This document shows positions 1-64,000 of a stretch of DNA of 64,000 nt, piece after piece. Every line of letters begins with the position of its first letter. Positions within the stretch are counted from its first letter, which is position 1. The stretch is from Brevibacterium sp. XM4083 (lineage in GTDB: Bacteria > Actinomycetota > Actinomycetes > Actinomycetales > Brevibacteriaceae): NCBI RefSeq assembly GCF_006489205.2, contig NZ_VFYR02000002.1, forward strand, positions 737,352-801,351, in the 5' to 3' direction. Both the position numbers and the translations under genes were made by a program. Under the pieces are notes generated by a model that was not told the origin of the DNA, made no database searches, and saw only the letters and a program-made list of their open reading frames with translations.

Positions 1-1
1 C

Positions 2-700
2 GAGAGAGTCTCTGAACGCCTGCTATTGCTCTCAATGCCTCGTCTGCGCGGTTTGGACACCGACAAGGGAGCTGAGCAACTGCGAGCGATCCTCGACGCA
101 TACGGCATCGGACGCGGCGACCTTCTCATCCTGGACTCGACTCAGCGTGTGACCGAGGGCGAGGAAAACAGTTCTGACACGATGAGGCGGCTGTACAACC
201 TCACCAGTGCTGAGCTGAAGCGGCGCGGGCTGACAGTGATCCGCACCGACAATACTGGCTGGGCTGGCGACCGTGCACGCGGATCAAGCGGCAAGCGTGA
301 CGACGTGGGTGGGAGCTGGACCCTCAAGAGAGATGAGCGTGAGCGCGAGATGTTCTCTCTCGTCAATACCAAGCAGCGCTCCAAAGGCGACGGGTCCACC
401 CTCACCTTTCGGCGGTCGCTCGACGAGACGGGCCGTCTGGCGTTCGTTCCCGAGCGCACCACATTCGGAGTCGTCACCCAAGACATCCGCGACTTGCTCG
501 ACCGACTCGACGTACCAACCGACGCAGGTGCTCGCCATGCCCGCGATGTCGTCATGCGCGAGAAGAAACGTGCCGAGGAGATGGGCGAGGAATTCCCCTC
601 GGGCGTGACAGGTCGCCTCGTCGAGAAGGTACAGCGCGAGCGCGGCCTCATCATCGAAACAGTCGAAGCGGGGGAAGCCGAGGAGGTCGAAGGGTGGTAA
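2..700 (+). CDS. RepA/AAA_25-type replicative ATPase, 5' end missing
   Basis: The frame is open to the left edge, so only the C-terminal part (about 232 residues) is present. A hydrophobic strand ending in Asp (GDLLILDSTQ) is a Walker B-like element. It is followed by a serine- and asparagine-rich stretch (EENSSDTM) and an Arg-Gly-Ser-Ser-containing segment (GDRARGSSGKRDDVGG) of the kind that follows it in RepA/RecA-like hexameric helicases of plasmids and phages. Walker A would be upstream of the window. The charged tail is of unknown function. It probably drives replication of the element, because an iteron-like region lies immediately downstream. A DnaB-type phage helicase or a primase-fused helicase cannot be excluded. 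Confidence 0.7.
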   Translation, partial: ERVSERLLLLSMPRLRGLDTDKGAEQLRAILDAYGIGRGDLLILDSTQRVTEGEENSSDTMRRLYNLTSAELKRRGLTVIRTDNTGWAGDRARGSSGKRDDVGGSWTLKRDEREREMFSLVNTKQRSKGDGSTLTFRRSLDETGRLAFVPERTTFGVVTQDIRDLLDRLDVPTDAGARHARDVVMREKKRAEEMGEEFPSGVTGRLVEKVQRERGLIIETVEAGEAEEVEGW

Positions 701-725
701 CACAAGTAGGAATAGAACACGTGTT

Positions 726-967
726 CCCCGCGCATGAGAGTGCAAATATTGACCCGATTCAGACCAGGCATGCGCGGGGCATTTTTGCCGCGCGCCGATA
801 TGCGCGGGTTTGCGCGGGTCACTGCATTAGGCACCTTCTGCCGCTATTTCTAGCGGATCGCAGCCGCGCAAGGGTCTGCGCGGGTTCTGAGCGGCCTCGG
901 CACGGAGGCATCATCCCGGGGGTGCCCGCGCACCCGCGCGCACCCTTTAGGGTGCGCGGGTGCGCGG
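726..967. repeat. Iteron-like TGCGCGGG repeats and hairpins, candidate replication origin
   Basis: The octamer TGCGCGGG occurs at 771, 801, 811, 877 and 953, and an inverted CCCGCGCA starts near 727. The copy at 727 and the copy at 771 form an 11-bp inverted repeat around a more AT-rich spacer, followed by a T5 run, so that part could also act as a terminator for the upstream ATPase gene. Positions 926-945 and 950-967 form a long GC-rich hairpin with a 4-base loop. Repeats beside a Rep-type helicase suggest an origin; this is inference. The whole stretch 701-1157 has no convincing gene. Confidence 0.5.
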
Positions 968-1157
968 CCCCCTGGAGCCTGAGCGCGAGCGGGGTGATTG
1001 AACAGATGAAAACACCCGCTCATTGGCCTGATACGCGAAGCCAACTGAAGAGCTTCAGCCCACCGCCCGGGGCAGGGAACTCCACCCCTGCTCAGAGCGC
1101 CACACCACCATTACTGTCCTCGCGCGTGCGAGAGCCCATCATTTCGAGGAGATCACA

Positions 1158-1595
1158 ATGAGCGCCAAGACACCTGAATCAGTTGTGAGCATCGCACCGA
1201 CCGCTCCCCCACCAATGACGCGAGACCACGGCGTGAGCGAAAGGTCGACATCTGTCCTTGCCAACCTTGCCCGCAGGGCGACCGAGTTCGCCTCGACAGT
1301 GGCGCGGCCTGCTCCACACACCTGCGGTCGCGTGCACAGATTGCACAGGGCGCTCGCACGGTGCCGGTGGCCGCGCGCCGAGTGGGTGATGGGCGACGGA
1401 CCGCACGCCGTCCTGAGCCACTGCGGACGCGGCCTCACGGTCGCTCTGTACGCCACCGAGGCGGAAGCGGAAAAGGCGAGGGCGTGGCTGGACTCATCCC
1501 GCTGCGGGCATGCCTGCAACGGGACTGGCTGGCATGAGCTGGTGAGTCTACCTGCTCGACCTGCCGAGGCAGGCGCGAGGAGGTGCGAGACATGA
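1158..1595 (+). CDS. Hypothetical element protein, 145 aa
   Basis: No family is recognised. The ATG is preceded by a good ribosome-binding site (GAGGAGATCACA) and the stop overlaps the next start as ATGA, so the gene is very likely real and begins an operon that runs to the terminase. The middle contains scattered Cys and His residues (HTCGRVHRLH near the centre and CGHAC near the end) that could bind a metal, but the pattern fits no finger family I know. It is small, basic and Arg/Ala-rich, like many actinophage accessory proteins. Confidence 0.55.
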   Translation: MSAKTPESVVSIAPTAPPPMTRDHGVSERSTSVLANLARRATEFASTVARPAPHTCGRVHRLHRALARCRWPRAEWVMGDGPHAVLSHCGRGLTVALYATEAEAEKARAWLDSSRCGHACNGTGWHELVSLPARPAEAGARRCET

Positions 1596-2056
1596 GCACC
1601 AAGTACCGCAAGAGTGCCCCACTTCCCGAGTGGAGAAGTGGGTCTAACGACTCGCCTGCCCTCTCAACTGGAGCGATGCTCGGATCACCTTTGGGCTTCT
1701 CACAGGAGTACTCACAGGGTCGCGGGAATGAGGCCGAAGCGGCCCCGTCGATCCACGTCCCGAAGCGCTCGAAGCTGTTCGATCTCGTCGACACGGCGAA
1801 GAACACGCCCTGCCCGATCTGCCGGTCGAAGCGAGGTAGCTGGTGCCGAGGCAACCTCGGCTATCCCACTCGCATCTTCGACGACTGCTACCTCCACGTC
1901 ATGAGGCTTGAGGCGGCGATCCTGGCCGATGACAGCCGGAGGTCGGGACAGTCGACCGTCGTGTCGGCAGTGGCCTCGGCAGGCGCTCCACCGACAGCAC
2001 AGGAGCACACGACCGACCGTGACGACGAGCAGAGCGGAGACGACCGCGATGGATAA
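1592..2056 (+). CDS. Phage-type zinc-finger protein, 154 aa
   Basis: The ATG at 1592 overlaps the previous stop codon (ATGA) and is preceded by GAGGTGCGAG. The central motif CPICRSKRGSWC followed by a downstream CYLHVMR resembles the short CxxC...C...H zinc finger found in many actinophage DNA-binding proteins. The N-terminal and C-terminal parts are low complexity (Ser/Gly, then Asp/Glu/Arg). Function is unknown; DNA or RNA binding during element expression or packaging is a guess from the finger. The gene overlaps the WhiB gene by 8 bases, so the two are probably translated together. Confidence 0.6.
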   Translation: MSTKYRKSAPLPEWRSGSNDSPALSTGAMLGSPLGFSQEYSQGRGNEAEAAPSIHVPKRSKLFDLVDTAKNTPCPICRSKRGSWCRGNLGYPTRIFDDCYLHVMRLEAAILADDSRRSGQSTVVSAVASAGAPPTAQEHTTDRDDEQSGDDRDG

Positions 2057-2336
2057 CCGCAGACGCGCCCATGCCGCCCTCGCGCCTCTCCTCGTGGCGA
2101 TGGAGACCGACCGGCCCGCCTGCGAGGGTGACGAGCGGTTCATCGACGACCGCATCAGGCAGGGCGGCGGCCTCCGGGACCGCATCGACATGAGGCAGAC
2201 CTGCCGATCCTGCCCACTGCTGGAGCTGTGCCAGGAGTTCGCCACCACGGCCAGACCTGAGGCGGGCTTCTGGGCGGGCAAGTGGCGCGGTGGCGAGCCT
2301 CGACCGCTGAGCCGCAACGGCGGTGATCCGCTGTGA
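2049..2336 (+). CDS. WhiB-family iron-sulfur transcription factor
   Basis: The 95-residue protein has the four WhiB cysteines at about 25, 52, 55 and 61 (C-x26-C-x2-C-x5-C), which ligate a 4Fe-4S cluster in this family. They are followed by GFWAGK, a variant of the GVWGG turn, and a basic tail that would contact DNA. WhiB proteins bind the primary sigma factor and redirect transcription. Phage WhiB proteins such as that of mycobacteriophage TM4 can down-regulate host whiB genes and affect septation and superinfection. The start overlaps the end of the zinc-finger gene. The first Cys spacing is slightly long for the family, but the assignment is firm. Confidence 0.85.
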   Translation: MDNRRRAHAALAPLLVAMETDRPACEGDERFIDDRIRQGGGLRDRIDMRQTCRSCPLLELCQEFATTARPEAGFWAGKWRGGEPRPLSRNGGDPL

Positions 2337-2458
2337 CCCCGCGCTCTCGGTCATCGCCCTCGTCGCCACCCCCGGCGCTCCACCCCCACATCGACACCAT
2401 CTCGACCGTGCCACCCCTGACCAAGTGGTGGCGAAGAATCACAACGAAAGGCCCGAAT

Positions 2459-3421
2459 ATGTATTACGAAACCAACCCCTACGCTCCCGAATTCACCCCA
2501 ACCGTCGAGCTGGCGGACGGCTGGCTCGCCTGCCGCGTCTGCGGGGTAGCGACCGCGCCGACCGTCCAGCACGGGCAGGACACCATCACCTCGCTCGGTC
2601 GGGAGTATCGAGGCGGGTCGCCGTCACTGCGAAGGAAAGCGGCACAGGAGTTCGAGACCACCATGACAAGATGCTCGGCCTGCGAGGAGCGCCGTGAGCG
2701 TGCTGTGGCGGTCAACATCGAGCACCCGGCAGGGCGAGGGCAGTACGTCGCTGACGTGATAGCGAACACCGCCGTCGAGCGTGCCCTCGCTGTCGCCGCC
2801 GTGGCGGAGACCGACCTCAAGCTGACTTCGGCGCGACGGGTCCGCATGGCGATTCGCTATCTCACGACCGAGGCCCTGGGCCTGGTGTGGGAGAGCAGAT
2901 TCGCTCCCGTCGCCGAGGCCGAGGCCCACCCGAGCACCGGAGCGGCCCTGCCATGGTCACACGTGCCCGAGGAGGGACGTGCTCGCGCACGGCAAGCGGT
3001 GGCCGCGTTCCTCCGCGCCCTGACCGAGCGCCCCCAGCCAACCCCAGCGCCCACTGGTGGCGGTTGCTACCTCTGCGGGGTCGCCTCGGTCGAGGTCGTC
3101 CCCTCACGGGCATCGTCGGCATGGACCGAGGCGCGAGTCTCACCGTCCTCGCTCGGCGGCACCTCGACCGCCCACCGGCGCGTGTCGGTGTGCCGGACGT
3201 GCGCCGATGCCGCCGAGGCATTCGGGGCCTACGGACAGTCGGCTATGGCACGCCTCGTGCTGGAGGCGGCAGGCATCTCGCGCAAGCTCGGCATCGAGAA
3301 CGTGCGCCTCGACCCTCCAGCCTGGGGCGTGATGGACATCGAACCGAACCCGACCCCATGGGCACATATCGACCTCGCCGACCTGCGAGAGAAGTTCGAG
3401 ACCGGGAGGGTCGGGCGATGA
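2459..3421 (+). CDS. Zinc-ribbon-containing phage protein, 320 aa
   Basis: No named family is recognised. Two CxxC pairs lie at residues 25/28 and 72/75, and a second CxxC set (CYLCG and CRTC) lies in the C-terminal half, so two zinc ribbons are likely. The ATG at 2459 follows GAAAGG. The frame is open back to a GTG at 2333 that would overlap the WhiB stop, but the extra 42 residues are low-complexity Ser/Pro and look non-coding. The stop overlaps the next start (ATGA). Position just before the terminase genes is where phages often encode HNH or zinc proteins that assist packaging, but no HNH motif is visible. Confidence 0.6.
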   Translation: MYYETNPYAPEFTPTVELADGWLACRVCGVATAPTVQHGQDTITSLGREYRGGSPSLRRKAAQEFETTMTRCSACEERRERAVAVNIEHPAGRGQYVADVIANTAVERALAVAAVAETDLKLTSARRVRMAIRYLTTEALGLVWESRFAPVAEAEAHPSTGAALPWSHVPEEGRARARQAVAAFLRALTERPQPTPAPTGGGCYLCGVASVEVVPSRASSAWTEARVSPSSLGGTSTAHRRVSVCRTCADAAEAFGAYGQSAMARLVLEAAGISRKLGIENVRLDPPAWGVMDIEPNPTPWAHIDLADLREKFETGRVGR

Positions 3422-4029
3422 GCAGGAAGATGAAGAAGGGCCTGACCGCTGCCGAGGTCGCCAAGCTCCCACCTGACCAATGGCCGTCATGGTATCGCCC
3501 CGCGAAGGGCGCAGGACGCGGCTCACCGAAGCACTCGGACTTCTCCGAGAACAACACCGTGAACCTTCAGAGCGGCTACAGATCACCGAGGGTCTACAGC
3601 GCCGTGAGCGCCGCCCTCGTGGCGGGCATCGTCGACGACCGACCGGACTTGAGGAAGTATCCCGAGGCCCTGGCAGCATGGGCGGATGCCGAGGCCCGAG
3701 CTGCGCTCCTGCGTCGTCACCTGGACGAGATCGGCATCATTGACGACGACGGACAGCCTCGCACCTCGCTGGTGAACATGCTCCGTTGGTTCGAGAACAG
3801 TGCCACCTCTGCCCGTGACCGCCTCGGCTTGGACCCCCGATCTGAGGCGGAGTTGTCTCTACTCAGGGCAAAGGCCGTCCGCGAGGGCACCAGCTCTGCT
3901 GTCGACCTCGACGCGCTGGTCGAGAAGGGTCGAGAGGTACTCGACGCTGGACCCGACCCCGTGATCGCGGCACTCGACCGAGTGAAGGCCGAAGGCGCAC
4001 AGACCACCCCTGAGGAGGACGACCGATGA
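3418..4029 (+). CDS. terS: Terminase small subunit (P27-like)
   Basis: The 203-residue protein lies directly upstream of the large subunit with an ATGA overlap. The region SATSARDRLGLDPRSEAELS matches the typical helical end of P27-type small terminases, in which such a segment follows a DNA-binding N-terminal part. Small terminase recognises the packaging site (pac or cos) and hands DNA to the motor. The C-terminal third is acidic and may contact TerL. Assignment rests mainly on this motif and on context, so an unrelated phage protein remains possible. Confidence 0.65.
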   Translation: MSRKMKKGLTAAEVAKLPPDQWPSWYRPAKGAGRGSPKHSDFSENNTVNLQSGYRSPRVYSAVSAALVAGIVDDRPDLRKYPEALAAWADAEARAALLRRHLDEIGIIDDDGQPRTSLVNMLRWFENSATSARDRLGLDPRSEAELSLLRAKAVREGTSSAVDLDALVEKGREVLDAGPDPVIAALDRVKAEGAQTTPEEDDR

Positions 4030-5570
4030 ACAGGACAAAGACCACCGCTACGCTCGCCGCGCTCGACCTCCTCGCCGCTTTGCCTCTGGAGAACGGCGCG
4101 AGGTGGGGCGAAATGGCCCACCCGTTTCAATTGGCCGACGCTCGGGCAATATTCGACCCCGAGGGACCTCGACGGCATTTCCTCCTCCGAGGACGCGGCA
4201 TGTCCAAGACGACCGACATCGCTGGTATTACTTTGTCGCTACTCCTCACCGAGGCCCCAGCGAACTCGACCTCACTGGTCTACGCGTCAGACGCGGATCA
4301 GGCCGAGCTGACCATGGAGGCGCTGAGTGGCTTCGTCGACCGTTCCGGTCTCCGGTCGAGCGCGAAGGTGCTGGGCAGGACGGTCGAGAACACGGCGACG
4401 GGTGCCACGCTGACCGTCGAGACTTCCGACGGGGCCTCAGCCTTCGGCAAGCGGCCATGGCTCCAGATCGTTGACGAGCTGGCAGTCTGGCCGAACACGC
4501 CGAACCACCGAACACTGTGGTCGGCCATCTCCTCGGCGGTGCCGAAGGTGCCAGGGTCGCGGCTCATCATCATCACGACGGCGGGGTCGCCGACGGGCAT
4601 CGGTGCCAAGAGGTGGCAGAAGGCCCTGACCTCGCCCGCCTGGCACACCTCGCTCCATCCTGGCCCCTCGCCCTGGTGGACTGAGGAGGACATCGCCGAG
4701 GTGAAAGACGATCTCACCCCCTCGGAATGGCGGCGGCTTATCCTCTGCGAGTGGTCCGAGGCTGACGACGCTCTGACCTCGCCTGCCGACATCGAGGCAG
4801 TCATCCGCCCAGGCGACCCGGTGCTCGCCCCTGATCCTCGCCGTGAGTATGTCGCCGCGCTCGACGTGGGCACCCGGCGAGACCTCACGGCGCTCGCGGT
4901 CGGTCACGCCGAGGAGCGTGCAGCGGGCCGCGTGTTCATCATCGACAAGGTGATGAGCTGGAGACCATCGGACAGTGGGGGCAGAGTCGACCTCGCCGAG
5001 GTCGAGGCTGCCTCGCTGCGCGTCTGTCGTGAGTACGGAGCCAAGCTCCGCTTCGACCGGATGCAGGCGGAGCAATTGACGACGAACCTCCAACGGCAAG
5101 GCGTACGCACCGAGGAGTTCGTGTTCTCCTCGGCCGGCGCGAATCGCCTCGCACGGTCGCTATGGGGCGCACTCCGCGACCGCTCGCTGAGCCTGCCTGA
5201 CGATGACGAGACTCGGGAGGAGTTCATGAGTGCTCGCATGGTCGAAACTGGCCCCTCGACAGTGAAGCTCCAGAACCCTCCAGGAACTCACGACGACCTC
5301 GTGGTCGCTGTCGGCATGATCGTCGCTGACCTCTCTCAGCGGCCCGCCGCGCTCATGGGCGGGATCAGCATCCCCGGCAGAAGCGTCGCTCCCTCCGACG
5401 AACGCCGACTCCCGACCCCACATCGCTCGGGAGAGGCTCGACGAGCCGTCACTCCGACCGGAGGGATACCACCACAGGCCAAGAGGCTGACAAGCGCACC
5501 GAGACGGGTCTATGCGGTGGCCGGAAAGGCTCGCCCGTATGGCTACGAAACTGGGCGGCGGCGGTCGTAG
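4026..5570 (+). CDS. terL: Terminase large subunit
   Basis: This 514-residue protein has the two expected parts. In the N-terminal ATPase, a P-loop-like GRGMSKTT lies at about residues 56-63 and a Walker B (IVDELAVWPN) near 150. In the C-terminal RNase H-fold nuclease, a first Asp strand (AALDVGTRRDLTAL) lies near 280, a middle FDRMQAEQL segment follows, and the last acidic motif (GTHDDLVVAVG) lies near 421. It would pump and cut DNA into a procapsid. All motifs look intact. No portal gene follows; the next genes are on the opposite strand, and the 3' end overlaps the convergent lipoprotein gene by 28 bases. Confidence 0.88.
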   Translation: MNRTKTTATLAALDLLAALPLENGARWGEMAHPFQLADARAIFDPEGPRRHFLLRGRGMSKTTDIAGITLSLLLTEAPANSTSLVYASDADQAELTMEALSGFVDRSGLRSSAKVLGRTVENTATGATLTVETSDGASAFGKRPWLQIVDELAVWPNTPNHRTLWSAISSAVPKVPGSRLIIITTAGSPTGIGAKRWQKALTSPAWHTSLHPGPSPWWTEEDIAEVKDDLTPSEWRRLILCEWSEADDALTSPADIEAVIRPGDPVLAPDPRREYVAALDVGTRRDLTALAVGHAEERAAGRVFIIDKVMSWRPSDSGGRVDLAEVEAASLRVCREYGAKLRFDRMQAEQLTTNLQRQGVRTEEFVFSSAGANRLARSLWGALRDRSLSLPDDDETREEFMSARMVETGPSTVKLQNPPGTHDDLVVAVGMIVADLSQRPAALMGGISIPGRSVAPSDERRLPTPHRSGEARRAVTPTGGIPPQAKRLTSAPRRVYAVAGKARPYGYETGRRRS

Positions 5571-6235
5571 GGGTCGGCTCCTGGCACGGTCCATAGTGGA
5601 GTGGCGACCTCTTCGTCGGCGAAGGTGCCGTGAACGGCGGTTTCGTCGTTTGATGCGTCCGGGCGGCACATCCCGGCATATGCCGTGACCGACTCATCGT
5701 CGGGCAGCTCGGTAATCGACATACCGTTATCGAGTTTCTTCCCCTGCCAGTCGTCAAAGACGTTCGGGGCATCGACGAGCACTGGATCGTAGGAGCCACG
5801 AACCCCGTCTTTGTAGTAGACGCCTGAGATGTCGAGACTATCGCTTGGATTGACAGTCGAGCCGGAGTTGTTGGCAATAGTCAGTTTGAACACGGCGACC
5901 GGATCGCCTGCGGTGCAGTTGCTCGCGGTCCCGTGCTCGCTGAACTTCGTCTCTCCGAGGTAGTCGACGGTCAGCTCCATGCCGGACGGGAAAATTGCTG
6001 TCTTGCCAAAGTCGAAATAGCCGGTGCCATCGTCCTTATAGGAGGTGGCACCTGATGCGGTAGCAGGCGGGTCGGCCTCAGTCTGCACGTAGTCGCCGTC
6101 GGAATCTTGAGTCTCGTGAGCCTGCGGACTCGCCTCGGCGACTTGTGACTCCGTGTGTGAGTCGTCCGTCGCCGATGTGCACGCCGAGAGGGTTAGAAGT
6201 CCCAGAGCGGTAGCAGTGGCTGTGATTCGCTTCAT
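5543..6235 (-). CDS. DUF4352-like lipoprotein
   Basis: The protein starts with a basic n-region, a short hydrophobic stretch and the lipobox LSAC (Cys at residue 19), so it should be lipid-anchored outside the membrane. A Ser/Thr/Asp-rich linker is followed by a beta-rich domain of about 110 residues (FPSGMELTVDYLG, VFKLTIANNSGSTVN) resembling DUF4352/telokin-like immunoprotective domains, which often lie in actinobacterial and phage-encoded lipoproteins. It is followed downstream by the convergent terL and preceded by the PASTA gene on the same strand, 12 bases away, so the two are likely co-transcribed. A lysogen surface-change or superinfection-exclusion role is possible but not shown. Confidence 0.65.
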   Translation of the reverse strand: MKRITATATALGLLTLSACTSATDDSHTESQVAEASPQAHETQDSDGDYVQTEADPPATASGATSYKDDGTGYFDFGKTAIFPSGMELTVDYLGETKFSEHGTASNCTAGDPVAVFKLTIANNSGSTVNPSDSLDISGVYYKDGVRGSYDPVLVDAPNVFDDWQGKKLDNGMSITELPDDESVTAYAGMCRPDASNDETAVHGTFADEEVATPLWTVPGADPYDRRRPVS

Positions 6236-6247
6236 GGAGTCTCCGTC

Positions 6248-7099
6248 CTATTTGTCGAGGTCCGGGTTGACCATGCCCGCGTCCCTAAGGTCCCAAATAT
6301 CAATCAATGCGCTGTTGTCGAAATCGATCTTCTCGACAGTGTCTCGTGTGTATCGAACGCTGAACAGGTAGGAGTTGTCCTTGTTGCCGTACTTGTCGAC
6401 GGTCGGGCCGCTACCCATCACAACGATGCTCTTGTAGTCGGGGTACTTCGCCTTTGCGGCCTGGAGCGCCGCGATGGTGTCTTGTTTCGCGCCGGTGGCC
6501 ACCAGTCCGGTAGTGAAATTGTCGTCAATCTCGAACTGGACTGTGACCTCGCCTTGGTAGTAGTCGAAGTCGAATTTGTCATCGTCTGTCGACTTCGACT
6601 CGGACTCCGACTCCTTCTCTTTGGAGCTTTCGTCCTTGGCCTTCTCCTCCGCTTTGGCCTTCTCAGCCTTCTTTTCCTCTGCTGACTCCTGGTCGTCGTC
6701 GATCTTGGATACTGTGAGGGTGACGGCATCACCCGGCTCGACTTCTGCACCGGCATTGGGGGACGTGCTCTCAACCTTCCAGTTGGAATTCAGAATCACC
6801 GAACGATCCTCATCGCTCTCGTCGACAAAGTCCGCTTTCAGATCGAGGTCGTCGAGCGCGTCTTTGGCTTCGTCTCCAGCCTTTCCGACGAGATCGGGCA
6901 CCGTTATCGGCTCTGCCTCCTCGGTAGAGCTGGCCTCGACAGTTTCCGGCGCGTCCTCGGTCTGGCCGAACACCCCGGTAGCGGAGAGCACGACCAGCGC
7001 AGCCAGCGTCCAGACCCACCACCTCTTATAGAACGGTTTCGAGGCTCGACGCTGCCTCGGGCGCGCCTGTGGTGCTTCTCCAGTGGGGCGGTCAGTCAT
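6248..7099 (-). CDS. PASTA-domain membrane protein
   Basis: The ATG at 7099 follows GGAGCCCGA; the frame also runs back to a GTG at 7126 that lacks a ribosome site. A basic N-terminus precedes one membrane segment (WVWTLAALVVLSATGVFG). Then comes a PASTA repeat (TVPDLVGKAGDEAKDALDDL through DAVTLTVSK), a long Lys/Glu/Ser coiled or disordered linker, and a C-terminal domain of about 100 residues (EVTVQFEIDDNFTTGL) that I do not recognise. PASTA domains bind peptidoglycan or muropeptides. With the lipoprotein it may alter the envelope of the host carrying the element. Confidence 0.7.
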   Translation of the reverse strand: MTDRPTGEAPQARPRQRRASKPFYKRWWVWTLAALVVLSATGVFGQTEDAPETVEASSTEEAEPITVPDLVGKAGDEAKDALDDLDLKADFVDESDEDRSVILNSNWKVESTSPNAGAEVEPGDAVTLTVSKIDDDQESAEEKKAEKAKAEEKAKDESSKEKESESESKSTDDDKFDFDYYQGEVTVQFEIDDNFTTGLVATGAKQDTIAALQAAKAKYPDYKSIVVMGSGPTVDKYGNKDNSYLFSVRYTRDTVEKIDFDNSALIDIWDLRDAGMVNPDLDK

Positions 7100-7144
7100 T
7101 CGGGCTCCATCGCTTCTGTAGTTCACTACATCTATACCACCATT

Positions 7145-7180
7145 GTGCTACTTATAAGTCTGTAGACCAAAAAGTAGCAC
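7145..7180. promoter_or_regulatory. Inverted repeat operator candidate between divergent genes
   Basis: GTGCTACTT at 7145-7153 is exactly repeated in inverse as AAGTAGCAC at 7172-7180, with a central CTTATAAG palindrome inside the first half. It lies between the divergent PASTA gene and the XRE regulator gene, ending 18 bases before the XRE GTG. The placement suggests the XRE protein binds here and controls both transcripts; this is inference. Confidence 0.5.
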
Positions 7181-7198
7181 CGGTAGACGCTTGGTCGA

Positions 7199-7426
7199 GT
7201 GGAAGGTGAGTTGCAGCGCGTCGTGGGTGAGAACCTCCGACGCCATCGGTTACGGCTCGGGCTGAGTCAAGAGGCATTTGCTGAGCGCCTCGGAGTGCAT
7301 CGCACCTACATGGGTGGCGTTGAACGCGGCGAGCGCAACCTCACGCTTAAGACCGTCGAGCGGCTGGCAGAGACGATAGGGGTGCAGCCTCTCTCGCTAC
7401 TCACCGGGCCTGCCGACTGCCACTAA
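7199..7426 (+). CDS. XRE-family HTH regulator, 75 aa
   Basis: Nearly the whole protein is one HTH_3 domain: LRRHRLRLGLSQEAFAERLG forms the first helices and the turn, and VHRTYMGGVERGERN the recognition helix, followed by the typical TLKTVERLAETIGV closing helix. The size and sequence resemble phage Cro-like repressors and the controller proteins of restriction-modification loci; no modification gene is nearby. The start is GTG with a weak ribosome site. It lies beside the inverted repeat at 7145-7180 and is a candidate switch for the element's rightmost genes. Confidence 0.8.
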   Translation: MEGELQRVVGENLRRHRLRLGLSQEAFAERLGVHRTYMGGVERGERNLTLKTVERLAETIGVQPLSLLTGPADCH

Positions 7427-7509
7427 TTGCCGCCAGGTCGCTGCGCCCATACCCGATAGCATCATTCGCAATTTGAGACACATCTTCAAACGCCAAGGGC
7501 TTGAAGTGG

Positions 7510-8292
7510 TTAGTTTGAATTCTCCAAGGGATAGCTTTGGGGCGCAACGTTGACTTCTGGGAGCTTACCGTTATAAACCTGTGCAGTGTATTGCGCGATG
7601 TGCCATTGAACGGATTGGTCGGAACACTTGAAGCCTCTGCTCTCAAGTTCCTGTTGCAGACTTACATGTATCTCTGCGGGATTTTTGCCGTCTCGACGTT
7701 GGTAGACCAACTTAATCGCCTTTTCTAGCGTCACCTGTTTTGCGAAAGCGGCTATCTCATCCAAGAACATAACGTACTCGTATGGTCCGACGGTCTCGAA
7801 TGTGGCACGAGAGCCGTCGAGAGACTGGTCGAGGCAAACGTCGCGAGTGTAGGCAGGGCTTTTCGGCTCCTCGCCTTTGAAATACCAACTATCGCCATGG
7901 GCGGCGGCGTTTCTGAAATGCCGTGCGAACTGAGTGAGCGGCCTTTCTGATCTGTTTAGGTCATGTCGAATTAGTAGGTTGCCGATTTTGGTCGCTCCGA
8001 GGAGCATCGGCCCGGCGAGTAGGTCCTTTTGTACGTCTGCGCTCGGTAGCTCTCGCACGTACTCGAAAGCTTGCAGAGCTGAGAAGCGGACTCCCTCATC
8101 TGTATCCCGCTTCATCAGGTCCACAGGTATATCAGCGTCGCGAGGAGCGCCCGTCAATTCGCGATGCCACTCCAAGATCGGCGCGCCAGGGTGGAGCATC
8201 GCCACGAGGGAAAGATTCTGAGTGATGAAAAGCGTCTTCAGTGAGTTTGCCGCCTCAGCAATGTCCATATCGCGCTTGGGTTTCTGAGCCAT
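7510..8292 (-). CDS. HEPN-motif protein, candidate defence gene
   Basis: The 260-residue protein is not recognised as a whole. Residues 127-132 read RNAAAH within a helical stretch (FARHFRNAAAHGD), matching the RN-x3-H form of the R-x4-6-H active site of HEPN ribonucleases. The surrounding sequence is mostly predicted helix with no membrane segment. Base composition is clearly lower in GC than the flanking chromosome, which indicates recent transfer. It sits in the last slot before the attachment site, where prophages and satellites commonly carry anti-phage or abortive-infection genes. No antitoxin partner is obvious; the XRE gene is 83 bases away and convergent. Nuclease activity is inferred from a single motif. 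Confidence 0.5.
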   Translation of the reverse strand: MAQKPKRDMDIAEAANSLKTLFITQNLSLVAMLHPGAPILEWHRELTGAPRDADIPVDLMKRDTDEGVRFSALQAFEYVRELPSADVQKDLLAGPMLLGATKIGNLLIRHDLNRSERPLTQFARHFRNAAAHGDSWYFKGEEPKSPAYTRDVCLDQSLDGSRATFETVGPYEYVMFLDEIAAFAKQVTLEKAIKLVYQRRDGKNPAEIHVSLQQELESRGFKCSDQSVQWHIAQYTAQVYNGKLPEVNVAPQSYPLENSN

Positions 8293-8431
8293 TCGCTCAG
8301 TCTATGTCGACCTCTCACAATCCTCTCACAGAAGGCACGGAATGAGGCAGGAAGAGACACAACAAGAAAGGTCAGCAGTCCGAGAGAACCGCATGAAATA
8401 AGGGCAGACGGCACAAGCCACTGCGCCTAGT

Positions 8432-8480
8432 CTTCACTGGGGGTGAAGAGGTCGTGGGTTCAAATCCCGCTAGCCCGACC
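8432..8480 (+). tRNA. 3' half of tRNA-Pro(GGG), attachment site
   Basis: From 8432 there is an anticodon stem CTTCA, loop CTGGGGG (anticodon GGG) and TGAAG. Then come a short variable loop, a T arm (GTGGG, TTCAAAT, CCCGC) and the 3' acceptor strand TAGCCCG with discriminator A and no encoded CCA. The matching 5' acceptor and a D arm are absent upstream, so this is only the 3' half. That is the usual footprint of a tyrosine integrase using a tRNA gene as attB, with the rebuilt tRNA at the other end. The left copy is outside the window. Confidence 0.8.
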
Positions 8481-8487
8481 GATCGAA

Positions 8488-8517
8488 TGTGTCGCGACTG
8501 AAGTCGCGGCACATTTT
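8488..8517 (+). terminator. Rho-independent terminator of the former tRNA gene
   Basis: An 11-12-bp stem (TGTGTCGCGACT pairing with AGTCGCGGCACA, one G-T pair) is followed by five T residues. It starts 8 bases after the tRNA 3' end, as expected for a tRNA terminator, and belongs to the original chromosomal locus. Confidence 0.8.
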
Positions 8518-8658
8518 TCATTTCCTTTCGATTTCCCTCCGCACGCTCGCCCTCCGGTGCTTCCTCGGTGCCCGTGTGCGCCCCTCGCGGCCGTAGGCAC
8601 GACGACGCCGTGTCCGTTCTCGGCGGCGCCGGAACCCCGGACGAGCTCCCCTGCGCGG

Positions 8659-9861
8659 TCAGTCCTCCCGCTGCCGCTCACCGTCGAGGCGTCCGGCGAA
8701 GACCACGGTCGCCGCCCCGATGAGGACGAGCAGCCCGAGGCCCCAGCGCAGGTTGGTCGCGGTGGCGATGACCCCGACGAGCGGACTCGTCGCCATGAAC
8801 CCGATGCGCATGATCCAGTTGACGAGCGTCACCCCGGCCGCCCGCCCGGCTCCGGGAAGGCGTGAGGCGGCACTGAGCGCGCCGGGCACGAGCGTCGCCG
8901 AGCCGTATCCGAGCGCGGCGAGCGAGACCAGCAGCTGCACGGGTTCGACCGCAGTGGCCGCCCCGAGTCCTCCGAGAGCGATGAGAACGCCGCCGAGGCG
9001 GGCGATCCGTCCCGCCCCGAACCGTCCGACGAGGACATCGCCGGAGAAACGGCCGACGCATTGGCTGCCGATGACGATGCTGAAGCCGATCCCGGCCATC
9101 GTCACCGGCAGACCTGCGATGTCGACGGCGGCGAGCGCCGCCCAGTTGTTCGCGATGTCCTCGACCGCGGTCCCGCAGACTGCGACGATCGCCAACGGCA
9201 GCGCGGCGAGGAGGATCCGGCGCTTGCGCCCGGGTCCCGGGGCCGGTGCACGGGCCGCCTCGGCGTCGTCGATGATGCGCCTGCCCCACTGCCTGCCCTC
9301 CCCTCCGATGAGCCACCGCCCGATGATGACGAGGACGATGCAGCCGACTGCGACGAGGAGAAGGTGCAGTCGGATGTCCATGCCCGCCGCCGCGGCCGCG
9401 GTCGCGAGCGCACCGCTGAGCAGACCGCCGAGGCTCCACAGGGCATGCATCGAGGAGAGGATGATCCGCGACCGGTTCTCCTGGACGCCGATGCCGACGA
9501 CGTTCTGTGCGACGTCGACGACGGCGTCGCAGACTCCGACGAGAAAGAGGCAGCCGGCCATCATCCAGCCGCTCGTCGACCAGCCGGTGAGCGCGACGAA
9601 CGCGACGAGGAGGACGGTGCCGCCGACGACGACCGCATTCGCGCCGAAGCGTCCGATGAGCCGGGCCGGCAGGACTGAGGAGGCGATCGCGCCGATGGCG
9701 AAGGAGGCGACGACGAGTCCGAACTCCCACGCGCTCAGACCCAGCCGAGTGATGAGGAGCGGATACCACGGCAGGAGCGCGGCGAACGCGGCGCCGTTGG
9801 ACGAGAAGTAGATGCCCGCTCCCGCAATGCCCGCGAACCCCGGCGTGCTCCGCTGTCCCAC
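8659..9861 (-). CDS. MFS transporter
   Basis: About 400 residues with roughly 12 hydrophobic segments of the major facilitator fold. The GTG at 9861 is chosen because GGAGGAGAG lies six bases upstream; the ATG at 9876 has its Shine-Dalgarno sequence too close. Typical MFS features are visible: a short RLIGRFG loop after the second segment and a second-half repeat with VGRFGAGRIARLGG. Substrate is unknown; the sequence resembles the small-solute or drug efflux type found in actinobacteria. It is the first chromosomal gene after the integrated element and is transcribed divergently from the sugar porter at 10164. Confidence 0.8.
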   Translation of the reverse strand: MGQRSTPGFAGIAGAGIYFSSNGAAFAALLPWYPLLITRLGLSAWEFGLVVASFAIGAIASSVLPARLIGRFGANAVVVGGTVLLVAFVALTGWSTSGWMMAGCLFLVGVCDAVVDVAQNVVGIGVQENRSRIILSSMHALWSLGGLLSGALATAAAAAGMDIRLHLLLVAVGCIVLVIIGRWLIGGEGRQWGRRIIDDAEAARAPAPGPGRKRRILLAALPLAIVAVCGTAVEDIANNWAALAAVDIAGLPVTMAGIGFSIVIGSQCVGRFSGDVLVGRFGAGRIARLGGVLIALGGLGAATAVEPVQLLVSLAALGYGSATLVPGALSAASRLPGAGRAAGVTLVNWIMRIGFMATSPLVGVIATATNLRWGLGLLVLIGAATVVFAGRLDGERQRED

Positions 9862-10163
9862 AGTCTCTCCTCCCATGCTCCCCGGCCTGCTGTGCCCGGC
9901 CCACTGTCCCGGACTCCTGTGCCCCGGCCCACTGTCCCGGACTGCAGCGGTGCCGGTCGGGTCGCTGCGATCCGTCACCGGCCGGCACAATGGTCCCCAC
10001 CCTATCGATCCCTCCCGCCCGCGATCGCGAGCCACGCGTGAGGACTGCTGCGGACACGGCAGCGCGGCAGTCGCCTGTGCCCGCCGACCTGGCGTACCCT
10101 GGGTGACGCACAGCACCCGGGATGATCGGTTCCGGGCGACCGAATCATCCAAGGAGACCTCCC
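9862..10163. promoter_or_regulatory. Divergent promoter region with 21-bp direct repeat
   Basis: The 302 bases separate two divergent transporter genes and must hold both promoters. A 21-base unit ending in ACTGTCCCGGACT occurs at 9895-9915 and again at 9923-9943 (28-base period). Near 10090-10125 a partial inverted repeat (CTGGGTG and CACCCGG) precedes the sugar porter. No gene is seen. Confidence 0.35.
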
Positions 10164-11627
10164 GTGTCCTCGTCTCAGAACCCAGCCGACAACCGGCTGC
10201 ACGGAATGGAGCGGGTGTCCTCCCGCATCATCGGCATCTCGATCGCCGCCGCCCTCGGCGGGTTCCTCTTCGGCTTCGACACGGCGGTCATCAACGGCGC
10301 CGTCGACGCCCTGGCCACCGACTTCGGTCTCGATGCGTTCCTCAAGGGCTTCGCCGTCTCCTCGGCGCTCATCGCCTGCGCCGTCGGTGCGTGGTTCGCG
10401 GGATCGCTCGCCAACCGCTTCGGTCGCCTGCCCGTTATGGTTGTCGCCGCGATCCTCTTCTTCATCTCCGCGATCGGCTCGGGTCTCGCCTTCGGCGTCA
10501 CCGACCTCATCATCTGGCGCATGGTCGGCGGCCTCGGCGTCGGGGCGGCCTCCGTCATCGCACCCGCGTACATCGCCGAGGTCTCCCCCGCCCGCGTGCG
10601 CGGACGCCTCGGATCCCTCCAGCAGCTCGCGATCGTCTCCGGCATCTTCGCCGCGCTGCTGTCCAACGCGCTGCTCGCCACGGTCTCCGGTGGGGCGTCG
10701 GCCCCGTTCTGGTTCGGCATCGACACGTGGCGGTGGATGTTCATGGTCGAGGCGATCCCGGCCCTCATCTACGGTCTCTCCGCCCTCGGACTGCCGGAGT
10801 CCCCGCGCTTCCTCGTCGCCCGTGGACGCGAGGAGGAGGCGGCGAAGGTGCTGCGCGACTTCACCGGCGTCGTCGACACCGATGCCCTCATCGACCGCAT
10901 CCGCGAGTCACTCAAGCGCGAGGAGCGCGAGTCATTCCGCGACCTCATCGGCAAGCGGTTCGGCCTCAAGCCGATCGTGTGGATCGGCATCCTGCTGTCG
11001 GTCTTCCAGCAGTTCGTCGGCATCAACGTCATCTTCTACTACTCGACGACCCTGTGGAGGTCCGTCGGCTTCGACGAGTCGAGCGCCCTGCTCACCTCGG
11101 TCATCACCTCGGTGACGAACATCGTCGTGACGATCGTCGCAATCCTCCTCGTCGACCGGGTCGGGCGCCGCAAGATGCTCCTCGCCGGTTCCCTGCTCAT
11201 GGGCGTGTCACTGGCGATGATGGCGATCGCGTTCTCCTTCGCCGAACTCGTCACCGCCGCCGACGGCACGACGAGCGCCGAGCTCGGCGCCCCCTGGTCG
11301 GTCATCGCCCTCATCTCCGCGAATGTCTTCGTCGTCGGCTTCGGCGCGACGTGGGGTCCGCTGACCTGGGTCCTCCTAGGCGAGATGTTCCCCAACCGGA
11401 TCCGCGCCGCCGCCCTCGCCGTCGCCGCGGCAGCTCAGTGGGTCGCGAACTTCGCGATCTCGACGACGTTCCCGATCTTCGCCGACATCAGCCTCACCTT
11501 CGCGTACGGCTTCTACGCGTTCTTCGCCGTCCTATCCTTCTTCTTCGTGTGGTGGAAGGTGCCGGAGACGAAGGGCATCGAACTCGAGGACATGAGCGAG
11601 GACGCCTCCCCCACCCACAAGCCCTGA
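10164..11627 (+). CDS. Sugar porter family MFS transporter
   Basis: A 487-residue 12-segment permease with the marks of the sugar porter (SP) family: GGFLFGFDTAVINGA in the first segment, NRFGRLP after segment 2, PAYIAEVSPARVRGRLGSLQQ before the mid loop, LPESPRFLV at the end of segment 6, QQFVGINVIFYYSTT in segment 7 and VPETKGIELED at the C-terminus. It should be a proton-coupled monosaccharide or inositol importer. GTG at 10164 follows AAGGAGACCTCCC. No sugar catabolic gene is adjacent, so the substrate cannot be narrowed. Confidence 0.88.
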   Translation: MSSSQNPADNRLHGMERVSSRIIGISIAAALGGFLFGFDTAVINGAVDALATDFGLDAFLKGFAVSSALIACAVGAWFAGSLANRFGRLPVMVVAAILFFISAIGSGLAFGVTDLIIWRMVGGLGVGAASVIAPAYIAEVSPARVRGRLGSLQQLAIVSGIFAALLSNALLATVSGGASAPFWFGIDTWRWMFMVEAIPALIYGLSALGLPESPRFLVARGREEEAAKVLRDFTGVVDTDALIDRIRESLKREERESFRDLIGKRFGLKPIVWIGILLSVFQQFVGINVIFYYSTTLWRSVGFDESSALLTSVITSVTNIVVTIVAILLVDRVGRRKMLLAGSLLMGVSLAMMAIAFSFAELVTAADGTTSAELGAPWSVIALISANVFVVGFGATWGPLTWVLLGEMFPNRIRAAALAVAAAAQWVANFAISTTFPIFADISLTFAYGFYAFFAVLSFFFVWWKVPETKGIELEDMSEDASPTHKP

Positions 11628-11733
11628 CCCTCACAGCCCTCACCGCGAGGTCCGCGCGCACCCTCGCCGAGGTGGTGAGAGGTCACCCGCGCCGAGGCGG
11701 TCGCGCAGCCCCGTGGTCCCGACTCCTGGGTCG

Positions 11734-11905
11734 TGTGCGCCACCACTGCTCGGGCGTGTGCGCCACATCCACGGCGAAAGTGCGCCACCTCCAGGGTGAA
11801 TCCGGGCTCGAAATCGCCATGAGCGCGGCGCAGAACCTCAGGCATCGCCATGAGCGTGGCGCAGAATCACAGTCACCGCCATGAGCGCGGCGCACAACCG
11901 CGAAC
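11734..11905. repeat. Short tandem repeats, 31-bp period
   Basis: Three copies of a 31-base unit beginning CGCCATGAGCG start at 11815, 11846 and 11877. Just upstream, GTGCGCCAC occurs near 11736, 11758 and 11780 and is roughly the inverse of the GTGGCGCA part of the units. Spacers between units are not unique, so this is not CRISPR. It lies between two convergent genes and could be a degenerate palindromic element. Confidence 0.5.
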
Positions 11906-11915
11906 GCCGAGGTGG

Positions 11916-12614
11916 TCACGCGTTGTCGTCGGATGCGTGGGAGGACCGTGCCTGCCCGGCGCGCGCCTCACCGGAGTCGCCGGTGTCACTGAAGTCACTG
12001 GCGTCGGCGTGACCATCGCCGGCGTCGGCGTGACCAGCGTCGGCATCGCCGGCTACCGCAGGGTTGCCAGCGTCCGCAGCATCTCCCTCGCCGGCCGCGT
12101 CAGCGTCACCTCCAGCGCCCTCCTCAACAGCGCCCGCCTCAACAGGGTCGTCTTTGCGCTTGAGGCCGATGATGAGACCGGCGATCGCGAGCACGAAGCA
12201 CGCGACGAGCCCGACCGTCAGCCCGGGGGCGAGCGCGTAGGCCTTCGCCAGCGCCTGGAAGCCGAGGAAGCCGACGGTCGAGTAGACGAGCGCCCACGCC
12301 GAACCGCCGATGATGAGCGCCGGAATGTACCGGCGCGCGCTCATCCCCGAGGTGCCGGCAGCGAGGTTGACGACTGTCTGGAGCCCGACCGTGAGGAAGC
12401 TCAGCGCAACGATCGGCGAGCCGTAGCGGTTGATCATCGCCTCGGCCCTGCGGTACTTCCGTCCCGACATGAGCCGGTCGACGCGGTCGATGCGGCGGAT
12501 GCCGTTGCGGGCGAGACGCCCGAGCAGGTAGGTGCCGCCGGCGCGGGCGAGGATGATGCCGAAGAGGATGAGCCACGTGACGGCGACGGGGAACGACCAG
12601 TCGAGGGGGTTCAT
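11916..12614 (-). CDS. DedA/VTT-family membrane protein with acidic repeat tail
   Basis: Residues 1-150 form a compact DedA-like (VTT) domain: several hydrophobic segments, a conserved FILARAGGTYLLGR-type start, the NRYGSPIVALSFLTVGLQT stretch (in DedA proteins the equivalent is F-GR--P--R) and AALIIGG-like helices. DedA/VTT proteins act as lipid carriers or scramblases, for example for undecaprenyl phosphate. Residues 155-232 are low complexity, rich in Ala, Asp, Gly and His (DAGHADAGDGHADASD). The tail is unusual for the family and is encoded by short DNA repeats. The canonical Arg is replaced here, so the function is less certain. Confidence 0.7.
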   Translation of the reverse strand: MNPLDWSFPVAVTWLILFGIILARAGGTYLLGRLARNGIRRIDRVDRLMSGRKYRRAEAMINRYGSPIVALSFLTVGLQTVVNLAAGTSGMSARRYIPALIIGGSAWALVYSTVGFLGFQALAKAYALAPGLTVGLVACFVLAIAGLIIGLKRKDDPVEAGAVEEGAGGDADAAGEGDAADAGNPAVAGDADAGHADAGDGHADASDFSDTGDSGEARAGQARSSHASDDNA

Positions 12615-12676
12615 CGGCGCTGCGCCTCACCGTGCCGGGTGCTCTTCGTGCTCACCCTTCGAGTCTACGGCATCCC

Positions 12677-12696
12677 AGGTTAGTCCGCCCTAACCT
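12677..12696. promoter_or_regulatory. Inverted repeat AGGTTAG-N6-CTAACCT
   Basis: A perfect 7-bp inverted repeat lies 63 bases upstream of the DedA-like gene start and downstream of the amidohydrolase. The half-sites equal those of the IdeR/DtxR iron box, but the spacing is 6 rather than 1, so iron control is not supported. It could be an operator or a weak hairpin. Confidence 0.3.
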
Positions 12697-12768
12697 GAGG
12701 TGCGGCGAGACGGGCCATCTCAGGCGCTCACAGCCACCTCATCCCGACAGCCGCCGGGCCGCACCCGC

Positions 12769-13983
12769 TCACACGCGCACGCCCCCGAGCCACACCTGGT
12801 CCACCCGGTCCTCGATGCCGCGGACGTCGTCGGTGCTGAGGTCCCCGTCGACGAGGACGAGGTCGGCGAGGAGGTCAGCAGCGATGCGCCCCCGGTCGTC
12901 GTGCCCGAGGAGGTCGGCGGCCACCGAGGTGCCGGCGGCGAGCGCCTCGGCCCCGGAGAGTCCGGCGCCGGCGAGCAGGCTGATCTCCTCGAGGTTCTCC
13001 CCGTGCGGGCCGACTCCGGCGTCAGTGCCCATCGCGATCCGCACCCCCGCCTCGTGGGCGCGCACGATCGAATCGTGGTGGGCGTCGATGACGGCCTTCG
13101 CCTTGTCGATGACCGACTGCGGCATGTTCGCCCCCGCCTCGGCGGCCTTGATGACGGCCCGCGGCGCCTGAAGGGTGGGGACGAGGAACGTGCCGTGCTC
13201 GAGCATGAGGTCGATCGCCTCGTCGTCGAGGTAGATGCCGTGCTCGATCGAGCGGACACCGGCGCGCACCGCGGCCTTGATCCCCGGTGCGCCCTGCGCA
13301 TGGGACATGACGTGCGCGCCCTGGGCGGTCGCCTCGGCGACGATCATCGCGATCTCAGCGTCGGAGAACTGGGAGTGCCGCGGATCGTCCCGCGGGGAGA
13401 GGACCCCGCCGGTCGAGCAGATCTTGATGTGGTCGGCGCCGGCCCGGAGCAGCTCACGGGCCTTCCTCTGCACCCCTTCGACACCGTCGGCGACCCCCGA
13501 GGGGCGACCGGGGTGGGCGGCGAGGAACGGGGACTCGGCCCCGGAGACGAGGTGGTTGTCGCCGTGCCCGCCGGTCTGGGACATGATGTTGACGGCGATC
13601 GTCAGCCGCGGCCCGGGCACGACCCCGGTCTCGACGGCCGTCTTCGTCCCGAGGTCGGTGCCTCCGGCGTCGCGGACCGTCGTCACCCCGCCGGCGAGCG
13701 TGTCGGCCATGTGCCGCACGGAGTTGTAGAACTGGAGGGAGAACGGGTCGTGGAAGGCCGAGACGTTCGCCGCGCCTGCGCTCATGAGATGGACGTGGCA
13801 GTCGATGATGCCGGGCACGAGCGTGCGATCGGTGGCGTCGACGAATTCGTCGTCGGCGTTGTGGGACCCCTGCCCCGCCTCGGTGATCGCGGTGATCCGA
13901 TCGCCGTCGACGACGACATCGCGCCGTCCGGGGACGAACCGGGTGCCGTCGAAGACCTTCGCGTTCGTGAAAACCGTGACCAT
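12769..13983 (-). CDS. Metal-dependent amidohydrolase (imidazolonepropionase/prolidase-like)
   Basis: The 404-residue protein has the amidohydrolase fold markers: a beta-sandwich start (TVFTNAKVFDGTRFV), the metal motif IDCHVHL, later His residues in MSHAQG and IEHGIYLD, and the catalytic Asp in MGTDAGVGPHG. Proteins of this shape hydrolyse cyclic imides or the bond before proline in small peptides; many are annotated Xaa-Pro dipeptidase or imidazolonepropionase-like. No histidine-utilisation gene is near, so a peptidase or lactonase role is more likely. GAGGAGA precedes the ATG at 13983. It is divergent from the Pls gene across 199 bases. Confidence 0.8.
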   Translation of the reverse strand: MVTVFTNAKVFDGTRFVPGRRDVVVDGDRITAITEAGQGSHNADDEFVDATDRTLVPGIIDCHVHLMSAGAANVSAFHDPFSLQFYNSVRHMADTLAGGVTTVRDAGGTDLGTKTAVETGVVPGPRLTIAVNIMSQTGGHGDNHLVSGAESPFLAAHPGRPSGVADGVEGVQRKARELLRAGADHIKICSTGGVLSPRDDPRHSQFSDAEIAMIVAEATAQGAHVMSHAQGAPGIKAAVRAGVRSIEHGIYLDDEAIDLMLEHGTFLVPTLQAPRAVIKAAEAGANMPQSVIDKAKAVIDAHHDSIVRAHEAGVRIAMGTDAGVGPHGENLEEISLLAGAGLSGAEALAAGTSVAADLLGHDDRGRIAADLLADLVLVDGDLSTDDVRGIEDRVDQVWLGGVRV

Positions 13984-14182
13984 GGGCGCTCTCCTCAGCA
14001 TCGTGGAATGGTGTCGCAGCGGGACCGGCCGACCGATCCCCGTGATCCTTCACATCTATCACGTCACCGTGTTCCACGTCATACCGGCGTTCACGTGCCC
14101 GACACCTTCTCCGGTTAAGATCATCAGCGAATACTCAGTCGGCGCTCACGGCGTCGACCTGGCAGCTCGATCCGGAAGTACT

Positions 14183-17100
14183 GTGACAGAACACGCCGCG
14201 CAATTCCCTGCCCAGCCCCGCCCCCGCGAGGATCGCACCCTCATCGATGTGCTCCTGGAGACTGCGGGCGCCCACGGCGACCAGCCCGCGATCGACGACG
14301 GCAGGATCGTGCTCAGCTACTCCGAGCTCATCGCCGACATCCGCGATCTCGCCCTCCGCCTCGCCGAGGCGGGCATCGGTCCCGGTGACAAGGTGGGGGT
14401 GCGTGTGCCGTCGGGGTCCGTCGACCTCTACGTCGCGATCCTCGCAACGATGATGCTCGGTGCCGCCTACGTCCCCGTCGACGTCGACGACCCCGATGAG
14501 CGGGCCCGCACCGTGTTCGCCGAGGCGGCCGTGACCGGGGTGATCACCGAGGGCCGGGCGATCGAGGCCCGCACCGCGCGGGGTCCGCTCGAGCGCACCG
14601 AGATGCGCGGGCCGACGCCCGACGACGACTGCTGGGTGATCTTCACCTCCGGATCGACGGGCACCCCGAAGGGCGTGGCCGTCTCCCACCGCTCGGCTGC
14701 CGCGTTCGTCGACGCCGAGGCGGCCCTTTTCCTCGCCGAGGAGCCGCTCGGTCCCGGTGACCGCGTGCTCGCCGGTCTCTCCGTCGCCTTCGATGCCAGC
14801 TGTGAGGAGATGTGGCTGGCGTGGCGGCACGGGGCCTGCCTCGTCCCCGCCCCGCGCGCCCTCGTCAAGTCCGGCATGGACCTCGGGCCGTGGCTGTCCT
14901 CGCGCGGCATCACCGTCGTCTCGACGGTGCCCACGCTCGCCGCCCTGTGGCCGGCCGAGAGCCTCGACGCCGTGCGCCTCCTCATCTTCGGCGGCGAGGC
15001 CTGTCCCCCCGAACTCGCCCGCCGCCTCAGCGACGAGGGCCGCGAGGTGTGGAACACGTACGGCCCCACCGAGGCGACCGTCGTCGCCTGCGCGGCCCTC
15101 CTCGACGGGACCGAGCCGATCCGCATCGGCCTGCCGCTCGACGGCTGGTCGCTCGCCGTCGTCGACTCCGCCGGCGCCCCCGTGGCCGAGGGTGAGACCG
15201 GTGAGCTCATCATCGGCGGCGTCGGCCTGGCCCGCTACCTCGATCCGGCCAAGGACGCGGAGAAGTACGCGCCCATGCCGAGTCTCGGCTGGGAGCGCGC
15301 CTACCGGTCCGGCGACCTCGTCGTCAACGATCCCGCCGGCCTCATCTTCGTCGGCCGCGCCGACGAGCAGATCAAACTCGGCGGTCGCCGCATCGAACTC
15401 GGTGAGATCGACGCCGCCCTCCAGGCACTGGCCGGCGTCGAGGGCGCGGCGGCAGCGGTGAAGACGACCCCGGCGGGCACGGACATCCTCGTCGGCTACC
15501 TCGCAAGCGCCGCCCCGGACGCGCAGGCGCGGATCCCCGCGTGGGAGGAGGCGCTGCGCGCCGAACTGCCGGCCGCGCTCGTCCCCCGCCTCGCCCTCAT
15601 CGACGAGCTGCCGACGAAGACCTCGGGCAAGGTCGACCGCGCCGCCCTGCCGTGGCCGATGGGCGGGGAGGCGGAGACCGCGGACAGCACCGAGGTGTTC
15701 GACCCCGCCACCGAATGGATCGCCGACCAGTGGACGGCGGTCCTCGGATCCCGCCCGGGTGCGGACACGGACTTCTTCACGGTCGGCGGCGGCAGCCTCG
15801 CCGCCGCCCAGCTCGTGTCCCGGCTGCGCGGCCAGCACCCGAGCGTCACCGTCGGCGACATCTACGCCCACCCGCGCTTCGGTGCGCTGGCCACTCTCTG
15901 CCTCGGCGACGACGGGGCCGCCGCTCCCGGACCGATCCGGGAGATCGGGCGGACGTCGAAGGGCATGCAGGCGTTCCAGACGCTGCTCGCGATCCCCGTC
16001 CACATCCTCGGCGGGGTGCGGTGGGTCGTCATCGCCATGGTGCTCGCCAACCTCGCGAACCTCCTCGGCGCCGACGTGCCCCGGACGCCGTGGCCGGTCG
16101 TCATCACCCTCTTCCTCGTCTTCGTCACCGCGTGGGGGCGGATGCTCATCTCCGCCGGCGCCGCGCGCCTGCTCCTCGCCGGGCTGAAACCGGGCGTCTA
16201 TCCGCGCTCGGGCTGGGTGCACAAGCGGCTGTGGCTCGCCGAGCACATCGCCGACCTCGCCGCTGCCGTCTCCGTCGCCAGCGCCCCCTGGGTGGGGTGG
16301 TACGCGAAGCTGCTCGGCAACCGCATCGGCCCCGACGCGGACCTCCATTCCGCCCCGCCGGTCACCGGTTTCCTCACCCTCGAAGGGGGTGCGGCGATCG
16401 AACCCGAGGTCGACCTCAAGGGCTGGTGGGTCGATGGTGACCTCCTGCGCATCGGCACGATCGTCGTCGGGGAGAACGCGACTGTCGGCGCCCGGTCGAC
16501 GCTCATGCCCGGGACGCAGATCGGTGCCGGGGCGCTCGTCGAAGCCGGTTCCGCGGTGACCGGCAAGGTGCGGCGCAACCAGATCTACTCGGGCTCCCCG
16601 GCCGTGCGCATCGGCAAGGCGAAGAAGACGTGGCCCGCCCCGCCGCAGCGCCGTCGCCTGCCGTTCCTCTTCTACGCCGCCGGCTCCCAGTTCAACGCCG
16701 CCCTGCCCTACCTCGCCGCGGTGCCGGGGCTCCTCCTCATGGTCGCCGTCTCCGGCATCTCCGTCGTCGAGAACCCGTGGCTCGTCCTCGCGTGGTCACC
16801 GGTGCTCGCCTGCGTGTGGTTCGTCTGCACGGCCTTGTTCATCCTCATCTCCGTGCGCGTCCTCGCCATCGGCATGGAGGAGGGCGAGTTCCCCGTCCGG
16901 TCGGCCCGCGGCTACCGGGTGTGGGCGACCGAGCGTCTCCTCGACCTCGCCCGCGACCTCCTCTTCCCCCTCTACGCCTCGATGCTCACCCCATGGTGGC
17001 TGCGGGCGCTCGGGGCCAAGGTCGGTCCCGGCACGGAGATCTCCACCGTCGTCTTCGTCCCGAAGATGACGACGATCGCCGCCGGCGCCTTCCTCGCCGA

Positions 17101-18118
17101 CGACACGATGGTCGCGAGCTACGAACTCGGCCACGGGTGGATGCGCGCGGGCCGGGCGAAGGTCGGCAAACGGGCGTTCCTCGGCAACTCGGGCATCGCC
17201 TCACCGGGCAGGCGGGTGCCGAAGAACGCGCTCGTCGCCGTGCTCTCGGCAGCCCCGGCGAAGGCGAAGAAGGGCTCCTCGTGGCTCGGGTCTCCCCCGG
17301 TGCAGCTGCGCCGGGCCGCCGTCGACGCCGACGAAGCGCTCACCTACGCCCCGAAGCTCGGCGTGAAGATCGCCCGCGGCATCTTCGAGACGCTGCGGAT
17401 CACCTCGGTGATGGTCGGCGGCGCGCTCGTCGCCGCAGTCATCCTCACGATCATCGCCCTCCTCGGCGTCCCCGGCGGACCGGCCTCCCCGGCCGGCGGC
17501 TTCCTCGCCTCCGTCGGGCTCGCCCTCCTCACCTCCGGGGTCGTCATGATGGTCGCCGGCGCAGTGGCCGCGGGCTTGGCGGTCATCGCGAAATGGGTCT
17601 TCGTCGGCCGGATCAGCCCCGGGGACCACCCGCTGTGGTCGTCGTTCATCTGGCGCGGCGAAGTCGCCGATTGCTTCGTCGAACTCGTCGCCGCCCCCTG
17701 GTTCACCCGCAACGCCGTGGGCACCCCGGCGATCGTGTGGTACCTGCGCGCGATGGGGGCGAGGATCGGGCACGGCGTGTGGTGCGAGTCGTACTGGCTG
17801 CCCGAGGCCGACCTCGTGCGCCTCGACGACAATTCGACGGTCAACCGCGGTTGCGTCGTCCAGACCCACCTCTTCCACGACCGGGTGATGAGCCTCGACG
17901 AGGTCACCCTCGAGGCCGGGGCGACGCTCGGACCCAACAGCGTCATCCTGCCCGCGGCGACCCTCGGGCAGAACGCGACGGTGGGGGCGACCTCGCTCGT
18001 CATGCGCGGCGAGTTCGTGCCGCCCCATGCGTACTTCAGCGGCAATCCTGTCATACCCTGGGTGGATGCACCTGAACTCCCTGAGCGCGCCCCGGTCGAG
18101 CACCCCGTCGATGCTTGA
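14183..18118 (+). CDS. Pls/PosA-type membrane nonribosomal peptide synthetase
   Basis: The 1311-residue protein matches the unusual poly-lysine synthetase architecture. An adenylation domain occupies about residues 20-500: FTSGSTGTPKGV near 152, FDASCEEMW with the amino-binding Asp near 210, NTYGPTEATVV near 291, GRADEQIKLGGRRIELGEI near 390 and the Lys of KTSGKVDR near 476. A carrier domain has the phosphopantetheine Ser in FTVGGGSLAAAQL near 537. No condensation or thioesterase domain follows. Instead there are about six membrane segments interleaved with three tandem blocks of left-handed beta-helix hexapeptides near 755-805, 960-1010 and 1210-1290. In Streptomyces albulus Pls these C-terminal blocks condense lysine iteratively. 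GTG is preceded by GGAAG. The substrate amino acid is not determined. Confidence 0.88.
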   Translation: MTEHAAQFPAQPRPREDRTLIDVLLETAGAHGDQPAIDDGRIVLSYSELIADIRDLALRLAEAGIGPGDKVGVRVPSGSVDLYVAILATMMLGAAYVPVDVDDPDERARTVFAEAAVTGVITEGRAIEARTARGPLERTEMRGPTPDDDCWVIFTSGSTGTPKGVAVSHRSAAAFVDAEAALFLAEEPLGPGDRVLAGLSVAFDASCEEMWLAWRHGACLVPAPRALVKSGMDLGPWLSSRGITVVSTVPTLAALWPAESLDAVRLLIFGGEACPPELARRLSDEGREVWNTYGPTEATVVACAALLDGTEPIRIGLPLDGWSLAVVDSAGAPVAEGETGELIIGGVGLARYLDPAKDAEKYAPMPSLGWERAYRSGDLVVNDPAGLIFVGRADEQIKLGGRRIELGEIDAALQALAGVEGAAAAVKTTPAGTDILVGYLASAAPDAQARIPAWEEALRAELPAALVPRLALIDELPTKTSGKVDRAALPWPMGGEAETADSTEVFDPATEWIADQWTAVLGSRPGADTDFFTVGGGSLAAAQLVSRLRGQHPSVTVGDIYAHPRFGALATLCLGDDGAAAPGPIREIGRTSKGMQAFQTLLAIPVHILGGVRWVVIAMVLANLANLLGADVPRTPWPVVITLFLVFVTAWGRMLISAGAARLLLAGLKPGVYPRSGWVHKRLWLAEHIADLAAAVSVASAPWVGWYAKLLGNRIGPDADLHSAPPVTGFLTLEGGAAIEPEVDLKGWWVDGDLLRIGTIVVGENATVGARSTLMPGTQIGAGALVEAGSAVTGKVRRNQIYSGSPAVRIGKAKKTWPAPPQRRRLPFLFYAAGSQFNAALPYLAAVPGLLLMVAVSGISVVENPWLVLAWSPVLACVWFVCTALFILISVRVLAIGMEEGEFPVRSARGYRVWATERLLDLARDLLFPLYASMLTPWWLRALGAKVGPGTEISTVVFVPKMTTIAAGAFLADDTMVASYELGHGWMRAGRAKVGKRAFLGNSGIASPGRRVPKNALVAVLSAAPAKAKKGSSWLGSPPVQLRRAAVDADEALTYAPKLGVKIARGIFETLRITSVMVGGALVAAVILTIIALLGVPGGPASPAGGFLASVGLALLTSGVVMMVAGAVAAGLAVIAKWVFVGRISPGDHPLWSSFIWRGEVADCFVELVAAPWFTRNAVGTPAIVWYLRAMGARIGHGVWCESYWLPEADLVRLDDNSTVNRGCVVQTHLFHDRVMSLDEVTLEAGATLGPNSVILPAATLGQNATVGATSLVMRGEFVPPHAYFSGNPVIPWVDAPELPERAPVEHPVDA

Positions 18119-19436
18119 TCCCTATACGCCGGGCGTCGGCAGTGCGGATCTGCTCATCGACCACTATGACATCGACCTCGACTACCGGATCGGGCCCAAC
18201 CGGTTGGCCGGGAAGGCGCGGCTGACCGGCCGGGTGCTCACGGAGACGTCGACGATCGTCCTCGATCTCACGGGGATGCGGGTGACGAAGGCGAGCGTCA
18301 ACGGCCGCAAGGTCCGCTACTCGCTGCGCGGGAAGAAGCTGCGGCTGAGCACCGAGGCGCTGGGGAAGAACCAGCCGGTGCGCATCGACATCGCCTACGA
18401 GGGCAATCCGCAGCCGGCGATCGGCACGTGGGGCGACATCGGCTGGGAGGAGCTCGAGGACGGCGTCCTCGTCGCCGGTCAGCCCGTCGGCGCCTCGACG
18501 TGGTTCCCGTGCAATGACCATCCCTCGAACAAGGCGAAGTTCCGGATCCGGGTGCTCACGGAGTCCGAGTACACGGTCGTGTCCAATGGCGACCTCGTCG
18601 AGAAGGTCCGCAAGGCCGGACGCACGGCGTGGACGTTCCAGTCGACGACACCGCTGGCGACGTACCTTGCGACCGTGCAGATCGGCCGGTACCGCAGCGC
18701 CGAGCTGCCCGCCCCGCCCGGTGTCGCCCCGAGCCCCGTGCCGCTGACGGTCTTCGCCGGTGAGGCCTGGCAGACCGCGGTCGCGCGCCTGCCCGTCCAG
18801 CACGCGATGATGACCCTCTTCGTCGACCGCTTCGGTCCCTACCCGTTCGACCGCTACGACGTCGTCGTGACGAACGAGGAGCTCGAGATCCCGCTCGAGT
18901 CGCAGCCGCTGTCCGTGCTCGGACCCAACCACCTCGGCCCCGAATGGGAGGCCGAACGGCTCGTCGCCCACGAGTTGGCCCACCAGTGGTTCGGCAATTC
19001 GCTCACCCCGAACAGTTGGTCGGACATCTGGCTCAACGAGGGCTTCGCGTGCTACGCCGAGTGGCTGTGGTCGGAGGAGACGGGGCTGATGAGCGCCGAC
19101 GAGTGGGCCCGGACCTGGCATCGGGCGCTCAGCGCCTCCCCGCAGGACATCGTGCTCGCCGATCCCGGGGGCCCCGACATGTTCGACGACCGCGTCTACA
19201 AGCGCGGGGCGCTCACCCTCCACGCTCTGCGGCTGACCCTCGGCGACGACGTCTTCTTCGCGTGCGTGCGCGAATGGACGACGCGGCACCGGCACGGCAA
19301 CGTCACGACGAGGGATTTCATCGACAGCGTCTCGCGCACGTCAGGGCGTGACATCGCCGAGGTGGTTCGTCCGTGGCTGACCGAGACCGCACTGCCGCCG
19401 CTGCCGTTACCCCAGCTGCCGCACGAGCAGGTCTGA
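18066..19436 (+). CDS. M1-family zinc aminopeptidase coupled to Pls gene
   Basis: A 456-residue gluzincin with the zinc site HELAHQWFGN near residue 302 and the second Glu in NEGFACYAEW about 20 residues later. The usual GAMEN exopeptidase motif is replaced by NEELEIPLESQ, as in other short actinobacterial M1 proteins. The N-terminal beta domain and catalytic domain are present; the long C-terminal helical domain of PepN is absent. No signal peptide is clear. The ATG at 18066 overlaps the end of the Pls gene by 53 bases; the ATG at 18111 would give an 8-base overlap and is a fair alternative. Overlap implies coupled expression, and trimming or degrading the Pls product is a reasonable inference. 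Confidence 0.85.
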   Translation: MHLNSLSAPRSSTPSMLDPYTPGVGSADLLIDHYDIDLDYRIGPNRLAGKARLTGRVLTETSTIVLDLTGMRVTKASVNGRKVRYSLRGKKLRLSTEALGKNQPVRIDIAYEGNPQPAIGTWGDIGWEELEDGVLVAGQPVGASTWFPCNDHPSNKAKFRIRVLTESEYTVVSNGDLVEKVRKAGRTAWTFQSTTPLATYLATVQIGRYRSAELPAPPGVAPSPVPLTVFAGEAWQTAVARLPVQHAMMTLFVDRFGPYPFDRYDVVVTNEELEIPLESQPLSVLGPNHLGPEWEAERLVAHELAHQWFGNSLTPNSWSDIWLNEGFACYAEWLWSEETGLMSADEWARTWHRALSASPQDIVLADPGGPDMFDDRVYKRGALTLHALRLTLGDDVFFACVREWTTRHRHGNVTTRDFIDSVSRTSGRDIAEVVRPWLTETALPPLPLPQLPHEQV

Positions 19437-20123
19437 GTCGCCGCTGCGCCCGACGGGTGCGAATCCGCGGCTGCGGTAGAGGTGGGCGGCGCCGTTGCCG
19501 TCCTCGACGGCGAGGCTGACAGCGCGGACCCTGGAGAGCCGGGCGAGCGTGAGGAGGACGTCGAGGAGGGCCCCGCCGATCCCCTGCCCCTGGTAGGCGG
19601 GGAGCACGGCGATCGAGAGCTCCGGGATGTCGGCGGCGACCCACCCGTAGCCGGCGAACGGCGCGGTGGCCTCTTCACCGGCCTCGTCTCCGACCTCGGC
19701 GACGAAGTCCGCCTGACCCGATTCGTCCTCGACCACCTCGGCGATGGCCCCGCCGTCTTCGGAATCGTCGTCGACGACGCTCGAGGCGATGACGGTCGAG
19801 TGGGGCTCGAGCCCGGCGATGAACGTCGCGTCCGCGGGAGCCTCCTCGTCGCCGGGGATCGCGGCGGGGTCGGCATAGCGCAGCCACGCAAGGCCGACGA
19901 TCTCCTCCCCGGCCTCGTCGTAGCAGGCCACGGCGAGGTCGCCTCGGCGTCCCCAGTCTGAGAAGTACGCCCGCGCATCGGGTCGGTCGACGAGCTCGGC
20001 GCGCGGAATCGTCGGCTTGTCCATCGACCAGTTGAAGGCGAGGTCGACGAAGGGGACGAACACCTCGTCGGGGGTGTCGGCCGGCAGGGGCCGGATCCGG
20101 GTGCGCAGATCGTGCTCGCTCAT
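19407..20123 (-). CDS. GNAT family N-acetyltransferase
   Basis: A 238-residue protein whose last third is a GNAT core: ELSIAVLPAYQGQGIGGALLDVLL is the strand 4 and acetyl-CoA pyrophosphate loop (Q/RxxGxG/A), and AVSLAVEDGNGAAHLYRSRGF the motif B strand and helix. The first two thirds are acidic, with a Glu/Asp-rich insert around residues 125-160. Substrate unknown. ATG overlaps the MATE stop codon (ATGA), so it is translated after the MATE gene; its 3' end overlaps the convergent M1 gene by 30 bases. Confidence 0.82.
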   Translation of the reverse strand: MSEHDLRTRIRPLPADTPDEVFVPFVDLAFNWSMDKPTIPRAELVDRPDARAYFSDWGRRGDLAVACYDEAGEEIVGLAWLRYADPAAIPGDEEAPADATFIAGLEPHSTVIASSVVDDDSEDGGAIAEVVEDESGQADFVAEVGDEAGEEATAPFAGYGWVAADIPELSIAVLPAYQGQGIGGALLDVLLTLARLSRVRAVSLAVEDGNGAAHLYRSRGFAPVGRSGDSDLLVRQLG

Positions 20124-21436
20124 GTCAGTCCCTTCTCTACCGCGGTGCGGATCCAGGTGTGGTTGCGCACGCGCCAGCCCAGGGTGAGCGCGCGCAGGCC
20201 GATGAAGCCGAGGCAGAAGGTCGCCCACAGTCCCAGCGCGCCCGGCCACAGCGCGGTGATGGGGATGAGGACGAGGGCGTAGCCGATGACGGCGACGAGC
20301 TGGGCCAGGGCGAGGTAGCGGGCGTCCTCGGCGCCCATGAGGACCCCGTCGAGGACGAAGACGTACCCGGCGATCGGCATGCCGAGGGCGAGGATCGGCA
20401 GGAGCCCGGTCAGCGTCGCGATGACGGCGGGGTCGGAGGAGAAGACGCGCGGGATGAGGCCGGAGCCGGCGAAGAGGACGAGCCCGACGATGATCCCGAA
20501 GACGATGCCCCAGAGGATGAGGCGGCGGTTGATCGCGGCGACGGCCTCGACGTTCCGCGCTCCGAGCTGGAGGCCGATGAGGGCCTGACCGGCGATCGCG
20601 AGGGAGTCGAGGGCGAGCGCGAGGGCGAAGAAGAGGCTCTGGGCGACCTGGATCGCCGCGAGCTCCGTCGTGCCGGCTGCGGTGGCGAGGACGACGAGGA
20701 CGATGAGGGACGCACGCAGGCTCGCGTTGCGCACGAGCAGCCAGCCGGAGGTCTTCGCCGAGGAGAGGACACCGGCCCAGTGGGGGCGGAAGCTCGCGTG
20801 GAAGCGGCGGGCCGCGCGGAGGCTGATGAGGAGGTAGACGGCGCACATGCCGGCCTGCGCGACGACGGTGCCGAGCGCGGATCCGGCGACGCCGAGGCCG
20901 AGGCCGTAGATGAAGAGGGCGTTGAGACCGATGTTCGCGACACAGCCGACGGCGGCGACGACGAGCGGGGTACGGGTGTCCTGGAGTCCGCGCAGCAGCC
21001 CGGTCGCGGCGATGACGACGAGCATGAACGGCAGTCCCCACCACGAGATCGCCAGATATGTCTGTGCCCCGGACGCGACCGCGGCTGCCGGTCCGAACGC
21101 GGCGATCGCCGTCGACAGCAGCGGCAGTCCGGCGACGAGGAGCGCCACCGAGGTGACGAGGGCGAGCCAGATGCCGTCGAAGCCGGCCCCGACGGCACCG
21201 CGGATGTCCCCGGCGCCCATCCGCTTGGCCACCCGCGGAGTCGTCGCATAGGCGAGGAAGATCATCAGTCCGAGCACGGTCTGGAGGATCGTCGAGGCGA
21301 TCGCGAGTGATCCGAGGGCATCGGCGCCGAGGTGGCCGACCATGGCCGTGTCGGTGAGCAGGAAGATCGGTTCGGCGATGAGCGCGCCGAGAGCCGGCAG
21401 CGCCAGCCGAAGTATGTCCCTGTCGATCGCTGCCAC
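20120..21436 (-). CDS. MATE family efflux transporter (DinF-like)
   Basis: About 438 residues with 12 hydrophobic segments. Segment 1 contains ALPALGALIAEPIFLLTDTAMVGHLG, the hallmark of DinF-type MATE proteins, and the second half repeats the pattern (NASLRASLIVLVVLATAAGTTELAAIQVAQSLFF). MATE proteins export cationic drugs or metabolites in exchange for Na+ or H+. GTG at 21436 gives the normal family length; no strong ribosome site is present and other starts are possible. With the downstream acetyltransferase it may form a small detoxification operon. Confidence 0.85.
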   Translation of the reverse strand: MAAIDRDILRLALPALGALIAEPIFLLTDTAMVGHLGADALGSLAIASTILQTVLGLMIFLAYATTPRVAKRMGAGDIRGAVGAGFDGIWLALVTSVALLVAGLPLLSTAIAAFGPAAAVASGAQTYLAISWWGLPFMLVVIAATGLLRGLQDTRTPLVVAAVGCVANIGLNALFIYGLGLGVAGSALGTVVAQAGMCAVYLLISLRAARRFHASFRPHWAGVLSSAKTSGWLLVRNASLRASLIVLVVLATAAGTTELAAIQVAQSLFFALALALDSLAIAGQALIGLQLGARNVEAVAAINRRLILWGIVFGIIVGLVLFAGSGLIPRVFSSDPAVIATLTGLLPILALGMPIAGYVFVLDGVLMGAEDARYLALAQLVAVIGYALVLIPITALWPGALGLWATFCLGFIGLRALTLGWRVRNHTWIRTAVEKGLT

Positions 21437-21486
21437 GCCTGCGAGTCTATCCAATCGCAGGTGCGGCGGCGATGAACGGGGCGGGC

Positions 21487-22686
21487 TCAGACGACTTCGA
21501 AGAGCCCGGCAGCACCCTGCCCGCCGCCGATGCACATCGTCACGACGACGTACTTGACGCCGCGGCGCTTGCCTTCGATGAGGGCATGGCCGACGAGGCG
21601 GGCCCCGGTCATCCCGTAGGGGTGGCCGACGGAGATGCCGCCGCCGTCGACGTTGTAGCGTTCCGGGTCGATGCCGAGCCGGTCCCGGCAGTAGAGGGCC
21701 TGGACAGCGAAGGCCTCGTTGAGCTCCCAGAGGCCGATGTCGTCGATCGTCAGACCGTGACGCTCGAGGAGCTTCGGCACGGCGAAGACGGGACCGATGC
21801 CCATCTCGTCCGGGGCCACGCCGGCCACGGCCATGCCGCGGTAGATGCCGAGCGGGCTGAGTCCGCGGCGGGACGCCTCGGTGTCGGACATGAGGACGGC
21901 CGCCGAAGCGCCGTCGGAGAGCTGGGAGGCGTTGCCGGCGGTGACGCTCGGATGCTGCGAGGCGACGCCGGGGTCGAGGACAGGCTTGAGTCCGGCGAGG
22001 CCCTCGAGGGTGGTCTCGGGGCGGTTGCCCTCGTCCTGGGTGAGCGTGACCTCTTCGGTCGAGGTCTCCCCCGTCGCCTTGTCGACGACGACCTTCGTCG
22101 TGGGCAGCGGCACGATCTCCGCGTCGAAGCGTCCGGCGGCCTGCGCGGCGGCGGTGCGCTTCTGCGATTCGAGGGAGTAGGCGTCCTGCTCCTCGCGGCT
22201 GACCCCGTAGCGTTCGGCGACGATCTCCGCGGTTGCGAGCATCGGGTAGTAGATGCCGGGCACGTTCTCCTCGAGCCACGGATCCTTCGCCCGGAAGGTG
22301 TTCATGTGCTCGTTCTGGACGAGCGAGATCGATTCGACGCCGCCGCCGACGGCGATCGACTGTCCGTCGACGATGATCTGCTTGGCCGCGGTCGCGATCG
22401 CCATGAGCCCCGAGGCGCACTGGCGGTCGACGGACATCCCGGCCACGGTGACGGGGAGGCCGGCGCGCAGGGCGGCCTGGCGTCCGATGTTCGTGCTCTG
22501 GCTGCCCTGTTGGAGGGCCGAGCCCATGATGACGTCGTCGACCTCCGCGCCGTCGACGCCGGCGCGCTCGACGGCGTGGGCGATCGCGTGGCCGGCCAGC
22601 TCCTGGGCCTGCGTGTCGTTGAAGGCGCCGCGGTAGGCGCGTCCGATCGGGGTTCTGGCGGTGGAGACGATGACGGCGTCGACCAT
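21487..22686 (-). CDS. Acetyl-CoA C-acyltransferase (thiolase)
   Basis: The 399-residue length is standard. The acyl-binding Cys lies at residue 90 in DRQCASGL, the catalytic His in [10 protein letters not shown] and the second Cys in [11 protein letters not shown] near the C-terminus. VESIS and the GGGISVGHP loop are typical of degradative or short-chain thiolases. The enzyme cleaves 3-ketoacyl-CoA or condenses acetyl-CoA. The neighbouring SDR gene (22830) encodes a 3-oxoacyl reductase, and together they could make or degrade 3-hydroxyacyl units, but no synthase (PhaC) or hydratase is present in the window. Confidence 0.92.
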
Positions 22687-22719
22687 GACTGTCCTGCTTC
22701 CCTCGTGGCGATGGATGGT

Positions 22720-22780
22720 GGGGTGGTGCGGTTGCGGGGTGGTGCGGTTGCGGGGTGGTGCGGTTGCGGGGTGGTGCCGG
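22720..22780. repeat. 16-bp tandem repeat, about 3.8 copies
   Basis: The unit GGGGTGGTGCGGTTGC occurs head to tail at 22720, 22736 and 22752, with a partial fourth copy from 22768. It sits in the 143-base gap between the SDR stop and the thiolase start, about 35 bases upstream of the thiolase ATG. Such purine-rich G tracts are prone to slippage and may affect thiolase expression. Confidence 0.8.
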
Positions 22781-22829
22781 CGCCCCGATCAGCTGCGGGG
22801 GCCGGGTCTGGCGCGGGGACGGTCCCCGA

Positions 22830-23573
22830 TCAGTTCCGGGGGCCGCCGGCGACGTAGATGACCTGACCGGAGACGAATCCCGCGCCCTCGGAGACGAGGA
22901 ACGACGCGGTGTTCGCGATGTCGTCGGGGGTGCCGGCACGGCCGACGGGGATCTGGCTGATCGCCGCCTTCTTGAAGTCGGCGAAGTCGACGCCCACTCG
23001 CTCGGCTGTCGCCTTCGTCATGTCGGTCTCGATGAAGCCGGGGGCGATCGCATTGGCGGTGACGCCGAACTTCCCGAGTTCGATCGCCCACGTCTTTGTC
23101 ATGCCCTGGATGCCGGCCTTCGCCGCGGAGTAGTTCGTCTGTCCGCGGTTGCCGAGCGCCGAGGTCGACGACATCGACACGATCCGCCCGAACTTCTCGG
23201 CGACCATGTGCTCCTGAACCGCCTTGGCCATGAGGAACGCCCCGCCGAGGTGGACGGAGAGCACCTTCTCGAACTCCTCGTAGCTCATCTTGAAGAGGAG
23301 GTTGTCGCGGAGGATGCCGGCGTTGTTGATGAGCACGGTGGGAGCACCGAGGCGGTCGGCCACCTCGGCGACGGCGGTAACCACGGACGCTTCGTCCGAG
23401 ACATCGGCGGCGAGTCCGATCGCCTCGCCCCCGGCTGCGGTGATCGCGTCGACGGTGTCGTCGGTCGGCCCCATGTCGAGGACGGCGACCTTGAGCCCGT
23501 CGGCGCTGAGCTTCTTCGCGATCGCGGCGCCGATGCCGCGTCCGCCGCCGGTGACGATTGCTGTGCGTGCCAT
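22830..23573 (-). CDS. 3-oxoacyl-ACP/CoA reductase (FabG-like SDR)
   Basis: The 247-residue protein is a classical short-chain dehydrogenase: cofactor loop TGGGRGIG at residues 8-15, NNAG, the catalytic Ser in SMSSTSALGN, and YSAAK with the Tyr/Lys pair. PGFIETDM and the C-terminal GQVIYVAGG are typical of FabG and PhaB-like reductases using NADPH. ATG is preceded by AAGGAGTCATCC. Its gene is upstream in transcription of nothing else on this strand except the thiolase, which is transcribed after the repeat-containing gap; a two-gene fatty-acyl unit is plausible. Confidence 0.88.
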   Translation of the reverse strand: MARTAIVTGGGRGIGAAIAKKLSADGLKVAVLDMGPTDDTVDAITAAGGEAIGLAADVSDEASVVTAVAEVADRLGAPTVLINNAGILRDNLLFKMSYEEFEKVLSVHLGGAFLMAKAVQEHMVAEKFGRIVSMSSTSALGNRGQTNYSAAKAGIQGMTKTWAIELGKFGVTANAIAPGFIETDMTKATAERVGVDFADFKKAAISQIPVGRAGTPDDIANTASFLVSEGAGFVSGQVIYVAGGPRN

Positions 23574-23767
23574 GGATGACTCCTTCAGTGACGGATCATG
23601 GGGCGGTCAGTGGCGGAGGGCGAGGCGATCGTTCTCTGTGATGCACACCTCACTGCCGCTTCCTCCCACTGTAGACCATCACTGAACGAATGATTGCTCA
23701 CCGGTCGGCCGCCTCGGCGCGTACGGGGTCATGGAGGACACCGACACGAGCGCGCGACTCCCCTGCC

Positions 23768-24340
23768 CCACCGACGCCCCGAACCGGCAACTACGCCGTC
23801 ACCCGGCAATGACGCCGTCACACGACAGCCACCACTCCATCGACGCCCTCAACCGGCAAATACGCGCTTAGCAGACGGCGTATTTGTCGGTTCACCGCGT
23901 CGAAGCCCAGTTCCACCCCGCGCACTGCACCGAGGCGGCTGGACCGACGCCCCGAACCGACCGCGACGCCCCCAACCGACACATACGCGGTCAGCCGACA
24001 ACCACCACTCCACCGACGCTCTCAACCGACAAATACGCGCTTAGCAGACGGCGTATTTGTCGGTTCACCGCGTCGAAGCCCAGTTCCACCCCGCGCACTG
24101 CACCGAGGCGGCCGGACCAACGCCCCGAACCGACCGCGACGCCGTCAACCGGCAATGACGCGGTCACCCGACGGCCGGCACGCCACCGACGCCCCGAACC
24201 GACAAATACGCGGTTAGCAGACGGCGTATTTGTCGGTTCAGCGCGTCGAAGCCCAGTGCCGCCCAGCACACCGCACCGAGGCAGCCGCGTCGAAGCCCAG
24301 CGCCGCCCAGCACACCACTCCGACGCGGCCGGAGACGGCC
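23768..24340. repeat. 173-bp tandem array with internal palindromes
   Basis: Three palindromes of the form AACCGACAAATACGC...GCGTATTTGTCGGTT lie at 23851-23892, 24024-24065 and 24197-24238, spaced exactly 173 bases apart. The sequence between them is also repeated, including a CGCGTCGAAGCCCAG segment and a degenerate half-palindrome such as AACCGACACATACGCGGTC. A partial copy precedes the first unit (23768-23850) and a truncated one follows the third. The array fills most of the gap 23574-24365, in which I see no gene. Confidence 0.85.
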
Positions 24341-24365
24341 CTCCACCCGCGGCGGGGCAACCGGC

Positions 24366-24992
24366 CTACTCGTCGAGGAAGCGGGAGACGTCGCCGGCGC
24401 CGACGCGGGCGACCTCAGGGTACTTGCCGGTGAAGTCGATGACCGAGGTGGGCACGACGCCGGGGGTGCCGGAGTCGATGACGACGTCGACCTCGTGGCC
24501 GATCTGGTCCATGACGTCGTCGGCCTCGGTGAGCGGATCCTCGTCGCCGGGCAGGAGCAGGGTCGAGGAGAGGATCGGCTCGCCCATCGCCTCGACGAGA
24601 GCCAGAGCCGTCGTGTTCTGCGGGATCCGCGCGCCCACCGAGTGCTTCTTCGGGTGCATCATCCGCCGCGGCACCTCTTTCGTCGCCTTCATGATGAACG
24701 TGTACGGGCCCGGCGTCATCGACTTGATCGCCCGGAAGTCCGAGTTGTCGACGATGACGAACTGCCCGAGCTGCGCGAAGTCATGACACATGAGCGTGAA
24801 ATGGTGCTTGGAGTTCAGGTGCCGGATCCGCGTGATCCGCTCGATGCCGTCCTTGTTCTCCAGAGCGCACCCGAGCGCGTAGCACGAGTCCGTCGGATAG
24901 GCGATGAGTCCGCCGTCGCGCAGAACCTGCGCGGCACGCTCGATGAGTCGGGGCTGCGGGTTGTCAGGATGGATCTCAAGAAGTGTCGCCAT
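24366..24992 (-). CDS. L-threonylcarbamoyladenylate synthase family (Sua5/YciO/YrdC)
   Basis: A 208-residue protein with the YrdC fold: GGLIAYPTDSCYALGCALENKDGIERITRIR at residues 30-60 contains the PTD(T/S)xYGL-type substrate site, KHHFTLMC replaces the usual KxRP-type segment, and VGARIPQN and SSTLLLPGDEDP follow. It is single-domain and closest to the YciO branch. The enzyme class makes threonylcarbamoyl-AMP for t6A37 in tRNA; YciO members have weak or uncertain activity and may not be the main TsaC of the cell. It is a lone gene flanked by repeat arrays. Confidence 0.82.
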   Translation of the reverse strand: MATLLEIHPDNPQPRLIERAAQVLRDGGLIAYPTDSCYALGCALENKDGIERITRIRHLNSKHHFTLMCHDFAQLGQFVIVDNSDFRAIKSMTPGPYTFIMKATKEVPRRMMHPKKHSVGARIPQNTTALALVEAMGEPILSSTLLLPGDEDPLTEADDVMDQIGHEVDVVIDSGTPGVVPTSVIDFTGKYPEVARVGAGDVSRFLDE

Positions 24993-25057
24993 GCTTCATG
25001 GTAACCACGGCCGACGGTCCCTGTGAACGGCGCGGCCGTCGAGAAGATGCCCATCCG

Positions 25058-25290
25058 CCGAGGCGGTCGCCCGTGTTCGCAGGCGTCCAGTGGCTGTCCG
25101 GGCCCGACGTCCACTGAGGCGGTCGCCCAAATCCGCGGGCGTCCAGTGGCCGTCCGAACCCGACGGCCGCCGAGGCGGTCGCCCGAGTCTGCGGACGTTC
25201 AGTGGCCGCCCGCGTCTCCGCCCGTCCAGTGGCCGTCCGGGCCCGACGCCGCCGAGGCGGTCGCCTGCGCCCGCGGCTGTTCAGTGCCCG
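25058..25290. repeat. 56-bp tandem repeat array
   Basis: Units begin with CCGAGGCGGTCGCC (25058), CTGAGGCGGTCGCC (25114), CCGAGGCGGTCGCC (25170) and again at 25252, so the first two periods are 56 bases and the third is 82 because of an added segment. Each unit also carries CGTCCAGTGGCCGTCCG or a close variant and a GCCCGACG block. The array ends inside the 3' end of the AI-2E permease gene and explains most of the gap 24993-25280. Confidence 0.75.
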
Positions 25291-26486
25291 GGTCTCGTCT
25301 TCCGTGACAGCAGTCGGGCACCGGGATCCGTCGGCTGCAACGTGTTCGGAGTCTTACCCGCCTCCGGGGTCGCGCGCGGACCCATGACCGTGCCGGGGTG
25401 GGAGTCCTTCGCCGTGTGCGGATCGGAGGCCAGGAGGATGTTCACCCACTTCGCCCGCGGGTCGGCGTCGACGAGGAGGGCTTTGACGAGCAGGGTCGCC
25501 GGCAGGGCGAGCAGAGCGCCGAGCCAGCCGAGCACCCACACCCAGAAGAGCAGGGAGAGGAAGGACACGAGCGGGGTGACGCCGACGGATTCGCCCGTGA
25601 ACTTCGGCTGGATGATCGCCTGGATGACGAAGTTGAGGACCGAGTATGCGGCGATGACCCAGAGCGCCGACTGCCAGCCGCTGTCAACGAGGGCGAGCAG
25701 CGCCGGCGGGACGAGGCCGATGATGAACCCGATGTTGGGGATGTAGTTCGTGAGGAACGCGAGCACACCCCACACCCATACGAGCGGGACGTCGATGATC
25801 GCGAGCGCCACGACGTCGAGGACGGCGACGATGAGACCGAAGATCGTCGCCACCACCCAGTACCGGCGCACACCGCTGGCGAATCCGCCGAGCGCGGCGG
25901 CCAGCGACGGCTTCGCGTCGACGAGCATCGTCATCCGCTGGCCGATGCCCATCGAGTCCATCGCGACGAAGAAGACAGCCATGACGACGGTCGTGAGCAG
26001 TCCGGCGACGACGGAGACGTTGGTCAGCAGCGGGGTGACCGCATCGATGATCGACCGCGCATTGAACCCGCGCAGCTGGTCTTCGAGCACGCTCGAGGTC
26101 ACCCCGAGCTGCGAGAGCAGGGACATGAGACTGTGGTACGTCGAGACGATCTCGCTGCTGTAGCTCGGGATGAGCAGCACGAGTTCGGCGATCGACCAGG
26201 CCGTGAGCCCGAAGAACGCGACGATCATGCAGAGGACGAGGACGACGGAGATCACCGCGCCGATCGCCCCGGGCACCCGGTGCCGGGTGAGGAACTTCTG
26301 CAGCGGGTAGACGACGATGTAGAAGTTGAGCGCGAGGAAGACGGGCGCGACGATGTCCTGGAGTCCCCGGAAGAACGTCAGGGCATACGCGATGCCCGCG
26401 ATCGTCAGGGCGATGACGAGGGCTCTGGCCGGCGGGCGCGCATGCCATGGCTGCTGCTGACCTCGAGCCTGGGTGTCATCGCTCAA
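25281..26486 (-). CDS. AI-2E family transporter
   Basis: A 401-residue polytopic protein with the AI-2E transporter pattern: two early hydrophobic segments (ALVIALTIAGIAYALTFF and IVAPVFLALNFYIVVYPLQKFL), a long extracytoplasmic helical stretch, then the conserved second half with NYIPNIGFIIGLVPPALLALVD, VIQAIIQPKFTGESVGVTPLVSFLSLLFWVWVLGWLG and GALLALPATLLVKALL. Family members are permeases, some exporting AI-2 and some Na+/H+ antiporters. The start is TTG directly after the der stop codon, with GAGG seven bases upstream. It ends the long minus-strand run; the C-terminal 30 residues are a Pro/Thr-rich tail encoded partly by the adjacent repeat array. Confidence 0.82.
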   Translation of the reverse strand: MSDDTQARGQQQPWHARPPARALVIALTIAGIAYALTFFRGLQDIVAPVFLALNFYIVVYPLQKFLTRHRVPGAIGAVISVVLVLCMIVAFFGLTAWSIAELVLLIPSYSSEIVSTYHSLMSLLSQLGVTSSVLEDQLRGFNARSIIDAVTPLLTNVSVVAGLLTTVVMAVFFVAMDSMGIGQRMTMLVDAKPSLAAALGGFASGVRRYWVVATIFGLIVAVLDVVALAIIDVPLVWVWGVLAFLTNYIPNIGFIIGLVPPALLALVDSGWQSALWVIAAYSVLNFVIQAIIQPKFTGESVGVTPLVSFLSLLFWVWVLGWLGALLALPATLLVKALLVDADPRAKWVNILLASDPHTAKDSHPGTVMGPRATPEAGKTPNTLQPTDPGARLLSRKTRPGH

Positions 26487-27998
26487 CTACCGACCTCGTC
26501 TCTTCTCCCTGATGCGCATCGACAGCTCGATGGGGGTTCCCTCGAAGCCGAATGTCTCGCGCAGTCGCCTGATGATGAAACGACGATACCCCGGTTCAAG
26601 GAATCCTGTGGTGAAGAGCACGAATTTCGGCGGCCGGGACTGCGCCTGGGTGCCGAAGAGGATGCGCGGCTGCTTGCCGCCGCGGACCGGGTGGGGGTTC
26701 GCGGCGACGAGTTCGCCGAGGAACGCGTTGAGACGTCCGGTCGGGATGCGCTTGTCCCAGTTCTCCAGCGCCGTCTCCATCGCCGGGACGAGCTTCTCGG
26801 CGTGTCGGCCGGTCTTCGCGGAGATGTTGACCCGCGGCGCCCACGAGACATGCGCGAGGTCGCGTTCGATCTCGCGTTCGAGGTAGTAGCGGCGCTCCTC
26901 GTCGAGGAGGTCCCACTTGTTGAAGGCGAGGACGACGGCCCGACCCGCCTCGGCGGCGGTCGTGACGATGCGGACGTCCTGCTCGCTCAGCGGCTCCTGC
27001 GCCTCGAGGAGGACGACGGCCACCTCGGCTCGTTCCAGGGCCGTCTGCGTGCGCAGGGCGGCGTAGAAGTCGGCCCCGCTCGCCTGGTGGGCCCGCCGGC
27101 GGATGCCCGCCGTGTCGACGAAGCGCCACTGCTTGCCGCCGAGCTCGATGAGTTCATCGACGGGGTCGCGGGTCGTGCCCGCGACGTTGTCGACGAGCAC
27201 GCGCTCGGAGCCGACGAGCTTGTTGAGCAGGGAGGACTTGCCGACGTTGGGGCGCCCGACGAGCGCGACCCTGCGCGGGCCGCCCTCCTCGATGCGCGTC
27301 TCGACGGCGGAGACCTCGGGGAGTACGTCGATCGCCTCGTCGAGGAGGTCGGCGACGCCGCGGCCGTGGAGGGCCGAGACCGACCACGGCTGGCCGAGGC
27401 CGAGACCCCAGAGTTCGGCGGCCATGAGCTCGCCGCGCTCATCGTCGACCTTGTTCGCGGCGAGGATGACCGGTTTCTTCTTCTTCCGCAGCATCTTCAC
27501 GACCATCTCGTCGGTGGCCGTCGGGCCGGTCGTGGCGTCGACGACGAGGACGACGGCGTCGGCCATGTCGACGGCGACCTCGGACTGGATGGCGATCCGC
27601 GAGGCCATGCCCTTCGAATCGGAGTCCCAGCCGCCGGTGTCGACGAGGGTGAAGTCCTTGCCGTTCCACTCCGCGCGGTAGCTCACCCGGTCGCGGGTGA
27701 CCCCGGGAACGTCCTCGACGACGGCTTCCCGTCGGCCGAGGATGCGGTTGACGAGCGTCGACTTCCCGACGTTCGGACGGCCGACGATCGCGAGGACGGG
27801 ATCGGCCCCGTGTTCCTCCTCGTCCTCGACCTCGAAGCCGAGGGAGTCGAGCAGCGCCCGGTCGTCGTCTTCGAGCTCATAGCCCTCGAGGCCGGCCTCG
27901 AGCGCGGTCGCCCGCTGCTCGGCTTCCTCGTCGCTGATCTGCTCGAGACGCTCGGCCAGTGCCTCGTCGGGGGCCTCGTGGAATTCCTCTTCGGTCAT
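26487..27998 (-). CDS. der: Ribosome-assembly GTPase Der (EngA)
   Basis: The 503-residue protein has two tandem GTPase domains: [16 protein letters not shown] at about 73 with DTGGW and NKVD, and [16 protein letters not shown] at about 243 with DTAGIRRR and NKWD. A C-terminal KH-like domain ends in [11 protein letters not shown]. An acidic extension of about 65 residues precedes domain 1, as in other actinobacteria. Der acts in 50S subunit maturation. Its start overlaps the cmk stop (ATGA), as in the conserved rluB-cmk-der order. Confidence 0.96.
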
Positions 27999-28654
27999 CG
28001 TGCTTCCTTCACCAGATCGAGCACGGTCGTGACGACCTGCTCGAAGTCGAGATCGCTCGTGTCGAGGGTGTGGACGCCGTCGGCGGCGGTGAGGAAGCTC
28101 GTCGTCGCCGAGTCCTTCGCATCACGGCCGGTCACCTGGGCCTGAGTCGCGGCGACCGCCTCGGCGTCGTCACTGCCGTGGAGCTCCTTGGCCCGGCGGG
28201 AGACGCGGACGTCGTCGCGGGCGGTCATGAGGAGCCGGACCTCGGCGTCGGGGGCGACGACGGTCGTGATGTCACGGCCCTCGACGACGACGCCCGGGGC
28301 GGCGGCTGCGATGATGTCGCGCTGACGTTCGATGAGCTCGCTCCGGGCGTCGGGGACGGCCGAGACCGTCTGGACGTTCTCGGAGACCTCGGGGCTGCGG
28401 ATCTCCTCGGTGACGTCGATGCCGTCGACGGACACGGAGAAGTCGTCGGGGTCCGTGGAGATCTCGAGGTCTGCGCCGCGGACCTGTTCGAGGACGTCGA
28501 CGGGATCGGTGACCCCGCGGTTGAGCGCCAGCCACGCCATCGCCCGGTACATCGCACCGGTGTCGAGGTAGGCGTAGCCGAGCCGGCGGGCGACCTCCTT
28601 CGCGGTGCTCGACTTGCCGACTCCGCTGGGTCCGTCGATGGCGACGACGCTCAT
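27995..28654 (-). CDS. cmk: Cytidylate kinase
   Basis: A 219-residue CMP kinase: P-loop [18 protein letters not shown] at residue 5, the substrate element [13 protein letters not shown] near 30, and [24 protein letters not shown] with the GRDI motif of CMP kinases near 125. It phosphorylates CMP and dCMP to the diphosphates for nucleotide synthesis. It overlaps der downstream and tyrA upstream by 4 bases each, so the three are translationally coupled. Confidence 0.95.
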
Positions 28655-29748
28655 GTGGTTCCTTCCTTCTCGATGGCGGATTCGGGGATCCGCCATCCCA
28701 GTGACTGCAGTCCGTGTTCGAGTTCGTTCGCGTTCGCCGGCATCACCGAGACGTCGACGATGCCGAGCCGGCGCCCGGGCGCGTGGTCCATCCGGAAGTC
28801 CTCGACGTTGATGCCGAGGTCCCCGATGTCCTTGAACAGGGAGGCCAGCGTCCCCGGGGTGTCGGGGATGAGGACCGTGACGACAGCATATGCGGTCGGC
28901 GCCTGTCCGTGCTTGCCGGGGATCCGGTCGTGACCTTCGTTGCCGAAGGCGATCGTCCGCGCGATCACCCCGGTCGAGCCGGGACCGAGGGCGAGCGCGT
29001 CGATGACGGCGTCGAGTTCGCCGCGCAGGGCGACGAGCACGGCCCGGACCTCCTCGGCGTTGCCGGAGAGGATCTGCGTCCACAGACCCGGATCCGAGGC
29101 GGCGATGCGGGTGACGTCGCGCAGTCCCTGCCCGGCCAGGGCCACCTCGTCGAGCGGGGCGTGGCGCAGCTGGGAGGCGACGAGGGAGGACACGACCTGC
29201 GGGACGTGGGAGACCTTCGCGACGGCGGCATCGTGGATCCGGGGGTCGAGGTGGGTGACCGAGGCGCCGGTCGCCTCGGCCATCTCCTCGACAGCGGTCA
29301 GCCGGGCAGCCGGGGTGTCCTCATCGGAGCAGATCACCCACGGGCGGGCGATGAAGAGGTCGGGCCGCGCCGCGATCGCCCCGGACTTCTCCCGCCCGGC
29401 CATCGGGTGGCAGCCGATGTAGCGGTCGAGGGCATCACCGGTGACGAGCTCCCGGACGGTCTCGAGCAGGCGGGTCTTGATGCTCGCGACGTCGGTGACG
29501 GTGGCGCTCGGGTACGTGGTCAGCGCCGCGGCGATGACGCCGGCGGCAACATCGGGCGGGGTGGCGACGACGACGATGTCGGGGTCGGGTGCCGTGCCGG
29601 GTGCGACCGGCTCACCGGCGCCGAGGTCGGAGGCGAGCTGCTGCGCGGTCGGGGACGTGTCCTCGAGGGTGACGCTGTACCCGCGTCCGCGCAGGGCAAG
29701 GCCGAGGCTCGCACCGAGCAGCCCGGTGCCGATGATGTGGATCCTCAC
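28651..29748 (-). CDS. tyrA: Prephenate dehydrogenase with ACT domain
   Basis: A 365-residue protein with an N-terminal NAD(P) fold (HIIGTGLLGASLGLALRGRGY), the TyrA signature IGCHPMAGREKSG with the substrate-binding His near residue 130, and HLDPRIHDAAVAKVSHVPQVVSSLVA in the helical dimer domain. The last 75 residues (AYAVVTVLIPDTPGTLASLFKDIGDLGINVEDFRM) are an ACT domain, a likely tyrosine-feedback site. It makes 4-hydroxyphenylpyruvate for tyrosine. Its place between rluB and cmk is common in Micrococcales and differs from Mycobacterium. Confidence 0.93.
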   Translation of the reverse strand: MRIHIIGTGLLGASLGLALRGRGYSVTLEDTSPTAQQLASDLGAGEPVAPGTAPDPDIVVVATPPDVAAGVIAAALTTYPSATVTDVASIKTRLLETVRELVTGDALDRYIGCHPMAGREKSGAIAARPDLFIARPWVICSDEDTPAARLTAVEEMAEATGASVTHLDPRIHDAAVAKVSHVPQVVSSLVASQLRHAPLDEVALAGQGLRDVTRIAASDPGLWTQILSGNAEEVRAVLVALRGELDAVIDALALGPGSTGVIARTIAFGNEGHDRIPGKHGQAPTAYAVVTVLIPDTPGTLASLFKDIGDLGINVEDFRMDHAPGRRLGIVDVSVMPANANELEHGLQSLGWRIPESAIEKEGTT

Positions 29749-30581
29749 AGGTCGACGGCTTCGAAGAGCTCCCCGACCTCGTCGGAGCGCAGCGGGCGGA
29801 TCTTGCCCTGCCGCTGTTCGGCGAGCGAGATCGGGCCGAACTTCGTGCGCACGAGCCGTTCGACGGGGTTGCCGATCGCGGCGAGCAGGCGGCGGACGAC
29901 GCGGTTGCGTCCCGAATGGAGGGTGAGTTCGACGACGGAGCGGCCCGGGGTGGAGTCGACGAGGCGGAACTCGTCGACCTTGACGATGCCGTCGTCGAGT
30001 TCGATGCCGGCCTTGAGCCGGGCCGAGGCGTCCTTCGCGAGCTGACCCTTGACCTGCGCGAGGTAGGTCTTGGGGATCTCGTAGCGGGGGTGGGCGAGCC
30101 GGTTCGACAACTCTCCGTCATTGGTCAGGAGGATGAGGCCCTCGGTGTCCGTGTCGAGGCGCCCGACGTGGAAGATCCGCTCGGCGCGGTTGCCGACGTA
30201 GTCGGCCAGGGACTTCCGCCCTTCGGGGTCCTTCATCGTCGAGACGACGCCCGCGGGCTTGTTGAGGGCGAGGTAGATCTTCTGCGGGCTCGTCGAGATC
30301 CGCAGGGTGTCGACGTAGACGGACTGGGTGTCCGGGTCGATGCGGGTGCCGAGTTCGGTGACGACGCTGCCGTCGACCTCGACCCGACCGTCGAGGATGA
30401 GCTGCTCGCACGCGCGCCGGGACCCCAGCCCCGCCTCGGCGAGGACCTTCTGCAGTCGCACTCCCCCGCTGACATGGGCGTCGCCGCCCTTCGCGCCGGT
30501 GCTGGCGCGCTGCTTGCGGCTCGGTCGGTTGCTGCGCCCGCCGGGCGCCCTGGGATCGCGGTAGGGACTCATGGGGTCCAT
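29745..30581 (-). CDS. rluB: 23S rRNA pseudouridine synthase (RluB family)
   Basis: Residues 1-38 are a basic, Arg/Ser/Gly-rich extension. An S4 domain follows (VRLQKVLAEAGLGSRRACEQLILDGRVEVDG), and then the RsuA/RluB catalytic domain with YLALNKPAGVVSTMKDPEG and the catalytic Asp in HVGRLDTDTEGLILLTNDGELSNRL near residue 145. It isomerises a uridine in helix 80-90 of 23S rRNA. ATG alternatives at 30581 and 30572 are close. The start of tyrA overlaps its stop. Confidence 0.93.
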   Translation of the reverse strand: MDPMSPYRDPRAPGGRSNRPSRKQRASTGAKGGDAHVSGGVRLQKVLAEAGLGSRRACEQLILDGRVEVDGSVVTELGTRIDPDTQSVYVDTLRISTSPQKIYLALNKPAGVVSTMKDPEGRKSLADYVGNRAERIFHVGRLDTDTEGLILLTNDGELSNRLAHPRYEIPKTYLAQVKGQLAKDASARLKAGIELDDGIVKVDEFRLVDSTPGRSVVELTLHSGRNRVVRRLLAAIGNPVERLVRTKFGPISLAEQRQGKIRPLRSDEVGELFEAVDL

Positions 30582-30590
30582 TGTCTCAAA

Positions 30591-31202
30591 TCAAACGTCG
30601 TCTGGTGACATCTCGTCGCCGACTGTGGCGAGGACCTCGGTCTCGTCGGCGCCGAGTTCCTCGAGGTCGGAGTCCTCGGGCAGGTACGGGGCGATGTCGG
30701 GGAGGTCGTCGAGGCTCTGCATGCCGAGCGCATCGAGGAACTGGTGGGTCGTCGTGTAGAGGAGCGCCGAGGTGGTCGCCTCCTTCCCGGCTTCGACGAT
30801 GAGTCCGCGCAGCAGCAGGGTGCGGATGACGCCGTCGACGCTGACCCCGCGGATCGCGGCGATCCGCGGCCGGGAGATCGGCTGCCGGTAGGCGATGACG
30901 GCGAGCGTCTCGAGGGCGGCCTGGGAGAGCTTCGCGCTCTGCCCGGCGGTGAGGAAGTCCTTGACGACGTCGTGGTAGTCGCCGCGGGAGAAGATGCGGA
31001 AGCCTCCGGCCACGGCCCGGATCTCGAAGCCGCGCTGCCGGCGCTGCTCGTCGCCGTCGTAGTCGCGGGAGAGCTCCTCGATCGCCGTCATCACGGTGTC
31101 CTCGTCGATGCCGAGGGCCGCGGCGAGCTCCGCGGGCGAGACCGCTGAGTCGCTGACCATGAGGACGGCTTCGATGCCGCCGAGGATCTCATCGTCGATC
31201 AT
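30591..31202 (-). CDS. scpB: Segregation and condensation protein B
   Basis: A 203-residue protein with the two winged-helix domains of ScpB: ILGGIEAVLMVSDSAVSPAELAAALG at the start and LSQAALETLAVIAYRQPISRPRIAAIRGVSVDGVIRTLLLRGLI in the middle, the latter nearly invariant in the family. ScpB dimers bind ScpA and Smc to form the condensin that organises the chromosome. It overlaps scpA by 4 bases. The acidic C-terminal tail is typical. Confidence 0.95.
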   Translation of the reverse strand: MIDDEILGGIEAVLMVSDSAVSPAELAAALGIDEDTVMTAIEELSRDYDGDEQRRQRGFEIRAVAGGFRIFSRGDYHDVVKDFLTAGQSAKLSQAALETLAVIAYRQPISRPRIAAIRGVSVDGVIRTLLLRGLIVEAGKEATTSALLYTTTHQFLDALGMQSLDDLPDIAPYLPEDSDLEELGADETEVLATVGDEMSPDDV

Positions 31203-32155
31203 TGCCCGTCCTCGCTCTCGTCGTCCGTGGGCACAGCGTCGTCGTCCTCGTCGTTCACAGAGTCATCCGCCGAGGCGGTGCCCGGTGCGTCGTGCCGCGC
31301 GTCGTCGTCCTCGTCGGCGCTCCATGTCCCCTCGGTGCGCAGATCGACCCCGTCCTCCGGGGTCTCGGTGCGGGTGATGAGGAGTCGGCCGAGCGGTTCG
31401 TCCTGGTCGAAGTCGCAGAGGCCGACCTTGAAGAGCTCGAGGAGGGCGAGGAACCGTGCGACGACGACGAGGGTGTTCTCCGCGGTGTCGAGGAGCTCCT
31501 GGAAGTCGAGCTCGCCGGCGCGCAGCAGCCCGAGGATGTGTCCGCGCTGCTCGGAGACGCTGACGAGCGGCAGGTGGATGTGGTCGACGGCGACCGTCGG
31601 CGGGGTGTGGTCGCGCTGGAGGACGGTGGCGAAGAGACCGGCGAGCTCGCCGGGTCCGATGCGGATCTCCAGCGGCGGCAGGACGTCCTGGAACTCTGCG
31701 TCGAGACCGACGTCGCGGGGCACGCGGATGGCCCCGGCGGTCATCGCCTCGGCGAAGTGGGCGCTGACGGACTTGTACGCCCGGTACTGGAGGAGCCTGG
31801 CGAAGAGGAGGTCGCGGGCCTCGAGGAGTTCGAGGTCGAGCTCCTCCTCCCCCTCCTCGTGCGGCAGCAGCCGTGCGGTCTTGAGGTCGAGCAGGGTGGC
31901 GGCGACGAGGAGGAACTGGGAGATCTCCGCGAGGTCGGCGGCACCGTCGCGGTCCCCGCCGGAGCGCAGACTCGTCGTGTACGCGATGAACTCGTCGGTC
32001 ACCTCGGCGAGGGCGATCTCCGTGATGTCGAGACGGCGTTTCGAGATGAGACCGAGCAACAGGTCGAAGGGACCGGAGAAGTTCTCCAGTTCGACCTGGA
32101 AGCCCGTGGGCGCGTCCCCGGTGCCGGAATCCCCGGTGCTCGATTCCTCAGGCAT
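31199..32155 (-). CDS. scpA: Segregation and condensation protein A
   Basis: A 318-residue kleisin: the N-terminal FQVELENFSGPFDLLLGLISKRRLDITEIALAEVTDEF (read from residue 19) is the ScpA signature that binds the Smc neck, and the C-terminal winged helix (HLPLVSVSEQRGHILGLLRAGELDFQELL through VVARFLALLELFKVGLCDFDQ) binds the Smc head. A disordered acidic tail of about 60 residues follows (DEDDDARHDAPGTASADD). It is the partner of the adjacent scpB product. Confidence 0.95.
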   Translation of the reverse strand: MPEESSTGDSGTGDAPTGFQVELENFSGPFDLLLGLISKRRLDITEIALAEVTDEFIAYTTSLRSGGDRDGAADLAEISQFLLVAATLLDLKTARLLPHEEGEEELDLELLEARDLLFARLLQYRAYKSVSAHFAEAMTAGAIRVPRDVGLDAEFQDVLPPLEIRIGPGELAGLFATVLQRDHTPPTVAVDHIHLPLVSVSEQRGHILGLLRAGELDFQELLDTAENTLVVVARFLALLELFKVGLCDFDQDEPLGRLLITRTETPEDGVDLRTEGTWSADEDDDARHDAPGTASADDSVNDEDDDAVPTDDESEDGQ

Positions 32156-32178
32156 GGCGTCCGCGGTGACGGTCTCGC

Positions 32179-33036
32179 TCAGGGCGCGCCTCCGCGGGCG
32201 ATGAGCTCACGGGCGAGCCTGCGGTACGCCTCGGATCCGGGGTGCTTGGGGGCGAAGCTGGTGATCGGCTCGGCGGCGACGGAGGCGTCGGGGAACTTCA
32301 CGGTGCGGTTGATGACGGTGTCGAAGACCTTGTCCTCGAACGCCTCGGAGACCCGGCTCATCACCTCTTTCGAGTGCAGGGTCCGCGAGTCGAACATCGT
32401 CGCGAGGATCCCGTCGACCTCGAGGGAGGGGTTGAGGCGGTCCTGGACCTTCTCGATCGTCTCGACGAGGAGGGCGACGCCGCGCAGGGCGAAGAACTCC
32501 GTCTCGAGCGGGATGATGACGCCGTGGGAGGCGGTGAGCGCGTTGACGGTCAGCAGGCCGAGCGAGGGCTGGCAGTCGATGAGGACGACGTCGTACTCGC
32601 CGGCGACCTTGGCAAGGACGCGGGAGAGGACCTGTTCGCGGGCGACTTCGCCGACGAGCTGGACTTCGGCCGCGGAGAGGTCGATGTTCGCCGGCAGGAC
32701 GTCGATGTAGTCGAACTCGGTCTCGACGATGACGTCGTGCGGGTCGAGGCGCGGGTTCATCAGCAGGTTGTAGATGCTGATGTCGAGGTCGTAGGGGTTG
32801 ATGCCGAGCCCCACCGACAGGGCGCCCTGCGGGTCGAAGTCGACGAGGAGGACCTTGCGGCCGTACGCGGCCAGGGAGGCGCCCAAGTTGATCGACGACG
32901 TCGTCTTCCCGACCCCGCCCTTCTGGTTGACCATGGCGATGATGCGTGCGGGCCCGTGCGAGTCCAGCGGGGCGGGTTCGGCGAAGTCGTCGACGCTCTT
33001 CGCTGCGGGGAGATCCAACGCCTGTTGCGGATTCAT
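32179..33036 (-). CDS. ParA/Soj-family ATPase
   Basis: The protein (285 residues from ATG 33036) carries a deviant Walker A, IIAMVNQKGGVGKTTSSINLG, a switch Asp in VLLVDFDPQGALS and a Walker B strand in YDVVLIDCQPSLGLLTVNAL. It is the ScpAB-linked ParA (Rv1708 type), not the oriC-proximal partition ParA, and no parB follows. A role with condensin in chromosome arrangement is inferred from conserved linkage. The frame extends to 33072, but AAAGGTGG upstream of 33036 supports the shorter form; GTG 33039 is equally possible. Confidence 0.88.
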   Translation of the reverse strand: MNPQQALDLPAAKSVDDFAEPAPLDSHGPARIIAMVNQKGGVGKTTSSINLGASLAAYGRKVLLVDFDPQGALSVGLGINPYDLDISIYNLLMNPRLDPHDVIVETEFDYIDVLPANIDLSAAEVQLVGEVAREQVLSRVLAKVAGEYDVVLIDCQPSLGLLTVNALTASHGVIIPLETEFFALRGVALLVETIEKVQDRLNPSLEVDGILATMFDSRTLHSKEVMSRVSEAFEDKVFDTVINRTVKFPDASVAAEPITSFAPKHPGSEAYRRLARELIARGGAP

Positions 33037-33076
33037 CACTCGGTCGGCCACCTTTCGTTGCGTGCTGTGCACAACC

Positions 33077-34024
33077 CTACCGCGCTCGGGGGTGCGAGGT
33101 GGCGTAGACCTCGCGCAATGTTTCCTCCGACACCTTCGTGTAGATCTGCGTCGTCGTCACCGAGGCGTGCCCGAGCAGCTCCTGGACGACGCGGATGTCC
33201 GCCCCGCCCTCGAGGAGGTGGGTGGCGAAGGAATGGCGGAACGTGTGCGGGGAGACCTCGGTCTCGAGTCCGGCGAGTTCCCCGGCGGCGACGACGATCT
33301 TCCACGCCGTCTGCCGCGACATCCGCGTGCCGCGGGCGTTGAGGAAGAGTGCCCCGGCCGGCGCGCCGGAGGCCGCCTTCGCCGCCATCGCCGGGCGCAC
33401 GCGTGTCACCCAGGCCCCGAGGGCCGCGGCGGCATGGGATCCGAACGGGACGATCCGCTCCTTCCCGCCCTTGCCGTAGAGGCGGATGAGCCCGGTCTCG
33501 AGGTCGAGGTCGTCGAGGTCGGCGCCGACGGCTTCGGAGATGCGCGCCCCGGTCGCGTAGAGGAGTTCGAGGAGGGCAGCGGCCCGCAGCTGCGCCGGCT
33601 CCTCTCCCGCCGTCGTCGCGAGCATCGCCTCGACTGCGGACACGGACAGCGCCTTCGGCAGCCGCAGGCCCTCCCGCGGCGGACTGACCTCGGACGCGGG
33701 GTCGGTGTCGGCGAGCCCGTCGGCATGGGCGAAGGCATGGAAGCGGCGGACCGCGACGAGGGCACGGGCCCGGGTCCGCGGAGCGAGGCCCGAATCCTGG
33801 AGATGGAGCGCGAAGTCCTCGATGTGCGTACGGGTCACCTCGCCGAGGCGGCCGATCCCCTGCGCCGCCAGCCACGTCCCGTACCGGCCGAGGTCACGGG
33901 CGTAGGCGTCGATGGAGTTGAGTGAGAGACCGCGTTCGAAGCGCAGCGCGCCGAGGTAACCGGCGAAGGCGCGCTCGAGCGCCGCGGGCAGGTCGGGAAG
34001 GAGTTCGGCACCGTGCCTGGCCAT
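33077..34024 (-). CDS. xerD: Tyrosine recombinase XerD
   Basis: A 315-residue recombinase with an N-terminal SAM-like core-binding domain ([29 protein letters not shown]) and a catalytic domain with the first Arg in [42 protein letters not shown] and the Tyr nucleophile in TTTQIYTKV. It resolves chromosome dimers at dif with XerC. Location between Nudix and the ParA/scp genes is conserved in Actinobacteria, so it is the housekeeping enzyme, not an integrase. Confidence 0.95.
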
Positions 34025-34030
34025 GCCGGC

Positions 34031-34717
34031 TCAGGACTCAGCCGACGGCGGGGCCGAGATCGATCCGGCCGGGGGCGCGTCGCGTCCGTCGACGAGGAGC
34101 CGGGGCGCGTCGACCGGACGTGTGGGTGCGCTCTCGCCTGCCGCCTCGCGGCGGACGACGTTGGCGACCTGGAGGATCGCGAGCTGGGCCACGGAGTTCG
34201 TCAGGCGGCCGTCGGCGATCGCCGCGAGCGCCTCGTCGAGGTCGACCCAGCGGTAGACGAAGCCGGCCTCCTCGTCGCTGCGCTCATGCCGGTCGGCGGC
34301 GGCCACCGGGGTGAGGTCGCGGGCGAGGTAGAGCCGCATCGTCTCACTGCTGCCGCCCGGGGAGAGCACGGAGTCCGAGAGCACCCGCCACGATCCGGCA
34401 CGCAGGTCGGCCTCCTCGGCGAGCTCCCGCTGCGCGGCCGTGAGCGGGTCCTCGCCGGGAATGTCGAGGAGTCCTGCCGGCACCTCCCAGAGCCGGGCCC
34501 GGACGGGATGGCGGTACTGCTGGACGAGGAGGATCTGGTTCTCCTCGTTCAGGCACGCCACGGCCACGGCACCCGTGTGCGCCATGAGGTCGCGCACGAG
34601 TCCCGTGGCTTCGGGCAGGTCGAAGGTCTCGCGCCGGATCGACCACACGGCACCCTGGTACGCCTCGGTCGATGCAGTGATCTCCGGGGTGAACGGGATG
34701 TCGTGGAGGTCATTCAC
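34031..34717 (-). CDS. Nudix hydrolase (ADP-ribose pyrophosphatase-like)
   Basis: A 228-residue protein containing a Nudix box, GLLDIPGEDPLTAAQRELAEEADL, in the pattern Gx5Ex7REUxEExGU with the last G replaced by D/L context, preceded by the QQYRHPVRARLWEVPAG stretch typical of ADP-ribose pyrophosphatases. It is the Rv1700 homologue by position, adjacent to pyrG and xerD. The C-terminal 35 residues are Pro/Ala-rich and probably disordered. Confidence 0.88.
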   Translation of the reverse strand: MNDLHDIPFTPEITASTEAYQGAVWSIRRETFDLPEATGLVRDLMAHTGAVAVACLNEENQILLVQQYRHPVRARLWEVPAGLLDIPGEDPLTAAQRELAEEADLRAGSWRVLSDSVLSPGGSSETMRLYLARDLTPVAAADRHERSDEEAGFVYRWVDLDEALAAIADGRLTNSVAQLAILQVANVVRREAAGESAPTRPVDAPRLLVDGRDAPPAGSISAPPSAES

Positions 34718-34729
34718 CGGCGCGGTCCC

Positions 34730-36391
34730 TCACCGGTTCGCCAGAGCGGCGGCGACGAGGCCGGCGAAGAGCGGATGCGGCTTCGTCGGGCGCGACTTCA
34801 GCTCGGGGTGCGCCTGCGTCGACACGTAGTACGGGTGGACGTCGGCGGGCAGTTCGACGAATTCGACGAGCTCACCGTTGGGTGAGGTGCCGGAGAACTG
34901 CAGCCCCGCCTCGGCGAGCTCATCGCGGTAGGCGTTGTTGACCTCGTAGCGGTGGCGGTGGCGTTCGCTGATGTCGGTCGCCCCGTACGCGCCGGCGGCG
35001 ACGCTGCCCTCGGTGAGCTTCGCCTGGTACGTGCCCAGACGCATCGTGCCGCCGAGGTCGCCCTCGCCGTCGACGATCGACATCTGCTCGGCCATCGTCG
35101 CGACGACGGGGAACTTCGTGTCGGGGTCGAACTCCGAGGACGACGCGCCCTCGATGCCGGCGGCGTGACGGGCGTACTCGATGACCATGCACTGCAGGCC
35201 CAGGCACAGGCCGAGCGTCGGAATCCCGTTCTCGCGGGCGTACTTGAGCGCACCGACCTTGCCCTCGATGCCGCGGACGCCGAAGCCGCCGGGGATGCAG
35301 ATCGCGTCGAGGCCCGACAGCGCCGCGGCGGCACCGGCCTCGGAGTCGCACTCGTCGGACTGGATCCATTCGATCTTCACCCGGGCGTCGTTGGCGAACC
35401 CGCCGTGGCGCAGCGCCTCGGTGACGGAGAGGTACGCGTCGGGCAGGTCGATGTACTTGCCGACGACGCCGATGCGCACTTCCTGCGCCGGATTGTGCAC
35501 GCGTTCGAGCACCCAGTCCCACTTCGTCCAGTCGACGTCGCGGAAGGGCAGGTTGAGGCGGCGGATGACGTAGACGTCGAGACCGCCGTCGTGGAGGACC
35601 TTGGGGATCTCGTAGATGCTCGAGGCGTCGACGCAGGGCACGACGGCTTCGAGGTCGACATCGCTGGCCGAGGCGATCTTCGCGCGGATCGAGTCCGGCA
35701 GGTCGCGGTCGGAGCGGAGCACGATCGAGTCGGGCTGGATGCCGATCGAGCGCAGCGCGGCCACGGAGTGCTGGGTCGGCTTCGTCTTCAGCTCGCCCGA
35801 GGGCCCGAGGTAGGGCACGAGGGAGACATGGATGAAGAAGACGTTGTCGCGGCCGACGTCGTGGCGGACCTGGCGGGCGGCCTCGAGGAACGGCTGGGAT
35901 TCGATGTCGCCGACGGTGCCGCCGATCTCGGTGATGATGACATCGGGACGGTCCTCGGCGGGACGTTCGGCCTGCGCGCGCATCCGGGACTTGATCTCGT
36001 CCGTGATGTGCGGGATGACCTGGACGGTGTCGCCGAGGTAGGCGCCGCGGCGCTCCTTGGCGATGACCGAGGAGTAGACCTGTCCGGTGGTGACGTTCGC
36101 GGCACCATCGAGGTCGATGTCGAGGAAGCGCTCGTAGTGACCGATGTCGAGGTCGGTCTCCGCTCCATCCTCGGTGACGAAGACCTCACCGTGCTGGAAC
36201 GGGTTCATCGTTCCCGGGTCGACGTTGAGGTAGGGGTCGAGCTTCTGCATGGCGACCTTGATGCCGCGCTGAGTGAGCAGGTGTCCGAGGCTCGATGCCG
36301 TCAGACCCTTGCCGAGAGAGGAGGCGACGCCTCCGGTGACGAAGATGTGCTTGACTGTGTTCGGCTCTTGGGCCCCGATACGATTCACCAC
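34730..36391 (-). CDS. pyrG: CTP synthase
   Basis: About 553 residues: the N-terminal amidoligase domain begins [22 protein letters not shown] and contains [21 protein letters not shown]. The C-terminal class I glutamine amidotransferase has the Cys nucleophile in [15 protein letters not shown] and the His/Glu pair in [11 protein letters not shown]. It converts UTP to CTP with glutamine. The frame is open to a TTG at 36409; GTG 36391 gives the usual length, though no strong ribosome site is seen. Its 5' region abuts the glycosyltransferase gene upstream. Confidence 0.95.
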
Positions 36392-36405
36392 GGAATTTGA
36401 TTCTA

Positions 36406-37554
36406 TCAAACCGGCTGTCGGGAATTCGACGCGGCGTCGGCCTCGGCATAGACGCCGAGGAGGCTCGAGGCGATCTGGCCGGGGTTGTCGACGTCGATGA
36501 CCCGCTTCTTCGCGGCGATCGCCTGTGCGCCGCGGGCGGCGGGGTCGTCGAGAAGATGATTGATCTCACGCAGCAGCCCGTCCGTGTCGTCGGGGGCGAC
36601 GATCGGCGCCGAATCGCCCCAGATGCCCGCACGGCGCTCGTTGCCGATGAAGATCGTCGGCTTCGACAGCTGCATGAGGTCCTCGTGGCTGAGCCCGGTC
36701 ATGTTCTCCGCGGCGATGACGAGATCGGCGGCGGCGACGACGTCGACGAGGTCGTCGGCCGGGGCGACGATGACGCCGCGGTCGGCGAACGAGTTCGCCA
36801 CGGTCCTCCGGTCCCGGCCGGTGCCGGTGAGGACGGTGACGGCGCGGCGGTCGCGGCGGCGGGTGTTGATCTGGCCGGCGGCGTCGAGGACGGTCGCGAG
36901 CGCCGTGTGGTCCTTGAGCGCGATCGGGCTCGCGATCATCCACGTGCCGTCCTTGATGCCCAACTGCTTGCGCACCTGCGCCCGGGACATCGTCACCGTG
37001 AGGTCGGTGTCGATGTCGGGGGTGACGAGTTCGGCGCGTTCGACGAGCGGGACGGAGCCGGCGAACCATTCGACGACGGGTTCGGTCGTCCCGAGCACGG
37101 CGGTCGCGGTGCGGGCGACGACCTCGGCGCCGGTCTTCTCGATGACATCGGCCGGGTCGAAGTTCTCCACCGTGGCCACCGCCGTCGGGTGGAGCCGGGA
37201 GGGCAGTCCCGTGAAGCCGAGACCGGTCAGGGTGGCGGCGTGGAGGCCGTGGGCGTGGACGACGTCGACGTGCGGGTAGTGCTTGTGGAGGATGAAAGCC
37301 GAGTTCGGGTCCGAGGGGCTCAGCCGCCGCTTGGCCGTCAGCGGGATCTCCCGGTAGTTCTCCCGCAGGTCAGCAGGCACCTCGATCGTCTCGAGCAGAT
37401 CCGGGTGAGCGGCGAGTCCGACCTTGAAACCGGCCTTGAGATGGCCGATCACGGCGATCTTCGCGACCTCGGCGACGGGTCCCGTCGTCTCGGCGAGCAC
37501 GTGGAGGATCCTCGTGGCGGTGCTCAGCGGCTGGATCTCGGCGGTGTGGCTCAT
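36406..37554 (-). CDS. GT4-like glycosyltransferase family protein
   Basis: A 382-residue protein with GT-B features: [37 protein letters not shown] at the start, [18 protein letters not shown] in the acceptor domain and [40 protein letters not shown] in the donor half. The glycine-rich loop and the E-x7-E donor motif are weaker than in the neighbouring enzyme, with [11 protein letters not shown] at the expected place. It probably transfers a sugar from a nucleotide or lipid donor to a polyisoprenyl-linked acceptor. Start ATG 37554 is followed by MSHTAEIQ; the longer open frame is a shadow. Confidence 0.7.
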
Positions 37555-37573
37555 TCCCTCATCCTCTTTCTTC

Positions 37574-38728
37574 TCAGTTGCCCTCAAGCCTACCTGGGAC
37601 GACGGGCGCTTCAGCGTAGACGGCCAGGATCTCTGCGGCGACCGCGGCCTCGTCGGGGAGTTCGGCTCCCCGCGCCCGCGCCCGGGCCCCGAGCTCGGCG
37701 CGCCGGCCGGGGTCGGTCGCGAGGTCTCCGATCGCCTCGGCCAGGGCCGCATCGTCGTCGGAGGCGATGAGGATCCCGGCGTCGCCGACGAGCTCCGGTG
37801 TCCCCCCGGTGGATGTCGCGATGATCGCCTGCCCGGAGAGCATCGCCTCCTGGAGGACGAGCGCGCGGGCCTCCCAGCGGCTCGTGAGGACGGAGATGTC
37901 GGCGGCGGCGATGAGCTCGGCGATGTCGTCGCGGGGTCCGAGGAAATGGAGGGCGGGCAGCGCCGAGGCGGCCGCCGCAGTCGCGTACTGTGCGCGGATC
38001 TCGGCGAGCTCGGTCTCATCGGCGGCGCCGGCGACGAGGACGACGAGGTCGTGTGAATGCTCTCCCAGCCGCGCGAGAGCGCGGACGAGCATGCCGTAGT
38101 TCTTCTGCGGGGCGACGCGTCCGACGGCGAGGACGATGACGGCGTCAGCGGGGAACCCGTACTCGGCGGCCAGCGCCTGCCGGGTCGCGGTCGCCTCGGC
38201 GGTGCTGATCTCGCGCACCGGCGGTGCGGCGGCCGGGGCGAACCGGGCGTCGCGGGCGCCGAGGTCGTGGGCGCGGATGACGAGGTCGGTGCTCGCGGCG
38301 AGGGTGACGTCGGCGCCGCGGGCGAGCAGCCGCTGGATCCCGGTTTCGATGCGGCCGCGCACTCCCGTGCCCGCGGCCTGGTTGTGGAGGCTGACGATGA
38401 AGCGCGGGCGGGGGCGCAGCAAGCGGGTGGCGAGGTGGGCGAGCAGGCCGGCGCGGAAGCCGTGCGCGTGGACGACGTCGGGACCGAAGCGGCGGAGGAT
38501 CCGGCGCAGTTCGGTGACGAGTCCGGTGTCGCGGAGACCGACCCCGGTGCCGACGTCGAGGGCAGCGAAGCGCACCCCCGGCAGCGCGGAGAACCCGAAC
38601 TGCGCGTCGGTGGCGGCCGGGCCGACGACGCCGACCTCGTGACCGGCGGCGGCGACGTCGCGGGCGAGTGCCCGCACGTGGGTGCCGACTCCTCCGGTCG
38701 AGGTGCCGATGACGTAGACGATCCTCAT
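37574..38728 (-). CDS. GT4 glycosyltransferase
   Basis: A 384-residue GT-B enzyme. N-terminal VYVIGTSTGGVGTHVRALARDVAAAGHEVGVVGP is the acceptor-domain start, DVVHAHGFRAGLLAHLA follows, and the donor site is VLAVGRVAPQKNYGMLVRALARL with the E-x7-E motif in SRWEARALVLQEAMLSGQAIIATSTGGTPELVG. It is likely retaining and membrane-associated. Its 5' end overlaps murJ by 4 bases and it precedes the second glycosyltransferase by 19 bases, so the two act in one pathway. Confidence 0.88.
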   Translation of the reverse strand: MRIVYVIGTSTGGVGTHVRALARDVAAAGHEVGVVGPAATDAQFGFSALPGVRFAALDVGTGVGLRDTGLVTELRRILRRFGPDVVHAHGFRAGLLAHLATRLLRPRPRFIVSLHNQAAGTGVRGRIETGIQRLLARGADVTLAASTDLVIRAHDLGARDARFAPAAAPPVREISTAEATATRQALAAEYGFPADAVIVLAVGRVAPQKNYGMLVRALARLGEHSHDLVVLVAGAADETELAEIRAQYATAAAASALPALHFLGPRDDIAELIAAADISVLTSRWEARALVLQEAMLSGQAIIATSTGGTPELVGDAGILIASDDDAALAEAIGDLATDPGRRAELGARARARGAELPDEAAVAAEILAVYAEAPVVPGRLEGN

Positions 38729-40467
38729 GGGTTCTCCTCGTTCGGGGTCGGTGAGGCTCCTGGGACGTGGTCGGTGCCCGCGGGCGGACCGGTCACCGGA
38801 GGCGTGGGCGCGGTGGTGCGGCGGGAGGCCAGCAGGCCGCGCACCTCGGCGAGGTAGCTGCGGTCGAGGAGGACGATGAGTCCGAAGACGAGGCACCCGA
38901 TGAGGGCGGCGAGGATGCCGACGACGACCGAGGGGGCTGCCATGGTGCCGAGCAGACCGGCGAGCCAGCGGGCGGCGAGCGTGCCGATGACCGAGGCGAT
39001 GCCGGCCGCGACGAGGGAGAGGAGGCTGCGGCGCAGCACTCCGGTCAGTCCGCCGGGGCCGAGGACGCGGCGGATCGAGATGAGCAGGGACACGGCGGCG
39101 GCGGTCATGCCGAGGACGTAGCCGAGGCAGATCGCAACGAGGGTGCGGTCCGGGTTGCCCTGCGCGTTCGTCACGGCGATCGCGGCGATCATGCCGACGA
39201 TGACGAGGACCCAGCCGATCGTCGTCGCCACCGCGGCGTGGCGGGAGCGTTCGAGGGCGTAGAAGATCCGCGAGCCCCACGCGATGAACGACCAGCCGGG
39301 CACGGCGAGGGCCATGACGACGATCGCTGCGCTCATCGCGGAGAACGGGGCGGAGTCCTCGCCGCCGACGGCGTCGATCGCGGTGAAGAAGTACTCGAGC
39401 GGTCCGGCCGCGCTCATGAGGATGACGGTCCCGAGCAGTCCGATGGTGATGATGACCGCCGAGGTGGTCGCCGTGAGCGAGTGCAGGCGGGTCCGGGCGG
39501 CTTCCCGGTCACCGGCGGTGGCCGCGGGGTCGCCGGCGCGGCCCACCCAGGTCGAGATCGTCGGGAACATCACCGTGACGACGGGGATCGCGAGGACCGC
39601 GTAGGGCAGGAGGTAGACGGCGTTGATGTAGTTGAAGAGGACGAACGTGCCGGTGCCGCCGGAGCGGTTGGACAGGAACATTGTGACGAGGACGGCGCCC
39701 TGCTGGGCGAGCAGGGTGGCCATCCCGGCGCCGGCCAGGCGCAGGGCGCGCCGGGCGACACCGGGCGGGAACGTCCACGTCGGGCGGATCCGCAGACCGG
39801 TCGAGCGCATCGGCAGGGCCAGCGGCAGCGCGAGGGCGGCGACTCCGGCCGTCGTCCCCCAGCCGAGCCACCCGATGTGGGTCTGCCACGTCGCGTCCGT
39901 GCCGCCGACACCGGCGTAGGTGATGTAGGAGCCGATGACGACGAGGCTGGAGAGGAGCGGGGCGAAGGCGGGCCAGAGGAACTTCCGGTGCGCCTGGAGG
40001 ACGCCGGTGAGCACGGCGCCGATGCCGTAGAGGACGAGCTGCGGGGCGAACATGAGGAGGAAGACCGCTGTCGCCGTCTGCTGGGTGCCGGCGCCGTGAT
40101 CGCCGGGCGGGATGAGCAGGGCGGCGATCGGCTGGGCGAAGACGGCGACGAGGAGCGTCAGCGGCAGTGTCACGCTCACCGCCCAGGTCAGCAGCGCCGA
40201 GGCGATCCGGCTCGCCGTCTCCCTGTCCGCCCGGGCCAGGGGCACGGCGAGCAGGGGGATGACCGCGCCGGCCAGAGCGCCGCCGGCGACGACCTCGAAG
40301 AGGATGTTCGGCACCTGGTTGGCCGTCTGGTAGGCGGTGCCGACGGTGCCGGCGCCGACCGAGTTGGAGAAGACGAGCCAGCGGAGGAACCCGACGAGCC
40401 GGGTGATCAGGGTGATGATCGAGACGAGCAGCGCCGCCGAGGCGAAGAGCCGGACGAGCCTGTTCAC
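38725..40467 (-). CDS. murJ: MurJ/MviN-like lipid flippase
   Basis: A 580-residue polytopic protein of the MOP superfamily: about 14 hydrophobic segments, start SIITLITRLVGFLRWLVFSNSVGAGTVGTAYQTANQVPNILFEVVAGGALAGAVIPLL (read from residue 15), and typical charged positions at GLRIRPTW. MurJ proteins flip lipid II; relatives flip other lipid-linked glycans. It is fused to no kinase-like tail, unlike mycobacterial MviN. Its place among two glycosyltransferases and a PNPT protein suggests a substrate other than, or besides, lipid II. A lipid II flippase near oriC may exist elsewhere in the genome. Confidence 0.85.
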   Translation of the reverse strand: MNRLVRLFASAALLVSIITLITRLVGFLRWLVFSNSVGAGTVGTAYQTANQVPNILFEVVAGGALAGAVIPLLAVPLARADRETASRIASALLTWAVSVTLPLTLLVAVFAQPIAALLIPPGDHGAGTQQTATAVFLLMFAPQLVLYGIGAVLTGVLQAHRKFLWPAFAPLLSSLVVIGSYITYAGVGGTDATWQTHIGWLGWGTTAGVAALALPLALPMRSTGLRIRPTWTFPPGVARRALRLAGAGMATLLAQQGAVLVTMFLSNRSGGTGTFVLFNYINAVYLLPYAVLAIPVVTVMFPTISTWVGRAGDPAATAGDREAARTRLHSLTATTSAVIITIGLLGTVILMSAAGPLEYFFTAIDAVGGEDSAPFSAMSAAIVVMALAVPGWSFIAWGSRIFYALERSRHAAVATTIGWVLVIVGMIAAIAVTNAQGNPDRTLVAICLGYVLGMTAAAVSLLISIRRVLGPGGLTGVLRRSLLSLVAAGIASVIGTLAARWLAGLLGTMAAPSVVVGILAALIGCLVFGLIVLLDRSYLAEVRGLLASRRTTAPTPPVTGPPAGTDHVPGASPTPNEENP

Positions 40468-41351
40468 TTCACCTCACGCCCGAAGGCGTCGATCTCCCGC
40501 AGTCCGGGGGTGGATTCGATGATCGACGTGAACGAGACCTTCTCGCTGAGCAGGGTGAGGCCGACGAGCACGCCGAGGACGACCGCGCGCTGACGGGCCG
40601 TCGAGTTCGCCGCGACCGTCGTGCCGAGGGCAGCGCCGAGGGCGTTGGCACCGGTGTCGCCGAGCATCGCGGCCCCGCCGAGGTCGTCGGGCCAGGCCGC
40701 GGCGGTCGTGCCGGTGACGACGGCGGTCGGGACCCACGTGACCCCGCGGCGGTGCGGCATCAGTCCCGCCACGAGGAGGCCGGCTTTGAGCGCGCGTCCC
40801 GGACGGAGGTCGAGGAGGTTGAAGAGGTTCGCCGACCCGGCGATGACTCCCCCGGTGACGACGGTGTCGACGGTCGCAGCGACCCACGAGCGCTCGTGCT
40901 TCGGCTGCGCCCACTGCGGCAGGGCCGCAGTGAGGACGCCCTGGCGGCGGTGGGCGTCGGGGCCGAGGATGGCCGCGGCGATGATCGCGGCCACCGGGAT
41001 GCCGGTGACCTTGATCGCCCCGGTCGTCACCTCCCCGCGGGCGAGAGCGCTGAGGTGACCGCGCAGGCCCTTCGAGCTGCCGGATTCGAGGAAGTCGTCG
41101 ACGGCGCCGAGGGCGCCGGAGGCGGCGGTCGCGAGCAGGGTCGCCGCCCGCTGGCGGGGGTCGGAGATGAGAACGCTGCCGGCGAGCAGTCCCGAGGCCA
41201 CGGCGGGGCCTTCGAGGAGGGTGACGTCCTCACCGGCGTGGTTGGTGCGGACGACGCGCGGGTGGCTGCGCAGCGGGGAGGACAGCAGGGCCTTCGTCAC
41301 GCCGTACCCGAGGAGTCCGGCGACGGCGGAGGAGACGATCGTGCGGATCAT
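40464..41351 (-). CDS. MraY/WecA-type (PNPT) membrane protein
   Basis: A 295-residue membrane protein with PNPT-superfamily marks: AVDDFLESGSSKGLRGHLSALARG matches the VDDxxD and K/R loop after segment 3, ANLFNLLDLRPGRALKAGLL matches the N-x-x-N-x-x-D-x-x-(D)G region, and MLGDTGANALGAALG matches GDxGSxxLG. The usual pair of aspartates is incomplete, so activity is uncertain. It would transfer phospho-sugar from UDP-GlcNAc or similar to undecaprenyl phosphate, which would start the glycan finished by the glycosyltransferases and exported by MurJ. ATG 41351 is chosen; the longer frame is a shadow. Confidence 0.72.
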   Translation of the reverse strand: MIRTIVSSAVAGLLGYGVTKALLSSPLRSHPRVVRTNHAGEDVTLLEGPAVASGLLAGSVLISDPRQRAATLLATAASGALGAVDDFLESGSSKGLRGHLSALARGEVTTGAIKVTGIPVAAIIAAAILGPDAHRRQGVLTAALPQWAQPKHERSWVAATVDTVVTGGVIAGSANLFNLLDLRPGRALKAGLLVAGLMPHRRGVTWVPTAVVTGTTAAAWPDDLGGAAMLGDTGANALGAALGTTVAANSTARQRAVVLGVLVGLTLLSEKVSFTSIIESTPGLREIDAFGREVK

Positions 41352-41352
41352 G

Positions 41353-42303
41353 TCAGACCTTTCCGGGCAGGACCGCTTCGGCGTCCGAGGCGAAGCCCCA
41401 GTGGCCGTGGGTGCCGTTGTTGGCCGCCGCGATCGCGCGGACGGTGATGATGGGTCCGGCGCCGAGGCCGAGGCCGTCGACGGTCGAGGCCCGGGACTTC
41501 TCGGTCCGCAGGACGTTGACGAGCCCGTTCTGGGCGGAGCCGGCGTCACCGGCGACGACGACGGCCTTCGATTCAGCGGTCAGGGCGTTGACGAAGTCGG
41601 TGATGACTTCGCGGGTGGCCTTGTCGCCGGTCGCCTCGGGACTCGGCTGCGTCTCGTCGGCGAGCTGGGAGTTCTCGTCGTCGACGATGACGAAGAGCTC
41701 GGTCGTGCGGTGGTCGGTGTCGGTGCGCAGCCGGCCGGCGTCGACGAAGGCGTTGTAGAGCTCCGTGGCCTTCGCCTCGGCGTCGTCGCGCTCCTGTCCT
41801 TCGGTGATCATCGACGCCCGGCCGGTGAGGGCGATGACGAGCGCCGAGCGCAGCGCGGTCGCATCGTCGGCGGGCAGGCCCGGGACGATGCCGCGCAGGG
41901 TGGTGAGGAAGTCACCGGAGCCGTCGACGGTGAGCGTGTCGTCGACGAACGCGACGTCACCGGCGATCTGACCGCCGGCCTCCTGGATCCGGTTGGTCAC
42001 CTGTTCGACCTGCTCGGCGTTCGCCTCGGGGCCGGTGATGACGGTGATCTGCGTGTCGTTGAGGGTGCCGCCGATGAGTTCGGGGGCGGCGGCGGAGACG
42101 AACTCGTTCTGCTTCTCGATGTTGCCGCCGGCGGCCTCGAGCTGGGTGCGCAGGTCGTCGCGGTCGGTGCGCAGGGCGTCGACCTGGCTCTGCAGTGACT
42201 CCCCGATGGGCTCCTTGAGGGGGCCGGCGCCGAGGACGATGCCGACGGCGAGGGCGAGGAACACCGAGACGAGGGAGACGAGATGGTAGCGGAAGTCGAT
42301 CAC
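41353..42303 (-). CDS. steB: SteB/MctB family protein
   Basis: A 316-residue protein with one N-terminal membrane helix (HLVSLVSVFLALAVGIVLGA) followed by a coiled coil (ESLQSQVDALRTDRDDLRTQLEAAGG) and a C-terminal alpha/beta domain with a GDAGSAQNGLV loop. The family includes Rv1698 (MctB, linked to copper resistance in M. tuberculosis) and Corynebacterium SteB, which with SteA affects septal cell-wall hydrolysis. Overlap with steA as GTGA. The start is GTG. Confidence 0.88.
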   Translation of the reverse strand: MIDFRYHLVSLVSVFLALAVGIVLGAGPLKEPIGESLQSQVDALRTDRDDLRTQLEAAGGNIEKQNEFVSAAAPELIGGTLNDTQITVITGPEANAEQVEQVTNRIQEAGGQIAGDVAFVDDTLTVDGSGDFLTTLRGIVPGLPADDATALRSALVIALTGRASMITEGQERDDAEAKATELYNAFVDAGRLRTDTDHRTTELFVIVDDENSQLADETQPSPEATGDKATREVITDFVNALTAESKAVVVAGDAGSAQNGLVNVLRTEKSRASTVDGLGLGAGPIITVRAIAAANNGTHGHWGFASDAEAVLPGKV

Positions 42304-43550
42304 GAGGCAATCCTTGATTCGAGTCCGGCGCGCAGGGCACCGGATGATTCTGTCGCAGCGGTGGGGTCGCCGCCGAAGAGGGAGCCGATCCAGCCGAAGA
42401 CGCCGTCGAGCTGCGCGGCGATGAGACCGAGGAAGGTCTGACCGGCCGCGGTGGCGGCCATCGCGACGCCGAGGGCGACGAGGCCGGCGATGATGAGGAC
42501 GGTGAGCTGGAGGCTCGAGATGCGCTGGCGGTAGAGCAGGGAGACGCCCTTGGCGTCGATGAGCTTCGACCCGACGCGCAGGCGGGTGAGGAACGTCGAG
42601 GCCATGCCCTTGCGGCCCTTGTCGAGGAACTCCATGAGCGTGTCGTGGGTGCCGACGGCGACGATGAGGTCGGCCCCCTTGTCGTCGGCGAGCAGCATCG
42701 CGATGTCCTCGCTCGTGCCGGAGGCGGCGAAGGCGACGCAGTCGACGCCGAGGGCCTTGACGCGCTCGGTGCCCGGGGAATGGCCGTCGCGGTAGGCGTG
42801 GACGACGATCTCCGCGCCCGAGGTCAGCGCGGAGTCGGACACGGAGTCCATGTCGCCGACGATCATGTCGGGTTTGTACCCGGCTTCGAGGATCGCGTCG
42901 GCACCGCCGTCGACGCCGATGAGCAGGGGCCGGTATTCGCGGATGTAGGGGGCGAGGATCGCGAGGTCTTCTTTGTAGTGGTAGCCGCGGACGACGATGA
43001 GGGCGTGCCGACCGTCGAAGTCGGTGCGGACCTCGGGGACGACGAGTTCGGCGGAGAGGAGGTCGGAGTCCTTGCGGATGTACTCGATCGTGTTGTCGAC
43101 GAAGTCGACGAGCACGGAGTTCATGCCGGCTTCGGCCTCGTGCATGTCCTCGGCGATCGTCTCCGGGGTCTGCGCGACGCCCGCGGCGACCTCCTTGCCG
43201 TCGAGGTAGACGGTGCCGCCGTCGATGCTGATCTCATCGCCTTCGGTGATCGCGTCGAAGATCTCCGCACCCGTGGCGTCGATGAGCGGGATGCCGGCGT
43301 CGACGATGATCCCGGGGCCGAGGTTCGGGTAGCGTCCGGAGATCGACTTGTCGGCGTTGATGACGGCGACGGGACGGCACGCGACGAGGGCTTCGGCGGA
43401 GACGCGGTCGATGTCGGAGTGCTTGATGACCGCGATGTCACCGGCGGTCAGGCGCTTCGTGAGGTCCTTCGTCCGGCGGTCGAGTTTCGCCGGTGCCGGG
43501 TCCGATCGGGTCGGGACGGTGGGGGTCTCCCTCGTTCTGCGCGCTTTCAT
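42300..43550 (-). CDS. steA: SteA family protein
   Basis: A 416-residue protein with the SteA (Rv1697) layout: an N-terminal domain (KRLTAGDIAVIKHSDIDRVSAEALVACRPVAVINADKSISGRYPNLGP) and a thiamin pyrophosphokinase-like catalytic fold with LLIGVDGGADAILEAGYKPDMIVGDMDSVSD. A C-terminal membrane helix follows (LQLTVLIIAGLVALGVAMAATAAG). In Corynebacterium SteA works with SteB in cell separation via the RipA endopeptidase. The GDMDS motif of the pyrophosphokinase fold is conserved, but enzymatic activity of SteA is not established. Confidence 0.9.
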   Translation of the reverse strand: MKARRTRETPTVPTRSDPAPAKLDRRTKDLTKRLTAGDIAVIKHSDIDRVSAEALVACRPVAVINADKSISGRYPNLGPGIIVDAGIPLIDATGAEIFDAITEGDEISIDGGTVYLDGKEVAAGVAQTPETIAEDMHEAEAGMNSVLVDFVDNTIEYIRKDSDLLSAELVVPEVRTDFDGRHALIVVRGYHYKEDLAILAPYIREYRPLLIGVDGGADAILEAGYKPDMIVGDMDSVSDSALTSGAEIVVHAYRDGHSPGTERVKALGVDCVAFAASGTSEDIAMLLADDKGADLIVAVGTHDTLMEFLDKGRKGMASTFLTRLRVGSKLIDAKGVSLLYRQRISSLQLTVLIIAGLVALGVAMAATAAGQTFLGLIAAQLDGVFGWIGSLFGGDPTAATESSGALRAGLESRIAS

Positions 43551-43565
43551 GGTTCGCCCATTCTC

Positions 43566-45269
43566 TCACGAAGGCGTCGGCGCACCGGCTTTGACCTGCC
43601 GGGCGGAGTCGAGGAGCTCGGCGGCGTGGGCTTTCGCCGAGGCGGAGTCCTCCATGCCCGCGAGCATCCGCGAGAGTTCGATCACACGTTCGTCCTCGGT
43701 GAGTTCGCGGACCCCGGAGCGAACGGTCTCCGCGTCATCGTCCTTGACGATCGTCACGTGCGTGTCCGCCCACGCCGCGACCTGCGGGAGGTGGGTGACG
43801 ACGATGACCTGGGCGTGCCGGGCGAGGGCGGCCAGGCGCCGGCCGATCTCGACGGCCGCCTTGCCGCCGACGCCGGCGTCGACCTCGTCGAAGACGTACG
43901 TCGGCACCCCGTCCTCGGCGGCGCGGACGACTTCGATGGCGAGCATGACGCGGGAGAGCTCACCGCCGGAGGCGACCTTGCCGATGTCGTCGCCGGGCGA
44001 GGAGTCGTGCGGGGCGAAGGTGAGGCGGATGTCGTCCATGCCGTGGGTCGTCGGTTCCCGTTCGGAGATCTCGAAGGCCACGGCGGCCTTCGGCATCGAC
44101 AGAGCGGTGAGCTCGCGGCTCACCGCAGCCGAGAACGTCACAGCAGTCGCTTCGCGCAGGGCCCGCAGGGCCAGACCCTTCTCCCGCATCGCGGCTTCGG
44201 CGGCGGCGAGTTCGGCGTCGAGGTGGTCGAGGTCGGCGTCCTCGGCTTCGAGTTCGGTGAGTTCAGCGGCCGCCCGGGTCTCGAAGTCGAGGACCTCGGT
44301 GACCGTCTCGCCGTAGGGGGCGAGCGAGCCGAGTTCGGCGCGGCGGGCCTCGGTCTCTTCCAGCGAGGTCTCCCCCAGCTCATCGAAGCCGGAGAGGTAC
44401 GAGCTCAGTTCCGCCGCGGCGTCGGAGAGGCGCAGCACGGTGTCGGAGAGGCCCTCGCGGATCCGGGCGAGCTCCGGGTCGGTGCCCTCGACGTCGCCGA
44501 GGCTGCTGATCGCCTCGTGGACGCGGTCGACGGCGGCCCCGGTCTCCTCGAGCTCGGAGCCGAGCAGGAGGTCGTGGGCGGTGCCGACGGCACGGGTGAT
44601 GTCCGCTGCGGCCCCGAGCTTCGCCGCGAGCGCCGTCAGCGCCTCGTCCTCGCCGGGCACGGGGCGCACGGCGTCGATCGCGTCGAGGCAGCCGCGCAGC
44701 CAGAGGATGCGCTCGCGCCGGGCCGCGGTCGAGTCCTTGATCCGCGCGACCCGGGCGACGGTCTCGCGCCAGGTCTCGTACGCGGTTGCGTAGGCGGCGG
44801 CCGCCTCGGCGAGCTCAGCGCCACCGGCTGCGTCGAGGAGCCGGCGTTGGGCACCTGCACCCTTGAGCCGCAGCTGCTCGGACTGGCCGTGGAGGGTGAT
44901 GAGGTCGTCGGCGATCTCGGAGAGGACGGAGATCGGCACGGTCCGTCCGCCCGCGGTCGCCCGGGCCCGGCCCTTGGAGGCGACGGTGCGGGAGATGATC
45001 GCGTCGTCGTCAGCGCTGCCGCCGGCCTCCTCGATGCGGACCTGGACGGGGGCGGGGACCTCGGTGAAGATGCCTTCGACCTCGGCCTTGTCCGCGCCCT
45101 TCCGGACCACCCCTGAGCCGACCTTCTCCCCCATGAGGAGGCTGAGGGCGGAGACGAACATCGTCTTGCCGGCACCGGTCTCACCGGTGACGACGGTGAA
45201 GCCGGGGGCGAGTTCGACCTCGGCTTCGGCGATGACGCCGAGGTGGGTGATGCGCAGTTCGGAGATCAC
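43566..45269 (-). CDS. recN: DNA repair protein RecN
   Basis: A 567-residue SMC-like ATPase: Walker A TVVTGETGAGKTMFVSALSLLMGEK near residue 30, a central coiled-coil with heptads of about 250 residues, and the C-terminal half with LASGGELSRVMLAIEVVRA signature (KVASGGELSRV) followed by Walker B TYVFDEVDAGVGGKAAVEIG. RecN bridges DNA ends in double-strand break repair. Start is GTG. It lies between nadK and steA as in Mycobacterium. Confidence 0.94.
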   Translation of the reverse strand: MISELRITHLGVIAEAEVELAPGFTVVTGETGAGKTMFVSALSLLMGEKVGSGVVRKGADKAEVEGIFTEVPAPVQVRIEEAGGSADDDAIISRTVASKGRARATAGGRTVPISVLSEIADDLITLHGQSEQLRLKGAGAQRRLLDAAGGAELAEAAAAYATAYETWRETVARVARIKDSTAARRERILWLRGCLDAIDAVRPVPGEDEALTALAAKLGAAADITRAVGTAHDLLLGSELEETGAAVDRVHEAISSLGDVEGTDPELARIREGLSDTVLRLSDAAAELSSYLSGFDELGETSLEETEARRAELGSLAPYGETVTEVLDFETRAAAELTELEAEDADLDHLDAELAAAEAAMREKGLALRALREATAVTFSAAVSRELTALSMPKAAVAFEISEREPTTHGMDDIRLTFAPHDSSPGDDIGKVASGGELSRVMLAIEVVRAAEDGVPTYVFDEVDAGVGGKAAVEIGRRLAALARHAQVIVVTHLPQVAAWADTHVTIVKDDDAETVRSGVRELTEDERVIELSRMLAGMEDSASAKAHAAELLDSARQVKAGAPTPS

Positions 45270-45270
45270 G

Positions 45271-46212
45271 TCAGCCTCCTTCGATCGGTCCCCGCCAACC
45301 GGAGACGGGCAGGCGGAACTTCGCGACGAGACGGTCGGTGAACGGTCCGGTGTGGAGGCGGGCGAGCTTGATCGGGGATTCCGAGCGCTTCGCCTCGACG
45401 CGGGAGCCGGCGGGCAGTTCGAGACCGCGGCGCCCGTCGCTCCAGAGGACGGCGGCGAAGTCGGGATTGGACGGGGTGATCTCGACGCCGAGGCGGGAGT
45501 TGGGGTTGACGACGAGCGGTTCGGTGAAGAGGGCGTGGGCGGAGATGGGGACGAGGAGGAGGGCTTCGACGTCGGGCCACACGATCGGTCCGCCGGCGGA
45601 GAACGAGTACGCGGTCGAACCGGTCGGGGTGGCGAGGATGACGCCGTCGCAGCCGAAGGAGGACACAGGTCGGGAGTCGACGCCGAGGACGACGTCGATC
45701 ATCCGCGCCTTCGAGGTCTTCTCCACGGTCACCTCGTTGAGGGCCCATGCCTCGTAGATGATCTCGCCCTCGTGCCACACGGCGACGTCGAGGGCGAGAC
45801 GCTCCTCGACGAGGTAGTCACGGGCTGCGGCACGGTGGACCGCCTCGTCGAGGTCCTCCTTCTCGCTTTCGGCGAGGAATCCGACGTGGCCCAGGTTGAT
45901 GCCCATGAGGGGGACGCCGGAGCCGTGGAAGCGCTCGGCTGCGCGCAGGATCGTGCCGTCACCGCCGAGGACGATGACGAGTTCGCACTTCGCGCGCCAT
46001 TCGGGCAGGTCGCTGGCGTTGATGATGACGCAGCGGGAGAGGAGCTCCTGGTGGACCGCGGGATAGGAGCTGCGGGAGGCGATGACGAGGATCTCCTCGT
46101 CGAGGACGACGGGGGTGATGCCGGCGTCGAGGAGGGCCTTCCACACCTGGACGGCGGCGACGGCGGAGTCCTCGCGCTGGGGGTGGAGCAGCACCATGAT
46201 GTAGCGGCTCAC
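45271..46212 (-). CDS. nadK: NAD kinase
   Basis: A 313-residue enzyme with the NAD kinase signature VIVLGGDGTILRAAERFHGSGVPLMGINLGHVGFLAE and the second domain PTGSTAYSFSAGGPIVWPDVEALLLVPI plus PISAHALFTEPLVV. It phosphorylates NAD to NADP using ATP or polyphosphate. GTG start; it overlaps the tlyA stop by 4 bases. Confidence 0.95.
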   Translation of the reverse strand: MSRYIMVLLHPQREDSAVAAVQVWKALLDAGITPVVLDEEILVIASRSSYPAVHQELLSRCVIINASDLPEWRAKCELVIVLGGDGTILRAAERFHGSGVPLMGINLGHVGFLAESEKEDLDEAVHRAAARDYLVEERLALDVAVWHEGEIIYEAWALNEVTVEKTSKARMIDVVLGVDSRPVSSFGCDGVILATPTGSTAYSFSAGGPIVWPDVEALLLVPISAHALFTEPLVVNPNSRLGVEITPSNPDFAAVLWSDGRRGLELPAGSRVEAKRSESPIKLARLHTGPFTDRLVAKFRLPVSGWRGPIEGG

Positions 46213-47012
46213 GACTCTCCTTCCATGATCTCATCGAGGCGGACGGTGATGGCCGCCTCGTCGAGCCTAGCGGACTGGGGTGCACTCGATTCGGGTCGAA
46301 CACGCAGGAAGTACTCGCGGTTTCCGCTGGGACCGGGAAGCGCCGAGGCGGCGATGCCGGTGACGTGTGCGCCGGTGGCGGTGAGCGCGGTGAGGACGGA
46401 GTCGAGTGCGCGGCGCCGGTCGGCTGTGCGGGTGACGACGCCGTGCTTGTCGAGGACGGACCGGGCGAGTTCGAACTGGGGTTTGACCATGAGGAGGAGC
46501 TCGCCGCCGGGGCGGACGGTGCGCAGCAGCGGCTCGAGGAGGAGGCGCAGGGAGATGAAGGAGACGTCGGCGACGACGAGGTCGACGCCGGGGACGTCTG
46601 CCTCGGCGAGGTCACGGAGATTGAGGCCTTCGCGGACGTGGACCCGCGGGTCGGTCCGGAGGGTCGGGGCGAGCTGGTCGTGGCCGACGTCGACGGCCCA
46701 CACCTCGGCGGCACCCCTGCTGAGGAGGACCTGGGTGAACCCGCCGGTCGAGGCTCCCGCGTCGAGGGCGCGGATGCCGTCGAGGCGGTCGATGCCGAAG
46801 TCGTCGAGGGCGCCGAGGAGTTTGTGGGCGCTGCGGGCGACCCACGGGTCGGGGTCGTTCACGGTGAGCGTGTCGGTCGCGGCCACCTCGGCGGCGGGTT
46901 TCGTCACGGTGATGCCGTTGACGCTCACCCGGCCGGCGGCGATCTCCCGCGCCGCGCGGGAGCGGGAGGCGAGGAGACCGCGGGCGACGAGTTCGCGGTC
47001 GAGTCGGCTCAC
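46209..47012 (-). CDS. tlyA: TlyA rRNA 2'-O-methyltransferase
   Basis: A 267-residue protein with an S4 RNA-binding domain (LDRELVARGLLASRSRAAREIAAGRVSVNG) and a FtsJ-like methyltransferase: GIRALDAGASTGGFTQVLLSRGA is the SAM loop, followed by VWAVDVGHDQL and the K-D-K-E set around VADVSFISLRLLL and VKPQFELARS. TlyA methylates C1409 of 16S and C1920 of 23S rRNA in mycobacteria and is needed for capreomycin sensitivity. GTG start at 47012 is assigned from the family start; the longer frame is a shadow. Confidence 0.92.
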   Translation of the reverse strand: MSRLDRELVARGLLASRSRAAREIAAGRVSVNGITVTKPAAEVAATDTLTVNDPDPWVARSAHKLLGALDDFGIDRLDGIRALDAGASTGGFTQVLLSRGAAEVWAVDVGHDQLAPTLRTDPRVHVREGLNLRDLAEADVPGVDLVVADVSFISLRLLLEPLLRTVRPGGELLLMVKPQFELARSVLDKHGVVTRTADRRRALDSVLTALTATGAHVTGIAASALPGPSGNREYFLRVRPESSAPQSARLDEAAITVRLDEIMEGES

Positions 47013-47251
47013 AGGGAGCCCACCTGACCCTCGAGGTCGTCGAGGAGGTCGGAGATGCGGGCGTGACGGTCCGCTGCCGGGGCCTCGGCGGTCTCGGTGA
47101 GGTTCGCGCGCCACGCTTCGGTCGGCACGTCCTTGTTGACGGTGCACGGGGTGGGTGGCGATGTCGGAGTCGGTGCGCCGGGTGTCGGGGTCGGCGTCGG
47201 AGCTCGTGGCGTGGGCGGCTCCGGCGGCGTCGTGTGCTCGGCGTCAGTCAT
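47009..47251 (-). CDS. Small Pro/Thr-rich protein between tlyA and HAD gene
   Basis: An 80-residue protein that begins MTDAEHTTPPEPP, then runs through a Pro/Thr-rich stretch and ends in a charged helix (DRHARISDLLDDLEGQVGSL). No domain is recognised. GAGGAGG lies four bases before the ATG, and both ends overlap neighbouring genes (tlyA and the HAD hydrolase). Mycobacterium has a small gene, Rv1693, in the same slot, so the position is conserved even though the sequence is low complexity. Its function is unknown. Confidence 0.7.
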   Translation of the reverse strand: MTDAEHTTPPEPPTPRAPTPTPTPGAPTPTSPPTPCTVNKDVPTEAWRANLTETAEAPAADRHARISDLLDDLEGQVGSL

Positions 47252-48317
47252 CGATCCTCCTCGGCAGGTTCCCCGGCGCAATCCTCTCACCGGAGTCGAT
47301 GGCTGCCCATGCGAGGCGCAGTGCGGATTCGATCGCCTCCGGAGAGGTCAGCGCTGCCTCGGCGAGCTGGAGCTTCCCGTCGACGATCCGCACTCCCCCG
47401 TCTGCGGCCTGGGCGCCCGAGTCGGGCGCGTCGGCGCGTTCTGGCGCGGCGGCGTCGAGGACACGCGGCAGGTCGGCGAGCGTCGGCAGCACGAACGCGG
47501 GCCGGCGGATCGGGTCGGCGGCGAGCGCATCGTGGAGGTCGTGGACGCCGGTGAGGACGAGTGCGGAGTCGAAGCCTGCCCGGTTTCCGCCTTCGATGTC
47601 CGTGTCGAGGCGATCGCCGACCATGAGGGGCCGCAGCGCGCCGAGGCGGTGGCCCGCATGCGTCATGACGTCCGGTGAGGGTTTGCCGACGATGTGCGGC
47701 GTCCGGCCGGTCAGCCGCGCGAGCATGTCGACGAACGCGCCGTTGCCGGGGACTCGGCTCGCGGGGCCGACCATCGAGAAGTCGGGGTTGGTCGCCCACC
47801 AGTCGAGTCCGGCTGTGATCGCTTCGGCGGCGCGCACGATGCCCGCGTAGTCGATGTGGGGGTCGAGTCCCTGGGCCAGGGCGACGGGTGAGTCGTCGAG
47901 TGACCCGACGATGTCGAGGCCCTCGGACTCGAGGGCCTCTCGCAGGCCGGTGGTGCCGACGAGGAGGATGGGCGCGCCGGGGCCGAATTCCTCGGACAGC
48001 CGTGCCGCGAGGACCTGCGCCGAGGTGATGACCTCCGCGGTCGCGGTCGGTATGCCGAGAGCGGAGATGTGGTCGGCGACGACCTCGGCGGTGCGGGTGG
48101 CATTGTTCGTCACGTAGCCGACGGGGATGCCGCGTTCGTGCAGGTCGGCGATGCCGGCGACGGCACCCGGGATGGCGTCGGGGCCGTGGTAGACGACGCC
48201 GTCGAGGTCGAAGAGGACGCCGTCGATCGGCGTCCCCGCGGGGGCGCCGACCTCACCGGCGACGTCAGTCGCACCGGTGACGTCGGTCGCACCGGTGACG
48301 TCGGTCGCCGGGGTCAC
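47244..48317 (-). CDS. HAD-IIA family phosphatase (NagD-like)
   Basis: A 357-residue HAD hydrolase: GVLFDLDGVVYHGPDAIPGA (nucleophile DxDG), VTNNATRT for motif II, and PLMVGDRLDTDIEGGNRAGF for motif IV, with the long IIA cap in between. These act on small phosphorylated metabolites such as p-nitrophenyl phosphate, glycerol phosphate or pyridoxal phosphate. The N-terminal 25 residues are a TDVTGA repeat encoded by an 18-base DNA repeat (48250-48310). A C-terminal 50-residue extension follows the fold. Confidence 0.88.
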   Translation of the reverse strand: MTPATDVTGATDVTGATDVAGEVGAPAGTPIDGVLFDLDGVVYHGPDAIPGAVAGIADLHERGIPVGYVTNNATRTAEVVADHISALGIPTATAEVITSAQVLAARLSEEFGPGAPILLVGTTGLREALESEGLDIVGSLDDSPVALAQGLDPHIDYAGIVRAAEAITAGLDWWATNPDFSMVGPASRVPGNGAFVDMLARLTGRTPHIVGKPSPDVMTHAGHRLGALRPLMVGDRLDTDIEGGNRAGFDSALVLTGVHDLHDALAADPIRRPAFVLPTLADLPRVLDAAAPERADAPDSGAQAADGGVRIVDGKLQLAEAALTSPEAIESALRLAWAAIDSGERIAPGNLPRRIDD

Positions 48318-50527
48318 CGGTCTCCGTTCGCCGAATCCGATCCCTGGGATTCGTCGGCAGCGTCGGCTGCTTCGGTGCCGGTTGAGTCAGTACCGGTTGA
48401 GACGGACTCTGCACTTTCGCTGTCTGCGTCAGCGCTGTCGGAGTCTGCGTCAGCGCTGTCGGATTCAGCGTCGGCAGCGGCTTCGTTGTCGGCGTCGACG
48501 TCGGCACTGTCCGCTTCGGCGTCGGCGAGGATCTCGTCGAGTTCGGCTTCGATCTCGTCGTCGGAGACCTTGACCTTCTTCAGTTCCTTCTCCGACACAT
48601 GGGTCTTCGACTTCGGGGCCGCCTCGGCGGCTGGCGTCGGCTCAGTGCCTTCAGCGTCGGTCGATTGGGTCTGGGACTCGTCGGTCTCTGTCTCCTGGGA
48701 CTCGTCGGTCTCTGTCTCCTGGGACTCGGTCGCGGACTCACCGGAGTCGGAGCTTCTGTCAGACTCGCCGGATTCGATGTCAGACTCGCCGGTCTCGGAC
48801 TCCGCATCGGCGGCGGTCTCGGACTCCGCGTCCGCGGCGGTGTCGCCGTCCGCCTCGGCGAGCTCCTCGTCGGGGATCTCTTCGATGGTCTCGATCTCGA
48901 CGCCGAAGTTCGGGTCGGGCTCCTCGTCGCCGAAGAGCGTTCCCGTGGCCTTGGCCGTGCGGCGGGAGAGCTCCTCGTACTTATCGGCGAGTTCGGTCTC
49001 GCCGTGGAGACGGAGGACGTCGGCGTAGGCGGCCATGAGGCGCACGAGGGCGCCCGTCGGTCGCTGGGTGAAGTCCTCTGCCTCGATGAGTCGGCGGGCA
49101 GCGGCGAGGTCGCCCTGGTCGGACTTCGCGCCGGCGGCGACGATGACGAGTTCCGTGCGGGTGTCGTTGTCGAGGTCGGCGTCCTTGGCCCAGTCGAGGA
49201 GCTCGAGGGCCTTCTCCGGCTTGCCGCGGCCGCGTTCGGCGTCGGCGATCAGTGCGATGTTCTCGTTGGACCCGGAGATGCGGCGGTGTGTGCGCAGTTC
49301 GCGGACGGCTTCGTCGTACTTCTCGACGTGGTAGGCCGCGATGCCGAGGGCTTCGCGGACGAGGCCGACCCGGCCGGCGCGAGCCATGGCCGCTTTCGCG
49401 TGTTCGTAAGCGCGTTCGGGATCGGTGTCGAGGAACGCGCCGGTGGCGACGAGGTGCTTGGCAACAGTCTCCGCGTTCTCCTTGTCGAGCGAGCGCAGCT
49501 GACCGCGGATCTCCTTGTCGAGTTCCTGGCCGGTGATGCCTTCGGGAATCTCGGGTTCGTCGACGCGGGGGCGGCGGGCGCGCTGTTCGCGTGCGTAGTC
49601 GCCGGTGTCGGTGGCGCGGGAGGCGCGGCGATCGTTCGAGTTGCGGCCGTGTCCGCCGCGGTCGTTGCGGCGGTCACCGTGGTAGGAACCGCGGCGGTCG
49701 TCCTCGCGGCGGTCACCGCGGTAGCCACCTCGGCGATCGTCGTCACGGCGGTTGCCCTGGTACCCACCCCGACGATCGTCATCGCGGCGGTCGCCCCGGT
49801 ATCCGCCGCGGCGGTCACCATCGTTGGAACGGCCGCCACGGAATCCACCCTGACGATCGTCGTCACGGCGGTTGCCCTGGTAGCCGCCCCGGCGGTCACC
49901 ATCGTTGGAACGACCTCCGCCGAAATCACCTCGGCGATCATCGTCATTCCGACGGTTGCCCTGGTAGCCGCCGCGGCGGTCACCATCGTTGGAACGACCT
50001 CCGCCGAAACCACCTCGACGGTCATCGTCATTTCGACGATTGCCCTGGTAGCCACCTCGACGGTCATCGTCGTTCCGGCGATTTCCTTGGTAGCCGCCGC
50101 GACGGTCGTCATCCCGGCGATTGCCCTGGTATCCACCTCGGCGGTCACCATCGTTGGATCGGCCGCCACGGAATCCGCCCTGACGATCGTCGTCACGGCG
50201 GTCGCCCCGGTATCCGCCCCGGCGGTCATCGTCATTTCGGCGATTTCCTTGGTAGCCACCTCGGCGATCGCCGTCGTTGGAACGACCTCCGCCGAAACCA
50301 CCTCGGCGATCGTCATCCCGGCGATTGCCCTGGTAACCCCCGCGACGATCGTCGTCACGGCGTTGACCCTGGTAGCCGCCTCGGCGGTCATCTCTGCGAT
50401 CGGACTGACGTGGCCCGCGGGCTCCTCGCGACGACGGGGAGTCCTGTCGACGATTGCGACTGCCTCCGCGATTGTCGTCGCCCGAGCGGCGGTTGTGCTG
50501 GCTGTCTCGCGAATCCCCTTGGGCCAC
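48314..50527 (-). CDS. TPR-like protein with long RGG/DRR repeat and acidic tail
   Basis: A 737-residue protein. Residues about 45-290 are a low-complexity repeat of 11- to 17-residue units built from RRGGYQGNRR and DDDRRGG, encoded by tandem DNA repeats. Residues about 325-545 are helical and contain TPR-like pairs (AETVAKHLVATGAFLDTDPERAYEHAKAAM and KYDEAVRELRTHRRISGSNENIALIADAERG), matching the Rv1691-type protein at this place in Mycobacterium. Residues about 550-737 are rich in Glu, Asp, Ser and Ala, with a SADADSD-type repeat. The basic RGG part may bind RNA and the acidic tail may oppose it; this is inference. ATG 50527 begins the whole minus-strand operon. Confidence 0.82.
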   Translation of the reverse strand: MAQGDSRDSQHNRRSGDDNRGGSRNRRQDSPSSRGARGPRQSDRRDDRRGGYQGQRRDDDRRGGYQGNRRDDDRRGGFGGGRSNDGDRRGGYQGNRRNDDDRRGGYRGDRRDDDRQGGFRGGRSNDGDRRGGYQGNRRDDDRRGGYQGNRRNDDDRRGGYQGNRRNDDDRRGGFGGGRSNDGDRRGGYQGNRRNDDDRRGDFGGGRSNDGDRRGGYQGNRRDDDRQGGFRGGRSNDGDRRGGYRGDRRDDDRRGGYQGNRRDDDRRGGYRGDRREDDRRGSYHGDRRNDRGGHGRNSNDRRASRATDTGDYAREQRARRPRVDEPEIPEGITGQELDKEIRGQLRSLDKENAETVAKHLVATGAFLDTDPERAYEHAKAAMARAGRVGLVREALGIAAYHVEKYDEAVRELRTHRRISGSNENIALIADAERGRGKPEKALELLDWAKDADLDNDTRTELVIVAAGAKSDQGDLAAARRLIEAEDFTQRPTGALVRLMAAYADVLRLHGETELADKYEELSRRTAKATGTLFGDEEPDPNFGVEIETIEEIPDEELAEADGDTAADAESETAADAESETGESDIESGESDRSSDSGESATESQETETDESQETETDESQTQSTDAEGTEPTPAAEAAPKSKTHVSEKELKKVKVSDDEIEAELDEILADAEADSADVDADNEAAADAESDSADADSDSADADSESAESVSTGTDSTGTEAADAADESQGSDSANGDR

Positions 50528-50649
50528 GATTCTCCCTATAAAGACTTTTCAATGATTCCGATCCATTCTAGTCCACGACCGGTGGCGGCATCGGCGAGGA
50601 AAGGCCAACATCTGTTGCCTCCCCGCAGAGATCTGGAGACAAATACACA

Positions 50650-51462
50650 TCACGGGCCGCTCGATTCGCCGTGTTCCCGGTGGCTCTGTTCGGGGCTGGA
50701 CGCCTGATCACGCCACCCGAGGTCGTGACTGATCGCACTGGTCGTCTCCACAAGCTCGGGAAGGCTCTTCTCAAGTGCCGCAAGGTCGAGGCGGGTGCGG
50801 AAGGCGGTGATGGACACGGCCCCGGCTACGTCCCCTCCGTGGTCGAAGACGGGAGCTGCGATGCAATTCGACAAGTCGTCGTACTCACCGTCGTCGTAAG
50901 ACCAGCCGCGCTCCTGAACTCCCGTCAGTACGCGTTCGTAGTCCTCACGGTGTGTGATCGATCGCTCAGTGTAGGCAGGGAACTCTGCCCGCGAGAGAAT
51001 CTCATGACGACGTGAACTCGGAAGGAACGCGAGGATTGCCTTCGCGACGCCGGCGGTACTCACGACTACCTCACCACCGATCTCCGTGTTGAGAACAATT
51101 GAATCCCGTGGCTCGATCTTGTCGACATACCTGATGCGACTGCCGTCGGGCACCGCGAACTGCACAGTGAGACCCAGTAGGGTGCTCAGCTGCTGCAGGT
51201 GGGGATGGGCGAGGCCGCGCAGATCAAAGTGAGCCATCGCAGACTTCGCCAGAGCCGCGAGACGGAATCCGGTGCCGAACTTGCCGGGTTCGGTCTGTCT
51301 GATGAGTCCGGCTTCCTGCAGCGTCAACAGGGTTCGCAATGCCGTCGTGCGGTGCACTCCGAGGCTGGCGGCGATTTCGGCCGCGGTCTGCGGCTCAGCG
51401 CTGCACAGCTCCAGGATCTGCACTGCGCGAAACACCGTAGAGCTCATGTTCTCGTTGTCCAT
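50650..51462 (-). CDS. IclR-family transcriptional regulator
   Basis: A 270-residue regulator: an N-terminal winged helix (ELCSAEPQTAAEIAASLGVHRTTALRTLLTLQEAGLI) and an effector domain beginning LAHPHLQQLSTLLGLTVQFAVPDGSRIRYVDKI, with VVSTAGVAKAILAFLP and SITHREDYERVLTGVQERGWSYDDGEYDDLSNCIAAPVFDHGGDVAGAVSIT. It lies last in the MFS-SDR-FucU-like transcript and probably responds to a sugar. ATG 51462; MSS at 51447 is an alternative. It is divergent from nothing nearby; its promoter may be that of the operon. Confidence 0.9.
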   Translation of the reverse strand: MDNENMSSTVFRAVQILELCSAEPQTAAEIAASLGVHRTTALRTLLTLQEAGLIRQTEPGKFGTGFRLAALAKSAMAHFDLRGLAHPHLQQLSTLLGLTVQFAVPDGSRIRYVDKIEPRDSIVLNTEIGGEVVVSTAGVAKAILAFLPSSRRHEILSRAEFPAYTERSITHREDYERVLTGVQERGWSYDDGEYDDLSNCIAAPVFDHGGDVAGAVSITAFRTRLDLAALEKSLPELVETTSAISHDLGWRDQASSPEQSHREHGESSGP

Positions 51463-51910
51463 TTCTCTCAGGGCGCTGGCCCGGCGGACCCGATAGGAGC
51501 CGAGTCACCCCGATGCGCAGCAGTGCGTTCGCGAAGCGGCGGGTGTCGCCCGTCACCACACACAACCCTAAATCCTCCGACCGGGTGAGGGCTTTGAAGT
51601 CGTCGCGCTCCACACGATCGTGCGTGACATTGCCGACGGCCCTGGCGATTTGGCTCCCCACGGCGGCGAGCTCGTCGGTGGGGGCGATCATGGTCGTGAC
51701 GGATTCGATGGCGATAGTCCGCGCAAGGCAGCCTGCGACGTCTGGGGTGAGCGGCGTGTCCGGAACGATAGCGGTATGGACCACGACCGCTCTTGGGTTC
51801 GTCGAAGTTGCCACGGCGAAATGTGCGTCGGTCACGAGGACGAGGGATCCATGACCCAGCCGAGCGAGCGATGACAGAATCTCAGGGTGGATGATCGGTG
51901 TTCGCAACAT
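51395..51910 (-). CDS. RbsD/FucU-family sugar mutarotase
   Basis: A 171-residue protein that begins with the RbsD/FucU site LSSLARLGHGSLVLVTDAHFAV, where the His in GHG is the catalytic residue, and ends the domain with LCVVTGDTRRFANALLRIGV. The family interconverts sugar anomers or pyranose forms of ribose or fucose. ATG overlaps the SDR stop (TGATG). The 3' end runs 68 bases into the IclR gene in another frame, so the last 30 residues (from GQRPERNG) are a non-conserved tail. Confidence 0.75.
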   Translation of the reverse strand: MLRTPIIHPEILSSLARLGHGSLVLVTDAHFAVATSTNPRAVVVHTAIVPDTPLTPDVAGCLARTIAIESVTTMIAPTDELAAVGSQIARAVGNVTHDRVERDDFKALTRSEDLGLCVVTGDTRRFANALLRIGVTRLLSGPPGQRPERNGQREHELYGVSRSADPGAVQR

Positions 51911-52683
51911 CAGCTGAAGAACTGTCCGCCGTTGACGTCGACGATCGCTCCGGTGACGAAGGAAGATGACGGAGACGCCAACCATGCCACCGTATGGGCG
52001 ACGTCGGCCGGCACACCTGCGCGCCCGACCGGAATGCCTGCCACGGTCGAACTCTTCGATTCCGGGGAAGTGAACGTGTCGTGGAACGGCGTCGCTTCGA
52101 TGAAGCCCGGTGCCACCGCATTGACGGTGATTCCGCGCTCGGCGACCTCGGAGGCGAGACCGCGGGTGAAACCGAACAATGCTGCCTTCGAAGTGGCATA
52201 TGCGGTGGCACCGGCGTGCCCACCACTGCGCCCGGCGAGAGACGCCACGGTGATGATTCGTCCTCCCGCTCCCATCAGCGGCAACATTCGCTTCGTCACG
52301 AGAAAGGTCGAGTCGACGTTGAGCACTTGGACTCGGCGGAAGAGCTCATAGGACATCTCGGCGATGGTCGACCGTTGGATGAGCCCGCCAGCGTTATTGA
52401 CGAGTATGTCCACCCCACCGATGCTTTCGATCTGTGCACCGAGGTTGGCAACTTCGGCCTCGACGGTGAGATCGGCGGCGACCGCCACCGGTTCCTGCCC
52501 GTCGATACTGATGAGGCGTGCAAGGGCCTCATCGTCCGGACGGTGGGAGCGATAGGTGACGGCGACGCGAGCGCCGCGAGCTGCGAGCGACTCTGCGATC
52601 GAGGCACCGATGCCGACCCCGCCTCCTGTGACGAGTGCAAGTTTTCCGGCGAGTTCATAGTTCGCGTTGGAGGGTGTGTTCAT
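51910..52683 (-). CDS. Short-chain dehydrogenase, probable sugar dehydrogenase
   Basis: A 257-residue classical SDR: TGGGVGIGASIAESLAARGARVAVTYRSH for NAD(P) binding, NNAG, a Ser in VASLAGRSGGHAGATAYATSK with the Tyr-x3-Lys site, and PGFIEATPFHD. The C-terminal GAIVDVNGGQFFS is typical. Together with a mutarotase-like protein, an MFS permease and IclR it fits a sugar or sugar-acid catabolic set, such as L-fucose oxidation. The next enzymes of such a pathway are not in the window, so the substrate is inferred only from context. Confidence 0.85.
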   Translation of the reverse strand: MNTPSNANYELAGKLALVTGGGVGIGASIAESLAARGARVAVTYRSHRPDDEALARLISIDGQEPVAVAADLTVEAEVANLGAQIESIGGVDILVNNAGGLIQRSTIAEMSYELFRRVQVLNVDSTFLVTKRMLPLMGAGGRIITVASLAGRSGGHAGATAYATSKAALFGFTRGLASEVAERGITVNAVAPGFIEATPFHDTFTSPESKSSTVAGIPVGRAGVPADVAHTVAWLASPSSSFVTGAIVDVNGGQFFS

Positions 52684-52709
52684 GGAGGTCCCTTTCTGGA
52701 TCGCGCCAA

Positions 52710-54059
52710 TCAGACGCTGTGTGAACTTGTGGACTGCGAGATGCGGAAGGCCAACTCCGTGTTCCCCTCAGGTCGGCGCCCGGCGAAGACAACTGTGGCG
52801 ATCGCCGTGGCTCCGAGGGCCGAGGCGAGGAACAGCACTCCGGCCTGCGTCGAACCCGTCGCATCGATGAGCCATCCGACAACGACCGGTGAGACGAAAC
52901 CGGCAATATTTCCCACCGATCCGACGAGCGCGATGCCAGCTGCTGCGGCAGGACCGACGAAGAGACTCGCCGACATTGAGAGCATCGGCCCGATGGCCGT
53001 GTAGACGCCTATCGACACGACGCATAGCGCGGCTATTGCCAAAATCGGGGAAAAGGCCAGACTGAAGCCGGCAACTACGAGGCCCAAAGCGGCCGTCCCG
53101 AGGCTGACAGCGACGTGGAGGGCACGCTTGCCCGTGCGATCGGCGCGGCCACTCCACCACAGCACGAAGGACGCTCCTGCCGCGTAGGGAACAGCGACGA
53201 CGAGGCCGCGCTGTAGTGGTGCGAAGTCGCCGAGTTCGGAGACGATCGATGGGAGCCAGAATGCAAGTCCGTAGATGCCGAGCACCATTCCGAAATTGAG
53301 CAGCGCGTATCCCCAAGCCAGCGGACTTCTCAGGGCCACGGAGAACGACGCTCCAGTGGAGGCGATCCGTACGGCGTCCTCGGCGATGGTCCTCTCCAGA
53401 GCCGCCTTCTCCACGTCGGTCAGCCACCTCGCTGCGGCGGGATGATCGGTCATGACAAAGGGCACGATGAGGCCGAAGATGACGGCGGGGAACCCTTCGA
53501 CGAGAAACATCCACTGCCAACCGTGCAGCCCAGCGATGCCGTGCATCTGCAGCAGGAGACCACTGATCGGTGCTCCAAGCATGTTCGCGATCGGTTGGGC
53601 AAGGACGAAGACACCGAGGATCGCGGCGCGCTGTCGAACGGGAAACCACAGGGTCAGATAGAACACGACCGCGGGAAAGAAGCCCGCCTCAGCAATCCCG
53701 AGGAGCAACCTCACGATCGAGAACGACACGTCGTCGACGACGAATGCCGTGCCCATCGCAAGCAGCCCCCAGGGAATGAGGATGCGGGCGATCCAGCGCC
53801 GCGCACCGAACCGATGCATCCCGGCGTTGCTGGGGATCTCGAAGATCGTGTACCCGATGAAGAAGAGGCCGGCGGCGAGGCCGAACGCAGAGGCGCTGAG
53901 GTTGAGCGATTCGCTCATCTCCTCACGAGCGAAACCGACGTTGTTCCGATCGAGGTAGGCGATGAAGTACAGGATGCAGACCAATGGGAGGATCCGCCAT
54001 CGCGCCTTGCGCAGTGCACTGGCGAGCGGGGATTCAGGGGTGACGGTGGCAGACGACAT
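52710..54059 (-). CDS. MFS transporter, anion:cation symporter (ACS) family
   Basis: A 449-residue 12-segment permease of the ACS family: RILPLVCILYFIAYLDRNNVGFAREEM is the family signature near residue 20, then GLFFIGYTIFEIPSNAGMHRFGARRWIARILIPWG, and LRSPLAWGYALLNFGMVLGIYGLAFWLPSIV in the second half. Family members import organic anions such as hexuronates, tartrate or phthalate. GAAGGAGTCTC precedes the ATG. It is first in the operon, with the palindrome at 54201-54227 upstream. Confidence 0.9.
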   Translation of the reverse strand: MSSATVTPESPLASALRKARWRILPLVCILYFIAYLDRNNVGFAREEMSESLNLSASAFGLAAGLFFIGYTIFEIPSNAGMHRFGARRWIARILIPWGLLAMGTAFVVDDVSFSIVRLLLGIAEAGFFPAVVFYLTLWFPVRQRAAILGVFVLAQPIANMLGAPISGLLLQMHGIAGLHGWQWMFLVEGFPAVIFGLIVPFVMTDHPAAARWLTDVEKAALERTIAEDAVRIASTGASFSVALRSPLAWGYALLNFGMVLGIYGLAFWLPSIVSELGDFAPLQRGLVVAVPYAAGASFVLWWSGRADRTGKRALHVAVSLGTAALGLVVAGFSLAFSPILAIAALCVVSIGVYTAIGPMLSMSASLFVGPAAAAGIALVGSVGNIAGFVSPVVVGWLIDATGSTQAGVLFLASALGATAIATVVFAGRRPEGNTELAFRISQSTSSHSV

Positions 54060-54200
54060 GAGACTCCTTCGGCGCAATATCGCGGCAATGCCTTGAAACT
54101 GCAAAGCACTGGGAACGGACTGCGGTGTCCGCTCGGTTGTGCGTCGGCTCGCGGACCCACTCGGGATAAACGAATCAACGACATCCCGACGGTACATTGT

Positions 54201-54227
54201 TTGCACCTTCAGTGCAATATATGCACT
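54201..54227. promoter_or_regulatory. Overlapping palindromic operator candidate
   Basis: TTGCAC-CTTCA-GTGCAA (54201-54217) and AGTGCA-ATATA-TGCACT (54211-54227) are two 6-bp inverted repeats that share the GTGCA half-site. They lie about 142-168 bases upstream of the MFS start and are the only clear dyads in the 716-base gap 54060-54775. The architecture fits a dimeric regulator such as the operon's IclR protein; the sequence is not proven to be bound. Confidence 0.5.
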
Positions 54228-54775
54228 CTTTCTCAAAGTGCTGGCCATGAGCTTGTCCGGGTACCGATCCGCTTTCCGCCGCGACACCCTGTGGTCGCGA
54301 ACACGTCATGACAGGCCGGAATGCCGTTCTCCGTTCACCGAAAGCGACCGTGAGACTCCCAGACCTACCAGGTGGTACGGGACGTCTGCTCTGTTAGACT
54401 CTCTCGCGAACCGATCAGTGCGCCCCGATTCCGGGGCATCCACCCATGCGCATGCAGACAGTGGGGTATTCATGGCCGCAGGCACACCGACAGCTGAGAG
54501 CCTGCACACGGTTTCACATCACTCTCGCCATCGCGAGACGCTTATGCAGGCGGCCGGACTCGGGGCGCCCGAATCCACCCCTGCGGGAAACCGTTCGCGA
54601 TCCACCATCTCCCCCTTCGGGCCGGTCGGAGTGACCGCCGGCAAGTACACAAGACCCGACGGGGACACAGGACAATGACGCGAGGACACCGACTCACAGC
54701 CTCTGCCCACATCGCCGCAGGTCGTCGGCACCGCTGATCACAGCCCACGGATTCGAATCAGGAACAGGAGACATC
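54228..54775. other. Intergenic region with no supported gene
   Basis: This 548-base stretch separates the divergent MFS gene and the betB gene, and should contain the betB promoter. Open frames here have no convincing codon pattern, ribosome sites or homology. GGAACAGGAGACATC just before 54776 is the ribosome site of betB. No structured RNA motif is recognised. Confidence 0.5.
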
Positions 54776-56260
54776 GTGCCCAATACACTCTTCATCGATG
54801 GACAGTGGGTCTCGGCCCAGGACGGCAGGACCCGGGAGATCCACAATCCTGCCGATGACAGCCTCGTGGCCGTCGTCGACGAAGCCAGCCCGGCCGACAC
54901 GGAGCTCGCGATCGCCGCGGCCCGCCGCGCCTTCGACTCCGGCGTGTGGTCGAGCGTGCCCGCCAGCGAACGCGGCGACTTCCTGCTGCGCTTCGCCGCC
55001 GCCCTGCGGGAGCGCAAAGAGGAGTTCGCCGTCGCCGAGTCACTCGACACCGGCAAGCGGATCGTCGAGTCGCGCATCGACATGGACGACATCGCGAACT
55101 GCTTCGACTACTTCGGCAAGCTCGCCGCCAATGATGCAGGCCGCATCGTCGACGCCGGTGCCGACTCTGTCGTCAGCCGCATCTCCTACGAACCGGTCGG
55201 CGTGTGCGCGCTCATCACCCCGTGGAACTACCCGCTGCTCCAGGCGGCGTGGAAGATCGCGCCGTGTCTGGCCGCCGGAAACACCTTCGTCCTCAAGCCC
55301 GCCGAGCTCACCCCGCACACGGCGATCATGACGATGCAGGTCATGGAGGAGCTCGGACTGCCGGCCGGTGTCGGCAACCTCATCCTCGGCGCCGGAGCCG
55401 ATGCCGGTGCGCCCCTGTCGACGAGTGAGGACGTCGACATGGTCTCGTTCACCGGCGGACTTGTCACCGGTCGACTGCTCGCGGCCAACGCCGCGGCGAC
55501 GGTGAAGAAGGTCGCGCTCGAACTCGGCGGCAAGAACCCCAACGTCGTCTTCGCCGACGCCGACCTCGATGCCGCCCTCGACAACGCCCTCAACGGCGCG
55601 TTCGTTCACTCGGGCCAGGTCTGCTCCGCCGGTGCCCGCCTCATCGTCGAGGATTCGATCGCCGAGGAGTTCGTCGACAAGCTCGTCGAACGCGCCTCGC
55701 AGATCCGCCTCGGCGGCCCGTTCGATCCCGACGCCGAGACCGGCCCGCTCATCTCCGCCGCGCACCGCGACAAGGTGACGAAGTACGTGGAGAAGGGAGT
55801 CGCCGAGGGCGCCCGTGTGCGCTGCGGCGGCAAGTGGGGCGAGGGCGACCTCGAGAACGGCTACTACTACCTGCCGACGGTCCTCGACAACGTCGAACGC
55901 GGAATGTCGGTCGTCTCCGATGAGGCCTTCGGACCCGTCGTCACCGTCGAGACGTTCTCGTCCGTCGACGAGGCGGTCGAGACCGCCAATGACACGATCT
56001 ACGGTCTCGCGGGTGCCGTGTGGACGCAGGATGCCGGCAAGTGCCAGGAGGTCGCGGCGAAGCTGCGCCACGGCACGATCTGGATCAACGACTTCCACCC
56101 CTACCTGCCGCAGGCCGAGTGGGGCGGATTCAAGCAGTCCGGCTTCGGCCGTGAGCTGGGCCCGACCGGCATGGCCGAATACCAGGAGGCCAAGCACATC
56201 TACCACAACCTCGAGCCCGCCGTGACCGGCTGGTTCCCCGTCCACACCGAAAGCGAATGA
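54776..56260 (+). CDS. betB: Betaine-aldehyde dehydrogenase
   Basis: A 494-residue aldehyde dehydrogenase: [29 protein letters not shown] at the start, [35 protein letters not shown] for the NAD fold, catalytic Glu in [10 protein letters not shown] and catalytic Cys in [12 protein letters not shown], with [14 protein letters not shown] near the end. It oxidises betaine aldehyde to glycine betaine with NAD. GTG start after GGAACAGGAGACATC. The stop overlaps the following GMC region by one ATGA, so betB and betA are co-transcribed. Confidence 0.92.
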
Positions 56261-56271
56261 GGAGAGACCAC

Positions 56272-57834
56272 GTGGATACCACGCACAGCTTTGACTATGT
56301 CGTCGTCGGCGGCGGATCGGCCGGCGCTGCCGTTGCCGCTCGCCTGAGCGAGGACCCGAACGTCACCGTCGGCCTCCTCGAGGCGGGTCCCACCGACGTC
56401 GACGAAGACGTCATCCTCCGCCTCAACCGGTGGATGGAGCTGCTCGAGTCCGGCTTCGACTGGGACTACCCGATTGAGAAGCAGGAGCACGGCAACTCGT
56501 TCATGCGCCATGCCCGCGCGAAGGTCCTCGGCGGCTGCTCCTCGCACAACTCGTGCATCGCCTTCTGGGCACCGAAGGAGGACCTCGACGAGTGGGAGTC
56601 GAAGCACGGCGCCACCGGCTGGGGTTCGGCCGACACCTTCGGGCTCTACAAGAAGCTCGAGAACAACGAGCTGCCCGGTGACCATCACGGCCACGACGGT
56701 CCCGTGCGCCTGATGAATGTCCCGCCCGTCGATCCGTGCGGCATCGCCCTCCTCGAGGCGTGCGAAGAGGCGGGCATCCCCCGCGTCCAGTTCAACGAGG
56801 GCGAGACCGTCATCAACGGGGCGAACTTCTTCCAGGTCAACCGCAAGGATGACGGCACCCGGTCGTCCTCCTCAGTGTCCTACCTCCACCCGATCCTCGA
56901 CCGTGAGAACCTCACGATCCTCACCGACACCCAGGCCAAGGAGATCGAGTTCGACGACGCGGGCAACGCCGTCGCCGTCCTCGTCGTCAACAACGCCTTC
57001 GGCAAGACCCACCGGATCGAGGCGACGAAGGAGGTCATCGTCTCCGCCGGTGCGATCAACACCCCGCAGCTGCTCATGCTCTCGGGCATCGGGCCGAAGG
57101 ACCACCTCGCCGAGGTGGGGATCGAGGCCCGCGTCGATGCGCCGGGAGTCGGGGAGAACCTCCAGGACCACCCCGAGGGCGTCATCAGCTGGGAGGCCAA
57201 GCAGCCGATGGTCGAGGACTCGACCCAGTGGTGGGAGATCGGCATCTTCTCCCCCACCGAGGACGGACTCGATCGTCCCGACCTCATGATGCACTACGGG
57301 TCGGTGCCGTTCGACATGCACACGGTCCGGCAGGGCTACCCGACCGCGGAGAACACGTTCTGCCTGACGCCGAACGTCACGCACGCGCGCTCGCGCGGCA
57401 CGGTGCGTCTGCGGTCGTGCGACTTCCGCGACAAGCCCCTCGTCGACCCGCGCTACTTCACCGATCCCGACGGCCATGACATGCGCGTGATGATCGCCGG
57501 CATCCGCAAGGCCCGCGAGATCGTCTCCCAGGACGCGATGAAGGACTGGGCGGGCCGAGAGCTGTTCCCCGGCACCGAGGCGCAGACCGACGAGGAGCTC
57601 GAGGACTACATCGTCCGCACCCACAACACCGTCTACCACCCGGTGGGCACGGTGAAGATGGGTGCCGCCGACGACGACTCCGCACCGCTTGACCCGCAGC
57701 TGCGCGTCAAGGGCGTCAACCGCCTGCGCGTCGTCGACGCCTCGGCGATGCCCGAGATCACCACCGTCAACCCGAACATCACCGTGATGATGATGGGCGA
57801 GAAGCTCGCGGAGATGATCAAGAACGGTCAGTGA
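56272..57834 (+). CDS. betA: Choline dehydrogenase (GMC oxidoreductase)
   Basis: About 520 residues with the GMC fold: FDYVVVGGGSAGAAVAARLSEDPNVTVGLLEAG binds FAD. ARAKVLGGCSSHNSCIAFWAPKEDLDEWESKHGATGW is the GMC-1 block, IVSAGAINTPQLLMLSGIGPKDHL the GMC-2 block, and the active-site His follows in NTVYHPVGTVKMG with NPNITVMMMGEKLAEMI. It oxidises choline to betaine aldehyde and can continue to betaine. GTG at 56272 has GGAGAG six bases upstream and the frame also opens at ATG 56257; the former is preferred. Choline-specific function is inferred from pairing with betB and a BCCT carrier. Confidence 0.9.
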   Translation: MDTTHSFDYVVVGGGSAGAAVAARLSEDPNVTVGLLEAGPTDVDEDVILRLNRWMELLESGFDWDYPIEKQEHGNSFMRHARAKVLGGCSSHNSCIAFWAPKEDLDEWESKHGATGWGSADTFGLYKKLENNELPGDHHGHDGPVRLMNVPPVDPCGIALLEACEEAGIPRVQFNEGETVINGANFFQVNRKDDGTRSSSSVSYLHPILDRENLTILTDTQAKEIEFDDAGNAVAVLVVNNAFGKTHRIEATKEVIVSAGAINTPQLLMLSGIGPKDHLAEVGIEARVDAPGVGENLQDHPEGVISWEAKQPMVEDSTQWWEIGIFSPTEDGLDRPDLMMHYGSVPFDMHTVRQGYPTAENTFCLTPNVTHARSRGTVRLRSCDFRDKPLVDPRYFTDPDGHDMRVMIAGIRKAREIVSQDAMKDWAGRELFPGTEAQTDEELEDYIVRTHNTVYHPVGTVKMGAADDDSAPLDPQLRVKGVNRLRVVDASAMPEITTVNPNITVMMMGEKLAEMIKNGQ

Positions 57835-57836
57835 CC

Positions 57837-57905
57837 CGTCGGGTTGGGGGCAGCCGATTCGTCGGGTGGGGGCCATCGATTCGTCGGGTGGCGGCCGTCG
57901 TCCGG
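57837..57905. repeat. 22/23-bp tandem repeat, about 3 copies
   Basis: Units beginning CGTCGGGTTGGGGG or CGTCGGGTGGGGGC start at 57837, 57860 and 57882. The first begins two bases after the betA stop codon. They are part of the otherwise gene-free gap 57835-58388. Confidence 0.7.
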
Positions 57906-58065
57906 GATAGTCGAGCAGGTCTCAGATGAGTCCGGGTTGTGTTTGGCGGGGCACGGATGATCGCCGAGGCGGGTCTCCGGATCTGACGGACCCCTGACTC
58001 CCAGCGCACAATGCTTCTCGCGCACTAGGGCCGGTCGCACACCTTTTGAGGTGGGCGGCCGGCCC

Positions 58066-58114
58066 TTCGCGGTGTTCGGCCGGGGCTTTCGCGGTGTTCG
58101 GCCGGGGCTTTCGC
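58066..58114. repeat. 22-bp direct repeat (two copies plus partial)
   Basis: TTCGCGGTGTTCGGCCGGGG recurs at 58066 and 58088, and a partial copy begins at 58110. It lies in the same gene-free gap, upstream of the large palindrome. Confidence 0.7.
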
Positions 58115-58178
58115 ACTGCGCCGGTTCGGACGACCCTTCGCGTAGCGCGGACGGCCCAGACGCCCCGCGCCCGGGGAC

Positions 58179-58244
58179 TCGGGCTCACCCCAGTTTCGGG
58201 GGCTCACTTCAGGACCTGAGCCCCCGAAACTGGGGTGAGCCCGA
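58179..58244. repeat. Perfect 28-bp inverted repeat with 10-base loop
   Basis: Positions 58179-58206 are exactly complementary, in inverse, to 58217-58244; the loop is CTTCAGGACC. Each arm has the core CCCAGTTTCGGGGGCT. It lies between the convergent betA and BCCT genes and has no T-run on either side, so a simple terminator is possible but not typical. It could equally be a repeat element, a cruciform or a processing site. Confidence 0.85.
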
Positions 58245-58321
58245 ACGGCTTTGCGCCGGGCGAACCCGTCCGCGCACCCCATCGGCCGGCCGCCGGCTAT
58301 CCGGCCCACGCCCGAGCGGCC

Positions 58322-58399
58322 CGCGACCGAGCGCCGTCAGTCCGGCCCGCGACCGAGCGCCGTCAGTCCGGCCCGCGACCGAACGCCGTCAGTCCACGT
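58322..58399. repeat. 26-bp tandem repeat running into a coding end
   Basis: The unit CGCGACCGAGCGCCGTCAGT with six further bases starts at 58322 and 58348, and a third begins at 58374 with one base changed. The last copy runs through the stop codon of the BCCT gene (58389), so the array overlaps the 3' end of that gene. Confidence 0.75.
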
Positions 58400-60182
58400 T
58401 CGTCGGCGACCGACTGCCGGTCCGGCTGGCCAAAGTGCTCTGCCGTTTGGGCTTGGTCTTGGACTTCGATTTCGGCTCGTCGACGTAGGGGTCGCGGAAC
58501 TCCGGGGCGGGTTCGACGGCCTCGGGGGCGATGACGGTCTCGACCGAATCGTCGTATTCGCTGCTGAACTCGTCGGAGTCGTCCTCGCGGCGTTCGACCT
58601 CCTCGGGTGGGAGGACCTTCTTCCAGCGGCGCATGCGCACCCGCGGCAACGCGCCGGCGTCCTCGCGCAGCGCTCTCATCAGGGCGTAGATCTGGAAGTA
58701 CGCGATGACGAAGAACGGCAGGCCGATGAGGATGATCGTCGATTGGAGCGCCTCGAGCCCGCCCGATCCGGAGAACACGAGCAGTGTCGCCGTGACGACG
58801 GCGATCGCGAGCGCCCAGAAGATCCTCTGCGGGAGCGGGTTGAAGTCCTCGTGCCCGTTGTTCATCGTGTCGACGACGAGCGCCGCGGAGTCGACCGAGG
58901 TGACGAAGAAGATGACGACGAGGAGGATCGCGACGATCGACACGGGAATCGCCAGCGGGTAGTGCTCGAGGAACGCGAACAGCGCGCCCGGAATGTCGCC
59001 CTGGTTGACGACGCGGTCGACGAGGCCGCCGCCTTGATTGAACTCGATGTCGAAGGACGCGTAGCCGAAGACGCCGAACCACAGGACCGAGAACGCCGAG
59101 GGGATGGCGAGAACGCCGATGACGAACTGGCGGATCGTGCGACCGCGGGAGATCCGGGCGATGAAGATCCCGACGAACGGCGACCACGTGATCGTCCATG
59201 CCCAGTAGAAGACGGTCCACGTCTTCTGCCAGCCCGTGTCGGCGAACGTGTCGTTCCACAGCGCGAGCTCGGGCAGCTGCTGGATGTAGGTGCCCACCGA
59301 CTCGAAGATCCCGCGGGCCATGAACAGGGTCGGACCGAAGACGATGATGAAGACGAGGAGCAGGACCGCGACGACGATGTTGATGTTCGAGAGCACCTTG
59401 ATGCCCTTGTCGAGTCCGAGCGAGACGGAGATCGTCGCCAGCCCGCAGACGACGCCGATGATGATGAGCTGCCACAGCGCGTTCTCGGGGATCCCGAGGA
59501 CCTGGGCGAGCCCGCCGTTGATCTGCAGCGTGCCCAGCCCGATCGACACCGCGACACCGAAGACGGTGCCGATGATGGCGATGACGTCGATCGTCTTCCC
59601 GATCGGCCCGTGGATCCGCTCACCGAGGATGGGCTGGAAGATCGAGCTCACCCGTGGCGGCAGGTTGCGCTTGTGGATGAAGTACGCGAAGCACAGCGCC
59701 GGCAGCGTGAAGATCGTCCACGTGTGGAGCGTGAAATGGTAGTACGTGAAGTTCATCGCGTCGGCCGCGGCCTCGACCGTGCCCGGTTCGATCCCGGTGC
59801 TCGCCCGTGGTGGATCGCCGAGGTGGCTGACCGGTTCCGCGACACCCCAGAACATGAGGATGGAGCCGATTCCCGCGGCGAAGAGCATCGCGAACCAGGC
59901 ACCGTTGGAATGCTCGGGCGGTTCGTCGTCGGGACCGAGTTTGACCCGACCGTAGCGGGAGGCCGCAATGTAGATGAGGAAGACGAGGAACACCGTGACG
60001 CCGACGATGTAGAACCAGCCGAAGTTCGTCAGCAGCCAGTCCGAGGCAGCCGAGACACCGGTGTCGAGGGCGTCGGTGAAGACGATCGTTCCGACGACGA
60101 AGAGGATGATCACCGCCGCCGAGGAGAAGAAGATGGCCGGGTTCGTCCGCAGCCTGAGGGCATCGTGCATTCGCGTGAGCAT
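58389..60182 (-). CDS. BCCT family choline/glycine-betaine transporter
   Basis: A 597-residue carrier with 12 membrane segments of the LeuT fold. AWFAMLFAAGIGSILMFWGVAEPVSHL includes the BCCT marker region near the third segment, YYHFTLHTWTIFTLPALCFAYF follows, and FYWAWTITWSPFVGIFIARISRGRTIRQFVIGVL is the conserved central signature with the substrate Trp residues. The cytosolic C-terminal tail of about 75 residues is acidic and Arg-rich and may sense osmotic stress. ATG 60182 follows GGAAGG eight bases upstream. It is convergent with betBA and presumably supplies choline to those enzymes. Confidence 0.92.
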   Translation of the reverse strand: MLTRMHDALRLRTNPAIFFSSAAVIILFVVGTIVFTDALDTGVSAASDWLLTNFGWFYIVGVTVFLVFLIYIAASRYGRVKLGPDDEPPEHSNGAWFAMLFAAGIGSILMFWGVAEPVSHLGDPPRASTGIEPGTVEAAADAMNFTYYHFTLHTWTIFTLPALCFAYFIHKRNLPPRVSSIFQPILGERIHGPIGKTIDVIAIIGTVFGVAVSIGLGTLQINGGLAQVLGIPENALWQLIIIGVVCGLATISVSLGLDKGIKVLSNINIVVAVLLLVFIIVFGPTLFMARGIFESVGTYIQQLPELALWNDTFADTGWQKTWTVFYWAWTITWSPFVGIFIARISRGRTIRQFVIGVLAIPSAFSVLWFGVFGYASFDIEFNQGGGLVDRVVNQGDIPGALFAFLEHYPLAIPVSIVAILLVVIFFVTSVDSAALVVDTMNNGHEDFNPLPQRIFWALAIAVVTATLLVFSGSGGLEALQSTIILIGLPFFVIAYFQIYALMRALREDAGALPRVRMRRWKKVLPPEEVERREDDSDEFSSEYDDSVETVIAPEAVEPAPEFRDPYVDEPKSKSKTKPKRQSTLASRTGSRSPTNVD

Positions 60183-60507
60183 GCGCAGTACCTTCCGTTG
60201 GTCGCTCCTGCCCACGTTACCGAAGATCACGATATTGACAACAAACTCACTTGTCACAATCCGATCAAGAACGCCCAGGTGGCGGCCCTCGATCCGCGAG
60301 TTCGACGCCATCGGGGCGGTTCGGCGAAGTCCCTGAGATCGTCACGAATTCTTCCCGAGTTCACCCCCAACCCCGCCCCGACCACGAGTCACCTCGACCG
60401 CAAAACGGGCGACCGCCTCGGCGAGAATTCATCTCACCGGCCTCTCAATCGAGACGTCATCGGCTCTTGGTCTCGCCACCGCGGCGGCATAGGGTTGTAG
60501 TGCACTG
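60183..60507. promoter_or_regulatory. Divergent regulatory region of BCCT and IclR genes
   Basis: The 325-base gap holds both promoters. TGACAA at 60236-60241 and TTGTCA at 60251-60256 form a 6-bp inverted repeat with a 9-base spacer, extended by outer ATT and AAT bases, 54 bases upstream of the BCCT start. It is a candidate operator. No gene is seen. Confidence 0.4.
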
Positions 60508-61347
60508 ATGCGGGCCGGCGACGGGATGACGATCATGGAGAACCTCGACCTCCGGGCACTGCCGAGCACGTTCATCCAGTCGATCGACCGCGCACTCCTG
60601 GTGCTCCGGATCCTGCGGGATTCCGCTCCCCTGCCCCTCCAGGAGATCAGCGCGCGGGCCGAGCTGTCGCCGTCGACGTGCCACCGGGTGCTCCAGATGC
60701 TCGTCTATCGTGATTTCGCCACTCAGCTCGATGACCGCCGCTACACGGTCGGGACGGCGGTGACGGCACCGCTCAACGTCTCAGACGAACTCTTCGACCT
60801 TCAGCAGCGGGCTCGTCGGCCGTTGCGGCGCCTGGTCGAGGAGACCGGTGAGACGGCCAACCTCATGGTGAGGACCGGCAGCAGCGTGCGGGTCGTCATC
60901 TCCTACGCGGGGGCGACCGAACCGCACGTCGGCAGCCGGGAGAACGCCGTGCTTCCCGCCGCGACGACGGCGGGCGGACTCGCGCTCCTCGCGCAGCTGC
61001 CCGACGAATGGCTCGTCCGGGTGTTCTTCACCGAGCAGATCGACCGGTCCTCCCCCGTCCGCGACCTCTTTCCGACAGCGGCGGATTTCATGCGGATGAT
61101 GGAGCGGATCCGCTTCGACGGCTTCGCCCAGGTGTCCGGCTTCACCGAACGCGGAGTCGACGCGATCGGGCTCGCCCTGCGCGGTTGCGACAGTGTCGCG
61201 CCGGTGGCCCTGAGTGTGGCCGCCCCGGAGGTCAGGGCGGCCACGCTCTCATCGGCGCGGGTCCGGGAGGCTATCGCCCGATGCGCTGCGGAGATCGAGC
61301 GGCGCTCTGCCCGTCCTGGGGATCGTCCGGGCGGTCGCCAGAGCTGA
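60508..61347 (+). CDS. IclR-family transcriptional regulator
   Basis: A 279-residue regulator with winged helix (FIQSIDRALLVLRILRDSAPLPLQEISARAELSPSTCHRVLQMLVYRDFATQLDDRRYTVG) and effector domain (RPLRRLVEETGETANLMVRTGSSVRVVISYAGATEPHVGSRENAVLPAATTAGGLALLAQLPDEWL). Possible starts are ATG at 60508, 60526 and 60535, none with a strong ribosome site. It is convergent, overlapping by 77 bases, with the decarboxylase gene that it may regulate, and divergent from the BCCT gene. Regulation of aromatic-acid genes is typical of this family, but its effector is unknown. Confidence 0.88.
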   Translation: MRAGDGMTIMENLDLRALPSTFIQSIDRALLVLRILRDSAPLPLQEISARAELSPSTCHRVLQMLVYRDFATQLDDRRYTVGTAVTAPLNVSDELFDLQQRARRPLRRLVEETGETANLMVRTGSSVRVVISYAGATEPHVGSRENAVLPAATTAGGLALLAQLPDEWLVRVFFTEQIDRSSPVRDLFPTAADFMRMMERIRFDGFAQVSGFTERGVDAIGLALRGCDSVAPVALSVAAPEVRAATLSSARVREAIARCAAEIERRSARPGDRPGGRQS

Positions 61348-62314
61348 AACCGAACAGACGCTGCGCATTGCCGGCGGCGATCTTCGCCTTGTCGCGGTCG
61401 TTGAGTTCGACGTCGTCGAACCACACGGCGGCCTCCTCCATCGACTCGAACGGGTAGTCGGCCGAGAACATGATCCGGTCGGCGCCGACCTCCTGGATCG
61501 CGTTGAGGAGGGCCGGCGTGCGGAAGTTCCCGCTCGTCGTGAGGTAGAAGTTGTTGCGCAAGTAGTGCCCGAAGGAGTGCTCGACGTCGAGACCGCGCGG
61601 GGCGACGGCGAGACGATGGTCGGTGCGCCAGATGTTGTAGGGCAGCAGCTCGCCGAGGTGGCCGATGATGATGCTGATGCCCGGGTGCCGGTCGAAGAGG
61701 CCCGAGCCCATGAGCCGCAGGGCGTGCGTGCCGGTCTCGACGGAGAACGCCCATGAGGAGCCGTAGAGCCAGGGGTGCCCGTCGTACTGCGGGCTCTTCG
61801 AGACGAGCGGGTCGCGGGGGTGGAGGTAGATCGGGACATCGAGCTCGGCGACCGTCGACCAGAAGTCCGCGTAGCGCGGGTCGTCGAGGTAGACGACCGT
61901 GTTCTCGTCGTCGACCTGGGAGAAGCCGTTGATGAGGGCCCCGACGAGGCCGAGGTCGCTGACCGCGCGGGTGAGCTCCTCTGTCGCGGCGTCGGGATCC
62001 TGCATAGGGAGGGCGGCGAACGAGGCGAAGCGCTCGGGGTTGACCGCGACCTGGTCGGCCGCGTAGTCGTTGAGCCGGCGTGCCCAGTCGACAGCCTCGG
62101 TGCGCTGGTGAAGCGATTGGATGCCCGGAGCGAGGAGGGAGAGGATGACCTTCTCGATGCCGAGTTCGTCCATCTTCTGCAGGCGCGTCTCATGGATGTC
62201 GAGCAGCGCGGCGCGCCTCTCCGGCCAGGCGTCGGGGGTGAAGTGTTCGGCGGACTGTTCGACGATGTTGGGGTCGGTGGCGCCGAAGTGCTCTTCGAGG
62301 GCGATCTTCTTCAT
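61271..62314 (-). CDS. Nonoxidative aromatic decarboxylase (gamma-resorcylate/amidohydrolase-2)
   Basis: A 347-residue enzyme of the amidohydrolase-2 family. KIALEEHF at the start supplies the metal-binding Glu/His, and LPMQDPDAATEELTRAVSDLGLVGALINGFSQ follows. VPIYLHPRDP gives a His, IIGHLGELLPYNIWRTDH another, and RIMFSADYPFES the Asp. This pattern closely matches 2,6-dihydroxybenzoate (gamma-resorcylate) decarboxylases of soil bacteria; related enzymes act on salicylate or 2,3-dihydroxybenzoate. It should remove CO2 from a hydroxybenzoate, with zinc or manganese. The upstream AAHS transporter fits substrate uptake. Confidence 0.85.
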   Translation of the reverse strand: MKKIALEEHFGATDPNIVEQSAEHFTPDAWPERRAALLDIHETRLQKMDELGIEKVILSLLAPGIQSLHQRTEAVDWARRLNDYAADQVAVNPERFASFAALPMQDPDAATEELTRAVSDLGLVGALINGFSQVDDENTVVYLDDPRYADFWSTVAELDVPIYLHPRDPLVSKSPQYDGHPWLYGSSWAFSVETGTHALRLMGSGLFDRHPGISIIIGHLGELLPYNIWRTDHRLAVAPRGLDVEHSFGHYLRNNFYLTTSGNFRTPALLNAIQEVGADRIMFSADYPFESMEEAAVWFDDVELNDRDKAKIAAGNAQRLFGFSSGDRPDDPQDGQSAARSPQRIGR

Positions 62315-62385
62315 GGTGGTCTCAGTGCTCCTCTGCAATGACATGTGGTTCGGTGATGTGATGCTGCTGGCCGATGCGCGTGGCA

Positions 62386-63705
62386 TCAGGGCGTGTGGGC
62401 GGTGTTCGGAGTGGTCACGGCGGCGTTGCTCGCGCCGGCGAGAGCGGCGGTGTCTTCTGGCACGGAGAGCGCCGCTCGCCGGATGACGAGGATGAGCACC
62501 CCCATGACGACCGCAGCGAAGATCGCTCCCCCGGCGAAGACGCCATAGACCGCGGCGACACCGGCCGCGGTGCCGATGAGCAGCCCGCCGGCCTGCGGGG
62601 CGAGAACCGCACCGAGGCGGCCCATCCCGAGTGCCCAGCCGAGTGCCGTCCCGCGGATCGCAGCGGGATACGTGTTGTTGATGGCGCCGATGATCAGACA
62701 CAGCGACCCGTGCGTGCCGATGCCGGCGACGATGAGCAGCAGGTAGGTGACGACGATGGGCAGCTGGTCGGAGATCATCGCGACCATGGCAAGCCCGGTC
62801 AGTGCGGTGGCGACGGCCGCCGCAGCCAGAGCTCCGTACCGGGTGCCCGCCCAGGCGGTGAGGATCGAACCGATGACCGCGCCGATGTTGAGGGTGAGGG
62901 CGAAGGTCAGCGCCGATCCGAGGTCGTAGCCCTGCGTCTCGAGAAGCCGCGGCAGCCAGATGCCGAGTCCGAACCAGACGAAGAGGACGGCCAGAGCGGC
63001 GATGGCGAAGAGCGCAGAGATGAGCGCATACGGCCCGGCGAAGAGGGAGCTCCGGTTCGCCCGGTCGGCGCGGGCGCTGGCTTCCTCGGGCCCGCGGGAG
63101 GGCAGGTACTTGAGAGCGAAGGGGATGATGAGGAGGGAGACGAGGGTGAGGAAGAACATCCACCGCCAGCCGAGGGTGGGGATGACGATGAGGCCGGTGA
63201 GTGCGGCGAGGATGCCGCCGACGGGGACGCCGGACATCATGATCGTCGCGACGGTGGCCCGCCAGCGCGGTGCGACGAGCCCGGCGACCAGGGCGTTCGA
63301 ACTCGGCAGCAGACCGCCGAGGCCGACGCCGGCGAGGAATCGGAGCACCCCGAAGAGGACGGGGCTGTCGACGGCACCGCAGAGGGCGTTGAGGCAGGTG
63401 AAGACGATGGTGCAGAAGATGACGGTCCGTTTCTGACCGAATCGATCACCGAGGCGGCCCCCGAACAGGGCGCCGAGCATCATGCCGACGAACGCGAGCG
63501 ACCCGAGGGTGCCGATCGATGCGTTCGTCAGTCCCCAGCCTGTGCTCTCGATGAGCGAGGACTGGACGGTGCCGAAGACGATGAGGTCGTATCCGTCGGA
63601 GACGACCAGTGTCCATGACACGAAGATCGCCATGATCGGCACGGCTTTGGCACCTGGCGATGAAGAGGCTGACGCAGACTGATCAGGACTCCGGTGTGTA
63701 CTCAT
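62386..63705 (-). CDS. AAHS-family aromatic-acid:proton symporter
   Basis: A 439-residue MFS carrier with the aromatic-acid/H+ symporter marks: segment 1 WTLVVSDGYDLIVFGTV contains the conserved acidic DGYD, then SLAFVGMMLGALFGGRLGDRFGQKRTVI, GVGLGGLLPSSNALVAGLVAPRWRATV and the second-half GIGTHGSLCLIIGAINNTYPAAIRGTALGWALGMGRLGAVLAPQAGG. It resembles BenK/PcaK-type importers. GAAGAGATCGAA precedes the ATG. It is 71 bases upstream of the decarboxylase and probably co-transcribed. Confidence 0.9.
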   Translation of the reverse strand: MSTHRSPDQSASASSSPGAKAVPIMAIFVSWTLVVSDGYDLIVFGTVQSSLIESTGWGLTNASIGTLGSLAFVGMMLGALFGGRLGDRFGQKRTVIFCTIVFTCLNALCGAVDSPVLFGVLRFLAGVGLGGLLPSSNALVAGLVAPRWRATVATIMMSGVPVGGILAALTGLIVIPTLGWRWMFFLTLVSLLIIPFALKYLPSRGPEEASARADRANRSSLFAGPYALISALFAIAALAVLFVWFGLGIWLPRLLETQGYDLGSALTFALTLNIGAVIGSILTAWAGTRYGALAAAAVATALTGLAMVAMISDQLPIVVTYLLLIVAGIGTHGSLCLIIGAINNTYPAAIRGTALGWALGMGRLGAVLAPQAGGLLIGTAAGVAAVYGVFAGGAIFAAVVMGVLILVIRRAALSVPEDTAALAGASNAAVTTPNTAHTP

Positions 63706-63850
63706 TTCGATCTCTTCTCGATCCTCACCGTTGAGGTGTGCAGCGCAGACTCTCTGCGGCTCCATGCACGCTACGGGGAGGATCACCGCCGGCACAGCGA
63801 ATCGTTGATCAATTCCACACCGTGAAAATCCTATCCGGTGGTGAATACAG

Positions 63851-63876
63851 AAAAAGGGGGACCTCACCAGTCCCCC
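63851..63876 (-). terminator. Rho-independent terminator downstream of 5S rRNA
   Basis: Read on the minus strand, GGGGGAC (63876-63870) pairs with GTCCCCC (63862-63856) around a 7-base loop and is followed by TTTTT. It is the second of two hairpins after the 5S rRNA. Confidence 0.75.
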
Positions 63877-63926
63877 ACCACCACGCCAGCCGGCTCGACG
63901 CCCGGTCCGGTGCGTGAATGCAGAAA

Positions 63927-63956
63927 GTGGGGGCACCCCCAAAAGGGTGCCCCCAC
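63927..63956 (-). terminator. rRNA operon terminator hairpin
   Basis: A perfect 12-bp stem, GTGGGGGCACCC with GGGTGCCCCCAC, and a 6-base loop lie just downstream of the 5S 3' end and are followed on the minus strand by TTTCTG. The flanking sequence (GTGAATGCAGAAAG) is duplicated beside the next terminator, so this end of the operon has a tandem-duplicated terminator region. Confidence 0.8.
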
Positions 63957-63969
63957 CATCAACGAATAT

Positions 63970-64000
63970 TGCGGCAGTCACTTACTCTCCCACAACCACC
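63970..64000 (-). rRNA. rrf: 5S rRNA, 3' end only
   Basis: On the minus strand the last bases read GGTGGTTGTGGGAGAGTAAG and then TGACTGCCGC. GTGGGAGAGTA is the highly conserved 3' helix and loop segment of bacterial 5S rRNA, and it is followed by the variable 3' end and terminators. The rest lies beyond the window, so an rRNA operon ends here. Confidence 0.85.

Follow-up and report, generated by a model that had tools for sequence, protein, structure and literature searches.

Here, we describe a two-gene locus of Brevibacterium sp. XM4083 in which pls, encoding a synthetase of the Pls/PosA family, overlaps a gene for a two-domain M1 metallopeptidase. The window is the entire stretch of 64,000 nt that was analyzed, and all coordinates are counted from its first letter. 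The locus has the following features.

14183..18118, + strand: pls, encoding a predicted epsilon-poly-L-lysine synthetase of the Pls/PosA family (GTG start, 1311 aa)
14258..15649, + strand: adenylation (A) domain of Pls, residues 26–489 (match to PDB 7wew)
15713..15898, + strand: thiolation (PP-binding, T) domain of Pls, residues 511–572 (Pfam)
15974..18052, + strand: TIGR02353 terminal region of Pls, residues 598–1290 (NCBIfam, hydropathy, AlphaFold)
Pls residues 602–620, 639–657, 844–862, 873–891, 1076–1094, and 1118–1136: hydrophobic segments (hydropathy scan)
18111..18118, + strand: overlap of the M1 start with the pls stop, 8 nt, ATGCTTGA
18111..19436, + strand: gene for a PldII-clade two-domain M1 metallopeptidase, 441 aa (Pfam, tree, model)
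18969..19040, + strand: zinc motif HELAH-18-E in the M1

The synthetase has the architecture of Pls. The ORF contains AMP-binding, PP-binding, and hexapeptide-repeat domains by Pfam, and neither a condensation (C) nor a thioesterase (TE) domain was found at E ≤ 0.001. The A and T domains are followed by the terminal region, which scores 632 bits against the NCBIfam model TIGR02353 (Pls/PosA) at a cut-off of 423. Within the C-terminal half, a hydropathy scan identified six hydrophobic 19-residue segments (hydropathy ≥1.6); another one, at residues 79–97, lies inside the A domain and was excluded from the membrane count. In an AlphaFold model of residues 591–1311 (25 sequences, pLDDT 83.2), three helical hairpins are each followed by a beta-helix block, and the protein thus combines three membrane-helix pairs with three beta-helix blocks. 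The same hairpin/beta-helix terminal architecture is described for PosA (PMC10522769). The preliminary description of this DNA had proposed a Pls-type synthetase with A and T domains, six membrane segments, three beta-helix blocks, and no C or TE domain, and all of these are borne out.

The A-domain code points to lysine as the predicted substrate. The code positions were placed by motif using what we take to be the GrsA numbering, and the residues are D204, A205, E208, S247, I268, G270, T292, V300, V301, and K483, i.e., DAESIGTVVK. The A domain matches PDB 7wew, the Pls of S. albulus named Epsilon-poly-L-lysine synthase, with 630 bits, and in this alignment the two codes are the same at 10/10 residues. 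The preliminary description had suggested a comparison with S. albulus Pls, and it yields a lysine code rather than a code for a non-amino-acid substrate. PosA, the delta-poly-L-ornithine synthetase of Acinetobacter baumannii, has the code DMEHNGTVSK, and lysine-activating members are reported to have an alanine at the position of its Met218 (PMC10522769). The window code has this alanine, and its positions are consistent with the PosA code and with the statement about alanine at the second position in that paper. Because several polymers are made within the Pls/PosA family (PMC10522769), the synthetase might take ornithine or diaminobutyrate and make another cationic polymer. However, the window code is that of S. 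albulus Pls, differs from that of the ornithine polymer synthetase PosA, and has the alanine of lysine-activating members; on the A-domain code, we rejected a polymer of a different diamino acid as highly improbable.

The second gene lies directly 3′ of pls, and its product has Peptidase_M1 and M1_N domains (Pfam), an M1 fold, an HEXXH-18-E motif, and a two-domain length. The best matches of its AlphaFold model (32 sequences, pLDDT 84.4) are two-domain Deinococcus M1 enzymes; the Deinococcus radiodurans two-domain M1 metallopeptidase (PDB 6a8z, 6ifg) is its best match in the PDB in both sequence and fold, has a similar length, and is ∼29% identical. P261, L262, and E263 of a P-L-E-x-Q stretch are invariant across 32 sequences, and this glutamate is presumably the counterpart of that in the usual M1 GxMEN motif. 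The longest M1 ORF begins at 18027, giving a 92-nt overlap with pls, and 18066 is a further alternative start. Among the 28 loci of the genus that have the M1, window included, 16 have the start closest to the pls stop at −8, seven have it at −4, and five have it at other positions. Because the near relatives of the window use the −8 start, we prefer the ATG at 18111 and disfavor 18027. The overlap with the 3′ end of the synthetase gene noticed in the preliminary description is, therefore, 8 nt at the best-supported start. By eye, no clear Shine-Dalgarno sequence lies just upstream of this ATG and, together with the overlap, this would fit translational coupling.

Beyond the two genes, a GNAT acetyltransferase gene and a MATE transporter gene (19407–21487, − strand) converge on the M1 gene, and a gene for an amidohydrolase (Xaa-Pro dipeptidase-like; 12769–14001, − strand) diverges from pls across 181 nt. 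Among 30 loci of the genus (window included), the GNAT and MATE genes are each present in 25 and the amidohydrolase gene in 17. All three were absent from the 117 loci outside the genus (L053–L169, ∼6 kb on each side), which rules them out as parts of the system.

The pls–M1 pair is conserved far beyond the window. TIGR02353 is matched over the cut-off in 105/394 genomes of the class and in 34/59 relatives, both sets containing the window's own genome. We compared 148 loci, i.e., 119 from the class (118 and the window) and 29 from relatives. The lysine code is present in 120 of these, with the M1 gene directly downstream or overlapping in 114 and at 2.2 kb in one; in five (L091, L106, L127, L152, and L162), the M1 is absent from the retrieved stretch. 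Within the class set, 95/119 TIGR02353 loci have the lysine code, and the M1 gene is directly downstream on the same strand in 89, at 2.2 kb in one, and absent in five, for two of which (G193 and G424) a close M1 is encoded elsewhere in the genome. By contrast, none of the 24 class loci with another or an unreadable code has the M1 directly downstream, although four have a different M1 ∼0.95 kb away. At the level of genomes, a close M1 (E ≤ 1e-85, a limit set after the search results had been seen) is encoded in 93/394 class genomes, comprising 92/95 with the lysine code and 1/299 others (Fisher p 2.7e-85, uncorrected for kinship). The location of the M1 gene in 89/95 loci and this co-occurrence exclude adjacency by chance, and the conservation of the pair in other actinobacteria, which the preliminary description had left to be checked, is confirmed. 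In the genus, 28/36 congeners score above the cut-off of TIGR02353, and an M1 match (E ≤ 1e-50) is present in 27 of these 28 and in 0/8 Pls-negative congeners; the Pls-positive congener without the match is G031. Among at least 594 relatives, the best 80 named loci, which are biased to near relatives because they are the best-scoring ones, all encode the M1 downstream (at −8 to 132 nt in 75 and 628–2169 nt in five), and 77 have the lysine code, the A domain being incompletely aligned in three. The nearest named genome among the matches listed is that of Brevibacterium sp. W7.2 (99% in the best segment).

Other arrangements were observed in the same survey. Two Brevibacterium loci, L192 (in G031) and L193 (in G020), encode a second, M1-less Pls type with the codes DAESIGTVIK and DAESIGSVIK, respectively; there is an internal TGA in that of L193. 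The best A domain of 14 loci (L053, L054, L070, L072, L073, L074, L075, L077, L079, L090, L125, L148, L151, and L165) has the code DIWQSTADDK; none of them has the M1, and in most of them this A domain and the TIGR02353 region are encoded by different ORFs. At L158, L159, L161, and L163, DFEY-code synthetases are followed ∼0.95 kb downstream by a signal-bearing M1 of another clade, with a 205-aa ORF without a Pfam match in between at L161 and L163. The DFEY-code synthetases and this M1 may be an independent case of a peptidase coupled to a synthetase, for a different polymer.

With its domains, A-domain code, gene overlap, conservation, and membership of the PldII clade, the window locus is a further member of the published pls–pldII operon. 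The NCBI taxonomy lists S. albulus under S. noursei. In this species, pls and pldII form one operon in that order, overlapping by 4 bp (PMC4361855); pldII is reported to be translationally coupled, and its product to be of the endo type (PMC9223678) and located outside the membrane (PMC9223678, PMC9205021). Synthetase family, A-domain code, and gene order are the same in the window, while the overlap is 8 nt rather than 4 bp. P0155, an M1 metallopeptidase of Streptomyces noursei, is taken here as S. albulus PldII; it carries D44, T45, D173, K174, T194, and E281, the residues given for PldII in PMC9223678, and so does its close relative P0149. In a 93-row M1 tree, P0155 groups with the M1 of the window and the other coupled M1s sampled in one 66-row clade (support 94/94) of 44 lysine-linked rows (window included; a chosen subset of 115 lysine-code-linked M1s), two unlinked rows from lysine-code genomes, 10 near hits, and 10 Streptomyces-type rows. 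Another 25 two-domain M1 rows lie outside this clade, and 24 of them have a leader by hydropathy measures. In a smaller tree without P0155, the corresponding group, including the leader-bearing M1 of L164, has a support of 99. At L164, the M1 is 63% identical to P0155 with its ATG at −4 after pls, and the A domain shares 82% identity with 7wew. As for the Brevibacterium synthetase itself, pls has been reported from cheese and skin Brevibacterium, with 14/15 Brevibacterium isolates having the gene, and the Pls of Corynebacterium variabile and of cheese and skin coryneforms including Brevibacterium shares family and lysine-type code with that of the window, no essential difference being seen in the available text (PMC8117764). 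Thus, the two-gene system for a cationic homopolymer proposed in the preliminary description is supported at the level of sequence, M1 included; the system is not a new one, pls–pldII having already been published.

The M1 differs from S. albulus PldII in its predicted location. We scored leaders by the highest 11-residue mean hydropathy with a threshold of 1.6, i.e., a hydropathy threshold and not a trained predictor. From none of its three possible starts (18111, 18027, and 18066) does the window M1 have a hydrophobic leader (all <1.2), and by hydropathy it would, therefore, not be exported to the cell surface; for this reason, we file it as a PldII-clade protein and not as a surface PldII. 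P0155, by contrast, has a twin-arginine leader and a computed pI of 8.6, compared to no leader and a pI of 5.5 for the window M1. Among the 115 lysine-code-linked M1s, 113, window M1 included, score <1.6, i.e., have no signal peptide by this measure; the two others are those of L164, which has a twin-arginine leader, and L056, which is at the threshold and has no clear leader by eye. Among the homologues listed for the window M1 (120, of which 117 could be scored), 0 reach 1.6, while 63/117 scorable homologues among the 120 listed for the L164 M1 do so, 60 of these with an RR motif; at least one leader with an evident RR motif (P0177, at 1.55) escapes the measure. The Streptomyces branch containing PldII mostly carries a twin-arginine leader. 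By a like measure applied to the 60 residues before the conserved start, 20/21 unlinked two-domain M1s were flagged with a leader, a count that sets aside the leaderless L286 and L292 from lysine-code genomes. In g49, the genus of L164, which we infer to be Streptomyces because the L164 M1 is 98% identical to an S. abikoensis M1, a clear leader was seen by eye in L164 only among the 18 coupled M1s examined. Altogether, the coupled M1 is predicted to be cytosolic in Brevibacterium and in most sampled lineages, including much of Streptomyces. We did not retain a gain of the leader in PldII because the two trees disagree: PldII is nested within leaderless rows in the larger tree, L164 as the only leader-bearing row is sister to the rest in the smaller one, and a single leaderless group is not rejected by the AU test (p = 0.32). 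A search of the literature other than subscription papers (among them the 2010 PldII paper) returned no report of a leaderless PldII. What is novel here is that, in most of the lineages sampled, the coupled peptidase is predicted to reside in the cytosol.

The lack of a recognizable signal peptide makes intracellular clearance likelier than protection from polymer outside the cell, and it favors clearance or lysine recycling over surface self-protection of the S. albulus type. The M1 might nevertheless guard the cell from outside, either via a leaderless export route or because Pls tethers it to the membrane, and S. albulus PldII, which belongs to the same clade, is reported to be surface-located and its repression to lower tolerance (PMC9223678). 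The prevalence of leaderless coupled M1s, as opposed to the mostly twin-arginine PldII branch, and the lack of a membrane-like segment in the window M1 (top 19-residue mean hydropathy, 1.19) render this improbable. Thus, of the self-protective degrading enzyme envisaged in the preliminary description, a role in intracellular clearance is favored, and one at the outer surface is less likely. A second alternative is that the M1 trims chain length or recycles lysine without a role in immunity, coupling merely matching levels. The release of lysine is the expected chemistry, and CRISPR interference with pldII is reported to give chains of >40 residues (PMC9223678). However, the same interference lowers tolerance (PMC9223678), reviews state that Pls sets chain length, and inactivation of Pld and PldII left polymer yield and length unchanged according to the available text of one review (PMC8506220). 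We consider trimming or recycling alone rather doubtful; the last observation also weakens any strong role of the peptidase.

We suggest that the Brevibacterium locus is probably a copy of the pls–pldII operon with a predicted maker and exporter of epsilon-poly-L-lysine and a leaderless M1 that likely hydrolyzes the polymer inside the cell. The A domain would adenylate L-lysine and load the T domain, and the beta-helix/membrane region would form the bond between each alpha-carboxyl group and the epsilon-amine of the following lysine and move the chain out of the cell. For its translation, the M1 would depend on termination of pls. M1 aminopeptidases anchor a free alpha-amino group beside a carbonyl. 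Each residue of epsilon-poly-lysine would retain such a group, and the M1, being without the C-terminal domains that close the cleft in larger M1s, could admit a long chain and cut any bond. An open cleft and a free alpha-amino group on every residue would explain PldII as an endo-type aminopeptidase, an explanation of which we found no mention in the literature, judged by title and apart from subscription papers. In Brevibacterium, the M1 would then remove polymer that has remained in the cytosol or come back into it, giving back lysine. Re-entry into the producer is plausible because epsilon-poly-lysine is reported to cross the membranes of mammalian cells directly (PMC9606270). Three points temper this model. 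First, the location reported for S. albulus PldII is outside the membrane (PMC9223678, PMC9205021), as opposed to the cytosolic place predicted here. Second, the lysine-code genomes G079, G285, and G429 lack a close M1, and G249 has one without Pls. Third, cultured C. variabile is reported not to produce epsilon-poly-lysine, even though the gene is functional in S. coelicolor (PMC8117764), and loci of this kind may thus be silent.

Epsilon-poly-lysine is used to preserve food; what it does in nature and how its producers resist it are poorly understood. The full two-gene set is carried by a nonfilamentous genus known from cheese and skin, and the absent export signal gives a simple, testable prediction of where self-resistance acts. 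More tentatively, and with less than even confidence, we propose that most actinobacterial Pls operons encode an intracellular, lid-less M1 hydrolase that is endo-acting via free alpha-amino groups and clears leaked or re-entered polymer, and that the exported PldII is a twin-arginine side branch, even within Streptomyces. If so, the S. albulus model of self-protection would rest on an exported PldII from a side branch.
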